From: Ancylobacter tetraedralis
GTDB lineage: Bacteria; Pseudomonadota; Alphaproteobacteria; Rhizobiales; Xanthobacteraceae
Direction: 5' to 3'
Assembly: GCF_014195655.1 (NCBI RefSeq)
Contig: NZ_JACICD010000006.1
Location: 248,001 to 312,000, forward strand
Length of the DNA: 64,000 nucleotides
Under the pieces are notes generated by a model. That model did not search any database. It saw only the letters and a program-made list of their open reading frames with translations, and was not told where the DNA came from. Below, one piece after another: positions 1 through 64,000 of this stretch. Position 1 is the stretch's first letter, and each line of letters begins with the position of its first letter. The translations under genes were made by a program, and so were the position numbers.

Positions 1-981
1 TCCGACAATGTTGCTGAGCACGGCCATGATGATCAGCATCGACGGCGGGTCGTGAAGATTGAGGCCAATGCCCCGCAATCCGGCGAGAACCTGTTCCGGC
101 AGCCCCGTCGCCGTGAGCGCCGCATTGACGACGAACAGTCCGAACAGCAGGAGGAGGAGATCGCCGTTGACGTGATGCAGCAGATTGCTCGACGCGAAGC
201 GCCGGCTGACGAGCAGGACACTCGCGCCCATGAGGGCGATCAGCATATGGGGCAAGTCGCTGAAGATGAACGCTGCGACGACGGCACTGGCGACCAGGCA
301 CGTCTTGACCGTCTCGCCACGATTGAGGGCGACAGGCGCAGTGGCGACACTGGCGGTCGAGGGTTGCGCGTCGCCGGCGAGTTCCCATCGGCCCCGATAG
401 CAAAGCACGATCACGATCCAGATCACGGGCAGGCCAAGCACGGCCACGGGCGCGGCGGCCGCCATGAAGCCGCCGAAGGAGAGATGCAGCGTCTCGGCGA
501 CGATCATGTTCTGCGGACTGCCGAGGATCGTTGCCGCGGAGGCGAAGTTGGCCGCGAAGCAGAAGCCGAGCAAAAAGGGCAGCGGGTTGAGCCGTCGCTC
601 CACGCAGATGGAGCAGAAGATCGGCGCCATCGCGACCGCCACGACATCCTTGTTCAGCAAAGCGGCCATGGCGCCGGATACGGCAATCAGGATCGCCAGC
701 AGCCCCTTGGGGCCGACATTGAGGTTGCCGACTTTCACGGCCACCCAGTCATAGAAACCCGCAACCACGAAGGCTGCGGAAATCGTCATCAGGCCGAACA
801 GCAGGCCGATCACGCGATAGTCCACCGCGGCCCACGCCGCCGCCGGCGAAATCTGCCCCAACGCGATGAGCACCATCGCGCCAACCGTGGCAGCACCGGT
901 TCTGTCGAGGCGAAAGCCCGGCAGATGGCCGACGCCCATGGCGAGGTAAACCAGAACGAAGATCGCGAGCGTCAGGTCCAT
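1..981 (-). CDS. SLC13/ArsB/NhaD-type anion permease, 3' end cut by the window edge
   Basis: Seen: 327 codons are open from an ATG at 981 to the window edge, with no stop. About nine or ten long hydrophobic segments are visible, the first beginning MDLTLAIFVLVYLAM. A central NKDVVAVAMAPI stretch and a later GSPQNMIVAE motif (re-entrant-loop type) are typical of the ion transporter (IT) superfamily. Known: this superfamily includes arsenite, Na+/H+ and Na+/dicarboxylate or sulfate carriers. Context: it lies 130 bp after amtB on the same strand, but a strong hairpin between them suggests it may be separately transcribed. The substrate cannot be told; the C-terminal part is missing. The SLC13 and ArsB branches remain equally possible. 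Confidence 0.75.
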   Translation of the reverse strand, partial: MDLTLAIFVLVYLAMGVGHLPGFRLDRTGAATVGAMVLIALGQISPAAAWAAVDYRVIGLLFGLMTISAAFVVAGFYDWVAVKVGNLNVGPKGLLAILIAVSGAMAALLNKDVVAVAMAPIFCSICVERRLNPLPFLLGFCFAANFASAATILGSPQNMIVAETLHLSFGGFMAAAAPVAVLGLPVIWIVIVLCYRGRWELAGDAQPSTASVATAPVALNRGETVKTCLVASAVVAAFIFSDLPHMLIALMGASVLLVSRRFASSNLLHHVNGDLLLLLFGLFVVNAALTATGLPEQVLAGLRGIGLNLHDPPSMLIIMAVLSNIVG

Positions 982-1021
982 GGGGGCAAGGGCATCGGTC
1001 GGTGGCACGGGTAAAACACGG

Positions 1022-1054
1022 GTGCCCGCTCCGGAACGGGTCCAGAGCGGGCAC
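1022..1054 (-). terminator. Probable terminator after amtB
   Basis: A perfect 10-bp inverted repeat (GTGCCCGCTC / GAGCGGGCAC) encloses 13 bases. On the minus strand it is followed by CCGTGTTTTACC, a weak U-tract. It lies 58 bp beyond the amtB stop and before the permease start, where the urease/amtB transcript would be expected to end. Confidence 0.55.
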
Positions 1055-1111
1055 GAGCGATGCCGGGGCACGGTTGAGGAGCAGCACACATGGCCCTCCC
1101 CATGCCGGAGA

Positions 1112-2353
1112 TCATTTCGGGTTGCCGCGATCCATGTTCCAGAAATTGAAGGCGCGCTCGCCATAGAGCGGCCTGTCGAGCCCTTCCTGCTGAATGGTAT
1201 CCGGCACCCGCAGCACGCCCAGCCCATCCAGCACCTTCAGCAGGACATAGGTGACGATGCCGGCATAGGCCGCGACGACCACGACCGCGAGAAACTGGAC
1301 GCCCAGCTGATGAACGCCGGCCGACACCTGGTTGATGTGCGAACTCGCCAGCACGCCGATCAGCAGAGCACCGGTCATGCCGCCAACGCCGTGCGCCCGC
1401 CAGACCTCGAGGGAATCGTCGATCTTCAGCCAGCTCTGGACATGCTTGGCATGATAGCAGGCGGTGGCGCCGATGGCGCCGATGAGCAGGGCGGACATGG
1501 GTTCGACATAACCCGAGGCGGGAGTGATGGTGGCCAGCCCCGCCACGGCGCCGACCAGCACACCGGAGAAAGAAGGCCGGCCGCTCTCCCGCCACTCCCA
1601 GAACATCCACACGAGCATGGCGATGGAACCGGCCAGCATGGTGTTGGTGAAGGCATAGGCCGCCAGCGCATCCGCCGCATAGGCGCCACCCGCATTGAAG
1701 CCGAACCAGCCGAACCACAGCAGGCCCGCGCCCAGCGCCACCAGCGGCAGGCTGGCCGGCTCGGATTCGTTCTCGCCGGGAGCGAGCTTGCGCTTGCCGA
1801 GATAGGCCGCCGTCACCAGCGCGGAGAAGCCCGCCGCCGTGTGGATGACGATGCCGCCGGCGAAATCGACCACACCCAGCGTCGCGAGGAAGCCGCCGCC
1901 CCAGATCCAGTGAGCGGCCGGCAGGTAGACCAGGATGGTCCAGAAGGCGATGAAGAAGAGATAGGCGCCGAAGCGGAACCGCCCGACGAACGCGCCCGTC
2001 ATCAGCGCCGGCGTGATGATGGCGAACATCATCTGATACGCGAACACCATGATGAAGGGGATGTTCGGCCCGTAGGTCGGATTGGGCTGGATGCCGACAT
2101 GGTACATGCCGAAATAGGGCACGATGCTGCCGATGACGCCGCCGATGTCCGGCCCGAAGACGAGGCTGAAGCCGCCGAACACCCAGATCAGACCCACCAC
2201 GCCCATGCAGACGAAGTTCTGGATCATGATCGACAGCATGTCGCGCTGCTTGACCAGGCCGCCATAGAACAACGCCAGCGCGGGGGTCATCATGCACACC
2301 AGGGCGGTGCACAGGAGAATGAAGGCGGTATCGCCCGCATTGATTGCTTGCAT
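1112..2353 (-). CDS. amtB: Ammonium transporter
   Basis: A 413-residue Amt/Rh family channel for ammonium in the inner membrane. Seen: about eleven hydrophobic segments. The two conserved pore histidines appear in HTAAGFSALV and in HGVGGMTG. The N-terminus starts directly at the first membrane helix (MQAINAGDTAFILLC), with no cleavable signal. A GGGGAA ribosome site precedes the ATG. Context: last of the urease cluster, 125 bp after ureT. No glnK/glnB PII gene is adjacent, unlike the usual glnK-amtB pair, which fits a specialised copy linked to urea use. Inference: it recaptures ammonia released by urease, or exports the excess. Confidence 0.95.
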   Translation of the reverse strand: MQAINAGDTAFILLCTALVCMMTPALALFYGGLVKQRDMLSIMIQNFVCMGVVGLIWVFGGFSLVFGPDIGGVIGSIVPYFGMYHVGIQPNPTYGPNIPFIMVFAYQMMFAIITPALMTGAFVGRFRFGAYLFFIAFWTILVYLPAAHWIWGGGFLATLGVVDFAGGIVIHTAAGFSALVTAAYLGKRKLAPGENESEPASLPLVALGAGLLWFGWFGFNAGGAYAADALAAYAFTNTMLAGSIAMLVWMFWEWRESGRPSFSGVLVGAVAGLATITPASGYVEPMSALLIGAIGATACYHAKHVQSWLKIDDSLEVWRAHGVGGMTGALLIGVLASSHINQVSAGVHQLGVQFLAVVVVAAYAGIVTYVLLKVLDGLGVLRVPDTIQQEGLDRPLYGERAFNFWNMDRGNPK

Positions 2354-2478
2354 CCCATTTCCCCTTCTTCAATGCGCAGCCGGGCTCTCCACCCGGCCGC
2401 GCGACACTAGAACCTGTGGCAGCTGAGGCAGCCGCCGTGACGATCGGGTCAAGCCTCGCGGCCGTTAGGTATTCGCCA

Positions 2479-3492
2479 TCACGTTGCCTTCGTGGACAGG
2501 GGCGCCTCCGCGTGCTCATGGCCGATCATATGGCCTGCCACCGGCTGGTGCGGATGCGGGGCGAGGAGCTTTTTCGGCGCGATGAACAGATACATCGTCA
2601 AGACGTAGGGAGCGGTGAACGAGGGAATGCCCGCCGGCGCGACGATCACGTCGAGAGCGCCTTGCACGAAGACGGTCGTCACGGTCGCCAGCAGCGCATA
2701 GACAACCACTTTCGGCGAGGTCTTCAGGAAGATGACGCCGACGGCCAGGGCCGTGAGCACGGGGCTGAACCCGTACAGACCCTGGCTGACGATGGCCGGG
2801 TCGGCCCCCATGGCGATCGATACCACCATAGCGATGAGCGAGCCGGCGGCGGCGGCGATGCCTGCCGGAATCGAGGCGATGAAGATACCAGCGAGGATGA
2901 TCGCGCCGGAGATCTCATCGCCGAGCAGATAGACCTGGCCGATGTTGCGGAAGAAGATCTGCACCAGTTCGAGCGGCTGGGGAAGGGGCGCGAACCCCTG
3001 CACATAGTCGGTGGCGAGCTTTGGCGCATCGCCGGTGACGTGAAGCCCGCCGAAGGAGTAGGCGCCGGCGACCATCAGCCAGCCCGTCAGCACGAATGGC
3101 CCGGTCGAGCCGGGAATGCCCCACTTCGCGGTCAGCGTTGCGCTGAACGCGGCGGTGATGACCGTGCTCGCGGCGGCGCCGACCACGACATAGACCCAAA
3201 GCTGGGGCGAGGCGGCGATGAAGGTCGGCAGCGCGGCGCCGACGAGGACTCCGTTGAAACCGAAAAGACCCGAGGCGACCGATTTCTCGTCGCAGTCCAG
3301 CAGGCGTGCCGTAAGCGTCGCGACGACGACGCCGATCGCCGCGCCGATCGTGGTCGCCCACACGCCCGAGACGTAGGACGCATAAGCCATCGCGACGAAG
3401 AACAGGATCCCCGTCACAGGATTCTCCATGAAGAAGACCTGACTGGTCCCCTTGAGAATCTCGGTTACGACGTTGCTTTTCTGTTTGGCCAT
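2479..3492 (-). CDS. ureT: Urea transporter (UT family)
   Basis: A 337-residue membrane protein of the urea channel family. Seen: FMENPVTGILFFVAM near residue 18 and FGFNGVLVGAALP near residue 70 match the UT-type repeat. The second half contains a related repeat (GLYGFSPVLTALAVG). The C-terminus is short, soluble and His-rich (HPHQPVAGHMIGHEH). Start: the open frame extends upstream, but the ATG at 3492 (MAKQKSNVV) is chosen because the longer version would run into ureD. Context: between ureD and amtB, as I recall for the Brucella ure2 operon. Role: facilitated entry of urea to feed the urease encoded upstream. Confidence 0.9.
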   Translation of the reverse strand: MAKQKSNVVTEILKGTSQVFFMENPVTGILFFVAMAYASYVSGVWATTIGAAIGVVVATLTARLLDCDEKSVASGLFGFNGVLVGAALPTFIAASPQLWVYVVVGAAASTVITAAFSATLTAKWGIPGSTGPFVLTGWLMVAGAYSFGGLHVTGDAPKLATDYVQGFAPLPQPLELVQIFFRNIGQVYLLGDEISGAIILAGIFIASIPAGIAAAAGSLIAMVVSIAMGADPAIVSQGLYGFSPVLTALAVGVIFLKTSPKVVVYALLATVTTVFVQGALDVIVAPAGIPSFTAPYVLTMYLFIAPKKLLAPHPHQPVAGHMIGHEHAEAPLSTKAT

Positions 3493-3508
3493 GGCTTTGG
3501 TCTTTCGG

Positions 3509-4444
3509 TCAGCGCCAAAGAAATTCCTGCGGAAGTGTCCGGCCGCGCGCTTCCTCCCGGACGATGCGCCAGAACCGGCGCACCTCGTTGCGCACGTCAT
3601 AGGTCTCCACGCCCACCGCACGCAGCATGAGGCCGGCGTCATTGGGAAGGCGGCAGACGCCCGAAATGGCGCGCGGCGCCTCGGCCGGAAAATTGGTTTC
3701 GAACCGCTCCTTGATGCGGGCGGCCACCGGCGGCGGCGTCAGGCACAGGATGTTGGCGAAGGCGTCGTAGCCGCGCATCACCGCCGGATAGTCGACGGAT
3801 GGATCGCCCTTCTCGATCAGGATCTTCTCGGCGAAGAGCTTGCGCCCGCCCGGCCGGCGCACGGCGACGGCAACGGACAGAAGATCGAGCCCGAATCGCT
3901 CCTCGACATGGTGATGCTTGCGCCCGGCCAGCATCATCTCGCCATAGAGCAGCGTCGCGTCCTCCGCGATGACGATGTCGGTCTGGTTGATGAAGCGGGA
4001 GTCGCGGTAGGGAATGGTGAAATCAGGCAGATATTCCAGATAGGAACCGCTCTCCAACGTCACCGCCTGATGTTGCGAGGCGTAGTTCGCATCCATCCGG
4101 TGGACACGGTTGGCGCTCTGCGTCGTCACGTGGGCGCAAGCCCCCTCGCCCACGGATATATCGATCTTGTAGCGGTCGCCCTGGAGGATGCCGCCGCCGA
4201 TCGAGATGATCGAGCAGATCGGCAGTTCCGGCATCGCCTCGTCCCAATAAAGCGCCTGCTGCACGAGCAGCGGCGCCACGCGGTAAAGATCGTGCAGAAT
4301 CGATCGCCCGTCGCGCAGCGAAAAGCCAAGACGCAACTCGCCGACCTTTCCGGGCGCGGCGGCGCGCATCTGGGCCGGCTCCGTCTTGAAGTCGCGCAGT
4401 TCGCGCGCCGCGTCGAGGCGACGGAGTTGCTCGTGGAGCGCCAT
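3509..4444 (-). CDS. ureD: Urease accessory protein UreD
   Basis: A 311-residue member of the UreD/UreH family, the scaffold that binds apo-urease and recruits UreF and UreG for nickel insertion. Seen: the conserved core includes GGGILQGDRYKIDISVGEGA, TTQSANRVH and YLPDFTIPYRDSRF, with the family's later GEMMLAGRKHH block. Length is slightly above the usual 260-300 residues, with a charged N-terminal extension. It starts 3 bp after the ureG stop. Placing ureD after ureG rather than before ureA is typical of the Brucella-type ure2 arrangement. Confidence 0.95.
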   Translation of the reverse strand: MALHEQLRRLDAARELRDFKTEPAQMRAAAPGKVGELRLGFSLRDGRSILHDLYRVAPLLVQQALYWDEAMPELPICSIISIGGGILQGDRYKIDISVGEGACAHVTTQSANRVHRMDANYASQHQAVTLESGSYLEYLPDFTIPYRDSRFINQTDIVIAEDATLLYGEMMLAGRKHHHVEERFGLDLLSVAVAVRRPGGRKLFAEKILIEKGDPSVDYPAVMRGYDAFANILCLTPPPVAARIKERFETNFPAEAPRAISGVCRLPNDAGLMLRAVGVETYDVRNEVRRFWRIVREEARGRTLPQEFLWR

Positions 4445-4447
4445 GCC

Positions 4448-5095
4448 TCAGGCATCCACCTTGGCGGGCGGCGTTACCTTCACGTCGAACAGCGCCATGT
4501 CGAGGATGAGACGGATCAGCTCATCGATGCCTTCGCCGGTCTTGCAGTTGGTGAAGATGAACGGCTTCTTGCCGCGCATCAGCCTGGAATCGCGGTCCAT
4601 GACCTCAAGGCTCGCGCCGACATAGGGGGCGAGGTCCTTCTTGTTGATGACGAGAATGTCGGACTGGCAGACACCGGCGCCATTCTTGCGCGGAATCTTG
4701 TCGCCCGCCGCGACGTCGATCACGTAAATATAGAAGTCGGCCAGCGCCGGGCTGAAGGTAAGGGTGAGGTTGTCACCGCCCGACTCGATCAGGATCACGT
4801 CGCTGTCGGGGTACTTCTCCTCCAGCTCCTCTACCGCGGCGATGTTCATCGACGGGTCTTCGCGCACGGCGGTGTGCGGACAGGCGCCCGTCTCGACACC
4901 GACGATCTTCTCCTCGACCAGAATGCCGTTCAGGGTGCGGCGGACCTGCTTGGCGTCCTCGGTCGTCACCACATCGTTGGTGATGATCAGCGGCTTGATG
5001 CCGAGATCGATGAGCCGCGGAGTGATGGTCTCGATGACCGCGGTCTTGCCGGAGCCGACCGGGCCGCCAATGCCGATACGCGTGATTTTCTTCAT
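4448..5095 (-). CDS. ureG: Urease accessory GTPase UreG
   Basis: A 215-residue SIMIBI-class GTPase that powers delivery of nickel to urease. Seen: P-loop [13 protein letters not shown] at residues 9-21, the nickel-binding [11 protein letters not shown] motif near residue 92, ESGGDNL near residue 123, and the guanine-specificity motif NKKDL. Length is close to the family norm. Context: directly between ureF (27 bp gap) and ureD. It has no N-terminal His-rich extension, so nickel storage in this system is probably carried by the UreE tail. Confidence 0.97.
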
Positions 5096-5122
5096 GAGCC
5101 GCTTCCTTTGCCGATGCCGCGT

Positions 5123-5845
5123 TCAATTCATGAACAGGCGGACATGGGTGGTCGTGTGGTGTGCGACGAGCACGTCGAAGACGGGCGCGAAGGATGCCAT
5201 TTCGTCGAGCGAGAGATCGCGCACGGCCTGATAATCGCCTTCGACGCGCCCCTGCGCCGTGAACAGGATTCGCTGCGTGTCGATATGATCGATACGCATG
5301 AGCCGCAGCGCCGCGCTCAGGATCATCGAGGCAATGCCATATTGATGCATGACGAAGGCCTCGACCTCGTCGACGCCCATATGGGCGAGCGCAATCGCCT
5401 GGCCGATGGGAAGGCAGCCCGGCGTCGCATTTGCCTTGATGTCGTCGAGCCAGCTCTCAAGCGTGGGGGACGGCATGATCTTCAGCACCAGCTCGGCGAA
5501 TTTCTTGCCGACGCGGGTCAGCATCAGCTGCTGTTCCTCGCCGACACGGCGGCAGAACAGTTCACTGTCCGCGATGAGGATCGCCTCGTAGTCGCCGGAC
5601 AGCGCGGCGCGGTGGGCATGCAGCAGCGCGATGCCGTCCATGCGCGCCGTCTGCCGCAGGATGAGGTCGACATATCTGAGCAGGCTCTCCGGGTCGGAGA
5701 CGACGCCGGTCTGCAGGGCCGATTCGAGCCCGTTGGAGAAGGCAAAGGATCCGATCGGCAGCGTGGAATCCGAGAACTGCAGCAGGCGCGCCAGATGCAC
5801 CATGCCGGAAGGATTGCCAAGCTTCCCCATGCCCCCGTCCGTCAT
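5123..5845 (-). CDS. ureF: Urease accessory protein UreF
   Basis: A 240-residue, mostly helical protein that forms the UreD-UreF-UreG activation complex. Seen: LLQFSDSTLPIGSFAFSNGL near residue 20 is the UreF signature. HQYGIASMILSAALRLMRI lies in the C-terminal third. Start: the ATG at 5845 overlaps the ureE stop (TGATG), so translation is probably coupled. A GTG three bases earlier is the alternative. The residues before LARLLQ vary among UreF proteins. Confidence 0.93.
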   Translation of the reverse strand: MTDGGMGKLGNPSGMVHLARLLQFSDSTLPIGSFAFSNGLESALQTGVVSDPESLLRYVDLILRQTARMDGIALLHAHRAALSGDYEAILIADSELFCRRVGEEQQLMLTRVGKKFAELVLKIMPSPTLESWLDDIKANATPGCLPIGQAIALAHMGVDEVEAFVMHQYGIASMILSAALRLMRIDHIDTQRILFTAQGRVEGDYQAVRDLSLDEMASFAPVFDVLVAHHTTTHVRLFMN

Positions 5846-6519
5846 CACTTCACCGGCGCATGTGTGTGGCCGACGGCGTGCGGATGGTCATGGTCATGGT
5901 CATGATGGTGGCCATGGTCGTGGTCGTGGCCGTGCGCGTGACCGACGGAATGTCCATCGGCAGGAGCACCGTGATGATGGTGCGGCGTCGCGTCGGCCCC
6001 GGCGAAGAGCAGGCGCACTTCCCGGGCGTCCAGCTTGGCGGCGATCTCCTCACCCGGCGCGAAATGGGTCTTCACATGCTCGAAGGCATGGGTGCGCATG
6101 ACCGACGCCATTACCTTCTGGTCGACGGACAGCGGAACATAAACCGTGGAACCCTTGATCACGGCCGGCCAATGCTGGTTTCCAAGCCCATGACCCAGCT
6201 CGAAACAGGTGCGCAGGATCTCGGTCGGCGACAGCTTCTCGAGGCCTTCCAGCTCGATGACCAGGACGTCCTTGAGTGCGATCCGGGCCGCGACGATCCG
6301 CTTCGCCGCCTCGTCGTAGTGCAGGACGTCGCCATCCTGCAGGTGCTCGGAGCGCGGAAGCGAGATGGCGAGTTCCACCCCGCCACCCGTTGCCTTGCGC
6401 AGCCGGCTCTTCGGTGCCTCCCACTGCTCCAGCACCAATAGGTCGACCGCGGCAGACCGCGCCCGCTCCTGCCAGACCGGATCACGGAGATTACCGAGCG
6501 TGCTCTCGACGAGAATCAT
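5845..6519 (-). CDS. ureE: Urease nickel metallochaperone UreE with long His-rich tail
   Basis: A 224-residue nickel chaperone. Seen: an N-terminal UreE peptide-binding region, a central metal-binding domain (ELGHGLGNQHWP; TAHAFEHV-like MRTHAFEHVKTHF), and a C-terminal tail from about residue 177 with 19 histidines alternating mainly with Asp and Gly. Known: such tails bind several Ni2+ ions and act as a store. Context: follows the two crcB genes by 24 bp and overlaps ureF. The tail is longer than in many alphaproteobacterial UreE proteins. No nickel transporter is visible in this window, so the tail may matter for nickel buffering. Confidence 0.95.
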   Translation of the reverse strand: MILVESTLGNLRDPVWQERARSAAVDLLVLEQWEAPKSRLRKATGGGVELAISLPRSEHLQDGDVLHYDEAAKRIVAARIALKDVLVIELEGLEKLSPTEILRTCFELGHGLGNQHWPAVIKGSTVYVPLSVDQKVMASVMRTHAFEHVKTHFAPGEEIAAKLDAREVRLLFAGADATPHHHHGAPADGHSVGHAHGHDHDHGHHHDHDHDHPHAVGHTHAPVK

Positions 6520-6543
6520 GTGTGTCTCCCAGGAAACTCGGCT

Positions 6544-6927
6544 TCAGGCGCGACGCAGTTGCGTCGCGACGCGAAGGCCGAGCCATGTAACGCTGTAGCC
6601 GATGACGAGACTGGCGATGACATAAAGCAGGGAAAGGCCCAGCTGACCGGGGGTCGCCATCTCCGAATAAGCCCCGTAGATGAAGGTCGAAAAGGTGGAC
6701 ATCCCGCCGCAAAAGCCGGTCGAGACCAGCAGCGTGACGTTGTTCGACGCGTGACCGGCCCGATGAAGTCCGAAGATGAGACCGAGCAGGAACGACGCGA
6801 GAACATTCGCCGCGAAGATGTCGATGGGAAAGGCGGAGCTGTAGCGCCCCAGCATGAGCATGGACAGTTCGCGGGTAATCGCCCCGACTCCCCCACCCAC
6901 AAACACGTTGACCACCGGCAGCCACAT
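6544..6927 (-). CDS. crcB: CrcB/Fluc fluoride channel subunit, copy 1
   Basis: A 127-residue, four-helix membrane protein of the CrcB/Fluc family, which exports F- as dual-topology dimers. Seen: GGGVGAITREL at the N-terminus (conserved Arg), the polar-track Asn in IFAANVLASFLLG, and the Phe-box GGMSTFSTF with both phenylalanines. Context: the second of two adjacent crcB genes (9 bp gap), lying inside the urease operon between ureC and ureE. Inference: it forms a channel with the neighbouring, divergent copy. Co-expression with urease is implied by tight same-strand spacing. No fluoride riboswitch was recognised ahead of it. Confidence 0.92.
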   Translation of the reverse strand: MWLPVVNVFVGGGVGAITRELSMLMLGRYSSAFPIDIFAANVLASFLLGLIFGLHRAGHASNNVTLLVSTGFCGGMSTFSTFIYGAYSEMATPGQLGLSLLYVIASLVIGYSVTWLGLRVATQLRRA

Positions 6928-6936
6928 CGCCGCGCC

Positions 6937-7320
6937 CTACACTCTCGCCAGCGCCACGCCGGCCGCCGCGGCGACAAGGCCGGCACCAACGGAGCTAACC
7001 AGATAGGCCAGTGCGAGGGCATGCCGCCTCGCCGCCGCCATCTGCACGGCATCGAGTTGCATGGTGCTGAACGTGGTATAGCCGCCGAGCACGCCCGTCA
7101 AAACCAGCGACGAGACGACGTCGCCGTAGCGGTGCTCCCATCCCAGCGAGAGCGATGCGGCGAGATAGGCGATCACGAAGGCGCCGGAGACATTGATGAC
7201 GAAGGTCCCCACCTTGAACGGGGTACCAATGCGCCGCTCTATGAACTGGCCAACCTGCCAGCGCAGCAGGGAGCCGATCCCGCCTCCCAGCCCCACCCAC
7301 AGGATGTCGATTGCGTCCAT
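6937..7320 (-). CDS. crcB: CrcB/Fluc fluoride channel subunit, copy 2
   Basis: A 127-residue four-helix Fluc homologue, clearly diverged from copy 1. Seen: GGGIGSLLRWQVGQF, GTFVINVSGAF (polar-track Asn) and GGYTTFSTM. The second Phe of the FSTF box is replaced by Met here, while copy 1 keeps both. Known: paired crcB genes in some bacteria encode heterodimeric channels in which each subunit supplies complementary pore residues. Inference: the pair works as a heterodimer. Context: 61 bp after ureC, with a hairpin in the gap, and 9 bp before copy 1. Confidence 0.9.
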   Translation of the reverse strand: MDAIDILWVGLGGGIGSLLRWQVGQFIERRIGTPFKVGTFVINVSGAFVIAYLAASLSLGWEHRYGDVVSSLVLTGVLGGYTTFSTMQLDAVQMAAARRHALALAYLVSSVGAGLVAAAAGVALARV

Positions 7321-7342
7321 CTGCTATATGCCATCGAGTTGA

Positions 7343-7367
7343 TGTGGAGGGACGCTGCCCCTCCACA
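7343..7367 (-). promoter_or_regulatory. Intercistronic hairpin between ureC and crcB
   Basis: A perfect 9-bp stem (TGTGGAGGG / CCCTCCACA) with a 7-base loop occupies the only sizeable gap within the urease operon. No U-tract follows on the minus strand, so it is more likely an mRNA-stability or attenuation element than a full terminator. Confidence 0.45.
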
Positions 7368-7381
7368 ATCCGATGCAAGGC

Positions 7382-9100
7382 TCAACTGAAGAAGTAGAGC
7401 TGGCTGAGCGGGAGACGCGTTGCCGGCTCGATCGTGGCATGCGTGCCATCGACCGTCACGGCGAACGTCTCGGGATTGACCTCGATCACCGGCAGGGCGG
7501 TGTTGCGCACCATCGAGCTCTTGGTAATCGTGCGCGTGCCATAGACCGGCACGACCTGCGACTTCAGCTCGTAGCGATCCACGATGCCGGCCTCGAAGGC
7601 CGCATGCGATGTGAAGGTCACGCGGGTCTTGGGCAGTGCCGAACCCATCGCGCCGAACATCGGCCGATAGATCACCGGCTGGGGCGTCGGCAGCGAGGCA
7701 TTCGGATCGCCCATCAGCGCCCAGGAGATCATGCCGCCCTTGATCACCATCTTCGGCTTGGCGCCGAAGAATGCCGGCTCCCAGAGCACGAGGTCGGCCA
7801 TCTTGCCGATCTCGACGGAACCGATCACATGGGCGACGCCCTGCGCGATGGCGGGGTTGATCGTGACCTTGGCGACGAAGCGCAGGACACGTTCATTGTC
7901 GTTGCCGGACGTGTCGCCCTTGTAGGCTCCCATGCGCTGCTTCAGCAGGTCGGCGGTCTGGATCGTGCGCGTCCAGTTCTCGCCGATCCGCCCCATCGCC
8001 TGGCTGTCGCTGGAGAGGATCGAGATCGCCCCGAGATCATGCAGTACGTTCTCGGCCGCGATGGTCTCGGCCCGCACGCGGCTCTCGGCGAAAGCGACGT
8101 CGGTCGGGATCTTCGGGCTGAGATTGTGACAGATCATCGTCATGTCGAACAACTCGGCCTGGGAGTTGATCCCGTAAGGCAGGGTCGGGTTGGTCGAGGA
8201 GGGAATGACGTTCGAGAGTCCCGCCACCCGGATGATGTCCGGCGCATGGCCGCCGCCGGCGCCTTCGGTGTGGTAGGTATGGATCGTGCGCCCTTCGAAG
8301 GCGGCGATCGTGTTCTCGACGAAGCCGGCTTCGTTCAGCGTGTCGGTGTGGATGCAGACCTGGACGTCGTAATTGTCCGCAACCGTGAGCGCGTTGCGGA
8401 TCGCGGCCGGCGTGCTGCCCCAGTCCTCGTGGATCTTGAGGCCCATCGCGCCGGCACGGATCTGCTCCTCGAGCGGAACAGGCGCCGAGCCGTTGCCCTT
8501 GCCGAGCACGCCGGCATTCACCGGCCAGGCATCGAACGACCGGAGCATCATCTCGATGTTCCAGGTGCCGGACGTGATGGTGGTGCCGTTGGTGCCGTCG
8601 CTCGGCCCGATGCCGCCACCGAACACGGTGGTGACGCCGTTGGAGAGCGCAGCCTGCGCCTGCTGCGGCGAGATGTAGTGGACGTGCGCGTCGATGCCGC
8701 CGGCCGTCAGGATGAGATGCTCGCCCGAGATCGCATCCGTGCCCGGTCCGAGCGCGAGGCCTGGCGTGACACCCGACATGGTGGACGGATTGCCGGCCTT
8801 GCCGATGGCGCAAACCAGGCCGTTCTTGATGCCGACATCGGCCTTGATGACACCCTGCACCGCGTCGACGATGGTGACATTGGTGATGACGAGATCCGGA
8901 GCGCCCGCGGCGCTGGTAAGCTCGTTGTCGTAGCCCATGCCGTCGCGAAGTGTCTTGCCGCCGCCATAGACGGCCTCTTCGCCATAGACGCGCAGATCCT
9001 TCTCGATCTCGATATAGAGATCGGTGTCGCCGAGACGGATCTTGTCGCCGGTCGTGGGACCATAGAGGTCCGAATATTGCTGCCTCGAGATCTTGGCCAT
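7382..9100 (-). CDS. ureC: Urease alpha (catalytic) subunit
   Basis: A 572-residue amidohydrolase that splits urea at a dinuclear nickel centre in the cytoplasm. Seen: metal ligands in HVHYISPQQ, the carbamylated lysine at residue 222 in [38 protein letters not shown], the mobile-flap Cys in MICHNLSPK, and the Asp ligand in [12 protein letters not shown]. Every recognisable catalytic residue is present and length matches the family (about 570). A GGAG site lies 8 bases before the ATG. Context: 33 bp after ureB. The Ni site is a known target of fluoride inhibition, which makes the adjoining crcB genes notable. Confidence 0.98.
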
Positions 9101-9133
9101 CTCAGAGCTCCATTACCTGAATGTTGCGGGCCA

Positions 9134-9544
9134 TCACGACTTGCTCTTGAATCCGTAGCGCTTCGCGCGCTCCAGGGCGTCGGTCAGGCGCGGGCGGTAA
9201 TCGTCGTAATTCTCATCGCCCACCCAGCCATTGACGAGGCCATTGAAGCCCAGCACGCGCTGCTTGCCCTGAAAGGGGACGAGCACGACCTCCTTCTCGT
9301 CGCCCGGTTCAAAGCGCAGGGCCGTGGTGGCGGGAATGTTCAGCCGCTTGCCGAACGCCTGCTCACGGTCGAATTCGAGCGAGGCATTCACCTCGAAGAA
9401 GTGGAAATGCGATCCAACCTGAATGGGACGGTCCCCGGTGTTGCGAACCTTCAAGGACGTGGTTGGATAGCCGGCATTGATCTCGATATCGCCCTTGCCG
9501 AGGACGAGCCCGCCGACCGGAGCCTTCTTCTGGTCACTGCTCAT
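9134..9544 (-). CDS. ureB: Urease beta subunit
   Basis: A 136-residue structural subunit of the urease trimer. Seen: [17 protein letters not shown] and the C-terminal [19 protein letters not shown] are family hallmarks. [20 protein letters not shown] lies between. A GAGGG site precedes the start. The C-terminal tail is about 30 residues longer than the shortest enterobacterial UreB and ends in basic residues. Separate ureA and ureB genes, rather than a fused ureAB, are the usual proteobacterial state. Confidence 0.97.
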
Positions 9545-9564
9545 GATGACAACCCTCGCCGCTG

Positions 9565-9867
9565 CTACTTGATGGGATTGTGCACGGTGACGAGACGGCT
9601 GCCATCGGTAAACACAGCCTCGACCTGTACATAAGGGATCATCTCCACGACACCGTCCATGACGTCGTCGCGGGTGATTGCCTTGCTGGCCAGTTCCATG
9701 ACCTCTTCGACGGTCTTGCCGGCGCGCGCCCCGTCCAGCGCTGCAACCGAGATCAGCGACACCGTTTCAGGATGATTGAGTTTCAGTCCCTGATCCTTAC
9801 GCTTCTGCGCGACCTGAGCGAGCGTGTAGATCAGGAGCTTGTCGATTTCCCTGGGCGTAAAATGCAT
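9565..9867 (-). CDS. ureA: Urease gamma subunit
   Basis: A 100-residue subunit, exactly the usual length. Seen: [20 protein letters not shown] at the N-terminus, [14 protein letters not shown], and the C-terminal [20 protein letters not shown]. Start: the frame is open 12 codons further upstream, but the ATG at 9867 is chosen because it gives the conserved N-terminus and has a GAGGA site 9 bases before it. First gene of the operon; its promoter must lie in the long intergenic region above it. Confidence 0.97.
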
Positions 9868-10635
9868 GAGCCAATTCCTCGACGAACGCGGTCCTCCGAC
9901 CATGCCGTAGTGGCAACGCCGGCTCGATCTGCGAGATCGTGAACTTTGATAGCAGCCCCCCCTACGGCGACACCAGCCTTAACTAGTGCAGTCAGAAAAT
10001 TATCCGAGATACAAATAAGCAGCATGCTCAAATATCAGGATCCGCAATGAAGAGTGAGCGAGGCGCGCACCGCGATTAATCCGGGTTATATATTTAGTTT
10101 GAATGTCACCCTCTCTAATTCAGCTGAACATGGAGGTATTATAAGATATATCAACTTGTGGATTTCACTGCTGCCAGCGCAGTTGCGATTGCGCATTTTC
10201 GCGACCGCGCGGATCCCGACAACCCTGGGTACCGGCGGCGGGCGCAGGGGAGCAGCCCACTCCGGTAGCTCATTGCGACCACCCGGGAGCGTTACTCTTG
10301 CGCCGGTGGGACCCAAAGGGCTCAGGCGGATACAGACCGGCGGCCACCTTCTTCCCGCGCGTGGAATTGGCGTCCGGCGGCACGACGTAGTCGGGCATCC
10401 CGACAAACCGCCCCCCACACATCCAGGCAAGGAGGCCCTTCACGGGATCATCGCGCCAACATCCTACCCGCATTCATATTTAGGTCGGCATGGCGACCCA
10501 TTCGATTGGATGTCTCTAAGGCGGCTATTTATGTCGCATCGCGATAAGTGAGAAATCTCACTCCACATTGACTGGTCATCGATGTGATCGGTGCTGCATA
10601 ACGGCCAAGAAGTAAGCGACGTGTAGGCTGGAAAC
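9868..10635. other. Long intergenic region between ureA and the LysR gene
   Basis: 768 bp without a gene I can support. An AT-richer stretch (about 9970-10170) probably holds the urease promoter, but no clear -35/-10 pair or sigma-54 element could be fixed. The GC-rich part (10200-10480) contains short open frames on both strands, for example 67 codons on the minus strand at 10270-10473 that include VVPPDANSTRGKKVAAGLYP. They match nothing I recognise and may be a gene remnant. Confidence 0.5.
10547..10562. promoter_or_regulatory. Inverted repeat upstream of the LysR gene
   Basis: AGTGAGAAATCTCACT has perfect 6-bp arms and a 4-bp centre. It lies 74 bp before the LysR start and toward the urease promoter. 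LysR proteins often bind dyads in such a position; a role in autoregulation is inferred only. Confidence 0.4.
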
Positions 10636-11511
10636 ATGCAAAAGCAGGGCAATCTCATCGATAGCGATGAGTTGCGGGCGTTTGATGCTGTGGCGACGAG
10701 ACGCAGTTTCAGCCTCGCGGCTGTGGACGTCGGAACCTCTCAATCCACGGTCAGCCAGCGGATCGCCCGCCTCGAAAGACGGCTCAACCGCAGGCTCGTT
10801 CACCGCACCACCCGCAAGGTGAGCCTCACTCCCGATGGAGAGGCCATGCTGATTTATGCCCGGTCGATTCTCGCGCTTTCCGAGGAAGCGCGTCTTCGGC
10901 TTACCCGCCCCGGGCTGAAGGGCGTCCTCAAGGTTGGTATCGAGGACGAGTTCGCCAGAACCCGGCTGCCGGAAGTCCTCGGCATCTTCCGCACGCAATT
11001 CCCGGATTTCGGCTTGAAGTTCATCACCGGCCGCAACGAGCATCTTCACGATGTGCTGCGCTCGCATGAGGTCGACGTGATTCTGGGCAAGAGCCATGGC
11101 GAACCGGATCAAACCGCGCTGTGGCAGGAGCAATTGGTCTGGATCGGGCACCACTCCTTGCTGTTGAAGCCTTCGGATCCGGTACCGCTCATCTCCTACC
11201 TCAAGCCGAGCCTCACCCGCTCGCTGACGGAGAGCGCGCTCGTGGCAAACCGCCGTCCGTGGATCGACGTGGCGGAATGCAGCAATCTGCTTGGTGTGCT
11301 TGCTGCCGCGCGATCGGGCCTCGGCGTCATGGCGATCGGCCAGAGTTTTCGGAGAACGGTTCTGGAAGAGATGCCCGCCGAGGCGGGCCTGCCGGGTCTG
11401 GGCAAGCTGACCTATGTCGTCGAATGCAACTCCGCCGATGTCGGCTCCGCCGCAGACGCCTTTCGCGACGTCCTCAGTGAAGTGGCGAAGCGCGCGACCG
11501 CCGGGCTTTAA
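10636..11511 (+). CDS. LysR-family transcriptional regulator
   Basis: A 291-residue LTTR. Seen: N-terminal winged helix-turn-helix (LRAFDAVATRRSFSLAAVDV, then SQSTVSQRIARLERRLNRRL, residues about 12-50), followed by a periplasmic-binding-like effector domain starting near residue 95 (GVLKVGIEDEFARTRLPEVL). The effector half is typical in length. Context: divergent from the urease operon across 768 bp. It could regulate urease, but the distance is large and the effector unknown. It resembles other LysR genes next to unrelated loci, so the link is weak. Confidence 0.9.
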   Translation: MQKQGNLIDSDELRAFDAVATRRSFSLAAVDVGTSQSTVSQRIARLERRLNRRLVHRTTRKVSLTPDGEAMLIYARSILALSEEARLRLTRPGLKGVLKVGIEDEFARTRLPEVLGIFRTQFPDFGLKFITGRNEHLHDVLRSHEVDVILGKSHGEPDQTALWQEQLVWIGHHSLLLKPSDPVPLISYLKPSLTRSLTESALVANRRPWIDVAECSNLLGVLAAARSGLGVMAIGQSFRRTVLEEMPAEAGLPGLGKLTYVVECNSADVGSAADAFRDVLSEVAKRATAGL

Positions 11512-11714
11512 GCGGGGCTCCGGGTAGCGAGTTCGAAACATCCGCTGCGAGATGCTTCGCGCGATTTACCCGTCACGTGGCCTCATTCAGCGGCGCTAAT
11601 GGCGTCCATGGGTTGATTGCCACCGAGAAGCGACGGGGCTTCTCGCCGATCCGCGGCCGCCCGGCATCTCGAGAAGGCCAGGTGCTTAGTCACCGTTGCG
11701 GAGACGCCAGCTCC

Positions 11715-12875
11715 TTACCGCAGAAGCAACCGTCTCAACCGGGAAACGAGTTCCGCCTGTCGGCTTACGCCGAGTTTCGCGAATATGCGCTTAAGGACAA
11801 ACCGGGCCGTCCCCTCCGAAATATCGAGTTCCCCCGCCGCCTCCCTGACACTCTGTCCGCTCGCGATCAGCGAGGCCAGGCGTGCTTCTCCCGTTGTCAG
11901 TCCGAAAACCTTGCGGATGACCGTTGGATCGATGATCTGATCGTTTTCAAGGTCTTTCGCCAGCATGAGGACATGCTTCTCGGGGCTCACCAGTCCGAGA
12001 GCGTCTGCCGAGGTTCCGACAAGCGGTGCGGTCCACACGACAAGACGTTTCTTCCCCTCCGGATCCGAGACGGTGGCTGGGTGGGGGAGGCGACCGTCGA
12101 GACGACCGTCCGTCTGTGCACGTTGAACGGTCGAAACGAAATCGTCGACATCGGCCCGCATGGTGGGCCGGAGACCTTCGTCACTGTCGACAAAATAACG
12201 ATCGAGCAGCGGCTCGGCAGATCGGTTGACGCGCAAAGGGCGCATCTTCCCGTCGAGGATGACAGCCGGTTGGTCCATCCTGTCAAACGCTTGAGCGACC
12301 GTATCGCCTGTCGCCTTCGCCTTCAGATAGGCCGACGTGATTCTCAGCGACTGCTCGAGGTGTCGCGCCAGCAGCAGCAGCGCCTCCCGATCCTCGTCCC
12401 CGAATGGGCCCACGGAACCGGCCCGACAGACGACGAGGCTGGTCGGGCTTCCCAGTTCAGAGTGGATGATCGAGGCCATCACATGGGAGATGTCGAACCG
12501 GGAAAGGAAATCCCTGTAGAAGGCATTCAGGGACAATTCCGAAAAATCGAGAATGTCCTGTTCCGTATAGACGTCGCCGGCATGAAAGCCAGCTGGCAAC
12601 CTGCCTTCGAGCCAGGGATTGCGTCGAGACCATTCCTCGTGCCGATAGGAATTGACGGCATCCGCGATGCCGGCCGAATGGGAGGGAAAGGTCCAGCCCT
12701 CCTTTGCCTTCGCGAAGATGACCGCGCCGACCGACATGGACAGCGCCGCGACCGATTCCAGGGCCGACGTCCAGCGATCTGCGTTCAAGGCGGCTTCGTA
12801 AAGGCTGTAGATTGCTCCATCGACGCCCATCGCAGCAGGGGTGCTGCCGGAAGGCGGCAAATTGGGATCAATCAT
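11715..12875 (-). CDS. LuxR-type transcriptional regulator with long N-terminal sensor region
   Basis: 386 residues. Seen: a C-terminal LuxR/FixJ-type HTH (residues about 320-380: GLTTGEARLASLIASGQSVR, then ISEGTARFVLKRIFAKLGVS). The roughly 310-residue N-terminal part includes a PAS-like stretch (FDRMDQPAVILDGKMRPLRV). No receiver domain or phosphoacceptor pattern is seen, so it is not a standard response regulator. Context: 171 bp after cyoD on the same strand, but a terminator hairpin separates them. The ligand is unknown; regulation of the cyo operon is possible but unsupported. Confidence 0.85.
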   Translation of the reverse strand: MIDPNLPPSGSTPAAMGVDGAIYSLYEAALNADRWTSALESVAALSMSVGAVIFAKAKEGWTFPSHSAGIADAVNSYRHEEWSRRNPWLEGRLPAGFHAGDVYTEQDILDFSELSLNAFYRDFLSRFDISHVMASIIHSELGSPTSLVVCRAGSVGPFGDEDREALLLLARHLEQSLRITSAYLKAKATGDTVAQAFDRMDQPAVILDGKMRPLRVNRSAEPLLDRYFVDSDEGLRPTMRADVDDFVSTVQRAQTDGRLDGRLPHPATVSDPEGKKRLVVWTAPLVGTSADALGLVSPEKHVLMLAKDLENDQIIDPTVIRKVFGLTTGEARLASLIASGQSVREAAGELDISEGTARFVLKRIFAKLGVSRQAELVSRLRRLLLR

Positions 12876-12907
12876 GGTTCTTTCCTACGCCTATTGTCAC
12901 GGTGTCA

Positions 12908-12967
12908 GTCCAAAAACAGGTCGCTCGGCGGAGGGACGGCGGGCCATGAGAGCCACGGCGCCGAGCG
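12908..12967 (-). terminator. Rho-independent terminator of cyoABCD
   Basis: A 9-bp perfect inverted repeat (CGCTCGGCG / CGCCGAGCG, 12922-12930 and 12959-12967) with a structured loop. It is followed on the minus strand by ACCTGTTTTTGG. It lies about 80 bp after cyoD and just before the LuxR-type gene. Confidence 0.6.
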
Positions 12968-13046
12968 GAGAGGGGCGCCGGCGATCCCGGAGAGCCGTCA
13001 GCCGGTGGCCGCTGCGTGCCCGCCACTCCGGCGACCGATCGTCTTT

Positions 13047-13391
13047 TCAGGGCATCATGCGCATGTGCTGGTCGTAGAGGATCCAGATGGTGCCGGACAC
13101 CATGATGAGCAGGATCAGCACGGTGAACAGGATCAGCAGCAGGTCGTCGCGGTGCGAGCGCTGAAGGTCGATGTGCAGGAAGAAGCGCAGATGCACCACC
13201 GCCTGAACCAGGGCGAGCAGCCCCAATGCCCCGAGCGCGGCGGCGCCACTCAGCAGATCAAGCCACACGACCGCGAAGGCGCCCGTGGTCAGCACCAAAG
13301 CGAGAACGAGGCCGATCACATAGGAGCGGCGCTCGCGGCCCTCTTCGTCATGGTCGACGGCGGGCAGGTCGGCGGGAATCCGGTTGCTCAT
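13047..13391 (-). CDS. cyoD: Cytochrome bo quinol oxidase subunit IV
   Basis: A 114-residue membrane protein with three helices (residues about 25-45, 50-72, 85-107) and the family pattern AVVHLRFFLHID. CyoD is the small assembly/stability subunit of the heme-copper quinol oxidase. Start: the frame is open far upstream, but the ATG at 13391 overlaps the cyoC stop (ATGA) and gives the normal length of about 110 residues. Confidence 0.93.
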   Translation of the reverse strand: MSNRIPADLPAVDHDEEGRERRSYVIGLVLALVLTTGAFAVVWLDLLSGAAALGALGLLALVQAVVHLRFFLHIDLQRSHRDDLLLILFTVLILLIMVSGTIWILYDQHMRMMP

Positions 13392-14020
13392 GACGCGACC
13401 CCGAACAGGTAGACGAAGGTAAAGATGCCGATCCAGACCACGTCGAGCATGTGCCAGAACAGCGCAAGCCGCATCAACCGCAGCTTCACCGGCGTGGTGA
13501 AGCCGAAGACCACGACCTGCACGGCCATGATCGCCATCCACACCAGCCCGGAGGACACATGCAGCGCATGGGTGCCGGTGAGCAGGTAATAGGCGGAGAG
13601 GAAGCCGCTCGCCTGCGGCGGGGCCGCATGCTGGGTGATCATCACGTAGTAATCGTGCAGTTCCATGCCGACGAAGGCGGCGCCGAGTCCCCCGGTGAGG
13701 AGCAGCCAGCCCAGCACGGCTCGCCGGCTTTCGCGGTACTTCATCGCCAGCATGCCGAAGCCGAAGGCGAAGCTGGACAGGAGCAGCAGCAGCGTCTCCA
13801 CGAACGCGGCGGTCAGGTCGAAGACCTGCGCCGGCCCCGGCCCTTCGGCGATGCCCTGCACGCTCATCGCCGCATAGGTCGCGAACAGCACTGCGAACAG
13901 CACCAGATCGCTCATCAGGAAGATCCAGAAGCCGAAAAGGACCTCTTCGGCCGCCTCATGGCTTTCGGGATCGGTGCCGGCGAGATTGATGCCGGGATGG
14001 AGGCGTTCGGAAAGGCTCAT
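13388..14020 (-). CDS. cyoC: Cytochrome bo quinol oxidase subunit III
   Basis: 210 residues, five predicted helices. Seen: EEVLFGFWIFLMSDLVLFA at the first helix and LTGTHALHVSSGLVWM, the conserved subunit-III THxxHV pattern. The C-terminus ends in FWHMLDVVWIGIFTFVYL. The start at 14020 is chosen by its 4-bp overlap with the cyoB stop and by matching the family length. The longer open frame upstream reads over cyoB. Confidence 0.95.
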   Translation of the reverse strand: MSLSERLHPGINLAGTDPESHEAAEEVLFGFWIFLMSDLVLFAVLFATYAAMSVQGIAEGPGPAQVFDLTAAFVETLLLLLSSFAFGFGMLAMKYRESRRAVLGWLLLTGGLGAAFVGMELHDYYVMITQHAAPPQASGFLSAYYLLTGTHALHVSSGLVWMAIMAVQVVVFGFTTPVKLRLMRLALFWHMLDVVWIGIFTFVYLFGVAS

Positions 14021-16146
14021 GACAGCACCTCCACAGCGGCGCCGGAAGAGACGGCCCCGGAGCGGCCTTCCAGCCCTTCCGGAATCGCCCGTCCCCGGTT
14101 CTCCGACGTCATCTCGCGGTCGCGGGTCACGCCCGGCGCCGAGCGAACGGCGGCGAGGAAGGCCTCGTTCGCCGCCTTCACCGTCGCGGCGGGAATGATT
14201 TCCTCCGTGTCGGTGGCGAAGGAGCGCGCGATGACCACGACCCAGATCAGCACGAAGGAGACAATCGCCAGCCACCAGATGTGCCAGACGAGGCCGAAAG
14301 CCCAGGCGCAGGCGAACAGGCCGATCAACGGCGCGGTCGCGGTGTTGCGCGGCACTTCGATGTCCTCATAGGCGGCCGGCGAGCGATAGGCGGTGCCCGC
14401 CTTCTTGGCCTCGTAGAAAGGATCGCGCGCGGTCACTTCCGGTAGCACGGCGAAGTTCCAGTCCGGTGGCGGGGAAGGAATCGACCATTCCAGCGCGCGC
14501 CCGTCCCAGGGATCGCCCAGCGGCGCGGCGAGAGGCTCGCGTTGGCGCACCGAGACGACGATCTGCATCACCATCAGCGCGAAGCCGGCGAGGATGAGCG
14601 CGGCGCCGGCCATGGCAAGGGCGAGCCAGGGCAGGTAGTCGGGATCCGACCACATGTAGGTGCGGCGCGTCGCCCCCATCAGCCCCAGCCAGTAAAGCGG
14701 GAAGAAGGCCAGCAGGAAGCCCGGCGCGAAGCACCAGAACGAGGCCCGGCCCAGCCCCTCATGCAGGCGGAAGCCGAAGGCCTTCGGGAACCAGAACTGC
14801 ACCGCCGCGAACATGCCGAACAGCACGCCGGGAATGATCATGTTGTGGAAATGGGCGATCAGGAACAGCGTGTTGTGAACCTGGAAATCGATGCCGGGAT
14901 TGGCCAGCAGCACGCCCGTCATGCCACCGAGGATGAAGGTGAGCAGGAAGTTGATGTGGAACAGCATCGGCGTGGTGAAGCGGATGCGCCCGCCGACCAT
15001 GGTCAGCAGCCAGTCATAGACCTTCACGCCCGTAGGCACGCCGATGATCATCGTGGCGATGCCGAAGATGGCATTCACATTGGCGCTCTGGCCCATGGTG
15101 AAGAAGTGGTGCAGCCACACCGCGAAGGAGAGCACGGCGATGCACATGGTGGCGTAGACCAGCGAGGTGTAGCCATAGATCCGCTTGCTGGAGAAGGTGG
15201 CCACCACTTCCGACCAGACGCCGAAGGCGGGCAGGATGAGGATGTAGACTTCCGGGTGGCCGAACAGCCAGAACAGGTTGGCGTAGTTCATCATGTTGCC
15301 GCCGTCGCCATTCGTGAAGAAATGGAAGCCGGCATAGCGGTCGAGGGCGAGCATGACCGTCGCGGCGGTCAGCGGCGCCATGGCGAAGATCATCAGGATC
15401 GACGTGCACAGCGTCGTCCAGGTGAACAGCGGCATGCGGAACAGCGTCATGCCGGGGCAGCGCTTCTTGTAGATGGTCACGGCGAAGTTGAGGCCCGTCA
15501 GCGTCGAGCCGATGGAGCCGAGCGACACCGCCCAGATCCAGTAGTCGACCCCCTCGCCGGGGCTGAACTCGATGCCGGTGAAGGGTGGATAGGCGCTCCA
15601 GCCGCCGGTGGAGAACTGGCCGACCACCAGCGAGACCATGATGAGTATGGCACCCGCCATGGTCAGCATCAGCGAGATGGCGTTGAGCAGGGGGAACGAC
15701 ACGTCGCGCGCGCCGATCTGCAGCGGCATGACATAGTTCATCAGCCCGGTGATGAACGGCATCGCCACGAAGAAGATCATGATCGTGCCGTGGGTGCTGA
15801 ACAGCTGCCCGAAATGATCCGCCGAGAGGAAGCCGCCGCTATCCGTGGCGGCGAGCTGCTGGGCGCGCATCAGCGCTGCCTCGATCACCGCGCGGGCGAA
15901 CATCACCAGCGCGATCGCGATATACATGATGCCGACCTTCTTGTGGTCGACGCTGGTCAGCCAGTCCCGCCACAGCGGCACCCACCAGCCCTTGACCGTC
16001 AGCAGGATGACGGCAGCGAGCGCGCCCAGCACCGCGACGGATCCCGCGCCCGAGGCGATGAATTCGCTGAGCGAGGGATTCTCGATCGCTCCGGCGAAGA
16101 CGAAGGAGGTCCATTTGATCTGGCCGAAGATCAGCTCCCAGTTCAT
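14017..16146 (-). CDS. cyoB: Cytochrome bo quinol oxidase subunit I
   Basis: 709 residues, about fifteen membrane helices. This is the proton-pumping heme-copper subunit that reduces O2 with electrons from quinol. Seen: THGTIMIFFVAMP (low-spin heme ligand His), GHPEVYILILPAFG with the CuB His and cross-linked Tyr, WLHHFFTMG (CuB His pair), and the IAHFHNMI heme ligands near residue 430. The C-terminus is some 45 residues longer than E. coli CyoB, ending in a low-complexity tail with no recognisable domain. It overlaps cyoA and cyoC by 4 bp each. Confidence 0.97.
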   Translation of the reverse strand: MNWELIFGQIKWTSFVFAGAIENPSLSEFIASGAGSVAVLGALAAVILLTVKGWWVPLWRDWLTSVDHKKVGIMYIAIALVMFARAVIEAALMRAQQLAATDSGGFLSADHFGQLFSTHGTIMIFFVAMPFITGLMNYVMPLQIGARDVSFPLLNAISLMLTMAGAILIMVSLVVGQFSTGGWSAYPPFTGIEFSPGEGVDYWIWAVSLGSIGSTLTGLNFAVTIYKKRCPGMTLFRMPLFTWTTLCTSILMIFAMAPLTAATVMLALDRYAGFHFFTNGDGGNMMNYANLFWLFGHPEVYILILPAFGVWSEVVATFSSKRIYGYTSLVYATMCIAVLSFAVWLHHFFTMGQSANVNAIFGIATMIIGVPTGVKVYDWLLTMVGGRIRFTTPMLFHINFLLTFILGGMTGVLLANPGIDFQVHNTLFLIAHFHNMIIPGVLFGMFAAVQFWFPKAFGFRLHEGLGRASFWCFAPGFLLAFFPLYWLGLMGATRRTYMWSDPDYLPWLALAMAGAALILAGFALMVMQIVVSVRQREPLAAPLGDPWDGRALEWSIPSPPPDWNFAVLPEVTARDPFYEAKKAGTAYRSPAAYEDIEVPRNTATAPLIGLFACAWAFGLVWHIWWLAIVSFVLIWVVVIARSFATDTEEIIPAATVKAANEAFLAAVRSAPGVTRDREMTSENRGRAIPEGLEGRSGAVSSGAAVEVLS

Positions 16147-17057
16147 TGCGCGGCCTCCGGCGTGTGGTCGTTATGCTGATGGGCGGCGGGCGCGTCCGCT
16201 CCGGCCTGCGGCGCGTGGCCCGAATGTCCTGCGGCCATGCCGGGCGCGAAGCTGGCGATGATCTGGTCGAACAGGCCGGGCGTGAACCGGCCATAGATCA
16301 CCGGCTCGTTCGCCACGGAGGGCGCCAGCAGCGCGGCATAGCCGGCGGCGTCGAGCGCGGCCGGCTGGGCCTTCGCCCCCGCCACCCAGGCCGCGAAATC
16401 GTTCGGGCTCATCACTCGGGCGGTGAAGGACTGCGAGGCGAAGCCGAGGCCGTTATACTGGGTGTTGCGCCCGACGAAATCGCCGGTCGCGTCGGCGATC
16501 AGATTGAGCTTCGTCTGCATGCCGGCCATGGCGTAGATCTGGCCGGCGAGGCGCGGAACGATGAAGGACTGCATCACCGTCCCGCTGGTCAGCTTCAGCG
16601 TGACCGGGCGGCCTTCCGGCAAGGCGAGCAGGTCGAGCGTCGCCACGCCCTGTTCGGGGTAGAGGAAGAGGAATTTCCAGTCGAGCGAGACGACCTCCAC
16701 CACCAGGGGCGCCGGGCCGAGCGGCCGGTAGGGATCGTTCTTCAGCGTGTGCTTCCACAGGGCGGTGCCGAGCGCGGCCACCAGCGCGACCGGAATGCCC
16801 CAGATGAGCAGTTCCAGCCCCCAGTTGAACTCCCAGTCCGGGCGGTACGTGCCCTTGCCGCCGCGGCGGTAGCGCCACAGCACGATCGGCAACGCCACGA
16901 ACATCGGCACGATGACGATGAGCATCAGCGCGCTGATGACCCCGAAATGCGACAGCTGCGCCGAGGCGATCGGCCCCGCCGGTTCAAGGAAGCTGCCGGC
17001 ATAGGCGGCTCCCGGGACCACAGCCGCAACCACCCCGACTATTGCGCTCGGTTTCAA
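16143..17057 (-). CDS. cyoA: Cytochrome bo quinol oxidase subunit II
   Basis: 304 residues. Seen: a signal sequence (MKPSAIVGVVAAVVPGAAYA), two membrane helices to about residue 110, then a periplasmic cupredoxin domain with LDWKFLFLYPEQGVATLD and GQIYAMAGMQTKLNLIAD. The CuA ligands of cytochrome c oxidases are absent, which marks a quinol oxidase. Two differences from E. coli CyoA stand out: there is no lipobox cysteine, and the C-terminus ends in a His- and Ala-rich tail (residues about 275-304). First gene of the operon. Confidence 0.95.
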   Translation of the reverse strand: MKPSAIVGVVAAVVPGAAYAGSFLEPAGPIASAQLSHFGVISALMLIVIVPMFVALPIVLWRYRRGGKGTYRPDWEFNWGLELLIWGIPVALVAALGTALWKHTLKNDPYRPLGPAPLVVEVVSLDWKFLFLYPEQGVATLDLLALPEGRPVTLKLTSGTVMQSFIVPRLAGQIYAMAGMQTKLNLIADATGDFVGRNTQYNGLGFASQSFTARVMSPNDFAAWVAGAKAQPAALDAAGYAALLAPSVANEPVIYGRFTPGLFDQIIASFAPGMAAGHSGHAPQAGADAPAAHQHNDHTPEAAQ

Positions 17058-17455
17058 TCAGACCCCCTTGCGACTGTTGCGCGCCCTTCCGTGCACGGCC
17101 CCTCACCTAAGGGCATCCGCCCGATCCCCTGCCGGTAGGAAAGCACGAACCGCGACGGATATCATCGTGCGGCACGGCGCAGATTGCGGAAAATTCGCGG
17201 CATCGCGACGGCTATCGCAAGGCGACGATTCCCTCCACGCGCCAACGGCGTCAAAAACAACACAGCTCAATTACTGGATCCAGAATCCCCATGGGCCTGA
17301 TATCGAACTGGATTTTGTATTGCCGCACCCGCCGGCTGTCGTCCATCTTCCATATGGGAGATCGACCGGACACACATTTTCGCCCTAGTTGACCTCATGG
17401 GCGGCGACGGAAATGATGGGCCCTTGCCAGCCCCGTGACGCAGGGAGAGGCGGTG
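17058..17455. other. Divergent promoter region between cyoA and the YdeP-like gene
   Basis: About 400 bp with no gene. It must carry both promoters. I looked for an FNR/FixK box (TTGAT-N4-ATCAA) because the flanking genes are respiratory, and found no good match. A CCATATGG palindrome lies at 17350-17357. The open frames here are shadows. Confidence 0.5.
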
Positions 17456-19750
<2,295 letters not shown>

Positions 19751-19768
19751 TCATCCTATGGGGCGCAC

Positions 19769-19801
19769 CCGGCCGTCTGGGTCCTGTCTCAGGACGGCCG
19801 G
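19769..19801 (+). terminator. Hairpin after the YdeP-like gene
   Basis: CCGGCCGTC and GACGGCCGG (9-bp arms) enclose 15 bases, 18 bp past the stop. No T-tract follows, so its efficiency as an intrinsic terminator is doubtful. Confidence 0.45.
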
Positions 19802-19872
19802 ATGCCTGTTCATGCGGGGCCGGATCACTATAATGGCCCTCACGCCTCTCCTCATTCCAGGCAGGTGCTGGA

Positions 19873-22071
19873 GTGCCTCTTAGTCAAACACTGCGTCGCG
19901 TAGGTGAACCGAAAGATCTCTTGAATCGGAACTGGCGCAACATCGTCTTCGCCTCGCGTCTGGCCACCGCTGCCATCGCCGCCCTTGCCCTGGCTTATTG
20001 GCTGGAACTGCAGGAGCCGCAATGGGCTATACTGACGGTCTACCTGCTGACCCAGTCCTCGACCGGAGCGGCGCTCGCCAAGGGGTCGTTCCGCTTGCTC
20101 GGCACGATGCTCGCCGCGGCCTACGCTCTCGCCGCCGTCAAGCTGTTCTCGCAGGACCCGCTGTTTCTGGTCGGCAGCGCCATGCTCTGGGCGTTCGCCT
20201 GCTATTACGGCGCCGCGCGGGCGAGCAACTTTGCCGCCTATGGCTTCATGCTTGCCGGCTTTACCGGGCTGCTGGTCACTTTTCAGGGTGCGGCGAACCC
20301 CGGCGGCGCCTGGCTCGTCGCGGTGGATCGGGTGAGCGAGATCAGCATCGGCATTGCCTGCGCCACGCTGGCGGGCGCGCTGGTGCTGCCCGATCACGCC
20401 GGCACGCAGTTGCGGGCGCTGATGGCCAGCACCTTTCGCGCGCTGGCCGATCACTGCGCCCTCGCCCTGCGGGCCGCCACCCGCGGCCAGGCCCTGATGG
20501 ACGAGCGCAGGACCATCCTTCCCAAGCTGGTGAAATTCGACGCGCTGCGCTCCTACACCCGGTTCGAGGCCCCGGAGATGCGGGCGGACGCCGTTGCGAT
20601 GGACGGCGTCACGCGGGAGTTCCTCGCCGTTCTTGCCGCCGCGCGGGGGCTTCATCTGCGCCTCGCCGCCCTGCAGGAGGGCGGCACGGCACTGCCTGAA
20701 CCGCTGACCGCCGCGCTTGAGCCGGCGATCCTGGCGTTGGGCCGCATCGGCGCCGACCCCGCCATGCCGCGCGATCCCGCGCGCGTGCGCGCCGATCTCG
20801 CCATCATCCGCCGCGACCTCGCCGGGCTCGCCCGCCGCATCGAAGGGAGCGACGATCTCCCGCTCGGCACCCGAGCGGACGCCATCCTGGTCTGCCGGCA
20901 GGCGACCGAGATGCTGCGCGACCTGTCGCTGCTCGCCCTCGCCGAACAGGCGGCCTTCCGGCATAGCCGCACCGGAACGACGCCGCGCCGCCGCGCCGCC
21001 GCCTCCGGCCACCCGACGGCCCTGCTGCAGGGAACGCGCGCCGCACTGGGGCTCCTGGTCTTCTGCGTGTTCTGGCATGCGACGCAATGGGATCAAGGCA
21101 TCGCGGGCATCACCGGTCTCGCCCTGATGAACTATCAGTGCGTGAACACGGATGATCCCACCCGGCTCGGCTGGCCGTATCTGCGGGCCGTAATTGCCGC
21201 CTGCTTCTGCGCCTATTTCACCATCGCCTTCATCTATCCCTGGCTCGAAGGCTTCGAGACGCTGGCGGCATTCCTGTTTCTTGTGCTGCTGCCGGCGGGC
21301 CTGCTGATCGGCACGCCGCGCTACGCCCGGTCGGCGGGAACGTTCACCATCTTCTATGTCGCCGCCGCCGCCACCGGCAATGTCTTCACACCCGATCCGC
21401 TCACCTTCGCCAATTTCTGCTTCGGTCTTGTCTTCGGCATGTTCGTTTGCCTGATGGTGGCGCGCCTTGTGCCGGCGACCGCCAGGGCGCATCGCCGTAA
21501 GGCTCTCCGGCGCGCGCTGTGCGTCCTGCTTCCGCAAGCCGCGAATGGGGAGCGCGCGCCCTCGCAGGTGGCCCGCGAGATCATCCATCTGGTCGAGGTG
21601 CTCTTGCCCCAGCTCTCTCTGGCGCGCGCCGAGCATGACCGCCTGCTGCGCGGCCTGCTCGCCTGCGCCTCCGTGGCGCGGGAACTCGGCCGGCTGAGGC
21701 AGGTAGCGACCGATCCGGCGCTGCCCGAACCCGCGCGCCGGGCGATTGAGGGCGGCCTACAGCGTCTGGCCGCGCTCTTCGCGGCATGGCCGTCCTCGGC
21801 ACCATCGGAAGCCGCACCATCGGAAGCCGCATCGTCGCGAACCGCGCCGCCGGACGTGGCGCGAGATGTGGCGCGAGATGTGGCGCGAGATGTGGCGCGA
21901 GACGCCCTTGCCGGCATGTGGTCGGCACTGGAAGCCTCCGATCGCCGGCCCGGCTCTCGTGCCGCCAGCCTTGTGGTGGAAACCGCGACCAGCCTTCGTT
22001 TTCTCGAAGAGAGCCTCACGCGCGATCACGCCTTTCTCCACCTTGCCCGTATCGATGAGCGCCTTCTATGA
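19873..22071 (+). CDS. FUSC-family efflux permease
   Basis: 732 residues of the fusaric-acid-resistance/AaeB type. Seen: two blocks of about five membrane helices (residues about 25-170 and 385-545), separated and followed by helical cytoplasmic regions, as in the family. Start: GTG at 19873, weakly supported by GGAG directly before it; a TTG at 19921 (LNRNWRN) is a fair alternative. The C-terminal cytoplasmic part contains in-frame tandem repeats. Context: overlaps the DUF1656 gene by 4 bp, then an HlyD gene. The trio forms a tripartite-like pump for aromatic or organic acids, substrate unknown. Confidence 0.9.
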   Translation: MPLSQTLRRVGEPKDLLNRNWRNIVFASRLATAAIAALALAYWLELQEPQWAILTVYLLTQSSTGAALAKGSFRLLGTMLAAAYALAAVKLFSQDPLFLVGSAMLWAFACYYGAARASNFAAYGFMLAGFTGLLVTFQGAANPGGAWLVAVDRVSEISIGIACATLAGALVLPDHAGTQLRALMASTFRALADHCALALRAATRGQALMDERRTILPKLVKFDALRSYTRFEAPEMRADAVAMDGVTREFLAVLAAARGLHLRLAALQEGGTALPEPLTAALEPAILALGRIGADPAMPRDPARVRADLAIIRRDLAGLARRIEGSDDLPLGTRADAILVCRQATEMLRDLSLLALAEQAAFRHSRTGTTPRRRAAASGHPTALLQGTRAALGLLVFCVFWHATQWDQGIAGITGLALMNYQCVNTDDPTRLGWPYLRAVIAACFCAYFTIAFIYPWLEGFETLAAFLFLVLLPAGLLIGTPRYARSAGTFTIFYVAAAATGNVFTPDPLTFANFCFGLVFGMFVCLMVARLVPATARAHRRKALRRALCVLLPQAANGERAPSQVAREIIHLVEVLLPQLSLARAEHDRLLRGLLACASVARELGRLRQVATDPALPEPARRAIEGGLQRLAALFAAWPSSAPSEAAPSEAASSRTAPPDVARDVARDVARDVARDALAGMWSALEASDRRPGSRAASLVVETATSLRFLEESLTRDHAFLHLARIDERLL
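21799..21903 (+). repeat. In-frame tandem repeats in the FUSC gene
   Basis: Two 15-bp units (GCACCATCGGAAGCC, 21799-21828) encode APSEA twice. After a short gap, four 12-bp units (GTGGCGCGAGAT, 21856-21903, the last with one change) encode VARD four times. Near-perfect nucleotide identity implies recent slippage or expansion. Confidence 0.9.
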
Positions 22072-22301
22072 CTTGGAATCCACTGTTTCATACGCTCGAT
22101 TTCTTCGGCTTCTACCTGCCGCCGATCCTGTTCTGGGCGCTGGCGGCGTTCATTCCTTTCCTCGCCCTGAGCCGGCTGGCGCAGTGGTGCGGCTTCTATG
22201 ATGTCGTCTGGCACCGCCCGCTCTTCGACGCCGCGCTCTACGTGATCGTGCTGGTCGGGTTGAGCGTCGGGCTGCCGCTGCTGACAGGAGGTCCGGCATG
22301 A
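22068..22301 (+). CDS. DUF1656 small membrane protein
   Basis: 77 residues with two membrane helices (about 14-37 and 53-71). It matches the DUF1656/AaeX-like small proteins that sit between FUSC permeases and HlyD proteins. The FYLPPILFWALAAFIPF segment is typical. It overlaps both neighbours by 4 bp, so the three are surely co-translated. Its function in the pump is not established. Confidence 0.88.
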   Translation: MTWNPLFHTLDFFGFYLPPILFWALAAFIPFLALSRLAQWCGFYDVVWHRPLFDAALYVIVLVGLSVGLPLLTGGPA

Positions 22302-23167
22302 GCGCGGGTAAGCTGATCCGGGTGGCGATGACGGCCGCCGTCGTCGCCATTGCCGCTTTCGCCGGGTGGCAGTTCTGGAACTACTACCTTCTGTCGCCCT
22401 GGACTCGCGATGCCCGGGTGCTCGCCGATGTCCAGCAGGTCGCCCCTGACGTGTCGGGGCTGATCAGCACCATCCATGTGCGCGACAACCAGGCGGTCAA
22501 AAAAGGCGACCTGCTTTTCGAGATCGATCCCGAACGGTTTCATGCCGCGCTGAACCTCGCCCGGGCCAATGTCACGATGAAGGCGGCGGCGTTGAGCCTC
22601 GCACAGGAGAATGCCAAGCGCTTTCTAACCCTGCAGCGCGAAGACAGTCCCGGCTTGTCCGCCGAGGCCGGCGAACGCATGCAGACGACGGCCGCCGAAG
22701 CCGAGGCGGCGCTTAATGTCGCGCAGGCCGAGTTCAACATCGCCGAGATCAACATGCGCCGCAGCCGCGTCCATGCGGCGGTGAGCGGCTATGTGACCAA
22801 TCTGACCGCCGTCGCGGGTGACTACGCCAGCGCCGGTCGCGGCGTGATGGCGCTGGTCGATTCGGATTCGTTCTATGTCTATGGCTACTTTCAGGAGACC
22901 AAAGTCCCGCAGATCCAGGAGGGCGCGCCGGCGCAGGTGGAACTGATGGCCGGCAGCGTGGTGCTGGACGGTGTGGTGGAGGGGCTCGCCCGCGCGATAG
23001 CCAATCCTGATGATGCGGCGGGCCTGCTGGCGCGTGTCGATCCGCAATTCAGCTGGATCCGCCTGGCTCAGCGCCTTCCGGTGCGGATCAAACTGGAAGC
23101 GCTGCCGCCGAATGTCCGCCTCGCCGCCGGCATGTCGGCCACGGTGGTCATAAAGCCTGTCCGGTAG
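22298..23167 (+). CDS. HlyD-family periplasmic adaptor protein
   Basis: A 289-residue membrane fusion protein. Seen: an N-terminal anchor helix (residues about 8-28), the lipoyl half-motif (QVAPDVSGLISTIHVRDNQA), an alpha-helical hairpin (about 85-150), the second lipoyl half (RSRVHAAVSGYVTNLTAVAG), and a beta-barrel ending in AGMSATVVIKPVR. Length matches AaeA. It links the FUSC permease to an outer-membrane channel; no tolC-like gene is adjacent. Confidence 0.93.
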   Translation: MSAGKLIRVAMTAAVVAIAAFAGWQFWNYYLLSPWTRDARVLADVQQVAPDVSGLISTIHVRDNQAVKKGDLLFEIDPERFHAALNLARANVTMKAAALSLAQENAKRFLTLQREDSPGLSAEAGERMQTTAAEAEAALNVAQAEFNIAEINMRRSRVHAAVSGYVTNLTAVAGDYASAGRGVMALVDSDSFYVYGYFQETKVPQIQEGAPAQVELMAGSVVLDGVVEGLARAIANPDDAAGLLARVDPQFSWIRLAQRLPVRIKLEALPPNVRLAAGMSATVVIKPVR

Positions 23168-23169
23168 TC

Positions 23170-23567
23170 GCGTCCGGCCGGCATTGGTGGACAGCCCCAA
23201 TGCCGAAGAGACGGTCGCCGCACCGGCGAACAAACCGGTCCCATAGCCGACATCGTGGCCAGCAAACCGCGCCACACCATAGGCGGTGCTCAGCCCGCGC
23301 CTGCGATGCCCCGTCGCGCCTGAGGCCGCGCACGAACCGAGGACCCACGCCGTAGCCGATGGCGAACCGGAACAGCAGAAAGAACACGCTTCCGACCGCC
23401 TGGGATATCTCGATGTCGAGTTGGCCGATGAGCAGGCCGACCCGCAATGTCGTCGCCACCATTCCAAGGGTGAACCCGCGATAACCGAGCGGATAGGCCA
23501 GCGCGATCGCCAGGAACAGTGCGATTTCCGGCGGCTCACGCAGGGTTTTCGAAATCCAGTTCCACAT
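23170..23567 (-). pseudogene. Remnant of an aspartate-alanine antiporter (AspT family)
   Basis: Seen: from an ATG at 23567 the frame reads MWNWISKTLREPPEIALFLA and continues through GLLIGQLDIEISQAVGSVFF to FAIGYGVGPRFVRGLRRDG. This is the AspT/YidE-type N-terminal domain. After that the homology jumps to another frame (LSTAYGVARFAGHDVGYGTG, then SSALGLST) and stops near 23180. About 130 of some 560 residues remain. Frame disruption plus loss of three quarters of the protein shows it is not functional. It abuts the HlyD gene tail to tail. Confidence 0.75.
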
Positions 23568-23659
23568 CGTCCATTCGCTCCGGTCGGCCTGACGGAGGGC
23601 GGAGTGGATGTGCGATCGCAACAACGCACGACGCGAATGCATCGATCGGAATGTTTAAA

Positions 23660-23681
23660 TATATCCCATTTGGGAGATATA
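23660..23681. promoter_or_regulatory. Dyad upstream of the outer-membrane protein gene
   Basis: TATATCCCATTTGGGAGATATA has a CCCA-TT-TGGG core in a locally AT-rich region, 115 bp before the start of the beta-barrel gene. It is a plausible operator; the regulator is unknown. Confidence 0.35.
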
Positions 23682-23795
23682 GATTTCATCGTGAATACGA
23701 TACTAAAAATCGACACTCATTTAATTTTCAGATCCACATGACGACTATAGTCTGCGTTTTGTTGGAATTTTTTCGCGCAATTGGAGGCGATACTG

Positions 23796-24401
23796 GTGTT
23801 TCGGCTCTTTCGTCGCGGCATCGCCCTGGGGGCCGTCATGTCGCCTCTGGTTTATGCAGGCATCACTCCTGTGTATGGTGAAAGCAATGTTCTGGGCGTC
23901 AGCATCGCCACGCAGCGCGAACCCAGCGATTTCGACAAGAACGTGTCGACGGTCACCGGCATTGGATACACGCATACATTCGACAACAATGTCGTATTGG
24001 ACTCATCAATCCACTATTTCGACCTGTCGGGCGACGGTGGATGGCGCCTGAACTCTCAGGCTGGCCTCGGTTACAGGCACGAGTTCTCAAACATTTTCTC
24101 CATCGTTGGAATCGCGTCGATTGGCAGTCGTGCGCAAAGCAACGATGTCGATTTCCCCTATTACTCGATCCACGGTTCCGTCGATTGGAAGTTGACGGAT
24201 GTCACGACATGGTCGGTGGTGACCTATCGCTACCGAAACGCATTCAATGCGGACTATGATTTCGTGACTCCCGCCCTAGGATCCGCCCTCAATTTCCGGC
24301 TTTCCACGTCGAGTTCTATTTCGTTCAACTATCTGCACGAATGGGAAAACGGGAAGGTGGCCGATAATCTGATCGGCATAGCGTACCAGTATCATTTTTG
24401 A
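23796..24401 (+). CDS. Small outer-membrane beta-barrel protein
   Basis: 201 residues. Seen: a signal-like N-terminus (RRGIALGAVMSPLVYAGITP), then alternating polar/aromatic strands (VSTVTGIGYTHTF, NSQAGLGYRHEF, WSVVTYRYRNAF) and a C-terminal aromatic residue (YQYHF), as in Omp85-inserted barrels. About eight strands would fit. Start: GTG at 23796, with GGAGG 8 bases upstream; a TTG at 23781 would overlap that ribosome site. No named family was recognised. It lies 138 bp before the oxalate decarboxylase gene; a porin role for that locus is only a guess. Confidence 0.7.
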   Translation: MFRLFRRGIALGAVMSPLVYAGITPVYGESNVLGVSIATQREPSDFDKNVSTVTGIGYTHTFDNNVVLDSSIHYFDLSGDGGWRLNSQAGLGYRHEFSNIFSIVGIASIGSRAQSNDVDFPYYSIHGSVDWKLTDVTTWSVVTYRYRNAFNADYDFVTPALGSALNFRLSTSSSISFNYLHEWENGKVADNLIGIAYQYHF

Positions 24402-24539
24402 AGCCATCCCGACCGCAGCGGCCCCGCTCTGCATCCTGGGGGCGGGCAGCGGAATTGCGGCGGCAAGCAGAGGCGCGATTGGATCGAACCCATCGCAGCA
24501 TCTGTGCTCGTCTGACAGTCACATAGATGGAGTTTTCCC

Positions 24540-25673
24540 GTGGACGATCTGAAGCAGCCCATCGTCGGCACCAAGGGCGCAACCATAATCGGCCCTCGCA
24601 ACCCTGCGGTTGAGGCGCAGAATCCCGATATCCTGGTGCCGCCCCTTACCGACAATGGCGGCATTCCCAACCTCAAGTTTCCGTTCGCCATGGCGCATAA
24701 CCGCCTTGAGGATGGTGGCTGGGCGCGCGAGGTGACTCAGCGCGAAATGGGGGCGCTGAAGGAACTCGCCATCGTCAACATGCGCCTGCCGGCCGGTGTG
24801 GTGCGGGAACTGCACTGGCACAAGGAAGCCGAGTGGGCCTACGTGCTCAAGGGGCGGGTTCGGTTCTATCTGATCGACGACCAGCGCCAGACTCTGGTCG
24901 AGGATCTCGGGCCGGGCGATCTGTGGCTCGCCCCGGCGGGTTTCCCTCACGCCATCCAGGGCCTCGAAGAGGGCACCGAATTCGTTCTCGTGTTCAATGA
25001 CGGCAATTTCTCGGAGAACCAGACGCTGCTGGTGACCGAGCTGTTCGCCCATGTTCCGCGCGAGGTTCTGGCGAAGAATTTCGGCGTCCCCGTCGAGGCC
25101 TTCGACGGCATTCCCGCCCGAGAGAAATACATCTTCCGCCAGCCTGTGCCTCCGCCGATCGAGCAGGTGCGCGCCGAGCTCGGCGCGGTGAACTTTACGG
25201 ACAAATACATCTTCCGTGCCGGCGCGGCTCAGCCGACCGCCTATCCCGGCGGCGCCACGACCGTGGTCGATTCCGGCAATTTCTCCGTCACCAATCTCGC
25301 GGCTCTGTTCATTGATCTCGAGCCGGGCGGGATGCGAGAGATTCACTGGCACCCCGACGCCGATGAAATTCAGTACTACATCTCCGGCAAGGCGCGAATG
25401 ACCGTGTTCGACGCGGTCAGCAATGCCCGTACCTTTGATTTTGTGGCCGGCGACGTCGGCTATGTCCCCAAGACTCTGGCCCATTACATCGAGAACACGG
25501 GTGACGAGCCCGTGCGTGTGCTGAACGTCTTCCACACCAGCGAATACAGGGACATTTCGCTGAACAACTGGCTCGCCCTCACCCCGCAGCATCTGGTGAA
25601 GGGGCATCTCGACGTGGGCGATCCATTGATGTCTTCGCTGAGGGCCATCCGCCAACCTGTCGTCAAGGGCTGA
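24540..25673 (+). CDS. oxdC: Oxalate decarboxylase (bicupin)
   Basis: 377 residues, two cupin domains, close to the family length of 385. It converts oxalate to formate and CO2 using Mn. Seen: domain 1 Mn ligands H92, H94, E98 (ELHWHKEAEW) and H137 (PHAIQG); domain 2 EIHWHPDADE and LAHYIEN. The lid SENQT has the catalytic Glu at residue 159; oxalate oxidase-like lids lack it, so decarboxylase is favoured. Start GTG at 24540 with a TGGAG site. No signal peptide is seen, so it is probably cytoplasmic. An AEC transporter follows 145 bp downstream, after a strong terminator. Confidence 0.92.
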   Translation: MDDLKQPIVGTKGATIIGPRNPAVEAQNPDILVPPLTDNGGIPNLKFPFAMAHNRLEDGGWAREVTQREMGALKELAIVNMRLPAGVVRELHWHKEAEWAYVLKGRVRFYLIDDQRQTLVEDLGPGDLWLAPAGFPHAIQGLEEGTEFVLVFNDGNFSENQTLLVTELFAHVPREVLAKNFGVPVEAFDGIPAREKYIFRQPVPPPIEQVRAELGAVNFTDKYIFRAGAAQPTAYPGGATTVVDSGNFSVTNLAALFIDLEPGGMREIHWHPDADEIQYYISGKARMTVFDAVSNARTFDFVAGDVGYVPKTLAHYIENTGDEPVRVLNVFHTSEYRDISLNNWLALTPQHLVKGHLDVGDPLMSSLRAIRQPVVKG

Positions 25674-25677
25674 TGTT

Positions 25678-25720
25678 CTGAGGCGGAGAGCCCGACCGGC
25701 TCTCCGCCTCAGTTCTTTCG
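25678..25720 (+). terminator. Strong rho-independent terminator after oxdC
   Basis: A perfect 15-bp stem (CTGAGGCGGAGAGCC / GGCTCTCCGCCTCAG) with a CGACC loop is followed by TTCTTTCGG. It starts 4 bp after the oxdC stop. Confidence 0.85.
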
Positions 25721-25818
25721 GCTGATTCCCGCCGCGAGCCGATCGAGCGCGCGGCACCTCAGCATTCTGCCGTCACGCAGGGACGCCGTGCACGCAAAGG
25801 CGCCGGGAAGGAGCTCGC

Positions 25819-26778
25819 ATGGAAGAGTTTATTTCGAAGATGCTGGTATCGGACCTGATACCCATCATTTTTGTCATGGCGCTTGGCTACTTTGCCGGAA
25901 AGGCAAACGACTTCAAGTCGGGTGATGCTCGAATACTCAACAAGCTCGTGCTCGATTTTGCCTTGCCAGCAGCTTTGTTCGTTTCCATCGTGCGCGCCGA
26001 CCGATCAATGCTCGTGGAGAACGCCACGCTCAGCATCATATCGCTGGTGGGCCTGGTCCTGCTCTTCATGCTTTCCTATTTCACCATCCAGTGGTTCTTC
26101 AGGCGGACCAAGCCCGAGGCAGCCGTCTGCGCGCTTATCGCGGGGTCGCCGACCATCGGCTTTCTCGGCTATGCCGTGCTGGATCCTCTCTATGGCACGG
26201 GCGTGGAAACCGGCCTCGTGATCGCCATCGTCGCCATCGTGGTGAACGCGGTCACGATCCCGATCGGCCTGTATCTGCTCAATGCAGGCGGCGGCGCGGG
26301 TGCGGATGGGGCCCCCAAGGGCAACGCTCTGCTTTCCGCGATGAAGGAGCCCGTTGTTTGGGTGCCCATCCTGGCGGTGGCGCTGGTGGTCATCGGCATC
26401 CGGGTGCCCGACGAGGTAAGCCCGACCTTCGACCTGCTGGCCAAGGCCAATTCAAGCGTCGCGGTATTTGCCGCTGGGCTGACGCTTTCCGCCTACGCGA
26501 TCGAACTCGACTGGGAGGTCGCGTATAATACGTTTTTCAAGCTCGTCTTCCTGCCGGGCGTCTTTCTCCTCGCGGGCTGGGCCGGCGGGCTCGACGATCA
26601 AATCCTGCAAATGCTCGTCTTGAGTGTCGCCCTCCCGCCCGCCTTCTCCGGCATCATCATTTCCAGCCGGTTTCAAGTTTACACGCGGACGGGTACCTCG
26701 TCCCTCGCGGTGAGCGTGCTCGGCTTCATCGTCGCCGCACCGACATGGGTTTATCTCGCCAGGCTTTTGGGCAGCTGA
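25819..26778 (+). CDS. AEC-family (auxin efflux carrier-like) transporter
   Basis: 319 residues, about ten membrane helices in two inverted halves. Seen: [20 protein letters not shown] near residue 40 and [19 protein letters not shown] near residue 215, both AEC signatures, plus [19 protein letters not shown]. Known: bacterial AEC carriers move organic acids such as malonate or malate. Context: downstream of oxdC, which suggests oxalate or a related diacid, but a 15-bp terminator separates them, so it needs its own promoter. Confidence 0.9.
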
Positions 26779-26930
26779 AGGGCCCCCGCGGGGGAGATCC
26801 ATGCGGACGAGAGGGCCTGCTGCCGCTTGTGTGAAGGCGAGGTTGAGCGAGCCCAGGTCAGGCCGGCGCCGTCCTTGTGGAAACGCCCGATGTCGTCGAA
26901 CACATCCACTCTCGCATCATCCCTCGTCCT

Positions 26931-26969
26931 CTAGACCTTGGCGCTAGACCTTGGGGCTAGACCTTGGGG
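26931..26969 (+). repeat. Three 13-bp tandem repeats in a 339-bp intergenic region
   Basis: CTAGACCTTGGCG is followed by two exact CTAGACCTTGGGG units. The surrounding intergenic stretch (26779-27117) holds no gene and no clear promoter, only this array and a 12-bp CCCCCGCGGGGG palindrome at 26783. CTAG is generally rare in bacterial genomes, so three copies in 39 bp stand out. Confidence 0.85.
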
Positions 26970-27117
26970 CTGTCCGCTCGATCTCGGCGACGGGAAGAAG
27001 CTCGCCGCCTCAATAGTGTTGGCACTTGGCAAGGACACAGCTGGTCTTGCCGTTAGGCGCGTCGCTATAATTCCCTGACACTCTTCGCCAACTGCCCTTC
27101 AACCGTCGGACTGCGTG

Positions 27118-28212
27118 ATGTGCACCTCCCTTCTCTATCGCGATGCCCGTGATCGCCCCTATCTCGGACGAACCCTGGAACTCAGCGTCGATCTCCCCTA
27201 CCAGCTTGCCGTACTGCCGAAGGGGCTTGACCTTTCGTCGACGGCAAAGGGGCATCCGTCACTTCGCTGGCGTACGGAGCGTGCGGTGATCGCCATCACG
27301 ATGCCCGCGGCGCCGCCGGCGCCCGGGACCACACCCGGCGTCGGCGATCTCAAGATCATCGAGGGACTGAACGACGCCGGCCTGTCCTTCTCGGTTCAGT
27401 CCTATTCGCAGGCTGCCGGGCCCCAGTCTCCTGTCGAGGCCAGCCGCGCCGTCCTGTCCGCCGCCGACCTCGGTGCATGGGTGCTGGGACAGTTTTCCAC
27501 CGTCGCGGCCGTCAAGGCCGCACTTGCCGACATGCCCATATGTCTCGAACCCGTGCCGATCCTCGGCGGCCTCGAAATGCCGTTTCACTATTCCGTGCAC
27601 GACAGCCACGGTGCCAGCCTCGTGATCGAATTCCACAAGGGCGTTCGCTCGATCTATGACAACCCCGTCGGCGTCATGACCAACGCGCCGCAATTCTCCT
27701 GGCACCTGACCAATCTGGACAACTACACGTTCCTCAACAATATAGATCGCTCTCGCGCGAATTTCGGGCGCTATACGGCCGTGCAGCCGGGAGCCGGCAT
27801 CGCCAAGGCCGGGTTGCCGGGAACCGACACATCGGTCGACCGCTTCGTCCGCGCCGCCTTCTATGCGCAGTTCGCCGAGAAACAGTCGGATCCCGACAAG
27901 GCCGTGCAGATGGTCGCCCACATCATGAACAATTTTGACCGTCCGCGCGGAATTACGGTCGACCCGCCGGAACTCGGAAGTGACCATCTGGAAGTGCAGG
28001 GCCAACAGATGGACGCGGTGCCGACCGAGTTCACCAGCTGGACCAGCATATCGGACCTGACGCGCGGCCTGTTCTACGTGCGGGACAGTCGCGGCATGAA
28101 CTATATTCGGCTCGACATCGGAGCTTTGGCCACGAACAGCTTCAATGCGACGCCGATGGCGAAACTCATGGCGAATCCGGCAGATGTGACATCCGCGCTC
28201 ACCACGAGCTGA
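27118..28212 (+). CDS. Choloylglycine hydrolase-family (linear amide C-N) Ntn hydrolase
   Basis: 364 residues. Seen: the ATG at 27118 places Cys at position 2 (MCTSLLYRD), the N-terminal nucleophile exposed after Met removal. A GTG directly before would bury it, so it is rejected. GLNDAGLSFS and PVGVMTNAPQFSWHLTNL carry the conserved Asp/Asn region, and NPVGVMTN fits the family's NP.GV.TN pattern. Known: members include bile salt hydrolases, penicillin V acylases and AHL acylases. In a soil-type bacterium an acyl-homoserine-lactone or penicillin-V substrate is as likely as a bile salt. No signal peptide is seen. Not obviously in an operon. Confidence 0.88.
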   Translation: MCTSLLYRDARDRPYLGRTLELSVDLPYQLAVLPKGLDLSSTAKGHPSLRWRTERAVIAITMPAAPPAPGTTPGVGDLKIIEGLNDAGLSFSVQSYSQAAGPQSPVEASRAVLSAADLGAWVLGQFSTVAAVKAALADMPICLEPVPILGGLEMPFHYSVHDSHGASLVIEFHKGVRSIYDNPVGVMTNAPQFSWHLTNLDNYTFLNNIDRSRANFGRYTAVQPGAGIAKAGLPGTDTSVDRFVRAAFYAQFAEKQSDPDKAVQMVAHIMNNFDRPRGITVDPPELGSDHLEVQGQQMDAVPTEFTSWTSISDLTRGLFYVRDSRGMNYIRLDIGALATNSFNATPMAKLMANPADVTSALTTS

Positions 28213-28487
28213 GCGCATGGCGGGTTACGGGGCGATGCCGCATCCGCCATGGCCCCGAACTCATCTGCAGTTGCGAAGATCAACCCTCGACGGCATGCGA
28301 GGCAGATGCAACAGAACCTGGCTGCCGCGACCTCAGGTGCCATCAGCCGGCCCGCCTACGCGATCCGTGACAGCCTATAGCGGCCATAGCGCGTCATGGG
28401 CTGAAGGGGGCGGCCGCGGCCGCTATTCGGTTGCTGTTTCGTAGTATATTTCGCACGCTGAGTAAGCTTAAGCTCGCCAGTTGCGAA

Positions 28488-28658
28488 TTAGATGGGATTG
28501 AGCGCCAGATAAAGCAGCGAGAGGAAGCCCAGCGCCAGCGCGCAGAGCAGCTGCGCGGCAAGGCGCGGGCGTCCGTGCAGCCAGGCGGTGATGGGCACCG
28601 TGGGTCCGGAATCCGCCGTGCGGGGAGCGGCGGTCGCGCCGAGGACGTCAGCGGCCAT
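28488..28658 (-). pseudogene. Remnant of a PotB-type ABC permease (N-terminus only)
   Basis: An ATG at 28658 overlaps the end of the PotA remnant and opens 56 codons: MAADVLGATAAP... then a single membrane helix (LLCALALGFLSLLYLALNPI) and a stop. Permeases of this type have about 280 residues, so only the first helix survives. Start-stop overlap with the ATPase remnant shows the original operon order. Confidence 0.55.
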
Positions 28659-28925
28659 CGGGTTCCACCACATGGGTGGGCTGGGAGGACCACCCGATCT
28701 CGACCAGGGCGCCCTCCCCGACCTCCGCCAGTCCCGTCACCCGGGCAGGTAGCACGATGCCGCCGACATCGAGCGAGACCAGACGGGAGGACCCCTCATA
28801 GAGCTAGGCGGTAAGGCGGCCCTCGAAGCGGTTGCGAGATGGCGGGCACCGGCGCTCACCACGACATGCTCGGGCGGGCCAGAACCAGCGCCGTCTGGCG
28901 GGCCAGCGGCACCGGCGCGTGCGGC
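28648..28925 (-). pseudogene. Remnant of a PotA-type ABC ATPase (C-terminal TOBE region)
   Basis: Seen on the minus strand: TALVLARP, a one-base frameshift, EHVVVSAG, then NRFEGRLTA, an in-frame TAG at 28804-28806, LYEGSSRLVSLDVGGIVLPA and EVGEGALVEIGW. This is the TOBE tail of a spermidine/putrescine-type ATPase. The nucleotide-binding domain is gone. A frameshift, a nonsense codon and the missing domain make it a clear pseudogene. Confidence 0.7.
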
Positions 28926-29160
28926 TTCAGCCTCCCACCAGACATGGACGTTCGGCTTGATCGTGTCGAGGCGGGGGCAAGCCCGATCGACATCGATGGG
29001 CTAGATTTTGTCCGGCGCGACACCGTCGACCAGCAATGCGATCTCCAGCGGGTTGGCCGGGTTCTTCGGCAATGCGCGTTCGCCGGAGAAACCCTTCATG
29101 TCCCAGAACTGCGCCCAGCCGTGGGCGGCGGTGACCGCCTTCACCCGATCGATGCTTTAG
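28926..29160 (-). pseudogene. Remnant of a PotD-type binding protein
   Basis: Seen: GWAQFWDMKGFSGERALPKN, PLEIALLVDGVAPDKI, an in-frame TAG at 29001-29003 where Tyr is expected, then PIDVDRACPRLDTIKPNVHV and WWEAEA. This matches the middle of periplasmic polyamine-type binding proteins. Both ends are missing. Its 3' side runs directly into the PotA remnant, so a deletion joined the two genes. Confidence 0.7.
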
Positions 29161-29328
29161 CTGGGCGCCTTGTCGCAAGTGATTTTCACAGGCCCAGCCA
29201 TCGCGCCCGCCCTGCCCGGGTTCTCGGCGCGGCCTCGAACGGGCCGTCAGCTACGCTGGAGCTCGCCAAGGCTTCGCCTGACAAGCCTACCGAGCGCTTA
29301 CGAGGCAGATCAAACTGCCGCCAGCAAG

Positions 29329-29352
29329 CAAAAAGCGCCCAGAAGGGCTCTC
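29329..29352 (-). terminator. Terminator-like hairpin next to the tRNA-like fragment
   Basis: On the minus strand, GAGAGCCC-TTCT-GGGCGC is followed by TTTTTGC. It lies about 30 bp past the tRNA 3' end, where a tRNA transcript would terminate. Confidence 0.5.
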
Positions 29353-29380
29353 GCTATGTATCTCATTCTTTTAGGAAAAA

Positions 29381-29420
29381 TTGGAGCCCGCGATGGGATC
29401 CGAACCCACGCCCCCAACCT
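29381..29420 (-). other. tRNA 3'-half-like sequence (T arm, acceptor and CCA)
   Basis: On the minus strand GTGGG-TTCGGAT-CCCAT forms a T arm, followed by CGCGGGC, a T discriminator and CCA. The matching 5' acceptor strand (GCCCGCG) is not found about 70 bases upstream in the right orientation, and no anticodon arm folds. It is best read as a tRNA 3' end left by recombination, possibly an attachment-site scar. Confidence 0.5.
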
Positions 29421-29803
29421 CAGCAAAATCGCTCTATGTAGCCGCTCGGAACATACCAGCTGCAGCACACGGCCCGCGCGCCAACGCCAGCGACCGAGGG
29501 CACGCGCGACCATCGCAAACCAATGACACGATTTCGGCAACGAAAATGGCGATCTTCCGCCTCGTCCAAAGCCCCCCCTGAGGTTGCTGGCGCACCGACC
29601 AGAGTGGAACTACGAACACCTATGTTCTTGAAATCGCGCTAGTTCGTGCGCCTCCCAAGACGGGACTGCTGGCGCAACCGCCAGGCGCACGGCCCGCGGC
29701 GCGCCAATATGACTGTGGCGGAAAGCTACGCCTTGCTGGCACGAGACCACGTTTTGGCCGACCACCCAGCCGTGAAACTCATTGAGATGACCGATTTTCC
29801 TGA

Positions 29804-30085
29804 GAGCGGCGCTGGGACGACGCAGATCGCGCCGTCGGCTATTCCGTCACCCGACAGGAAGAGGCGGCGGCCTCCGCCGAGGAAGGGCGCCTGATTGCAA
29901 TGCTCTTTGCAGCGGACGCCAGTTCTCTGCGTGGCCTCTCCGCGAAGCTCGACGCGCTGATTGCCGTCGGCGCTGATGGGGCGGAGGGGCGGCATTTCCC
30001 GTGGCCGGAGCCGCGGCGCATCCGCAGGGATGTTGCGCGCTTGATGCAGTTGCGGCGTCACGATGCCGTCGGCCTCACTGCTTGA
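29804..30085 (+). pseudogene. Possible fragment of an unrecognised gene
   Basis: An open stretch with coding-like composition reads VGYSVTRQEEAAASAEEGRL... then GLSAKLDALIAVGADGAEGR and ends in a stop at 30085. A different frame upstream (from 29709, MTVAESYALLARDHVLADHP) looks like the other half, which would imply a frameshift. No family was recognised. The rest of 28213-30432 outside the listed remnants holds nothing I can support. Confidence 0.3.
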
Positions 30086-30432
30086 AGCAGCGCTCGCGAT
30101 GCCAACGCAGGAAGTGGGGATGCGAAAGCTTGATCGCCCCTTGGGTGCGATGACGCGTCCGCTCCGGTTGAGCAGCCAAGGTCCGTTGCGATGGCGTCCT
30201 CCACCCCGTTAAGTATCTCGTCATCGGGCCGGCTTGCTCGGCCGATGGCCTCGGTGCCAGCTTGATTTCCTTGGAGCAGCCGGGAAAGACCGCCGAAGGA
30301 CACTATCGTGGCATGGGCATCGTATAGTGTGGCGGCGCGCGCCGTCCTCGCCGCGCCATAAGTCTGGCGAATTGAAATGCCGCCATTGGCGGGGCAGGCG
30401 TTCCGCGCCGAGCCAATGCACTGGGTCGTAGA

Positions 30433-31275
30433 ATGCTCGAAATACCCCACGGAAAGCGGCTGAGCGCCGCTGCGCAGAGGCTCCTTGCTCATGTCGAGCG
30501 GCATCCGAATGCCGTCCTTGTGAGTTCTGCCATGGATCTGGCGGCGGTCATCAATGCCTCGGACGCCACCGTGATCCGTGCCATCCAGTCGCTCGGGTTC
30601 GACGGCTTACCCCACCTCAAGGCCGTGATCGCGGAGAAGCTGGATCGAGGCGTCCGCACTCCCGTGGAAAAGGTGGGCGTCACGCTCAATCATCTCTCGC
30701 AGGAGCGCGAACGCGCGCCGCTTGATCTCGTGCTCGAAGCCTATGCTCCCATGCTCACCCTGCTGTCGCAGCGCTCGCTGCCGCGGGATCTGGAGGTCGC
30801 GGTAAGCCTGCTGAACCAGGCGAAGCGGATCGGCCTCTATGGCGGCGGGCCGCCGGGCGGGTTGGCGTGGCAAGCCGCCACGCATCTGACGCGCATCGGC
30901 CGATCGAGTTTTTTGCTGGAGGATTCCGGTCACGCCTTCGCGGATCAGATCATGGGGCTCCAGCCCGATGACGCTGTCATCCTCATTGCCTATGGCACCG
31001 CTCTCAAAGAGGCGTTGCTGATCAAGACCGAACTTCAACGGATCGGCGGCAGGCTTGTCGTGATTACCGACAATCCGGACGGCCGTCTGGCCCGGGGCGC
31101 TGATGTCGTCCTTGAGGTGCCACGGACCGAGGTGGGCAACATGATGCTCTATGGGACGATCCTTTTGACGCTGGAGACCATCGTCCTCTCCCTCACCAAA
31201 GAGGATCCGGCGCGCTCAATGGCTGCAGCCCGGCGATTGAGCGACCTCCGCGCGCAGCTGCAGCGCGGCGAATGA
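30433..31275 (+). CDS. MurR/RpiR-family transcriptional regulator
   Basis: 280 residues. Seen: an N-terminal RpiR HTH (LSAAAQRLLAHVERHPNAVL, then INASDATVIRAIQSLGFDGL, residues about 10-60) and a C-terminal SIS domain (IGLYGGGPPGGLAWQAATHL, then LITDNPDGRLA-like VVITDNPDGRLARGADVVLE). Known: SIS domains of this family bind phosphorylated sugars or other small ligands. Context: head of the ABC-transporter locus, 257 bp before the binding-protein gene, and the only local regulator. It is the natural candidate to bind the repeated GTAGY-N4-RCTAC-type palindromes there. No convincing ribosome site precedes the ATG. Confidence 0.9.
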   Translation: MLEIPHGKRLSAAAQRLLAHVERHPNAVLVSSAMDLAAVINASDATVIRAIQSLGFDGLPHLKAVIAEKLDRGVRTPVEKVGVTLNHLSQERERAPLDLVLEAYAPMLTLLSQRSLPRDLEVAVSLLNQAKRIGLYGGGPPGGLAWQAATHLTRIGRSSFLLEDSGHAFADQIMGLQPDDAVILIAYGTALKEALLIKTELQRIGGRLVVITDNPDGRLARGADVVLEVPRTEVGNMMLYGTILLTLETIVLSLTKEDPARSMAAARRLSDLRAQLQRGE

Positions 31276-31332
31276 AATCGACCTCGCTATGTAGCGAAGA
31301 TTACATTTCGGTCATCGCGCAGATATTTTCTC

Positions 31333-31349
31333 TTTAGATTTAGTCTAAA
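31333..31349. promoter_or_regulatory. Irr-type iron control element (ICE)-like box
   Basis: TTTAGATTTAGTCTAAA matches the known Irr/ICE consensus TTTAGAA-N3-TTCTAAA at 12 of 14 fixed positions, with both outer hexamers perfect. It lies 184 bp before the binding-protein start. Irr is a Fur-family regulator of Rhizobiales and Rhodobacterales that acts under iron limitation. Binding here is inferred. Confidence 0.55.
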
Positions 31350-31414
31350 TACTATCTTATGCATTAAATGGAGTCATATTTCGGAGGTGGCCTTGAATCT
31401 GTAAGTCATGAATG

Positions 31415-31428
31415 GTAGTCATCACTAC
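31415..31428. promoter_or_regulatory. Operator-like palindrome, site 1
   Basis: GTAGTCATCACTAC: GTAGT and ACTAC arms with a 4-bp centre, 105 bp before the binding-protein start. Two near-identical dyads lie before the fused ABC gene. Confidence 0.5.
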
Positions 31429-31532
31429 GATAACTATTCATCGGAACTGTTCGGGCTCTGCGACCTGCCTCCGTGGCTGCGGCTCACTTCTGGCACCGCA
31501 TGCATGCCCGAGTTAAGTCCGGGGAGCATCTC

Positions 31533-33092
31533 ATGATTTCCAGAAGAACGATCCTCACTGCCTCCCTCGCCCTCGGCGTCTCGTTTGTCGCGACGGGCCG
31601 ATCGGCATGGGCCGAGGATCAACGCATCCTGCAGATTACATCGCCGCGCGAGATCACAAGCCTCGCGCTGGCCGATACCAGCTATCACTTCCGGCGATTG
31701 CGCGTTGCCGAAACGCTGGTGACGATCACCCCTGCGGGCAAGCTGGCTCCGGAACTGGCGGAAAGCTGGTCGGTGAGCGATGACGGCCTCGTCTGGACCT
31801 TCGTCATCCGCTCCGGCGTGCGCTTCCATGATGGAACCGAACTCACCCCGGCGCGGGTCCGGGACGCCATCGAGCTGATGCGCAAGTCGCGCAACAACAC
31901 CGAGATGGTCTCGCAACTGCCGATCTCGTCCGTCGACGTCGACGGGGGGGCGGTAAAGATCACGCTGACCCGGCCGTTCGGTCTCGTGCCGGACTTTTTC
32001 ACCGATGGGCCGGCCATCATCCTTGCGCCGTCTTCGTTTGCTGCCGATGGTTCGGTGACGCAGATCATCGGCACCGGGCCGTACCGGGTCGCCAAGATCG
32101 AGGGAAAAGCTTCGGTCGATCTGGAGTCCTTCCCCGACTATTGGGGCGAACCGGCACGGATCGGCCGTGTTCATTTCACTGGCACCACCTCGCCCGATAC
32201 GATCGCCAACATGGCGGAGGCCGGGCAGGTGGATCTCGTGCTCGGGCTGCCGCAGGCGCTGCGTGATCGCGTCGCGGCGAGCGGCGGTGTCCGTATCAAG
32301 CCGGTGCAGACCGCTCGCATCCTCGGGCCGATCTACAATGCCAAGGATGTTCGTTTCGATGACCCCGCCGAGCGAAAGGCGGTTTCCATCGCTCTCGATC
32401 GCAAGGGAATCGCGACGGCTATTTTCAAGAACCCTGACGCCGCGGCCAACCAGCTTTTTTCCCCGGCGCTCCCTGACTGGCACGATCCGAAGCTGCCACC
32501 GATCGAGCGCAACCTCGCGGAAGCCAAGCGTCTTCTGGCCTCGGCCGGGTGGGCGCCGGGGCCGGACGGTGTTCTGGTCCAGAAGGGCACGCGTTTCTCG
32601 TTCCCCGTCTTCGTGGGCAAACAGCCGGAAATGGCCCCCCTTGCTCAGGCAATTCAGGCACAGCTTGCCGAGGTTGGCATCGAGGTCGTTCTGGAGAAAG
32701 GTAGCCAGGCGCCTGTTCTCGAATCCGTCGCCAATGGCAGCTTCGTCTTCGGCTTCACCCGCCGGAATTACGCCGCGGTGCCCGATCCGGTGGCGACACT
32801 GCTGGTGGACTACGCTGAGGCAACCTCGGCTCAGGCCGTCTGGGGCGGCATAAACTACCACAACGCTGATCTTGAGAGCGCCCTCCAACGCTATGTTTCC
32901 GCGACCAGGGACGAGGATCGCGCCGCGGCGCGCGACGAGCTGATGGCGCTTTCCAACAGCGATCTGCCGGTCCTGCCGCTGATCTGGTACGATTACAACG
33001 TCTCGATTTCCGATCGCGTGGATTTCGACAGCGTACCGGTCGATGCTCTGGAAGTGAGCTTCTGGATCGACCGCGTGAAATGGGCCGATTGA
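31533..33092 (+). CDS. ABC transporter substrate-binding protein (SBP_bac_5, Dpp/Nik type)
   Basis: 519 residues. Seen: an N-terminal export signal with a twin-arginine-like SRRTILT and cleavage near SAWA-ED. Then LAPELAESWSVSDDGLVWTF and GVRFHDGTELTPARVRDAIE, the classical family-5 signature, and IGTGPYRVAKIEG. Length is typical (500-540). Start: ATG at 31533 with GGGGAG 8 bases before; the frame is open further upstream. Known: the family carries peptides, nickel, opines or metallophores. Context (Irr-like box, fused ABC protein) favours a metal or metallophore, which is inference. It overlaps the next permease by 13 bp. Confidence 0.93.
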   Translation: MISRRTILTASLALGVSFVATGRSAWAEDQRILQITSPREITSLALADTSYHFRRLRVAETLVTITPAGKLAPELAESWSVSDDGLVWTFVIRSGVRFHDGTELTPARVRDAIELMRKSRNNTEMVSQLPISSVDVDGGAVKITLTRPFGLVPDFFTDGPAIILAPSSFAADGSVTQIIGTGPYRVAKIEGKASVDLESFPDYWGEPARIGRVHFTGTTSPDTIANMAEAGQVDLVLGLPQALRDRVAASGGVRIKPVQTARILGPIYNAKDVRFDDPAERKAVSIALDRKGIATAIFKNPDAAANQLFSPALPDWHDPKLPPIERNLAEAKRLLASAGWAPGPDGVLVQKGTRFSFPVFVGKQPEMAPLAQAIQAQLAEVGIEVVLEKGSQAPVLESVANGSFVFGFTRRNYAAVPDPVATLLVDYAEATSAQAVWGGINYHNADLESALQRYVSATRDEDRAAARDELMALSNSDLPVLPLIWYDYNVSISDRVDFDSVPVDALEVSFWIDRVKWAD

Positions 33093-34057
33093 CCATGCGG
33101 CGCCTTCGCGGGCTTGGCGCCGTCCTCATCGGGCATGTGCTCGCGGCGGCGGGGGTCGCCGTTGCCGTCGCCACTCTTGCGTTCGTTGCCGTGCAGATGG
33201 CGCCGGGCGACGTGGCGTTCCGGATCGCCGAGGCGCGCTATGGCGAGAGGATTTCGCTGCAGACGGTGGATCAGGCGCGCGCCGCAACCGGCATGGACCA
33301 GAATGTTATGGTTCAGTATCTGCGCTGGGTCGAATCCTCACTGACCGGGCAACTGGGACGCTCGATGGTCAGCGGTCGCCCGGTCATGCCAGACGTCTGG
33401 CGTAGCTTCCAAACCACCTCCGGCGTAGCGGTCACCGGTGTCGGCCTTGCCCTGTTCATGAGCCTCATCATCGGCTTCGCAGTCGGCATGCAGCAGGATC
33501 GGATCCTCGATCGAGCCTTCCTCTTCGCCTCCGCAATCCTGTCCTCTGTGCCATCCTTCCTTATCGGCATCGCGCTCATCACCTTGTTTGCCATCACTCT
33601 CAGATGGCTGCCGGCGGCGGGCAACAATCGGCCCGGATATGCCATCCTTCCGTCCTGCACCCTCGCCCTGGCGCTGCTGCCGGATCTCTCGCGCGTCGCG
33701 CGAAATGCCGTCGTGCGGACGCTGCAGGACTTTTACCCGACCTACGGGCGGATCAAGGGGCAAAGCTGGCCGCGGATTGTGTTCCGCCATGCGTTCCGGC
33801 CAACGCTGGTGCCGATCGTTGCCTATTTCGGGCCTCTCGTGGCGCACACGATCGGCGGGCTCGTCGTCATCGACGTGCTCTTCAATCTCGACGGAGTCGG
33901 AACCCGACTGATCGATAGCGTGCTGGCCGCCGACATTCCGATGGCCATGGGCGCGGGGCTGCTGATCGGTGTGTCCGTCGTGGCGGTAAACGGTATCAGC
34001 GACATCATGGTGCAACTGCTCGATCCTCGGCTTTCCACGGCGAGGCTCTGGCCATGA
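33080..34057 (+). CDS. ABC permease, DppB/NikB type
   Basis: 325 residues, six membrane helices. Seen: an N-terminal helix after MRRLRGLGAVLIGHVL, the LDRAFLFASAILSSVPSFLI region, and the EAA-like loop (LSRVARNAVVRTLQDFYPTY, then KGQSWPRIVFRHAFR). Start: ATG at 33080, inside the end of the binding-protein gene; ATG at 33095 is an alternative. It overlaps the next permease by 4 bp. Forms the translocation pore with the DppC-type partner. Confidence 0.92.
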   Translation: MGRLTMRRLRGLGAVLIGHVLAAAGVAVAVATLAFVAVQMAPGDVAFRIAEARYGERISLQTVDQARAATGMDQNVMVQYLRWVESSLTGQLGRSMVSGRPVMPDVWRSFQTTSGVAVTGVGLALFMSLIIGFAVGMQQDRILDRAFLFASAILSSVPSFLIGIALITLFAITLRWLPAAGNNRPGYAILPSCTLALALLPDLSRVARNAVVRTLQDFYPTYGRIKGQSWPRIVFRHAFRPTLVPIVAYFGPLVAHTIGGLVVIDVLFNLDGVGTRLIDSVLAADIPMAMGAGLLIGVSVVAVNGISDIMVQLLDPRLSTARLWP

Positions 34058-34911
34058 CGCAGCCGATGCGTGCGTCGTCGCCCGGCAGAGTACGGCGGTG
34101 GCCGCCGGGCTTTGTCTCGGTCTTCGGCTTTCTGCCGCTGGCAATCACGCTGCTGGTCGCGCTCTTCGGACCATGGCTCCTTACAACGAACCCGAACCGG
34201 CAGGACCTTGCCGCCGCCTATGCTCCACCATCGGCCGCATACGTGCTGGGCGCCGACGACCTTGGCCGGTCGATCGCGGCGCGCCTTGTTGCCGGTGCGC
34301 GCATATCCCTGGGCATTGCCGTCGTCGGCGTGCTGGCCTCGTTGGCGACAGGGCTGTTGCTTGGATTCATCTCGGCATTCCACGGGGGGTGGGTCCGGCA
34401 GGTGGTCATGCGGCTTTCCGACGTCATCCTTGCCTGCCCGAGCCTGTTGTTCGTCATCCTCGTGTCCGGCCTTCTGGGCGGGGGCATTGGGGCCATCCTG
34501 TTCGGGCTGTGGATGTCGCAATGGCCTGGCTTCGCGCGCCTCACCGCGGCAGTCGCGTCGAAAGAACTAGCGGCGGACCATGTCGAGGCATCGCGGCTGC
34601 TTGGCTTTCGTCCTGGCTATATCTTCCGCGCGCATGTGATGCCGGCGATCATGCCTTATCTGACGTCGCTGGGCGCGCTCACGGTGGGCGCGAATGTCCT
34701 GACGATTTCGTCCGTCGGCTTCCTCGGCCTCGGACTTCGGCCCCCTGATGCCGAATGGGGCTCGATGATTGCGGGCACCATGACCTATTTCCGCACATCG
34801 CCCCACATGGTGCTGGCACCCGCCGGCGCTATCCTGATCTGCACTCTGTCGGCCACCGTGATCGGCGAATACTACAGTGCCCGACATCAGGGGATCGAGG
34901 AGATCGCTTGA
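34054..34911 (+). CDS. ABC permease, DppC/NikC type
   Basis: 285 residues. Seen: a soluble N-terminal end, helix 1 near residues 17-40, YVLGADDLGRSIAARLVAGA (the DppC-type LGTDxxGRD region), and EAA loop AVASKELAADHVEASRLLGF. The C-terminus keeps GFLGLGLRPPDAEWGSMI. It overlaps the DppB-type gene by 4 bp and abuts the ATPase gene with no spacer. Confidence 0.93.
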   Translation: MTQPMRASSPGRVRRWPPGFVSVFGFLPLAITLLVALFGPWLLTTNPNRQDLAAAYAPPSAAYVLGADDLGRSIAARLVAGARISLGIAVVGVLASLATGLLLGFISAFHGGWVRQVVMRLSDVILACPSLLFVILVSGLLGGGIGAILFGLWMSQWPGFARLTAAVASKELAADHVEASRLLGFRPGYIFRAHVMPAIMPYLTSLGALTVGANVLTISSVGFLGLGLRPPDAEWGSMIAGTMTYFRTSPHMVLAPAGAILICTLSATVIGEYYSARHQGIEEIA

Positions 34912-36357
34912 GTGAAGAGCCTTGTCGTCGAAAACCTGACAATTGCCACGGAAGGCCGGGCTATCGTCGACAATGTCACCCTCAGCGTGTCGTCCGGAGA
35001 GATCCTCGCCATTCTGGGCGAGACGGGGAGCGGCAAAAGTCTGGTCGCCAGCGCCATCATGGGACTGATCCCCCGCGGGGTGTCGGTGTCCGGCCGGATC
35101 GTCGTGAATGGCCGGAGCCTCGATGCCGCCGACCGGGACGGTTTGCGCTCCCTTTGGTCGAAGGACCTATTCCTGCTGCCGCAGGAGCCGCTGAACGCTC
35201 TGGCTCCGCTTCTGCGCGCCGACGCTCAGGTCGCCGAGCAGATCCGGGGGCGTCGGCCCCGCGCGGAGGCCTGCGCCGCCCTTTCGGCCATGCAGGTCGA
35301 TCCACACCATCACCGCAAGCGCCCGTTCGAACTGTCGGGCGGCATGGCGCAGCGGGTGATGGCGGCGATCGCGTCGGTCACCCGCGCCGGCATCATCCTA
35401 GCGGATGAGCCGACAAAGGGGCTCGACGTCGACCGTCGCCATGTCGTCGCCGGCGTGTTCGATACGCTGCGCACCAGTGGCCGGGCCATCCTGCTGATCA
35501 CACACGACATCGCCCTGGTGCGCGCACTCGCCGATCAGGTGGCATTCCTCGACGAACGCAGGATTGTCGAGAACGGGCCGGCGGCACGCGTGCTTGCGTC
35601 TCCATCTACCGACTATGCCCGCCGCTATGTGGCAAGCGACCCGTCGTGCTGGCCGGCGCGCCCCTATCGGCGATCGTACACCGGCAAGACGGTGGAGGCA
35701 GAACGGCTGCGGATCGGCATCGACGACACGGTGCTGGCCGATGAGCTGACCTTTCATTGCCACGCCGGTCACATCACCGCGCTGCTCGGCAGAAGCGGGA
35801 TCGGAAAGACGACGCTCGGCCGAACGTTGCTTGGGCTGACACGGCCGCTCGGGGGCACCATCCGTCGGCCGCAGGCGGAGGGGCGATCGGCGCTGCAGAA
35901 GCTGCATCAGGACCCGACCCGCGTGTTCTCGCCATGGCAGGCGGTTGGGCGAAGCCTTGAGGACATGCGGTATCTCGCAGGTGGCGAGGGAGCTCTGCGG
36001 CAGATGCCAGCCTTGATGCAACGCTTCGGCCTACGCGATGACGTGCTTGGGCGACGACCGCATCAGATTAGCGGCGGCGAGGCGCAACGACTGGCGCTTG
36101 CCCGGATACTGGCCCTCAAGCCGAGAATGCTCATCGCCGACGAGCCGACATCACGTCTCGACCCGCCGGTTCAAGAGCAGGTGATCCGGCATCTGCGCGC
36201 AATAGCCGACATCGATGAACTGGCCGTCCTGCTGATCACCCACGACCTCGATCTGGCTCATGCGATCGCGGACCGGCGCATGCTGCTGGAAGCACAGGAC
36301 ACCGGTCCTGCCCGGCTGCGCGATGTCACGCGATCCCCTCAAGCTCCAACGGCATAA
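34912..36357 (+). CDS. ABC ATPase with two fused nucleotide-binding domains (DppD-DppF type)
   Basis: 481 residues. Seen: NBD1 Walker A GETGSGKSLVAS near residue 41, signature LSGGMAQRVMAA near 142, and Walker B IILADEPTKGLD. NBD2 has Walker A GRSGIGKTTLGR near residue 296, signature ISGGEAQRLALA near 384, and MLIADEPTSRLD. The domains are short, so the usual DppD/DppF C-terminal oligopeptide-type extensions with the Fe-S cysteines are missing. GTG start at 34912, directly after the permease stop, with GAGGAG upstream. It supplies both ATPases of the importer in one chain. Confidence 0.92.
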   Translation: MKSLVVENLTIATEGRAIVDNVTLSVSSGEILAILGETGSGKSLVASAIMGLIPRGVSVSGRIVVNGRSLDAADRDGLRSLWSKDLFLLPQEPLNALAPLLRADAQVAEQIRGRRPRAEACAALSAMQVDPHHHRKRPFELSGGMAQRVMAAIASVTRAGIILADEPTKGLDVDRRHVVAGVFDTLRTSGRAILLITHDIALVRALADQVAFLDERRIVENGPAARVLASPSTDYARRYVASDPSCWPARPYRRSYTGKTVEAERLRIGIDDTVLADELTFHCHAGHITALLGRSGIGKTTLGRTLLGLTRPLGGTIRRPQAEGRSALQKLHQDPTRVFSPWQAVGRSLEDMRYLAGGEGALRQMPALMQRFGLRDDVLGRRPHQISGGEAQRLALARILALKPRMLIADEPTSRLDPPVQEQVIRHLRAIADIDELAVLLITHDLDLAHAIADRRMLLEAQDTGPARLRDVTRSPQAPTA

Positions 36358-36358
36358 C

Positions 36359-36412
36359 GTAGCTATAACTACGATATGGACCTTATCGCGGAGCGATCGT
36401 AGTATATACTAC
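36359..36412. promoter_or_regulatory. Two operator-like palindromes, sites 2 and 3
   Basis: Site 2 is GTAGCTATAACTAC (36359-36372). Site 3 is GTAGTATATACTAC (36399-36412), a perfect 14-bp palindrome extended with one mismatch to CGAT...ATCG. The sites are exactly 40 bp apart, about four helical turns. They fill the 80-bp gap before the fused ABC gene and match site 1 at 31415. Confidence 0.6.
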
Positions 36413-36437
36413 TATCGCCTGTCTGACCGGAACAGCC

Positions 36438-39400
36438 ATGCATTTCGACGCTCAACTCTGGGCGGCGACCAAAGGGTTTCGTACCCGGATCGCCGCCGCC
36501 ATCCTGCTCGGTTTTCTCTCCCTGGCGCTGGGTGTTGCCCGCTTCATCCTGCTCGGCTGGATGATCGCCCGCCTTTTCGAGGGAGCGGCCATTTCCGGGC
36601 TGGCCGAGGCTGCGGGGGCGTTGGTAGCCGTGATTCTCGCACGGATGGGCCTGGAATACGCAAGGGCGCGCGTCGCCCATGCCACGTCCTCCCGGATCCA
36701 AGATCGCCTGCGTCTCGACATCTATGACCAGATCGTACGGCTGGGGCCGGCCTGGCTTGCCGGGCATCGCACGGGAAGCATCGCCCTGTCGACCATCGAC
36801 GGCGTCGAGCAGTTGCAGACCTTTTTCGGTCAGTTCCTTCCACAGGTAGCGATCGCGGTTCTGGCGCCGGTGCTTCTCTTTGTCGTCCTGTCTTTCTGGG
36901 ACATTCCCGTGGCCGCCGTGATTTCGGCAGCGGCGGTGCTCGCCCTGATCCTTCCTGTGGTGCTCAAGCGCATGGGGGAGGAATCGACGCTGCGGCGCGT
37001 GCGTTCCTTCAAGGCCTTCGGCGAGGATTTCCTCGATGCCGTTCAGGGCCTGCCTACCCTGAAAGCCTTCGGCCAGAGCGCCGCCTTCGGCGATCGTCTC
37101 GCCAAAAAGGCCCAGCAACTGGCGGAAAGCACCCTATTCGTGCTGCAGGCCAGCCTGATGAGCCGCGCGCTCACCGACCTTGCCATCGCCGGCGGGGCGG
37201 CGGCGGCCATCTCGCTTGGCGCATGGCGTGTCAGCCATGGCCAGATGACCATCGAGGCGTTGTTGATCGTACTGATGGCGGGAACAGAAGTCTTTCGTCC
37301 CCTGCGTGACCTGCGATCGCTGCTTCATCGAGGCATGATGGCCAATGCCGCCGCTTCGGGCATCAAGGCCCTGCTGCAGGCGGAGCCGCCGAAGCCTCCG
37401 CTCGAGACGCCTGCCACGCCCGACATCGCGGCATCGATTGCCTTCAGGGATGTCCGGTTTGGCTATTCCGATGAACGCGGCGAGGCGCTTAAGGGCATCA
37501 CGTTCGCGATCCAGGCGGGAGAGCGCATCGGCATCGTCGGCTATAGCGGTTCGGGCAAGTCGACGATCGTGAAACTGCTACTGCGCTTCTACGATCCCGA
37601 TTCCGGAACCGTCCAGATCGGCGGTCGTGACGTCACGACCTTGTCGGCCGATCACATCCGCGACCAGTTCGCGGTCGTGCAGCAGGACACCTATCTCTTC
37701 TACGGCTCGGTCGAGGACAATATCCGCATCGCCCGTGCGGACGCCACGCGCGATCAAGTCGAGGCCGCGGCACGCGCGGCCAATGCGCATGGCTTCATCT
37801 CCCGCCTGCCGCACGGGTACAGTACCGTCATTGGCGAGCGGGGATTGAGGCTGTCGGGTGGACAGCGCCAGCGCATCGCGATCGCGCGCGCGATCCTGCG
37901 CGACGCTCCGATCCTCATTCTTGATGAGGCCTTGTCATCGGTCGACGCCGAAAACGAAAACCTCATTCAGGCGGAACTTGACGATCTCGCGAGGACGCGA
38001 ACGACAATCGTGCTGGCTCACCGGCTCTCGAGCGTGATCGACGCACACCGGATCATCGTGATGTCGGACGGCCGCATCGCCGACAGCGGCACACATGCCG
38101 AACTGATCGGCCGCGACGGGCCCTATAAGAAGCTGATGGCGGAACAGGTCGAGCTCAGTCACATCGACCGTGTGATCAGCGCCGACCTGGTCGCAGCGTC
38201 ACACGAAAATCACTGCGTCGCCGAACGCGAGGCTTCGGTGACGCCGCAGATGACCGAGGGTGAGAGGATCGCGGCCGGGCTGAGCCCGTTCCAGACATTG
38301 GCGACGCTGTTCAATCTCATTGTGCCGTGGCGTCGGCAACTCATCCTCACGGTCGCGTCCGGTGTCGGACGCGTCTATGCCCTTGTCGGCGTCAGCACGC
38401 TGAGCGCGCTGATCGTGGCTTCCATCAAGACGGGCTCTCCCTTCGGCTTCTATATCGCCGGGATGGCGGCTTTGGTGCCGCTCGCAGCCTTCCTGCAATG
38501 GAACGAGTCCTGGCGGTCGCACGACATGGCCTACCGGCTGCTCGCGCAGATGCGGGTCGATCTCTACCGCGCTCTCGACAAGCTCGCCCCGGCCTATCTC
38601 CTGAAGCGCCGCTCGGGCGACCTTGTCTCTCTAGGGACCCAGGATGTCGAGACGGTCGAGTATTTCTTCGCCCATGTCGTGGCGCCCGCCATCGTGGCAC
38701 TGCTTGTGCCGGTGAGCGTTCTAGTGGCCCTGTCGCTCATCGCGTGGCCCACGGCACTCACGCTGCTCCCATTCCTCGCCTATGCCGCTTTGGCGCCTGT
38801 TTTCGACAGGCGAAGGGTCGATGCCCTGGGAAGCCGGGCCCGCGCGCAGTTGGGCGGATTGAATGCCTTCGTGGTCGACACGGTGCAGGGCATGAGTGAG
38901 CTCATTGCCTTCCGCGCCGTTGGGGCGCGCCGGATGGTTTTCCAGGATCAGATTGCCGCCTATCAGCGATCGCGTGTCGACCTCAATGCCGACCTGTCCT
39001 TTCAGGTTGCCAAGCAGGAAGCCGTTGCCACACTCGGCGCGGCGGCGGTTCTGGCTACGGCGGCGCTGTTGATCAACACCCATGCCTTCGACCCAGCCTG
39101 GCTGCCGCTGGTCGCGCTGCTGTCCTCCGCCGCATTCGTCCCCGTATCCGAACTCGCCCAGGCAGCCCGGCAGCTGGCCGACTCCATCGCCTCCACCCGG
39201 CGCATTCACGCCGTGTACGCCGAACCCATCCCGGTTACCGATGGACCCGAACGGCTGCCGCAAACGGCGGGAGGCGCACGGCTTACTTTTCACGACGTGT
39301 CGTTCGCCTATGATCCAGCAGGCCCCCGGGTTCTTCAGCACATAAACCTCGATGTGCCGGCAGGCGCGCGGATCGCCCTCGTGGGATCATCCGGAGCGGG

Positions 39401-40088
39401 AAAATCAACGATCGCCAACCTGCTGTTGAGGTTCTGGGATCCTCAGGAGGGGCGGATCACCATCGACGGGCATGATCTGCGCGATGTCAAGCTCGACGAT
39501 CTGCGCCGGCACATCGCACTCGTCGCCCAGGACACCTATCTCTTCAACGCAACCCTGGTGGAGAACATTCGCCTTGCACATCCCGACGCGACCCAGGCGG
39601 CGCTCGACCTCGCCATTCAGCGGGCTGCATTGGCGGATTTCGTAGCGTCGCTGCCGAACGGTTTCGATACCCATGTCGGCGAGCGGGGCGTCCAGCTTTC
39701 GGGCGGGCAGCGTCAACGTATCTCGATCGCCAGGGCATTCCTCAAAAACGCTCCCGTCCTGATCCTCGATGAGGCGACCTCCCATCTCGACGCCTCCAGC
39801 GAAGCGCATGTGCGCGCGGCCCTCGACCAGCTGATGCTCGATCGGACGACGATCATCATTGCTCACCGCCTTTCCACGATCCGGGCGGCCGATGCGATTC
39901 TGGTGATGCATGACGGACGGATCGTCGAGATGGGGACCCATGACGACCTTATACGGCAGCAGGGGTTCTATGCCCGGTTGGTCGCGCATCAGGCGGCGGG
40001 CCCGATCGGACATATGCGCCCGTTGTGTCCTCGCGCGGCTGAGGCCCGCTCCCAGGCCGGCTCGGTAGGTTCCACGAGACGCGGATGA
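36438..40088 (+). CDS. Single-chain fusion of two half-size ABC transporters (exporter fold)
   Basis: 1216 residues in the order TMD1 (about 15-310), NBD1 (335-575), TMD2 (620-900), NBD2 (945-1185). Seen: Walker A GYSGSGKSTIVK near residue 371 and GSSGAGKSTIAN near 981; LSGGQRQR signatures near 471 and 1087; both Walker B regions end LDEA; and both H-loops are present (AHRLS). TMD1 resembles CydD and TMD2 resembles CydC, but the halves are one polypeptide. Known: exporter-fold pairs such as YbtPQ and IrtAB import metal-siderophores, while CydDC exports thiols or heme. Context favours metal handling. The last 30 residues are unlike any NBD tail and may be readthrough past a rearranged 3' end. 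Confidence 0.9.
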   Translation: MHFDAQLWAATKGFRTRIAAAILLGFLSLALGVARFILLGWMIARLFEGAAISGLAEAAGALVAVILARMGLEYARARVAHATSSRIQDRLRLDIYDQIVRLGPAWLAGHRTGSIALSTIDGVEQLQTFFGQFLPQVAIAVLAPVLLFVVLSFWDIPVAAVISAAAVLALILPVVLKRMGEESTLRRVRSFKAFGEDFLDAVQGLPTLKAFGQSAAFGDRLAKKAQQLAESTLFVLQASLMSRALTDLAIAGGAAAAISLGAWRVSHGQMTIEALLIVLMAGTEVFRPLRDLRSLLHRGMMANAAASGIKALLQAEPPKPPLETPATPDIAASIAFRDVRFGYSDERGEALKGITFAIQAGERIGIVGYSGSGKSTIVKLLLRFYDPDSGTVQIGGRDVTTLSADHIRDQFAVVQQDTYLFYGSVEDNIRIARADATRDQVEAAARAANAHGFISRLPHGYSTVIGERGLRLSGGQRQRIAIARAILRDAPILILDEALSSVDAENENLIQAELDDLARTRTTIVLAHRLSSVIDAHRIIVMSDGRIADSGTHAELIGRDGPYKKLMAEQVELSHIDRVISADLVAASHENHCVAEREASVTPQMTEGERIAAGLSPFQTLATLFNLIVPWRRQLILTVASGVGRVYALVGVSTLSALIVASIKTGSPFGFYIAGMAALVPLAAFLQWNESWRSHDMAYRLLAQMRVDLYRALDKLAPAYLLKRRSGDLVSLGTQDVETVEYFFAHVVAPAIVALLVPVSVLVALSLIAWPTALTLLPFLAYAALAPVFDRRRVDALGSRARAQLGGLNAFVVDTVQGMSELIAFRAVGARRMVFQDQIAAYQRSRVDLNADLSFQVAKQEAVATLGAAAVLATAALLINTHAFDPAWLPLVALLSSAAFVPVSELAQAARQLADSIASTRRIHAVYAEPIPVTDGPERLPQTAGGARLTFHDVSFAYDPAGPRVLQHINLDVPAGARIALVGSSGAGKSTIANLLLRFWDPQEGRITIDGHDLRDVKLDDLRRHIALVAQDTYLFNATLVENIRLAHPDATQAALDLAIQRAALADFVASLPNGFDTHVGERGVQLSGGQRQRISIARAFLKNAPVLILDEATSHLDASSEAHVRAALDQLMLDRTTIIIAHRLSTIRAADAILVMHDGRIVEMGTHDDLIRQQGFYARLVAHQAAGPIGHMRPLCPRAAEARSQAGSVGSTRRG

Positions 40089-40773
40089 CCGAGGCGTTGA
40101 TGATGGAGGCGAGAATAACGAGCAGCAAAGCCGCGAACGCCATTGAGATCCCTTGGACGCACCGCGCGCCGGTTGATCGCGACGTTTCCTCCTCCGGGAT
40201 TTGTCCCTGGTGACGTTGCCCCCACGTCTATCCAGCTGTGAGTTCGTTCTGGCGGTTGGGTTTGTCTTCTCGGGCGTGTGGAGCGGCGAGTGCAGACGCG
40301 GAGCCATTCATGGCGCGGAGCGTCGGAAGCCGGTGGCTTTACACGCCCGCCGTTCGCTCATCCCATGGGCTTCCGTGAGGTGGGCGACAGCTTTGCGCTC
40401 GGCGGCGGACTGTCGGCTATTGGCTAGGCCTGACGATAAGCGGACATATCTCGAAGGAAGGCCAAGGCCGAAATTGATCACTTACGGACCTCAACAGCGC
40501 CCGCTTTTGGTTAAATTAATGAATGCCAACATGTCGAACTATAAGTATATTTTGTTATTTTTAGCATAGTTTTATAATGAAAATGCACATATCATTTGTT
40601 CAAATGTCCATTCATCTTCATTTATTATATATACATGCATATATTATCACATCTCCTATATCGTTTGTTTCATTGATTCGAATTGCGTTATTTTTATATC
40701 ATTCGGAAAAATATATAAATCATAAGATAACCGACCTTCGTAAATTGACGGAATTTTATTAAATATGCACCAT
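40089..40773. other. Gene-free region with an AT-rich island
   Basis: 685 bp without a supportable gene. From about 40500 to 40790 the base composition drops to roughly a quarter to a third GC, against about 65 percent around it. Short frames here (for example 61 codons at 40577) have no coding character. The first part (40089-40480) is GC-rich, and an antisense frame from 40143 reads MAFAALLLVILASIINASVI, a lone hydrophobic segment that may be gene debris. Confidence 0.6.
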
Positions 40774-41547
40774 TTATCTAGCAGAATTATATCTATCAAA
40801 TGCAACGTTTGCGGCTTCCCTCAATAGACCGACATCTGATCCGATGGCCATGAAATCGGCGCCGGCCGCCTTATACATCTCGATCAGTCCGGGATCCGAT
40901 GTCAGCACGCCGCATTTCTTGCCCGCGCGCTTGATGCGCTGGAAGGCGTCGAGCACGGCGTTCCGCACGCTCTCGTGCCCGGGATTGCCGAGGCACCCCA
41001 TATCGGCGGCAAGGTCGGCCGGCCCGATGAAGAGGCCGTCCACCCCGTCCATCGCCGCGATGGCATCGAGGGCATCGAGGCCCTTGCGGGTTTCGATCTG
41101 CAACAGCAGGCAGATCTGCTCATTGGCGGTCGTCAGATAATCGGCCTGCGCACCGAAGCCGGACGCACGCACCAGCGCAGCGCCCACTCCGCGCTGGCCC
41201 TTCGGAGGATAATGGATGGCGTCGAGCAGCGCTTCAACCTGTGCAACGCTCTCGACCATGGGGATAAGCAGCGTCTGGCAACCGGCATCCAGCACCTGCT
41301 TGATGACCCAAGCCTCGCTCATGGGCGGGCGGATCACCGGGGTGACGGGAAAGGCCGACATGGCCTGCATCTGCGCGATCGCCGAGCGCACGTCGTTCGG
41401 GGCGTGTTCGAGATCGATCAGCAGCCAGTCGAACCCCGCCCCGGCGAGCAGTTCGGCGCTGAGAGGACTGGCAAGCGCGACCCACAGGCCGGTCTGGCGC
41501 TTTCCCTGCAAAAGCGCGGCCTTGAAACGGTTGATCGGCGCGGGCAT
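40774..41547 (-). CDS. hpaI: HpcH/HpaI aldolase (4-hydroxy-2-oxoheptanedioate aldolase)
   Basis: 257 residues, class II pyruvate aldolase. It cleaves 2-oxo-4-hydroxyheptanedioate to pyruvate and succinic semialdehyde. Seen: GLWVALASPLSAELLAGAGF, LIDLEHAPND, metal ligand Glu in LLQIETRKGLDALD and Asp in IGPADLAADMG. Length is normal, but the last dozen residues (VAFDRYNSAR) are encoded in AT-rich DNA and diverge from the family end, suggesting the 3' tip was replaced. Last gene of the catabolic operon, 9 bp after hpaH. Confidence 0.93.
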   Translation of the reverse strand: MPAPINRFKAALLQGKRQTGLWVALASPLSAELLAGAGFDWLLIDLEHAPNDVRSAIAQMQAMSAFPVTPVIRPPMSEAWVIKQVLDAGCQTLLIPMVESVAQVEALLDAIHYPPKGQRGVGAALVRASGFGAQADYLTTANEQICLLLQIETRKGLDALDAIAAMDGVDGLFIGPADLAADMGCLGNPGHESVRNAVLDAFQRIKRAGKKCGVLTSDPGLIEMYKAAGADFMAIGSDVGLLREAANVAFDRYNSAR

Positions 41548-41556
41548 GGCAACTCC

Positions 41557-42357
41557 TCAGGCGAAATGGCAGGCAACGCTGCCGAGAGGGCCGAAATCGG
41601 CCGTGATGGTCGAGCCCGGCGGGCACTCGATGGCGCGGATCAGTGAGCCGGAAAGGATTACTTGCCCCGCCTCGATCCGGTGGCCGCCGGCGGCGAGGCG
41701 CTGGGCGAGCCAGACCAGTCCACGCGCGGGCTGGTTCAGCACCGCCGCGCCGAGCCCGGTCTCCTCCACCGTTGCATTGCGCGAGACGATCGCCCCACAC
41801 CAGCGCATGTCGACGAGGTCGGGCCGAACCGGCCGCCCGCCGAGCACAAATCCGGCATTGGCGGCGTTGTCGGCAATGGTGTCGCAGACATTGCGCAGCC
41901 GGCCGGTGCCAGCGTCCCGCCGCTCCACCCGCGTGTCCAATATTTCAAGAACCGGCGCGACATAGGCGGTCGCTTCGAGCACATCGTGCACCCCGGCGCC
42001 GGGACCGAGATCGGTCTTCATGACGAAGGCGAGTTCGGCCTCCACGCGGGGCTGGATAAAGCGATCCGGCGGGACGGTGGCGCCGTCCTCGAAGCGCATG
42101 CTTTCGAGGAGATAGCCGGAATCCGGCATCTCGATCGCCAACGCTTGCTGCATGGCGCGCGAGGTCAGGCCGATCTTCCAGCCGACTTGGCGGTCACCGT
42201 CGGCGAGCTTGGCGGCCACCCATCTTTCCTGGATGCGATAGGCATCGCCCATCCCGATGCCGGGATAGCGCAGGCTCAGCAGGCCGATCTGCCTGCGCTC
42301 CCGCTCGGCGCCGGCGAGTGCCTGCGCGGCGGCTTCGATCTCAAGGTCGTTCAACAC
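41557..42357 (-). CDS. hpaH: 2-oxo-hept-4-ene-1,7-dioate hydratase
   Basis: 266 residues (family norm 267). It adds water to the enol-pyruvate intermediate before HpaI cleavage. Seen: GWKIGLTSRAMQQALAIEMP, the metal-binding VEAELAFVMKTDLG, and ILSGSLIRAIECPPGSTITA. Start: GTG at 42357, with GAGGGG about 9 bases before. The open frame continues upstream, but the added residues overlap the FAH gene and look unrelated. Confidence 0.92.
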   Translation of the reverse strand: MLNDLEIEAAAQALAGAERERRQIGLLSLRYPGIGMGDAYRIQERWVAAKLADGDRQVGWKIGLTSRAMQQALAIEMPDSGYLLESMRFEDGATVPPDRFIQPRVEAELAFVMKTDLGPGAGVHDVLEATAYVAPVLEILDTRVERRDAGTGRLRNVCDTIADNAANAGFVLGGRPVRPDLVDMRWCGAIVSRNATVEETGLGAAVLNQPARGLVWLAQRLAAGGHRIEAGQVILSGSLIRAIECPPGSTITADFGPLGSVACHFA

Positions 42358-42370
42358 GATTGCCGTCCCC

Positions 42371-43243
42371 TCACGCCGGAACCATCTCGCGGACGACGCG
42401 GTTCTCGAGCGTGCCGACGCCGGGAACGGTGACGCGCACAACGTCGCCATCGACGAGATAGCGGGGAGGATCGAAGCGGGCGCCCGAGCCGGTGGGCGTG
42501 CCCGTGACGATGATGTCGCCGGGCAGCAACTCGGTGAAGCTGGAGATGTAGCTGATGAGATAGGCGAAGGGGAACATCATGCGCTGCACGGTGTCCTCCT
42601 GCCGCAGCTCGCCGTTCACCCAGGTCTTCAGTGACAGGTCGGCGAGATCGCCGGCATCCTCCACCGGCACGATCCACGGCCCGATGCTGCCGGACTTCTC
42701 GAAGTTCTTGCCCTGCGTGACGTTGAACTTGGCATGGCGCATCCAGTCGCGCACGCCGCCCTCATTGCAGACCGTGAGGCCGAAGATGTGCGACAGCGCG
42801 GCCTCCTGCGGAATGCGGCGCCCGCCCTTGCCGATCACGATGACGATCTCGCCCTCGTAATCGAATTGCGGCGATTCCGGCGGCAGCAGCAGCGGCTCAC
42901 CATGGCCGGCGAACGAGCCGCGCGTGCGCAGGAACATGCTGGGATAGCGCGGCGCCTCGGAGCCGTCCTTGTACTCGGCATTGCGGTCCGCATAGTTCAC
43001 GCCGATGCAGATGATCTTGTCGGCATCCGGCACGGGGATGCGGTAGCGAATGTCGCCCAGTGCGACATCGACCGGCGCCTCCGCGGCGACCCGGCGGGCC
43101 GCCTCCAGGCCCTGCGGCGCCGCGATGAGTTCGCGCAACGAGGCGAAACCGGTGCGGGCGCCGAGATCGGCGACGCCTGCCGCATGGACCAGGCCGAAGC
43201 CATCGCGGCCGGCTGCTGAGAAGCTGACAAGTTTCAACATCAT
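42371..43243 (-). CDS. Fumarylacetoacetate hydrolase-family enzyme (HpaG-like isomerase/decarboxylase?)
   Basis: 290 residues. Seen: a short N-terminal domain (MMLKLVSFSAAGRDGFGLVH), then the FAH core with CIGVNYADRNAEYK, metal ligands in FDYEGEIVIVIG, WMRHAKFNVTQGKNF, GPWIVP and ITGTPTGSGA-like VTGTPTGSGARFDPPRYL. Context places it beside HpaF, HpaH and HpaI, where HpaG normally decarboxylates and isomerises the tricarboxylate. HpaG is often a tandem duplicate, but this is a single domain. Ureidoglycolate lyase-like or fumarylpyruvate hydrolase activity cannot be excluded. Confidence 0.85.
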   Translation of the reverse strand: MMLKLVSFSAAGRDGFGLVHAAGVADLGARTGFASLRELIAAPQGLEAARRVAAEAPVDVALGDIRYRIPVPDADKIICIGVNYADRNAEYKDGSEAPRYPSMFLRTRGSFAGHGEPLLLPPESPQFDYEGEIVIVIGKGGRRIPQEAALSHIFGLTVCNEGGVRDWMRHAKFNVTQGKNFEKSGSIGPWIVPVEDAGDLADLSLKTWVNGELRQEDTVQRMMFPFAYLISYISSFTELLPGDIIVTGTPTGSGARFDPPRYLVDGDVVRVTVPGVGTLENRVVREMVPA

Positions 43244-43341
43244 ATCCCCGTCGGTGCGGTTGAAAATCGGGCGTGGGGGCGTGCGCCGGCCACGCGCGAA
43301 GTGGCGCGGCAGCGAAACGCGAGAGGTCGGCGAGGCGCGGA

Positions 43342-44838
43342 TCAGGCTTCGTGTTCGAGATGCGCGCGGGAGCGCCGCATCGCCGGCAGCAGGAGCAGGA
43401 TCAGCAGGAGGGAGGCGACGGCGAGGAAGCCCGCACTGATCGGGCTGTCGACGAACACCATGGGATCGCCATGGGAGATCAGCAGCGCACGCCGCACGTT
43501 CTCTTCCAGCATCGGACCAAGCACGAGACCGAGAATGAACGGCGCCAGCGAAAATTCGAGCTGCAGGATCACGTAGCCGAACACGCCGAACCCCGCGCCC
43601 ATCAGCACATCCGTCGGGTCGTTCGACAGAGTGTAGATGCCGAAGCACGACAGTATGAGGATCATCGGGAACAACCAGGAATACGGCACTTTCAGCAGCG
43701 TGGTCCAAAGCCGGATCAGCGGCAGGTTGAGGATCACCAGCAGCACGTTGCCGATCCACATGCTGGCGACCAGCCCCCAGAACAGCTCGGGTCGGTCGGT
43801 GATGACATTGGGGCCGGGCGTGATGCCATGGATCATCAGCGCGCCCAGCATCAGCGCCATGGTGGCGCTGCCCGGCACGCCGAGCGTGAGGGTGGGAATG
43901 AAGGAGGTCTGCGCCGAGGCGTTGTTCGCCGATTCCGGCCCGGCGACCCCCTCGATGGCGCCATGCCCGAACCGGCTCGGCTCCTTCGCCACGCGTTTTT
44001 CCAGAATGTAGGAGGCAAACGAACTCACGGTGGAGCCGATGCCCGGCAGCACGCCGCAGAACATGCCGACGGCGGTGCCGCGCAAGATTGGCTTCACCGA
44101 CTGCTTCAGCTCGGCGCGCGTCGGCATCAGCGAGCCGACCTCCACCTGCTCCTGCGTGGTGCCATGCGACACGGCGAGTTCGCGGATGATCTCGGAGAAG
44201 GCGAACATGCCGACCGCGACCACCACGAAATCGATGCCTTCCATCAGCGACTGCTGGCCGAAGGTGAAACGCATGACACCGGAATTCACATCCATGCCAA
44301 CCAGGCCGACAAGGATGCCGAGCAGCGCCATGAGCAGCCCCTTGACCACGGCGCCCTGCACCAGCACCGAGGTCGCGACCAGCGCCATGACGATCAGCGC
44401 GGCATATTCCGCCGGCCCGAAGGCGAGCGCCGCTTGGCCCAGCATGGGGGCGAACAGCGCGATGCCGAATGTGCCGATGCAGCCGGCCACGAAGGAACCG
44501 ATCGCCGCGATGGCCAGAGCCGCGCCCGCCCTGCCCCGCCGCGCCATCTGGTAGCCGTCGATGCAGGTGACGACGGACGAGGATTCGCCGGGCACGTTGA
44601 CCAGAATGGCGGTGGAGGAACCGCCATAGGAGGCGCCGTAATAGATACCCGCCAGCATGATCATGGAGGCTACCGGCGTCAGCCCGTAGGTCATCGGCAG
44701 CAGCACGGCGATGGTCACCAGCGGGCCGACCCCCGGCAGCATGCCGATGAACGTGCCGAGGGTGACGCCGATGAGGCAGTAGAGCAGGTTGTCGAACGAC
44801 AACGCGACCTGGAATCCGAGAAGCAGACCGTCGAGCAT
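43342..44838 (-). CDS. tctA: Tripartite tricarboxylate transporter, large membrane subunit
   Basis: 498 residues, about eleven membrane helices. Seen: LIGVTLGTFIGMLPGVGPLV near the N-terminus, the TctA sequence YYGASYGGSSTAILVNVPGE, and FCGVLPGIGSTVSSFASYIL in the second half. Known: TctA forms the secondary carrier with TctB and a periplasmic TctC-type protein. Context: all three subunits are encoded within this operon, with hpaF between tctB and tctC, so the substrate is likely an aromatic-degradation intermediate or related di/tricarboxylate. Confidence 0.96.
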   Translation of the reverse strand: MLDGLLLGFQVALSFDNLLYCLIGVTLGTFIGMLPGVGPLVTIAVLLPMTYGLTPVASMIMLAGIYYGASYGGSSTAILVNVPGESSSVVTCIDGYQMARRGRAGAALAIAAIGSFVAGCIGTFGIALFAPMLGQAALAFGPAEYAALIVMALVATSVLVQGAVVKGLLMALLGILVGLVGMDVNSGVMRFTFGQQSLMEGIDFVVVAVGMFAFSEIIRELAVSHGTTQEQVEVGSLMPTRAELKQSVKPILRGTAVGMFCGVLPGIGSTVSSFASYILEKRVAKEPSRFGHGAIEGVAGPESANNASAQTSFIPTLTLGVPGSATMALMLGALMIHGITPGPNVITDRPELFWGLVASMWIGNVLLVILNLPLIRLWTTLLKVPYSWLFPMILILSCFGIYTLSNDPTDVLMGAGFGVFGYVILQLEFSLAPFILGLVLGPMLEENVRRALLISHGDPMVFVDSPISAGFLAVASLLLILLLLPAMRRSRAHLEHEA

Positions 44839-44845
44839 GGCGACC

Positions 44846-45274
44846 TCAGATCTTAATGGGGAGCTTGAGGCCGACGCTGAAGATCAGGATCGGAACCAGA
44901 ATGCCGATCACGATCAGCATAAGCAGCGTCTTAAGCTTGCGATTGGGGTCCGCCAGCCACGCCGCGATCACCAGATAGGTCACGGCGACGACGATGCCGA
45001 ACTCGATCAGGAAGGCAAAGCCGGCAATCGCCGCGGTGATGAGAATGAACGGGCGCCAGGCGATGGCGAACGGGACCGCATCCGCCGGCCCACGCAGGCT
45101 GCGCAGAAACAGCAGCACGCCCAGCCCAAGCATGAGCGTCGACACGATGGTCGGGAAATATCCCGGCCCCATGCTCAGCGCCGATCCCACCGGATAGCTT
45201 CGCGACATCAGCAAGGCGGACAGGCCTAAGGCGGCGAATATCAGTCCACCCAGGCCATCCTTGGTAATGGGCAT
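44846..45274 (-). CDS. tctB: Tripartite tricarboxylate transporter, small membrane subunit
   Basis: 142 residues, four membrane helices. Seen: LIFAALGLSALLMSRSYPVG and GPGYFPTIVSTLMLGLGVLL, the characteristic TctB GPGxFP motif. It precedes tctA by 7 bp in the same direction. TctB proteins are poorly conserved; the assignment rests on this motif, the helix number and position. Confidence 0.9.
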   Translation of the reverse strand: MPITKDGLGGLIFAALGLSALLMSRSYPVGSALSMGPGYFPTIVSTLMLGLGVLLFLRSLRGPADAVPFAIAWRPFILITAAIAGFAFLIEFGIVVAVTYLVIAAWLADPNRKLKTLLMLIVIGILVPILIFSVGLKLPIKI

Positions 45275-45327
45275 GGAGGCTCCTCCCCATTTTTTTAGCC
45301 GTTTTTTCTGGCCGTTATTGCGGTCCT

Positions 45328-45726
45328 CTAACGGGACCCGGCCCTTTGATTTATGTATTCGTGCAGATTGTTGAACTTGTAGTTCAGGTCGGCGCTCATT
45401 TCCTGCACCTCGAAGGCCACCGCGAGCGGCCGGCGGTCATGGAGCGGCTTCAGCAACTCACAGACCTGCTCGAAGACCCGGTCGGCCGCGGCCTTCCTGG
45501 TCTCGAGGTCGCGCCCCGCGCCAATGCGCAGCACGACATGCACGAAGCTGTTGGCCGGATCGCCGTCGCCGACGATGTAGTCGGTGATGACCTGAAACCG
45601 GACCCGCACGCCGCCGAGCGGAAAGATCCCGGTCTGAAGTGCCGCGTCATAGATGCGCTGCTTGAGCTGCTGGACTTCGGGTTCGTCGACGATATTGGCC
45701 GAGCATTCGATCCAGGCGTGAGGCAT
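45328..45726 (-). CDS. hpaF: 5-carboxymethyl-2-hydroxymuconate isomerase
   Basis: 132 residues, the normal length of CHMI. Seen: MPHAWIECSANI at the N-terminus puts Pro at position 2, the catalytic base of the tautomerase superfamily after Met removal. FVHVVLRIGAGRDLETRKAA and the C-terminal EMSADLNYKFNNLHEYI match the family. It isomerises the ring-cleavage semialdehyde-derived acid in homoprotocatechuate degradation. Its placement between tctB and tctC ties transport to that chemistry. Confidence 0.93.
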   Translation of the reverse strand: MPHAWIECSANIVDEPEVQQLKQRIYDAALQTGIFPLGGVRVRFQVITDYIVGDGDPANSFVHVVLRIGAGRDLETRKAAADRVFEQVCELLKPLHDRRPLAVAFEVQEMSADLNYKFNNLHEYINQRAGSR

Positions 45727-45795
45727 GCCGCTGTTCCTTGCTGCGCGTTGAGAAGCGGGAGATCGCGGCGCGACCTCCCGGATGGGTGTCGGCGC

Positions 45796-46776
45796 CTATT
45801 CGGGCTGGATGCCCTCTTCCTTGATCAGCGCGGTCCAGCGCGTGATCTCGGCATCGATCAACTTCTGGAACTCCTGCGGCGTGGAGCTGCGCCCCTCGAC
45901 GCCTGCCTTTTCCAGGCTGGCGCGCACGCCCTCCTGCTTCAACGCCGCGGCCACCGCCGCGTTGAGCTTAGCGATGACCGCAGGGTCGGTGCCCGCAGGC
46001 GCGGCGACGCCGTACCAGCCGGACACATCGAAGCCGGGATAGCCCAGCTCGGCCACCGTCGGTACGCCGGGCAGCGAGGGAATGCGCTCCGGCCCGGTGA
46101 CGGCCAGCGCCAGCAGCGCCCCGGAATTGATGTGAGGCAGCACGGAGACCGGGCTGGACAGCATCACGCCGATCCGGCCCGACAGCAGGTCGGTGAGCGC
46201 CTGACCCGAGCCGGAATACGGGATGTGGGTCATCTTGATGCCGACCGTCTTCTGGAACAGCAGGGAAGCCAGATGCGACGCCGAGGCGCCGCTGGCGTAG
46301 TTGACGCTTCCCGGCGCCTGCTTCGCCTTGGCGATGAGTTCCTTGATGTTGGTGACGCCCAGTTTGGGATTTACCGCCACGACATAAGGCGCGGTGGAAA
46401 GCTGCGAGATCGGCGCGAAGTCCTTCACCGGGTCGTAATTGGTCGCCTTGTACAAGCTGGGATTAAGCGCCAGCGTGGCCTGCAGCACGAAGGTGATGGT
46501 CTGGCCATCCGGCGCCGCCATGGCCCCGGCCTTGGTACCGACGATGCCCTGCGCGCCAGGGCGATTATCCACCAGCACCGGCTGGCCGAGACTTTTCGAC
46601 ATTTCCTCGGCCACCACGCGGGCCACCACATCCGTGCCGCCGCCGGCGTTGAACGGAACGATGAAACGGATCGGCCCGGCCGGAAACTCAGCCGCGCGGG
46701 CGGGACCCGCGACAGCCAAGGAGATCGCCGTCAGGGCGGCACATGCCGCCACTGACGCCATGACAAAGCGCTTCAT
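45796..46776 (-). CDS. tctC: Bug/TctC-type periplasmic binding protein
   Basis: 326 residues. Seen: signal peptide (VMASVAACAALTAISLAVAG, cleavage near ARA-AEFP), then PIRFIVPFNAGGGTDVVARV and VLVDNRPGAQGIVGTKAGA, both hallmarks of Bug receptors, plus HIPYSGSGQALTDLLSGRIG. It captures a carboxylate in the periplasm for TctAB. The gene lies 58 bp after prpB and before hpaF. Confidence 0.95.
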   Translation of the reverse strand: MKRFVMASVAACAALTAISLAVAGPARAAEFPAGPIRFIVPFNAGGGTDVVARVVAEEMSKSLGQPVLVDNRPGAQGIVGTKAGAMAAPDGQTITFVLQATLALNPSLYKATNYDPVKDFAPISQLSTAPYVVAVNPKLGVTNIKELIAKAKQAPGSVNYASGASASHLASLLFQKTVGIKMTHIPYSGSGQALTDLLSGRIGVMLSSPVSVLPHINSGALLALAVTGPERIPSLPGVPTVAELGYPGFDVSGWYGVAAPAGTDPAVIAKLNAAVAAALKQEGVRASLEKAGVEGRSSTPQEFQKLIDAEITRWTALIKEEGIQPE

Positions 46777-46834
46777 TGCTTCCTCCCGTTTATGGTCTCG
46801 ATCTTTTCGATCGTTCTGGTTCAGGCGCTCTGGA

Positions 46835-47740
46835 TCAGGACTTCTTGGCCGCGAACAGCGCGTCGATCTTCTGCTCGTAGGCGTGATAGTTCAGATAGCC
46901 GTAGAGCTCCTCTCGGGTCTGCATCGTATCGAGAATGTGCTTCTGGGTGCCGTCGCGGCGGATCGTTTCATAGACATTGAGTGCCGCCGCGTTCATCGCC
47001 CGCGCCGCCGAAAGCGGATACAGCGCCGCCGAAACACCGGCCTCGCGCAATTCCTCCGTGGTGAAATTAGGCGTCTTGGAGAATTCGGTGATGTTGGCGA
47101 GCACCGAATAAGGATGGTTCAGCGCCTTGGCGAGCTGGGTGTACTGCCCCAGTTCGGTGAAGGCCTCGGCGAAGATCATGTCGGCGCCGGCCTCGATATA
47201 GGACTGGGCGCGATCGATGGCGCCGTCGAGACCTTCGAGCGCGAGTGCGTCGGTGCGCGCAACGATGACGAAATCCTCATCATAGCGGGCGTCGACGGCG
47301 GCCTTGATGCGGTCGAGCATCTCGGACTTCGAGACGATTTCCTTGCCCGGGCGATGGCCGCAGCGCTTGAGCGCCACCTGGTCTTCCATGTGCATCGCGC
47401 CGGCGCCGTCCTTGATCAGGCCGCGCACCAGCCGGGCGATGGAATAGGCGCCGCCAAAGCCGGTATCGACATCGACCAGAACCGGCAGGTCGCTGGCATC
47501 GGCCACCTTGCGCAGGTCGCCCAGCACGTCGTTGATCGTGGTGATGCCGAGATCGGGCAGGCCGTAGCTCGCATTGGCGACGCCGGCCCCGGCAAGATAG
47601 ATCGCCTTGTAGCCGACCTTCTTCGCCATCATAGCGGTGTAGGCATTGATGGCACCCACGATCTGCAGCGGCTGCTCCTCCCGCAGGGCCTGGCGGAACC
47701 GAGCCCCGGCGGACGAACGGACCGGCGTGTGCATCAGCAT
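46835..47740 (-). CDS. prpB: Methylisocitrate lyase-like enzyme (isocitrate lyase/PEP mutase superfamily)
   Basis: 301 residues. Seen: [30 protein letters not shown], the catalytic loop KRCGHRPGK with the active Cys, and the PrpB-type C-terminus ([20 protein letters not shown]). Known: PrpB splits 2-methylisocitrate to pyruvate and succinate. No prpC or prpD is present, so here it may instead cleave a related oxo- or hydroxyacid from the imported compound. First gene of the operon; its GGAG ribosome site lies inside the IclR-type operator repeat. Confidence 0.88.
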
Positions 47741-47745
47741 TTATA

Positions 47746-47855
47746 AACTCCACAATATGGATATATGGTTGATCTTCGAGTCAACTTAGCCATATAATGG
47801 ATTAATCTGTCAACACGTCGCTGGTTTATCTTACATAATTCCATATTGTGGAGTT
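47746..47855. promoter_or_regulatory. Divergent operator pair between prpB and the IclR gene
   Basis: AACTCCACAATATGGA (47746-47761) and its exact reverse complement TCCATATTGTGGAGTT (47840-47855) lie next to the two start codons. A related CCATATAATGG sits between them (47790-47800). The TGTGGAG part of each copy also serves as a ribosome site, so part of the identity could be shared translation signals. 16 identical bases still argue for a regulator site. Confidence 0.65.
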
Positions 47856-47859
47856 CTTG

Positions 47860-48630
47860 ATGGAACAAGGTGCGCAGTCCATCTATCGCGCGGTCGCGGT
47901 GTTGAAGGAACTGGCAACCCGTAATGGCGCGGGAAGCGGCATGACGGAGATAGCGGAGGCGACCGGACTCACCGGCCCCACCGTGCACCGCATCCTGCGG
48001 GCATTCGTCGATGTCGGCTTCGCCTATCAGCGCGCCGCCGACAAGCGCTACTTTCTCGGGCCATTCGTCCATGAATTAGGCCTCAGCCTGAGTCACCGGC
48101 TGGATCTGGAGGCCGTGGCGCGGGCCGCGACCGACCGGCTGGCAGAGCTGACCGGCGACACCGCGTTTTTCCTCCGACGTGTCGGCGTGAACATGCTGTG
48201 CGTCAGCCGGACCTCCGGCTCCTTCCCGGTCAAGACGCTGCTGACCGATGTTGGCACGCGCCGCCTCCTCGGCCTCGGCGCCGGCGGGCTGGCGGTTCTC
48301 GCCGCCCTGCCGCGAGCCGAGGCGATGGATATACTGGCCGCCAATGAGCGGAGCTATGCTGAGGCCGGGCGCCCCCTCGCAGCGCTCGCCGCCGAGATGG
48401 ACGAGGCCGCGCAGATCGGCCATGTGGTGCGCCGGCTCGGCGACCTCGGCGCCACCACTGTCGCCATCGCCGTGCTCGACGGGCAGAAAAGACCGATCGC
48501 CGCCCTCAGCATGAGCGCGATCTCGCAACGCATGCGGGAGGCACATCTCGACCAGGCGATCGCCCATTTGAAGCAGCTGCGGCACCAGACGGAAGCCCAG
48601 ATCGCCTTCGCCGTTCCCAATCTCTCGTAA
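47860..48630 (+). CDS. IclR-family transcriptional regulator
   Basis: 256 residues. Seen: N-terminal winged HTH (SIYRAVAVLKELATRNGAGS, then TEIAEATGLTGPTVHRILRA, residues about 8-55) and a C-terminal effector domain beginning near residue 85 (DRLAELTGDTAFFLRRVGVN). The RRLLGLGAGGLAVLAALPR helix is typical. Start: ATG at 47860, with GGAG 6 bases before; GTG at 47848 would cover that site. It is divergent from prpB and is the obvious regulator of that catabolic operon. Confidence 0.94.
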   Translation: MEQGAQSIYRAVAVLKELATRNGAGSGMTEIAEATGLTGPTVHRILRAFVDVGFAYQRAADKRYFLGPFVHELGLSLSHRLDLEAVARAATDRLAELTGDTAFFLRRVGVNMLCVSRTSGSFPVKTLLTDVGTRRLLGLGAGGLAVLAALPRAEAMDILAANERSYAEAGRPLAALAAEMDEAAQIGHVVRRLGDLGATTVAIAVLDGQKRPIAALSMSAISQRMREAHLDQAIAHLKQLRHQTEAQIAFAVPNLS

Positions 48631-49045
48631 ACAGACATCCGTACTTCTATTGAGCGTGACCTCTCCAGTTGGCCGCGATGTAGTGCCGATCGACGATCCG
48701 GAGTGAGCAATCTTTCATCGACTAATTGGTGGAAGATGTTCGACTCCCCCTGTCGGGCAGGTCCGGTTTTAGCGAGGCGCCTATGTCTCGAGTTGGCGCG
48801 AAGGTACCAATGCACCTCGCTTCACTCATGTCTGCTTCTGGGCTCCGGACGCCACTAAGGCAATGACTGAGATGGGGCGCAAAGCAGACATCGCTGCAAT
48901 GGCTATCGAACGCCAAGTATCAGTCATTGCCGCCAGAGCGCTCCACCAAGCGTATCCCGGGAAAGACTCCCACGCCGCTTCTGACAAGTATTTTTGCGCT
49001 GCTACACGCGGTCGTTCTGCGGCGTAGAATTGGCGCCTTGGCCAA

Positions 49046-49360
49046 GTGGGGGATGCCCGTGATCCTCCGCGCATGCGCCACTCGCGTCCGTTTCGTCCGA
49101 AGAAAATATTCCGTGTGGCCAGCGATGCTCCATCGCCAGCTTCGAGCTTGGCTGGCGCACCACTCTCAAAGATCCCGCACTGTGATGCGCGCGTCATTCG
49201 AGATGCTGAGCAAAACCTTGGGCCCGCTGACTCCGTCGAGCATGATTCCAAGGTCGTGCATGTCACCGACGACTGGCCGTCGAGCGTTCCGATCACACCT
49301 GACGAGGTCGATGTTGTCGAAGCCTTCCTCAGGCGGGAGATTGATGCGCTGCTGAGGTGA
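49046..49360 (+). CDS. Small hypothetical protein beside the recombinase relic
   Basis: 104 codons. The C-terminal half (CDARVIRDAEQNLGPADSVE, then VHVTDDWPSSVPITPDEVDV) has a balanced composition and clear coding character. The N-terminal third is arginine-rich and less convincing, so the true start may be further in. I recall similar small unnamed proteins near large serine recombinases in Rhizobiales, but cannot verify it. The preceding 48631-49045 contains nothing I recognise. Confidence 0.4.
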   Translation: MGDARDPPRMRHSRPFRPKKIFRVASDAPSPASSLAGAPLSKIPHCDARVIRDAEQNLGPADSVEHDSKVVHVTDDWPSSVPITPDEVDVVEAFLRREIDALLR

Positions 49361-49411
49361 CGGTGCTGCCGAAGGAAACTGAGGGAGGCGATTGGACCAT
49401 GAACGTTCACC

Positions 49412-50200
49412 TTGCCGATCACCAGCCGGGCCGCCCTCTATCTCCGGGTCTCCACCACACGGCAGGTTGACGTCGACCTCTCCATCCCAGACCTGCGCCT
49501 CCAGACCGCCGCCTATTGCGCCAGTTGCGGCAGCGCCATGACGCTGCGCACCGGCACCTCGAAGAGCGACAGGGTCTATCGCTATCACAGCTGCTCGACC
49601 TCCGGCCGGGTCGGCAAGTCCGCCTGCGAGGGGCGAACGGTGCCGATGGACAAGCTCGACCATCTGGTCACACGCCATGTTGCCGAGCGCGTGCTGATGC
49701 CCGAGCGGCTGGAGGCGCTGCTACAGTCCGTCGTCGACCGGCGGATGAAGGCCGATGCCGAGGTTCAGGCGCGGATCGATGAACTCTCGCGCGAAAGAAC
49801 GACAGCGGAAGACAAGCTCCGGCGCCTTTACCAGCTCGTCGCCGACGGCATCGCCGAGCCCGACGAGATCCTCAAGGAACAGATTGCCAAGCTCAACGCA
49901 GATCGGGATCGCGCGCATTCGGCGCTGGAGCGGATCGAGAATCAGGGTGCCGCCGCAAGCCGGCTGGATCCAGACAAGCTTGCCCGCTTCGGGCAGCTCA
50001 TGCGCTCAAACATCACAGAGGGTGAGGTGCCGTTCCGCAAAGCCTATCTGCGTTCGCGGATCGACGCTGTCGAGGTCGATCAGCACGTCGTGCGCATCCA
50101 CGGGTCAAGGACGGTGCTGGAGAGAGCCGTACTCGCCGACCGAGACACCCTGCCGGGTGTTTCGGTTTCAAGTTGGAGGGCGCGGATGGTGCGATTGAGC
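49412..50200 (+). pseudogene. Large serine recombinase with most of the catalytic domain deleted
   Basis: Seen: the frame opens with RAALYLRVSTTRQVDVDLSI, the start of a resolvase domain including its nucleophile Ser. It jumps within ten residues to the zinc ribbon (YCASCGSAM ... CSTSGRVGKSACEG) and the coiled-coil region (RIDELSRERTTAEDKLRRLY) of a large serine recombinase. Some 250-300 residues between are missing, in frame. Homology ends near 50200, where the frame runs into the 3' part of traA. It cannot recombine DNA. Confidence 0.75.
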
Positions 50201-52826
50201 TTGCCGTCGCGGCCTCATGCACCAGCTCCGGGTTCTTCTCATAGGCCGCTTCCGCGTCGCGCCAGCCATGGGGGCGCACCTCCTCGAACGCCTTGCGGGC
50301 GTCGCTGAGCTCGCGCAGTTGCTCGGGCGTGCCCTGGCCGGCCGCTTCCGCCGTGGTGAGGATCGCATCCCATGCGCGGGCATGCCGGATCAGCGCGCGT
50401 GTTCGCGCCCGCCGCAGAACCGCCTCCGGATCCTCGGATGCCTCCCGCGCGAGCGGCTCAACTTTGTTCCCGAGCTCTTCGCGCGGGGCTGGCGCTTCCT
50501 GTGCCACGTCCACAGGCGGCTTTAGGGTGTCGACGAGGTCGCGCAGCTTTTCCGGGACCTTGCGCACGATCTCCACGACCCGCTGACGGAAGGTGATGCC
50601 GCGCCGCTCGGCATAGTCCTGCGCCGGGTCGGAGCGCTCGTAATCCGAGGCCATGTCCTTGGCCCGGTCACGCGACAGGGTGCGCGCCAGCCGGTCCCGA
50701 TCGGCGAAGTCGTCGCGGCCATAATGCAGCTCCATGCCGTCGCGGTGGCGCGGCAGGGCGACATAGCTGGAATGGGCATCCAGGCCGGGCGTGGCCAGCA
50801 CATGGGTGCGGTCCACCGTCATGCCCTGCGCCTTGTGGATGGTGGCGGCATAACCATGACCGATACGGTCGTAGTCCTTCAGATCGAAGGCAACGGAGCG
50901 GCCGTCATCGGTGCGCACCGACATGGACTGCGCGCTGACCTCTTCGATGGTGCCGAGCGTGCCATTCTTCACCCCGAGCCCGCGCTCGTTCTGTAGGAAC
51001 ATCACGCGGTCGCCACGGGCGAAGGAACGCGCGCCGCGCTCGACGGTGACGCGCACCTCCTCACTGAGCCCGCCGGCCTCACGCATCCGCTCGCGGGCGG
51101 CTTGGTTGAGCGCGCGCACCTCGTCATTGGTGTGGGTAAGGATAATGCGGCTACGGTCCGGCGCGGCCTGCCGGTCACGCTCCCAGCGCTCGATCAATTC
51201 GCCCCGCGCCTGTTCCCGTGTTTGCGCGGCATGCACCATGCCATTCCTCTCATAGGCCTGGATGGCCTCGCCGATCCGGCCGGTCGCCAGATCGCGCGTG
51301 GCGTCGCGCTGCCAGTCCGCGCGCTGGCGGCGCACCTCGCTGATCTCGGCGCCACCGTGGCGCTCGACGAGCGAGCGGAAGGCGGCGCCCGCCTCAATGG
51401 ATTGCAGTTGCTGCGGATCGCCGACCAGAACCACCTTGGCGCCGGCATCCGCGGCATGGGACAGCACGCGCTCCAGCTGGCGCGTTCCGACCATGCCGGC
51501 CTCGTCGATCACCAGAACATCGCGGGAGGTGAGCCGATCCCGGCCCTGTCCCCAGCTATGTTCCAGGCTGGCAATGGTGCGGGACGTGATACCCGATCCG
51601 CTCTCCAGATTCTCCGCCGCGATGCCGGACAGCGCAACGCCGCGCACCTCCAGGCCGGCCGCCTCCCAGGCCTCGCGCGCGACGCCTAGCATGGCGCTCT
51701 TCCCCGTCCCGGCATAACCGACGACGATACCGAGATCGCCGGTGCCGGTGATGTGCGACAGCGCGTCAGCCTGCTCAAGGGAGAGAACAAGGCCGCGCTG
51801 CTCAGCACGCTGAAGAGCCGCCTCCCGCTCTGTATCCTTTACGGCATGGCGCTCGCGCTCCGCCATCAACTCGGCAGCCGTGTGTAGACGCTGCTCGGCC
51901 TCGATCATCTGGCGGGTGGTGAAGCGGTCCTCGCCGCGTCCGTCCTTGCCGAGTTCGACGAGATCCGGTGCGCGGCCCATCGCGCCCATCCCCTCGTTGA
52001 ACTGGTCAATGCCGTCGCTGTGGCGGTGTGCAAAGCGCGCCAAGTCGCGCCGGGTGAAGGTCGATTGCTGATGGGTGATGGCATCCAGTGCCAGTGACGG
52101 ATCGGCGATGATGCGCGCGCCATTGCCGTGCGCGACCTCGCGATGAACCTCTGCCCGGTCAGCGGCCTCGATCCCCTCCGCTTCGATCCGCTGGGCGGGC
52201 GCGCCGATCTGGCTCTGCGGCTCGAGCGCGATGCCCTGGGCTTCCAGGCTGCGATGATCGATGCGCGCGTCGATGTCGAGTTCGGCGAGCCGCTCATTGG
52301 CAAGCTCCGCCCAGCGTTCCCGCCAGCGCTCGACCATCTGGGTCGCGTTCCACTCCCGCACCTTCGGGCCGAAGCCGTCCTCATCGACCGAGCGCATGGT
52401 GAGCATGACATGGGCATGAGGCTTGGGCATGCCGTCCTCGCCAATATCCCAATGCACATTGAGATCGGCGACCATCCCCTGATCGACGAACTCCGTCTCA
52501 ACGAAATCACGGGCGAGCGCGATGCCCTGCGCCTGGCTCATCTCGCGCGGTAGGGCGAACTCGACCTCGCGGGCGAGCTGGGCGTCCTTGCGCAGCTCGA
52601 AAGCTTCGACATCATTCCACAGCCGCTCGCGGTCGCCCCACGCCTCAGGCGCCCCGTCCGGCAGCAGCACCTCGGAATGCACGACGCCGCGCTTGGACGA
52701 GAAATCCTGGACCCGATCGATCCGCGCATCGCGCAGCCGTGAGGCCGAGCGGTAGGCCGCGGACGCCACCGCGCTGGAGCCGGCCTTGCGGCCGATGACC
52801 TTGACGTGAAGATGATAGATCGCCAT
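50013..52826 (-). CDS. traA: Ti-type conjugative relaxase/helicase TraA, 3' end truncated
   Basis: 937 residues. Seen: MobQ-type relaxase domain (MAIYHLHVKVIGRKAGSSAV), probable catalytic Tyr25, and metal-binding histidines H125, H137 and H139 (NVHWD, PKPHAHVMLTMR). A RecD-like helicase follows, with Walker A GYAGTGKSAM near residue 370 and IDEAGMVGTRQLERVL. It nicks oriT and unwinds the transferred strand. Homology ends near 50190; the last 45 residues are antisense to the recombinase relic, so the normal C-terminal region is lost. Both enzymatic domains look intact. Divergent from traC across the oriT. Confidence 0.88.
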   Translation of the reverse strand: MAIYHLHVKVIGRKAGSSAVASAAYRSASRLRDARIDRVQDFSSKRGVVHSEVLLPDGAPEAWGDRERLWNDVEAFELRKDAQLAREVEFALPREMSQAQGIALARDFVETEFVDQGMVADLNVHWDIGEDGMPKPHAHVMLTMRSVDEDGFGPKVREWNATQMVERWRERWAELANERLAELDIDARIDHRSLEAQGIALEPQSQIGAPAQRIEAEGIEAADRAEVHREVAHGNGARIIADPSLALDAITHQQSTFTRRDLARFAHRHSDGIDQFNEGMGAMGRAPDLVELGKDGRGEDRFTTRQMIEAEQRLHTAAELMAERERHAVKDTEREAALQRAEQRGLVLSLEQADALSHITGTGDLGIVVGYAGTGKSAMLGVAREAWEAAGLEVRGVALSGIAAENLESGSGITSRTIASLEHSWGQGRDRLTSRDVLVIDEAGMVGTRQLERVLSHAADAGAKVVLVGDPQQLQSIEAGAAFRSLVERHGGAEISEVRRQRADWQRDATRDLATGRIGEAIQAYERNGMVHAAQTREQARGELIERWERDRQAAPDRSRIILTHTNDEVRALNQAARERMREAGGLSEEVRVTVERGARSFARGDRVMFLQNERGLGVKNGTLGTIEEVSAQSMSVRTDDGRSVAFDLKDYDRIGHGYAATIHKAQGMTVDRTHVLATPGLDAHSSYVALPRHRDGMELHYGRDDFADRDRLARTLSRDRAKDMASDYERSDPAQDYAERRGITFRQRVVEIVRKVPEKLRDLVDTLKPPVDVAQEAPAPREELGNKVEPLAREASEDPEAVLRRARTRALIRHARAWDAILTTAEAAGQGTPEQLRELSDARKAFEEVRPHGWRDAEAAYEKNPELVHEAATASSIAPSAPSNLKPKHPAGCLGRRVRLSPAPSLTRGCARRADRPRQRRSANADRLCGTAPHPL

Positions 52827-52856
52827 CGCGATCCGAACATCAGCACGGCGAAGCGC

Positions 52857-52884
52857 ACGTCGGAACGACGTATAAGCGCGCCCT
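52857..52884. other. oriT: Origin of transfer (oriT) with MobQ/RSF1010-type nic region
   Basis: A perfect inverted repeat ACGTCG-GAA-CGACGT (52857-52871) is followed at once by TAAGCGCGCCCT (52873-52884). The latter differs by one base from the TAAGTGCGCCCT core nic region known in RSF1010-like and related oriTs. It lies between divergent traA and traC, as in Ti plasmids. An imperfect CTCCC...GGGAG stem lies just beyond. Confidence 0.75.
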
Positions 52885-52998
52885 CCCTCGAAAAAATCTC
52901 GGGAGCCACGAGCCCATCCCAGTCCGTCCCGGCAACATCACAGCCGCGGCGAACACGCTCAACTATCATTGCTCCATGGACTGCTAATGGAGAGGACG

Positions 52999-53325
52999 AT
53001 GCGCAAGCCACGGGACTTCGACGCGGAGCTGAAGGCACTCGAAGACAAGGCACGAGAGCTCAAGACCCGTAAGGTGCAGCAGCTCGGCGATCTGGTGATC
53101 GCCACCGGCGCCGACGCGCTCACGGCGGAGGAACTGGCCGGCGCCCTGCTCGTGCTCGCCGAAACCGAGGACCTCGGACGGAGGGAGGCGTGGGCGCGAC
53201 GGGGCGCGGCGTTCTTTCACGGAAGGGCACGCCGATCTGCAGCGGCACATGATGGCGACGCGGTCAGCGCTCCGGCGCAACAGGGCGGCGCGCAACCGCC
53301 ATCAGGCAGCACGGGCGCGGCATGA
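52999..53325 (+). CDS. traC: Conjugal transfer protein TraC
   Basis: 108 residues. Seen: RDFDAELKALEDKARELKTR (charged helical N-terminus), QQLGDLVIATGADALTAEEL, and a Gly/Ala-rich end. This matches the TraC proteins that accompany TraA in Rhizobiales and assist relaxosome formation. Start: ATG at 52999 with GGAG 6 bases upstream; earlier in-frame ATGs at 52969 and 52987 are less likely. Overlaps no gene but ends 2 bp before the traD start. Confidence 0.75.
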   Translation: MRKPRDFDAELKALEDKARELKTRKVQQLGDLVIATGADALTAEELAGALLVLAETEDLGRREAWARRGAAFFHGRARRSAAAHDGDAVSAPAQQGGAQPPSGSTGAA

Positions 53326-53326
53326 T

Positions 53327-53584
53327 ATGCGGGACTGGCAGGTGGAGCGCCGCAGGCACACACGGCGTCTGATCGAGTTCGGCGGGCTCGTCGTCAAGTC
53401 AGGCGTCGTAGAGCTGACCGGTGACGACCGCGCCGTCATCTACGGCGCGCTCCTCTGGATGGCCGACGAGCTCAGAGGTGAGCAGGGAGAGCAAGCGCGT
53501 AGCCTTTGGACGGTGATGGGAACTCAGACGTTCGAGGAACAACGGCCGAACGAGATCAATATCGTCAAAAGTGAAATCGTTTAG
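53327..53584 (+). CDS. traD: Conjugal transfer protein TraD
   Basis: 85 residues. Seen: RRRHTRRLIEFGGLVVKSGV, the TraD core, then DDRAVIYGALLWMADELRG. The C-terminal 25 residues are less typical and may come from joined DNA. Start: ATG at 53327 just after the traC stop, which suggests coupling. The coupling-protein gene traG, expected next, is absent, so transfer would need help from another element. Confidence 0.72.
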   Translation: MRDWQVERRRHTRRLIEFGGLVVKSGVVELTGDDRAVIYGALLWMADELRGEQGEQARSLWTVMGTQTFEEQRPNEINIVKSEIV

Positions 53585-53804
53585 TCTTGCAGAATGTGCT
53601 GTTCGCGACAGCGCGTGTCGGCGAGGCTGGAGGCGCGAGCTGCTGCCTGCCGAACAACTGCGCGAGTTTCGTTTCGCACGGAACTGGGCCGGAGTTGACC
53701 CTGAGCGGCGTTTGGCAGTGTCCGCTGTTGGGCGCTGACTCCCAGATAATCAGCTGACGTAACCCAACGATTCAGGCGTTGGAGCGCTGCTTTGAGGCGG
53801 GTCA

Positions 53805-54044
53805 ACTCGAGACGAAGTTGATGCCGCCATAGAGCTCAAGCTGACCGAGTGTGAAGCGCGGCGTACCCGTATAGGCATCCTGCCCGACGGTCGCGAGGAC
53901 GAGGCCAAGCACGATCATGCCCAGCGCCTTCAGCACGGAGCCGTGAGCGAGCGAGATCGACACCAGCAGTCCCACGACGATGAGCGCGAAATATTCTGGA
54001 GAGCCGAAGCGGATCGCCACGCTCGCCAGTGGCGGGGCTGCCAT
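53805..54044 (-). pseudogene. Internal fragment of a tctA-like gene
   Basis: About 80 codons read VAIRFGSPEYFALIVVGLLV, then GSVLKALGMIVLGLVLATVG and TGTPRFTLGQLELYGGINFV. This corresponds to the middle of TctA. The intact TctA at 43342 has the equivalent GPAEYAALIVMALVATSVLV, but the two differ too much to be a recent copy. Both ends are missing. Confidence 0.75.
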
Positions 54045-54470
54045 CCACCGCCACCAGCGCGCCGGTCATGAAACTGGCCGCCTCCGAGTCTAGGAAGACC
54101 GTCGCATTGGCCATCTCGTCCGTACGCCCGACCCGGCCGAGCGGTATGCTGGCATTGATGGCGCTCATCGTCGCGGTCGGTCATGGCCCGATCCAGCATC
54201 GGCATATCCGTGTCCCCGGGACAGATCGCGTTGACCCCAATGCCGTGGTCGGCGAAATCGAGCGCCAAGCAGCGGGTGAGTTGGGCAAGCGCCGCCTTGG
54301 AGACGCAATAGGCGGTGGCGTTGCGCGCGCCCATCAGAGCCCAGTGCGAGGCGATGTTCACAATGGGAACCGCGCGCCGCGCCATCATCGTCGGCAGCAC
54401 GGCCCGCGACATGCGGTAGTTCGGATTCCAATCGCTGCTGTTTCCGGCACAAAGCGAGCGTGCCCGGTTC
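54041..54470 (-). pseudogene. Remnant of a short-chain dehydrogenase/reductase
   Basis: Seen: VNIASHWALMGARNATAYCV with the catalytic Ser and the Tyr of YCVSK, then LALDFADHGIGVNAICPGDT. A frameshift near 54170 moves the rest (SIPLGRVGRTDEMANATVFL, SFMTGALVAVDG) to another frame. The N-terminal NAD-binding half (TGxxxGIG) is missing. Its end fuses directly to the tctA fragment. The rest of 53585-54796 holds no gene. Confidence 0.72.
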
Positions 54471-54540
54471 CTCGATTCTCGTTGGCCCGCGGCAGAGAAT
54501 CCTGTTGCAACTCGCTTGTTAAACAGCATATAAATTGAAA

Positions 54541-54557
54541 ATGGAATTTAGTTCCAT
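54541..54557. promoter_or_regulatory. IclR/PcaR-like dyad upstream of the thiolase
   Basis: ATGGAATTTAGTTCCAT has perfect 6-bp arms around TTTAG and resembles TGGAA-N5-TTCCA sites of IclR-type regulators of aromatic catabolism. It is 240 bp before the thiolase start. Confidence 0.4.
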
Positions 54558-54796
54558 AATTTGAGAGAGTGTCTCACCGGTCAGATGGAGACGGTCCCGG
54601 AGAGCGAAATCTCCCCGGCTTGCTCTTGGAATTGGGGCAGGCGGCGCCCGACGGCGGATGCGTAAAGCTCCTCCCATGCGCGGCTTCCAATGACCCTCGC
54701 AGCAACAGACCCGTCCAGAGCGGCGTAGGAGTCCCCTTTGGCGGAGCCTGCGGCAGTCGAGCCAAAGGCAGCACTCCATCAGTAGAGGATTCATGG

Positions 54797-56002
54797 ATGG
54801 CTGAGGCCTATATCTGCGACTATATCCGCACCCCGATCGGCCGCTTCGGTGGTTCGCTGTCGTCGGTCCGAGCCGACGATCTGGGGGCGGTGCCGCTACG
54901 TGCCCTGGTCGAGCGGAACCCGTCCGTCGACTGGTCGGCGGTCGACGATGTGCTGTTCGGCTGCGCCAATCAGGCCGGTGAAGACAATCGCAACGTCGCC
55001 CGCATGTCGCTGCTGCTGGCTGGACTGCCCGAGAGCGTGCCGGGATCGACCATCAACCGCCTCTGCGGTTCGGGCATGGACGCGCTAATCTCCGCCGCCC
55101 GCGCCATCAAGGCGGGCGAAGCCGAACTGATGATAGCCGGCGGCGTCGAGAGCATGAGCCGCGCGCCTTTCGTCATGCCCAAGGCGGAGACGGCCTTTTC
55201 GCGCCATGCCGAGATCCATGACACCACCATCGGCTGGCGCTTCGTCAACCCGCTGATGAAGCAGCAGTACGGCGTCGATTCCATGCCCGAGACCGGTGAG
55301 AACGTGGCCGAGACTTTCTCGGTCTCCCGGGCCGGTCAGGACGCCTTCGCCGTACGCAGCCAGAACAAGGCCGTTACCGCGCAGGCGAATGGGCGCCTCG
55401 CGCAGGAGATCACCCCGGTCACGATCCCGCAGCGCAAGGGCGAGGCCGTTGTCGTTGACAGGGACGAACATCCACGCGCCGGCACCACGATCGAATCCCT
55501 GTCCCGATTGCCGACGCCGTTCCGCGCGGGCGGCACGGTGACCGCCGGCAATGCCTCCGGCGTCAATGACGGCGCGGCCGCGCTGCTTGTCGCGTCCGAG
55601 GCGGCGGTGAATAAATATGGCCTGACGCCGATCGCGCGCGTGCTTGGCGGCGCCACCGCTGGTGTCGCGCCGCGCCTCATGGGCATCGGCCCGGCGCCGG
55701 CGACGCAGAAGCTGTGCGCCCGGCTCGCCATCAGGCCATCGGACTTCGACGTGATCGAACTCAACGAGGCCTTTGCCTCGCAGGGCATCGCCGTGCTCCG
55801 CCAGCTCGGCATCGCGGAGGATGCGGAGCACGTGAACCCCAATGGTGGCGCCATCGCGCTGGGGCACCCGCTCGGCATGTCGGGTGCCCGCATCGCTGGC
55901 ACTGCGGCGCTGGAACTGCGCCTGCGCGGTGGCCGGCTCGCTCTTGCCACGATGTGCATCGGCGTCGGCCAGGGGATCGCGGTCGCGCTCGAACGGGCCT
56001 GA
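54797..56002 (+). CDS. Acetyl-CoA C-acyltransferase (thiolase, PaaJ/PcaF-like)
   Basis: 401 residues. Seen: catalytic Cys at residue 90 (RLCGSGMDAL), GGVESMSRAPFVMPK, NEAFASQGIAVLR, NPNGGAIALGHPLGMSGARI with the His, and the second Cys in TMCIGVGQG. Length and the CDYIRTPIGRFGGSLSSVRA start are typical of 3-oxoadipyl-CoA thiolases. Start: ATG at 54797 with AGAGGAT 7 bases before; an out-of-frame ATG lies at 54793. It performs the final thiolytic step of a beta-oxidation-like route. Convergent with the FadB/AroE-like operon, which probably belongs to the same pathway. Confidence 0.93.
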   Translation: MAEAYICDYIRTPIGRFGGSLSSVRADDLGAVPLRALVERNPSVDWSAVDDVLFGCANQAGEDNRNVARMSLLLAGLPESVPGSTINRLCGSGMDALISAARAIKAGEAELMIAGGVESMSRAPFVMPKAETAFSRHAEIHDTTIGWRFVNPLMKQQYGVDSMPETGENVAETFSVSRAGQDAFAVRSQNKAVTAQANGRLAQEITPVTIPQRKGEAVVVDRDEHPRAGTTIESLSRLPTPFRAGGTVTAGNASGVNDGAAALLVASEAAVNKYGLTPIARVLGGATAGVAPRLMGIGPAPATQKLCARLAIRPSDFDVIELNEAFASQGIAVLRQLGIAEDAEHVNPNGGAIALGHPLGMSGARIAGTAALELRLRGGRLALATMCIGVGQGIAVALERA

Positions 56003-56034
56003 CGCCTCTCCTGCGCGCACGCTCAGATGAAGAC

Positions 56035-56061
56035 GCCCGGCTGGCCGCCTGTCAGCCGGGC
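56035..56061. terminator. Bidirectional hairpin between convergent genes
   Basis: GCCCGGCTG and CAGCCGGGC (9-bp arms, 9-base loop) lie between the thiolase stop and the end of the AroE-like gene, overlapping the latter's stop. No U-tract on either side. Confidence 0.5.
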
Positions 56062-56864
56062 GAGGCTTCGCCGTAGAGAAACTCCTCGCAGAGTTCGATC
56101 TGGGGCTTGAGCATGGCCGTGCCCGGAACACATGCGCAGCCGAGCGCGCGGGCGGCGGCCAGCAGTTCGGTCTCGTCCGGCTTCAGCACGACATCGGCCA
56201 CGGTGCAGGCGGGCGTCAGGCCGGAAAGCTCCAGCGGCAGCGCGATATTGCCGACCATGCCGACCGAGGTGGCATTGACGAGCAGCGTGGCGCGACCGAG
56301 GTCCGGGCGCTCATCCGCCTTCAGCGCGACAACCCTGGTGCCCGTTGCCGCCTCGATCTCCTCCGCGAGGCGCCTGGCCCTCTCCGCGTCGCGGTTGATC
56401 AGGGTGATGCGGGCGACGCCCGAGGATGCCAGCGAGAAGGCGATGGCGCGTCCCACCCCACCCACGCCGACCTGCACGACATCGGCACCTTGCGGATCGA
56501 AACCGTTATTGGCGAGGCCGCGCATGAAGCCCTGACCGTCGATATTATGGCCGGTCAAGCTTCCATCGGGCTCGCGGCGGACAAAATTGACGGAGCCGAC
56601 ACGCTTGCCGGCCTCGGTCAGGCGGTCGACCAGCGGCACCGCATCGATCTTGTGCGGGATGGTGATGCACAGGCCTTTGATGTTGTCGACCTTGCGCACC
56701 AGATCGAACGTCGCAGCGAGGTCCGCCGGCAGGACATGCAGGCCGGCGCAGCTGAAATCGTGCCCCTTCGCGGCGAAATAATCATTGAACATGATCGGCG
56801 CGCGGAAGTGCCGAACGGGTGCGCCAACGATGAAGAAGAGGTCGGTTTCACCGGTGATCTGCAT
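56052..56864 (-). CDS. AroE-like (shikimate dehydrogenase family) oxidoreductase, copy 1
   Basis: 270 residues. Seen: TIPHKIDAV with the catalytic Lys72, NIDGQGF with Asp109, and NAD(P)-binding VGVGGVGRAIAFSL. The N-terminal shikimate-binding Ser-x-Ser of true AroE (HSxSP) is replaced by HFRAP. The cofactor loop INRDAERAR has Asp after NR where AroE often has Thr, which may alter NADP preference. Context: last gene of an operon with FadB, CoA-transferase and a Dpp-type importer. Inference: it oxidises or reduces a hydroxy- or oxo-cyclohexane carboxylate other than shikimate. Confidence 0.85.
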   Translation of the reverse strand: MQITGETDLFFIVGAPVRHFRAPIMFNDYFAAKGHDFSCAGLHVLPADLAATFDLVRKVDNIKGLCITIPHKIDAVPLVDRLTEAGKRVGSVNFVRREPDGSLTGHNIDGQGFMRGLANNGFDPQGADVVQVGVGGVGRAIAFSLASSGVARITLINRDAERARRLAEEIEAATGTRVVALKADERPDLGRATLLVNATSVGMVGNIALPLELSGLTPACTVADVVLKPDETELLAAARALGCACVPGTAMLKPQIELCEEFLYGEASPG

Positions 56865-56901
56865 GCTGCTCCCCTGAGCTGTTATGTGAGCGCCGACGGT
56901 G

Positions 56902-57741
56902 TCAGCCCGGCTGAAGGAGGCCGAGGAACTCGGCCACGAGAGGGGGCTGCGGCGTCAACATTTCCGCGCCGCCGATGACCCTGCAGCCGCGCGCCGCGGC
57001 CTCGATCAACAGCGGCGTCATGGCCGGACTGACGATGACCTCAGCGACGACCGTCTCCCGGCGCAGCCGTGCGATGGAGACGGGAAGCGGATCGTCCTGC
57101 CGCATCCCGAGCGATGTGGCGTTGACGAGAAGATCGATCGTGTCGAGCGCATCCGGCTGCCGGGCGTCGAGCACGCGAACGCCGCAGCCCGGCACGCACT
57201 GCGCGATCTCGCGCGCCAGCTCTTCCGCCTTGAGCCGATCCCGATTGGCGAGCGCGAGCTCCGGCACCCCCGCGTCCGCCAATGCCAGCGCAATGGCCCG
57301 GCCGACGCCGCCGCTTCCCACCACAAGGGCCCGGCTGCGCGTCACGTCCACCCCGTTTGCGGCAACCCCGGTGACGAAGCCCGCCCCGTCCGTATTGGTG
57401 CCGGTCAGCGTGCCATCGGGATTGCGGCGGACAAAATTGACCGCGCCAAGCCGTCGCGCGGAGGCGGTCAACTCATCCATCAACGGCACGGCCGCGATCT
57501 TGTGCGGGATGGTGAGGCCCAGCCCGCGCACATTGTGCATGAGACGGATAGCGTCGAGGCACCCGGCGAGATTTTCGGGACGCACATGGATCGGCACGAT
57601 CACCGCGTCGAGGCCGAGACGGGCGAAGCGTTCGTTGATCAGGAGAGTGCCGCGAATATGGTCGACCGGATCGGCCAACATCAGAACGATCGCGGTCTTG
57701 CCGGTGATCTGCATCTCGGCCAACCGTCCTTCAGGGCTCAT
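56902..57741 (-). CDS. AroE-like (shikimate dehydrogenase family) oxidoreductase, copy 2
   Basis: 279 residues from an ATG that overlaps the fadB-like stop (TGATG). An internal ATG at 57714 gives the same MQITG start as copy 1 and is a real alternative. Seen (numbered from 57741): Lys81 in TIPHKIAAVP, Asp118 in NTDGAGF, and VGSGGVGRAIALAL. The Ser-x-Ser motif is replaced by HIRGT. Copies 1 and 2 are similar along their length but clearly diverged, so the duplication is old and the two may act on successive or different substrates. Confidence 0.85.
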   Translation of the reverse strand: MSPEGRLAEMQITGKTAIVLMLADPVDHIRGTLLINERFARLGLDAVIVPIHVRPENLAGCLDAIRLMHNVRGLGLTIPHKIAAVPLMDELTASARRLGAVNFVRRNPDGTLTGTNTDGAGFVTGVAANGVDVTRSRALVVGSGGVGRAIALALADAGVPELALANRDRLKAEELAREIAQCVPGCGVRVLDARQPDALDTIDLLVNATSLGMRQDDPLPVSIARLRRETVVAEVIVSPAMTPLLIEAAARGCRVIGGAEMLTPQPPLVAEFLGLLQPG

Positions 57742-59684
57742 CACGAGGGCTGGCGGGAGGAGAGGAACATCGGGCCGCCATGCCTGCGCGGGAAGCCGTA
57801 GCCATGGACCTCGACCAGATCGATATCGCTGGGGGAACCGGCAATGCCCTCGTCGAGAATCGCCTGTCCTTCCAGCGCCATGGCGTCGATGAGCCGCGCC
57901 ACGATCCTGTCGGGGGCCAGCTCCAGGGGGGCGCCGACGAGGGGCGCGATCAGGCGTGCCGCATCCGGTGAAGGGATCGGCGTTCGGTTGCCGGGGGCAT
58001 AGTCATACCAGCCGCCGCCGCTCTTCTGGCCCTTGCGGCCGGCGCGCACGAGAAGGTCGCCCGGCGTTTCCGCTATCGCCTCGCCACGGGCGCGGGCGGC
58101 CTCGCGATGCAGGAAGGAGATGTCGAGACCGGCCATGTCCTGCATCTCGAAGGGACCCATCGCATAGCCGAAGCCGCGCATGGCGGCGTCGATGGCTGAG
58201 GGGGCGACACCGTCGCGCACCATCGCCTCTGCCTCGGCGCGATAGCGGCGCAGGATACGATTGCCGATGAACCCGTCGCAGATGCCCGAACGCACCGGCA
58301 CCTTGCCCAGCCTGCGGGCTAGTTCGAAGCCGGTGGCCAGAACCTCGGGCCGGGTTTCGGGTATCGGCACGATTTCGAGCAGCTTCATCACCTGAGCGGG
58401 ACTGAAGAAGTGCAGGCCGATGAACCGGTCGGGATGAGGCAGGCCCTCGGCGATCTGCCGCGGGTCGATATAGGAGGTGTTGGTGGCCAGAATGGCGTCC
58501 GGCCGGCAGACGCGTCCGAGCGTGGCGAAGACGTCGCGCTTGACGGCAAGATCTTCGAAGACGGCCTCGATGACGAGATCGCAGCCGGCCAGCGCCTCAT
58601 AGCCTACCGCGCCGGTGACGCCACGCATGCGCGCCTCGGCTTCCTCCTCGCTGAGGCTCGCCCTTTTGCGGGCGGCCTCGAAGATGGCCTTCAGCGCGGT
58701 GAGGCCGCGCTCCAGACTCTGTTCGTCGCGTTCGACCAGCACGACCGGGATGCCGGCATTGCGCAGCGCCGCGGCGATGCCGACGCCCATCGTTCCGCCC
58801 CCGATGACACCGGCGCTCGCCAGCGGCAGCGCGGCGATGCCACGCAGGCCAGCCGGGCGCGGCGCGGCGCGTTCGGCGAAGAAGAGATAGCGCAGCGCCG
58901 CCGACTCGTCACTGGCGCGCAATTCCAGGAAGATCGCGCGCTCATTGGCTAATCCGGCCTCGAAGCCGTTCTCGGCACCGAAACGCAGCGCCTCGAGCGC
59001 CCGCAGCGGAGCGGAGGCACCGCGCGCGGCGCGGCCGATGCGCTGGGTGGCCTCCTCCCAAGCGGTTGCCGCGGGGGTGGCAAGCGGGCGACGCGAAGCG
59101 GGTTCCGGCAGCGGGCGGCTGAGCGCTTCCAGAGCGAACGCCTCCGCAGCGTCGACCAGCGGCTCCTGCACGAGACGATCGATGAAGCCGAGCTCGGCGG
59201 CGCGCGTGCCGTCCAGCGTCAGGTTTTCGGCCGCGACGCGGATCGCGGTCTCGATGCCGATCAGTCGCGGCAGGCGCTGCGTGCCGCCGGAGCCAGGGAT
59301 GATGCCGAGATTGATCTCGGGCAGCGCGAACCTCGCCTCGGCCGTGGCAACCCGCCTATGGCAGCCGAGCGCCAGTTCGAGCCCACCGCCGAGCGCCGCG
59401 CCTCGCACCGCCGCGATCCAGGGCTTGGCCGCGTTCTCGATCCGCTCGATCAGCGCAGGTAGCGAAGGCAGCTCCACCGGGCGGCCAAATTCGGTGATGT
59501 CGGCCCCGCCGACGAACAGCTTGCCGCCCCCTGTCAGCACGATGGCGCGGACGTGCTCATCGGCGTCCAGCGCCTCGACGAGGGCGAACAGCTGCGTGCG
59601 CACGGCGAGGCTGAGCGCGTTGACGGGGGGATTGTCGATGGTGACGACCGCAATCGGGCCGCGGTGTGTGACGGTGACGCTCAT
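57741..59684 (-). CDS. fadB: Bifunctional enoyl-CoA hydratase/3-hydroxyacyl-CoA dehydrogenase
   Basis: 647 residues. Seen: an N-terminal crotonase domain ([20 protein letters not shown] oxyanion region; [19 protein letters not shown]), a linker, then the NAD-binding domain ([20 protein letters not shown] near residue 290) and the HAD C-terminal domain ([35 protein letters not shown]). The order is that of peroxisomal-type multifunctional enzymes and FadJ/FadB; length is at the lower end. It carries out hydration and oxidation of the acyl-CoA before the thiolase step. Overlaps the CoA-transferase by 4 bp. Confidence 0.93.
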
Positions 59685-60937
59685 ACCGTTTCTCCGGCAG
59701 CCACGAGCGGGAGGGAAGAACCCAATGCGCGGCAGCCAACGACGCCCGAGGCAGCAAGGCTGTCGATGCGGGCATCGTCCAGCCCGAGAACATCGCGCAG
59801 CACGTGGCGCGTATCCTCGCCGAGCAGCGGCGGCGCCTTGGGCTTGTACTCGCGCTGGGCGGCGATGCCATGCGCGGCACGGATGAGCGAGATCGGGCCG
59901 AGTTCGGCATGTTCCAGCTGCTGGACGACACCACGCTCCACCACGCTCGGGCTGCGCAGCGCTTCCGCCACCGTCTTCACCTGTCCGGCCGGCACGCTCG
60001 CCTTGTGGCAGCTCTCGATCCAGTAGTCGCAGGTGTTTTCGCGCATGATCTCCGCCAGCATCGGCAGAAGCACCTCGCGGTGCAGCGCCCGCTGGTGCGA
60101 GGAGACGAAGCGCGGATCCCGGGCAAGCTCGGGCCGGCCGATCACCTGCTCGCAGAAATCGATGAACATGCGGTCATTGCCCACCGCGAGCGCAAACACG
60201 CCGTCGGCAGTCTCAAACACCTGATAGGGCACTACGGTGGGATGGGCATTCCCATAGCGCATCGGCTGGACCCCGGCGTTCAGGTAGCCCGTGCCGACAT
60301 TGATCAGCATGTTCAGCGTCGAATCGAGCAGGGCGACGTCGATATATTGTCCGAGCTTGGTCTCGCGCCGCTGGTAGAGTGCGGCGAGCACCGACTGCGT
60401 GGCGATCATGCCGGCGACGATATCGGTGAAGGCGACCCCGAGACGGCTGGGGGGGCCATCTTCCTGGCCGGTGATCGACATCAGGCCGCTTTCCGCCTGC
60501 ATGATGAAATCATAGCCGGGCCGCTCCCGCTCGGGCCCAGACTGGCCGTAACCGGAAATCGAGCAATAGACGACGCCGGGGTTGATCTTGCGGATGTCCT
60601 CGTAGCCGATGCCCAGCCGGTCCACCGTGCCGGCGCGGAAATTCTCGACGATCACATCGGCCTTCGCCGCCAGATCGAGCACGATCTGGCGTCCCTCGGG
60701 CGCCTTGAGGTCGAGCGCGATGCTGTGCTTGCCGCGATTGGCGCAGAGATAATAGGTGCTGACGCCCTTGTAGTTCGGCACGGACCAGGCGCGGGTGTCG
60801 TCGCCGCCCTTGATGTTCTCGATCTTCCAGACCTCGGCGCCCAGATCGGCGAGGCTCATGGTGGTCCATGGCCCGGCCAGCACGCGGGTCAGGTCCAGCA
60901 CGCGGATGCCCCGCAGCGGCAGTCCTTGTTCAGTCAT
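59681..60937 (-). CDS. CaiB/BaiF-family (family III) CoA-transferase
   Basis: 418 residues. Seen: [60 protein letters not shown] with the catalytic Asp of the family, and [18 protein letters not shown]. Length is normal (about 400). Start: ATG at 60937 behind AGGGAGGACAAC; the open frame reaches further up, but those residues are not part of the family. It activates the imported acid to its CoA ester. It sits between the ABC importer and the FadB-like gene. Confidence 0.94.
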
Positions 60938-60957
60938 GTTGTCCTCCCTGCTCCGCG

Positions 60958-61965
60958 TCAGGCGCGGGGCGACAAACCGGGGTCGAGTGCGGTGGGGAAA
61001 TGGCAGGCGATCGCATGGCCTTCGCCGCGTTCGGCGAGGAGCGGTTCCTGCGCGGCGCAGATCGGCTGCGCCATCGGGCAACGGGTGCGAAAGCGACAAC
61101 CCGAGGGCGGGTTGAGCGGGCTTGGAAGATCGCCCTTCAGCACGATGCGCGAGCGCGAGCGCTCCAGCTTCGGGTTGGCCAACGGCACCGCCGACATCAG
61201 CGCCTGCGTGTAGGGATGCAAAGGCGCGCCATAGAGCTGCGCCTTGGGTGCGATCTCGACGATCTTGCCCAGATACATCACGGCGACCCGGTGCGAGATG
61301 TGCTGCACCACCGACAGGTCATGGGCGATGAACACGAAGGCGGTGCCCATGTCGCGCTGGATGTCCTTGAGCAGATTGAGCACGCCCGCCTGCACGGACA
61401 CGTCGAGCGCGGAAACAGGCTCGTCCAGCACCAGCAGTTCCGGCTTGAGCGCGAGGGCACGGGCGATGACCACGCGCTGGCGTTGGCCGCCGGAAAGTTC
61501 ATGCGGGTAGCGTTGCCCGTGCTCGGGATTCAGCCGTACGAGATCCAGCATTTCCGCCACGCGCTCCTTACGCTGGGTGGCGTTCAGGTCGCTGATGCGC
61601 AGCGGTTCGGCGATGTTCTCGGACACCCGCATCCGCGGGTGGAGCGAGGCATAGGGGTCCTGGAAGACAAGCTGGATCTTGCGCCGCAGTCGCCGCATGT
61701 CGGCAGCGTTGGCCAGATTGATGTCGTGGCCGTGGAAGAGCGTCTCGCCGCTGGTGGGCTCGATCAGCCTTAGGATGCACCGGCCGAGGGTGGACTTGCC
61801 GCAACCGGACTCGCCGACGAGGCCGAGTGTCTCGCTGGCATTGACGTCGAACGACACGCCCGCCACCGCATTGACCTGCGCGATCTCGCGCTCGATCAGG
61901 AGGCCGCCCTTGACCGGGAAGCGCTTCGTCAGGTCGCGGACGGAGAGAATGACCTGCGGCATCAT
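60958..61965 (-). CDS. dppF: Dpp/Opp-type ABC ATPase (DppF)
   Basis: 335 residues. Seen: Walker [13 protein letters not shown] near residue 53, signature [12 protein letters not shown], Walker [13 protein letters not shown], and the C-terminal oligopeptide-transporter extension with [19 protein letters not shown] (Fe-S type cysteines). All key motifs are present. The start overlaps dppD; ATG at 61965 or 61962. Substrate of the importer is not given by sequence; the catabolic genes downstream suggest an acid. Confidence 0.95.
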
Positions 61966-62960
61966 GCAGCGCCCTCGGCTGGAATGTCGGCGAAGTGGCA
62001 GGACGCGCTATGGCCTTCATAGGTCCGCAGCACCGGCGCCGCGGTCCGGCAGATCGGCTGGACCTGCGGGCAGCGCGGATGGAAGGCGCAGCCGCCCGGC
62101 AGCCTGCCCAGCGGCGGCGGCGCCCCCTCAATCGAAAAGAGCCGGTCCTTTTCCTCGCTCATGTCGGGGATGGAGGCGATGAGGCCGCGCGTATAGGGAT
62201 GGCTCGGGCGCTCGAAGAGATCGTCGATGCCCGCCTGCTCCACCACCTCCCCCGAATAGACCACGGCGACCCGGTCCGCATGACCGGCAAGCACGCCGAG
62301 GTCATGGGTTATGAGGATCAGGCCGAGGTTCAGCCGCTTCTTGAGATCGCCCAGAACGTCCATGATCTGGGCCTGGACGGTCACGTCGAGCGCAGTGGTG
62401 GGCTCGTCGGCGATCAGCAGGTCCGGGTCGTTCGCGACGGCCATCGCGATCATCACGCGCTGGCGCATCCCCCCCGAGAACTCGTGAGGGAACTGGTGGA
62501 TGCGGCGGTCGGGTTGCGAGATGGCGACGAGGGCCAGCAGTTCCACCGCCCGATCGAGCGCGGCCTTCTTCGACACCGCCGAATTGTGCAGAAGGATGGT
62601 TTCGGCGATCTGGGCACCGACGGTCATGACCGGGTTGAGCGATGAAAGCGGGTCCTGAAAGATCATGCCGATGCGGGAGCCGCGAAGCGTACGCAGTTCG
62701 CGCCGGGGCATTCCCACGAGTTCGCGGCCTCTGAATTTCGCCGAGCCGCGGACCTGTGCCGTCTTTGCCTGCAGACCGAGCGCCGCCAGCATTCCGACCG
62801 ATTTGCCCGAGCCGGATTCGCCGACGATGCCCAGCACCTCGCCATGATCGACATGGAGATTGATGCCACGCACTGCCTCGAACTGATGGCCGTGACGACC
62901 AAAGGAGACACGCAGGTCTTGCACGGAGAACAGCGGTTCCTGCCGCATGTCGCGCCTCAT
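61962..62960 (-). CDS. dppD: Dpp/Opp-type ABC ATPase (DppD)
   Basis: 332 residues. Seen: Walker [13 protein letters not shown] near residue 48, signature [12 protein letters not shown], Walker [13 protein letters not shown], and the C-terminal [20 protein letters not shown] extension. Start: ATG at 62960 overlaps the dppC stop; ATG at 62948 is an alternative closer to the family start. It works as a heterodimer with DppF. Confidence 0.95.
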
Positions 62961-63793
62961 TTGGACTTCGGATCAAAATAGTCGTGCAGCCCGTCACCGA
63001 CGAAATTGAAGCCGAGCACGATGGTCAGGATGGCAAGACCCGGTCCCAATGCGACCCACCACGAATAGAACTGGGCGGCGCCGTCGGAGATCATCGACCC
63101 CCATTCCGGTGTGGGCGGCGCGGCGCCAAGACCGATGAAGCTCAGCGAGGCGGCGAGCAGGATCACCTGGCCGAGATCCATGGTGGCGCTGATGAGAACG
63201 GGGGTCCAGCAGAGCGGCAGGATGTGCTTCAGCAGCACGCGCGGCCTGCTGGCGCCGGCGGCGATGGCCGCCTCGACATGTTCGCGCTCGCGGACTTCCA
63301 GCACCTGCGCGCGCATCAGCCGAGCATAGACCGGCCACCAGACGATGACCATGGCGATGGCCGCGTTTTCGAGGCCGGGCCCGAGCGAGGCCGCGACCGC
63401 CATGGCGAGCAGCATCGGCGGGAAGGACAGCGTCACGTCCACCAGCCGCATGATGGCGGCCCCGCCAAGGCCGCCGATAAAGCCCGATATGGCGCCCAGC
63501 AGCGCGCCGATAGCGACGGACAGCGCCACCACGATCACAGCGATAGGCAGCGAATGGCGCGCGCCATGCAGCGTGCGGCTGAGCACATCGCGCCCCAGCG
63601 CATCAGTCCCGAGCCAGTGCTGCCAGCTCGGCGCCTGCAGGCGGCGTCCGACCATGTCGATCGGATCATAAGACGACATGACCGGCGCGAGGAACGTCAC
63701 GACCAGCCAGAACAGGACGATCGCGATGCCGACGGCGAGCGGCAGCGAGATCCAGCCGACCCGTCGGAACGAGGAAAATGAGAGCGCGCTCAT
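62957..63793 (-). CDS. dppC: Dpp/Opp-type ABC permease (DppC)
   Basis: 278 residues, six helices. Seen: HWLGTDALGRDVLSRTLHGA, EAA loop VLEVREREHVEAAIAAGASR, and SLSFIGLGAAPPTPEWGSMI. Start: ATG at 63793, 4 bp after the dppB stop; a longer open frame upstream reads over dppB and is rejected. Confidence 0.95.
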   Translation of the reverse strand: MSALSFSSFRRVGWISLPLAVGIAIVLFWLVVTFLAPVMSSYDPIDMVGRRLQAPSWQHWLGTDALGRDVLSRTLHGARHSLPIAVIVVALSVAIGALLGAISGFIGGLGGAAIMRLVDVTLSFPPMLLAMAVAASLGPGLENAAIAMVIVWWPVYARLMRAQVLEVREREHVEAAIAAGASRPRVLLKHILPLCWTPVLISATMDLGQVILLAASLSFIGLGAAPPTPEWGSMISDGAAQFYSWWVALGPGLAILTIVLGFNFVGDGLHDYFDPKSK

Positions 63794-63797
63794 GTCT

Positions 63798-64000
63798 CTA
63801 CCCCAGCCGGACGCGTGGGTTGGCGATGACATAGGCGACGTCGGTGAGCAGATTGGTCACCAGAAAGACGATGCCGCCGACGATGGTCACGCCGATGATC
63901 GCGGGGAAGTCGAGGCCGCGCGCGGCATCCACCGCATAGGACCCCATGCCCGGCCACGAGAAGATGGTTTCGGTGAGGACCGCGCCCGTCAGCAGATAGG
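63798..64000 (-). CDS. dppB: Dpp/Opp-type ABC permease (DppB), C-terminal end only
   Basis: The last 67 codons are visible: LTGAVLTETIFSWPGMGSYA, then DAARGLDFPAIIGVTIVGGI and a final NPRVRLG before TAG at 63798-63800. This is the standard C-terminus of DppB permeases. The rest, and probably the binding-protein gene, lie beyond the window. Confidence 0.93.
   Translation of the reverse strand, partial: YLLTGAVLTETIFSWPGMGSYAVDAARGLDFPAIIGVTIVGGIVFLVTNLLTDVAYVIANPRVRLG

Follow-up and report, generated by a model that had tools for sequence, protein, structure and literature searches.

Two fluoride-channel genes inside a urease operon of Ancylobacter tetraedralis and relatives, with a plausible role in urease protection

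In the accessible parts of the published accounts, paired fluoride channels of the Fluc (CrcB) family are described as heterodimers with opposite charge bias, and both La1 and La2 are reported to be required for transport (PMC3755343); heterodimeric Flucs are said to be rarer in Gram-negatives (PMC11139923). In each Fluc pore, Phe80 and Phe83 come from different subunits (PMC4969038), the F83M and T114A forms of Ec2 are reported as non-conducting, and the La and Sa heterodimers keep three of the four Phe residues (PMC5636608). For the eukaryotic FEX protein, the available text gives SSFSSM in the N half of the yeast protein, one working pore, and a 120-fold loss of function when the TM2 Thr is changed from T to V (PMC5417652).

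Fluoride inhibition of nickel urease, which the first-pass annotation of this DNA took as known, is established in print in the accessible text of two sources (PMC7433671, PMC7244745). Two F- bind at the urease nickel centre and replace the bridging and a terminal ligand (PMC7433671). At 1 mM, NaF stopped ureolysis both in K. pneumoniae and with jack bean urease, and below 1 mM the isolated enzyme was partly inhibited while K. pneumoniae bacteria were unaffected (PMC7244745), which fits cells keeping F- out. Moreover, weak acid accumulation is reported to raise F- inside cells when the pH is low (PMC11139923).

A close published counterpart is the urease locus of Laribacter hongkongensis, where the only numbers between the urease tags LHK_01035-01037 and LHK_01040-01044 are LHK_01038 and LHK_01039, which are two crcB genes given as camphor resistance in a resistance table and text (PMC3125207); thus, a ureC-crcB-crcB-ureE layout is implicit in the published numbers. 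In the accessible text of that paper the authors make no remark tying the crcB genes to urease (PMC3125207), and that of a further Laribacter paper names no crcB (PMC3135505). The first-pass annotation knew of no description of such a layout, and this impression holds in part: a search of the open-access literature, with few subscription journals covered, found no crcB-urease connection, and the accessible text of papers on Corynebacterium, Helicobacter, groundwater and Yersinia/Photorhabdus that mention both urease and crcB contains no operon link, but the layout was already present, unremarked, in the Laribacter locus tags. The L. hongkongensis cluster resembles the locus described below in its two crcB tags between urease tags, and a Laribacter MAG shows the layout directly; unlike our locus, the L. 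hongkongensis cluster is reported to be flanked by adi and hdeA.

Layout of the operon and its conservation

The window (the whole 64,000-nucleotide stretch of Ancylobacter tetraedralis DNA that was analyzed) carries on its minus strand the gene order ureA-ureB-ureC-crcB1-crcB2-ureE-ureF-ureG-ureD-urea channel-ammonium channel, as read from ORFs and Pfam/NCBIfam matches:

9565..9903, minus strand: ureA, urease gamma subunit (PF00547)
9134..9544, minus strand: ureB, urease beta subunit (PF00699)
7382..9100, minus strand: ureC, urease alpha subunit, 572 aa (89% identical to an annotated Roseomonas urease alpha)
7343..7367, minus strand: hairpin in the ureC-crcB1 spacer, without a T tract (exact pattern found once in the genome)
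6937..7320, minus strand: crcB1, Fluc subunit with an FSTM box, Met replacing the second Phe (ORF, Pfam, loop charges, structure model)
6544..6927, minus strand: crcB2, Fluc subunit with the full FSTF box and loop charges opposite to those of crcB1 (ORF, Pfam, alignments)
5845..6519, minus strand: ureE, nickel chaperone with a His-rich tail (PF02814)
5123..5848, minus strand: ureF (PF01730)
4448..5095, minus strand: ureG, GTPase family, cobW/HypB/UreG nucleotide-binding (PF02492)
3509..4444, minus strand: ureD (PF01774)
2479..3642 (longest ORF), minus strand: urea channel, Yut/UT family (PF03253; TIGR03441 over cut-off)
1112..2353, minus strand: ammonium transporter, Amt (PF00909)
1..984, minus strand: SLC13/citrate-transporter-family permease, continuing past the window's left edge (PF03600 over cut-off; start placed by similarity)

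Judged by eye, the true start of the urea channel gene is probably near 3492. Both crcB genes are complete ORFs of 127 aa each, separated by 61 bp (ureC-crcB1), 9 bp (crcB1-crcB2) and 24 bp (crcB2-ureE) according to the ORF coordinates, so that the first-pass report of two tightly spaced crcB genes between ureC and ureE is exact to the base. Its statement that an accessory gene normally follows ureC directly also held, with ureE ∼14 bp downstream in G731, which has no pair, and ∼15-100 bp downstream in the Microvirga, E. albertii and Hafnia plasmids. The operon contains ureABC, then ureE-F-G-D in that order and a urea channel downstream, as in a Yut-type urease operon; it shares gene order and UreC type (68.7-68.8% identity) with the Yut-type operons (ureABCEFGD-yut) of the E. 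albertii and Hafnia plasmids, which, unlike it, have no crcB between ureC and ureE. Brucella ure2 likewise differs, the locus tags of its paper giving eight contiguous genes, ureABCEFGDT, with no crcB between them. As to the flanks, the permease at the left edge is found beyond that edge at L149 11743-12984, an SLC13-annotated permease comes after amt on the Roseomonas plasmid, and another lies within the Providencia cluster. A LysR-type regulator gene on the plus strand (10636-11511) has 79-83% identical copies in the urease operon's 20-kb stretch of G006, G007, G025, G026 and G495, making its product a candidate regulator of the operon.

A consensus scan of positions 6400-10700 found no promoter-like site (1.0 expected) and one terminator-like site, inside the crcB1 coding sequence (2.3 expected). 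A transcription break inside the operon was considered and rejected, since no promoter-like or terminator-like site falls in the crcB junctions. Given this and the close spacing, the pair is likely to belong to the operon and to be co-transcribed with the urease genes. Stems directly after ureC were seen in 10 of the 12 operons folded (Roseomonas and G731 had none); for eight of them fewer than 20 of 300 simple base shuffles were as stable, and for G019 and G026 the counts were 21 and 56. Across nine aligned sequences, 87.2% of cells pair at the hairpin versus 46-67% when the alignment is slid, with weak covariation (a single pair with both partners changed, and 142 of 500 shuffles scoring as high). 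A terminator was rejected for want of a T tract, and we read the structure as a processing or stability hairpin, which may determine how much structural gene mRNA there is relative to accessory gene mRNA, similar stems being present with or without crcB (e.g., in Providencia and G019). Control by a fluoride riboswitch was likewise rejected, with no RF01734 match in the genome at E values up to 0.001 among the 150 of 1050 first-look candidates scored. The only Rfam match in the window at the gathering threshold is 5_ureB_sRNA (RF02514; 8650-8945, plus strand, 70.3 bits), antisense to the ureC coding sequence, and it may merely reflect conserved coding sequence.

To describe the distribution of the layout, 15 same-type urease operons were examined, which were gathered partly through crcB itself and hence form a biased sample that gives no frequency estimate. 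The pair occupies the ureC-ureE site in eight of them (the window, G006, G007, G025, G495, G602, the Roseomonas plasmid and, on a contig that starts within ureC, the Laribacter MAG) and the far end of the urease cluster in one (Providencia plasmid). In two more, decayed remnants are left at the ureC-ureE site (G019, the 3' part of crcB2; G026, a short crcB1-like start identified by eye), and the remaining four, with their flanks read, have no crcB (G731, with 2 kb of left flank, and the Microvirga lotononidis, Escherichia albertii and Hafnia alvei plasmids). These remnants (L109 10200-10520; L110 10480-10860) show that two genus members have lost the pair naturally. When genomes were found via ureC alone, 6 of 30 in the genus had this urease type, four with the pair and two with remnants, and among five plasmids listed with UreC at least 68% identical, one had the pair at ureC-ureE, one at the far end, and three had none.

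Wider searches gave a patchy picture. A phylum sample of 396 genomes yielded 49 ureC rows at an E value of 1e-225, and 40 of the 48 non-window rows were fetched (G008, G809, G1016, G710, G780, G848, G796 and G327 being left out); crcB was found in none of these 40 urease neighbourhoods of 14-20 kb each (G731 plus 39 at 59-62% identity), the crcB profile having found 11 control pairs, most of them also in its seed, and being blind to the G019 and G026 remnants. Among these 39 is the second urease of the window's genome (L205), with no crcB in the 20 kb read. At an E value of 1e-14, crcB1-like matches occurred in 22 of 385 class genomes, that is, the window and 21 others at 32-42% identity, and these 21 had no urease-gene match within stretches of 2-3 kb. 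A window-like crcB1 was present in 6/296 genomes of the family, 4/30 of the genus, 2/398 of the phylum (the window and G956) and 2/152 of G956's family, and among crcB1 relatives in named genomes, 1 of 52, that of the Laribacter MAG, had urease genes in the stretch examined around it. Cross-matching of crcB and ureC in the genus, done by eye, gave 73 ureC rows, 6 of the window type (95-100% identity) and 67 others; a crcB match lay less than 20 kb from ureC only in four of the six window-type rows and at the G019 remnant, and G006 had a further crcB match 17 kb from ureC. With one query protein, which may miss distant crcBs, a crcB match was obtained in 29 of the 30 genus genomes, and the window's own genome has one further match elsewhere, with a full Phe box. 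The ureC-crcB1-crcB2-ureE layout thus recurs in some other bacteria and is uncommon.

Conservation of the layout in relatives, on which the first-pass annotation had made its reading depend, was borne out, both frames being open at the ureC-ureE site in seven further loci. Comparison of the window with six relatives gave dN/dS values of 0.115-0.209 for crcB1, 0.140-0.267 for crcB2, 0.030-0.078 for ureC and 0.054-0.190 for ureE, so that the pair is under purifying selection that is similar to or somewhat weaker than that on ureE and weaker than that on ureC. Retention of the layout with open frames in seven further loci, together with dN/dS of 0.12-0.27, points to more than chance. When 119 crcB sequences were placed in a tree, the crcB1 proteins formed one group and the crcB2 proteins another (SH-aLRT 100 and 99), both separate from the sampled Gram-positive pairs, singletons and other Gram-negative pairs (Bradyrhizobium, Mesorhizobium, G009), and the genus's singleton crcBs grouped with those of named alphaproteobacteria. 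With regard to a possible single capture of the pair by urease operons, holding the window's group and Laribacter together was not rejected (p-AU 0.117; groups named after the first tree), and adding Providencia was rejected (p 0.016; groups again post hoc, with a truncated Providencia crcB1 ORF); the urease accessory tree has long branches.

The same pair family was also found away from urease. In a Brucella sp. it sits between arsenic-type genes and a P-type ATPase, with no urease genes in the 16 kb read; at this locus (L004 4587-12473) proteins of ArsC, SBF-family permease, phosphatase-type and ArsR-type by Pfam flank it. In G956 neither a urease gene nor a UT gene occurs within 18 kb of the pair. 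In G1159, whose neighbourhood shares much with that of G956, crcB1, crcB2 and a UT-family urea channel gene lie in that order on one strand (L148 8168-9999, minus strand), with 92 bp between the pair and the channel gene (Pfam 178.4 bits versus 25; NCBIfam Yut 173, below the cut-off of 274.6); the 20 kb read gave no match to a urease gene. G1159 is a second setting tying this crcB pair to urea, and it could be a remnant of a larger urease cluster or reflect a direct partnership with the urea channel.

Family, fold and pore residues of the two subunits

Both proteins belong to the Fluc family, and conduction of F- by the pair is predicted from sequence. They score 76.3 and 83.2 bits against Pfam CRCB PF02537 (cut-off 32.9) and match solved Fluc chains in phmmer searches. 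No NCBIfam CrcB cut-off was reached among the best 25 matches listed: crcB2 scored 152.9 against 153 for NF002455, short by 0.1 bit, crcB1 scored 92.5 against 129 for NF010791, and TIGR00494 gave 65.0 and 75.4 against 80.45. We take these cut-offs to be narrow thresholds; the same family is indicated by Pfam, by the fold and by the matches to solved Flucs. AlphaFold modelled crcB1 with a mean pLDDT of 92.5 and a helix break at residues 81-82, corresponding to the TM3 break, and in Foldseek its ranks 1-31 were all Fluc structures (TMq 0.78-0.87); the Fluc fold of four TM helices with a broken TM3 is thus assigned from the model for crcB1 and from sequence matches to solved Flucs for crcB2.

Twelve pairs were compared, from the window, G006, G007, G025, G495, G602, the Roseomonas marmotae plasmid, the Laribacter MAG, the Providencia rettgeri plasmid, Brucella sp., G956 and G1159. 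With loop borders set by us, the K+R loop bias is opposite in 11 of the 12 (in the window, -4 for crcB1 and +2 for crcB2), and the loop charges predict that loops 1 and 3 of crcB1 are inside. The exception is Providencia (-1 and 0), where the crcB1 ORF is truncated to only 97 aa and its partner is divergent (L112 11574-12336), so this plasmid pair may be decaying. The box reads F-S-[ST]-M in every crcB1 and F-S-[ST]-F in every crcB2 (12/12 each), with FSTM and FSTF in the window's two copies as first annotated, and the crcB1 stop and crcB2 start are 8-10 bp apart in the eight loci read. A fixed antiparallel heterodimer of crcB1 and crcB2 is therefore well supported by these sequence comparisons, and the heterodimer suggested by the first-pass annotation gains from the charge bias, the paired boxes and the constant gap; its companion idea, that the two copies complement each other, fares worse, as the published work, in the parts accessible, suggests one dead pore.

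Residues were assigned to the two pores by our own inference from the published Fluc and FEX papers. The conserved Asn of crcB1 (residue 43) is kept in 12/12, and in crcB2 the Asn and both Phe positions are unchanged in 12/12. The position of T114 is Ala in all 11 crcB1 proteins that reach it in the joint alignment. The pore that would combine the first Phe of crcB1 with the second Phe of crcB2 has both Phe residues and the Asn, Ser at the H106 position in 12/12, Tyr at the S102 position in 11/12, and a beta-branched residue at the T114 position in 10/12 (Gly in G025, Ala in Roseomonas). In crcB2 the TM2 Thr position is Ile in 12/12, so that neither pore appears fully canonical; the Phe box and the T114 position fit one dead pore, and the TM2 Thr is lost on the other side. 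The putative heterodimer perhaps has one working pore.

The pair resembles the Gram-positive La and Sa Flucs, as far as these are described in the accessible text, in adjacent genes, opposite charge bias and a Phe box that is intact at three positions of four, the remaining one being Met or Leu. It differs in lying inside a urease operon and in that its clades are separate from the Gram-positive pairs sampled in the crcB tree (which does not include La or Sa) and from other Gram-negative pairs. The accessible FEX account offers a similar likeness in a two-domain, single-barrelled protein, one half having FSSM and the other keeping the second Phe, and the functional pore combining the first Phe of the FSSM half with the second Phe of its partner (PMC5417652). 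Unlike FEX, the window has two genes rather than one fused gene, crcB2 retains its first Phe but lacks the GT of the TM2 motif, and TM4 of crcB1 retains Tyr and Ser.

Proposed urease protection and its alternatives

The explanation that we put foremost, and consider evenly balanced between right and wrong, is that a heterodimeric fluoride channel is co-made with urease and protects it from fluoride, above all in acid. crcB1 and crcB2 would be oppositely oriented subunits of one channel made from the urease operon transcript, the first and second Phe of each pore being contributed by different subunits. The pore built on the first Phe of crcB1 and the second of crcB2 would have a full Phe box together with the Asn and the Tyr/Ser track of crcB2; the other would have Met for the second Phe and Ala where Ec2 requires a beta-branched residue, and by analogy with eukaryotic FEX it is probably vestigial. 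In acid surroundings HF would enter and be trapped as F- in the near-neutral cytoplasm at the very moment when this urease is called for, together with its urea and ammonium channels, and F- leaving through the channel down the membrane potential would keep the dinickel centre uninhibited. Acid genes do occur near related ureases (hdeA/hdeB in Hafnia; adi and hdeA in Laribacter), and F- accumulation at low pH, the urea channel and such neighbours favour a fluoride exit co-expressed with an acid-type urease.

Several observations count against urease protection. Two of the six same-type operons of the genus (G019 and G026) lost the pair and kept their urease genes, four same-type operons have no pair, and the pair also occurs away from urease; moreover, a further crcB, complete in its Phe box, already exists elsewhere in the genome, no crcB lies in the 20 kb read around the second urease, no fluoride riboswitch was matched among the candidates scored, and K. 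pneumoniae ureolysis was reported to be unaffected below 1 mM NaF. Because the pair has been lost without the urease genes and is found elsewhere, the main rival is that it is a working heterodimeric fluoride channel carried as general stress cargo in a mobile operon, with no special urease link, and kept for whole-cell fluoride or acid tolerance (enolase, pyrophosphatase). The Brucella sp. setting, with arsenic-type genes on one side and a P-type ATPase on the other, the occurrence in G956 without urease, the persistence of urease genes after pair loss, two operons on plasmids and the patchy distribution all speak for such cargo, but we think it rather unlikely, in view of the identical ureC-ureE site in Laribacter and the window's group, the pair in the Providencia urease cluster and beside the urea channel in G1159, and the absence of crcB from the 40 other urease neighbourhoods; in addition, with a crcB match in nearly every genome of the genus, a general channel is mostly present already. 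G1159 also suggests a second and weaker rival, in which HF, small and neutral like urea, may leak in via UT-type channels and the pair would return it as F-; on this view it is the urea channel that accounts for the pair's presence in urease operons. The window's operon and the eight other pair-bearing operons do each have a yut annotation or a UT-family match, and G1159 has the pair followed by a UT-family gene without a urease gene match, but its protein falls below the NCBIfam Yut cut-off, G956 has the pair without a UT gene, and four operons have UT without the pair, leaving this idea improbable.

Two further readings seem more improbable still. Metal fluorides inhibit GTPases, and fluoride with Al3+, Be2+ or Mg2+ could mimic phosphate and freeze the UreG GTPase while urease matures, in which case the channel would protect nickel insertion rather than the completed enzyme; the pair lies directly before ureE-F-G-D and UreG is of the cobW/HypB/UreG nucleotide-binding family, but direct fluoride inhibition of the mature urease is what the accessible sources document (PMC7433671, PMC7244745), and we give this version very little weight. 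Equally slight is the probability that the pair has drifted, being non-conducting for fluoride or conducting another anion: each possible pore departs from Ec2 or FEX requirements and two genus members hold decayed remnants, whereas dN/dS against the window stays at 0.12-0.27 and the Asn and both Phe positions are unchanged in all 12 crcB2 proteins.

Taken together, the gene layout is confirmed and conserved, and protection of urease by the pair is plausible. More broadly, we suggest tentatively, and with somewhat less than even confidence, that some urea-handling operons have built in a dedicated fluoride exit, a bacterial heterodimer mirroring the asymmetry of eukaryotic FEX; the pair itself is found inside urease operons, at the far end in Providencia, and beside a urea channel without urease in G1159. 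If true, this would be genomic evidence for fluoride as a natural threat to urea metabolism, either by urease inhibition or by HF entry through the urea channel, and the G1159 arrangement raises the question of whether urea channels admit HF. Urease inhibition by fluoride has so far been known from enzymology and dental plaque work; a fluoride channel co-made with urease would be a sign that this inhibition has consequences in nature, in a form testable gene for gene, the crcB pair being a small, testable bacterial Fluc example with one apparently degraded pore. It would also point to the conditions under which this urease works, namely acid, fluoride-bearing soil or water.
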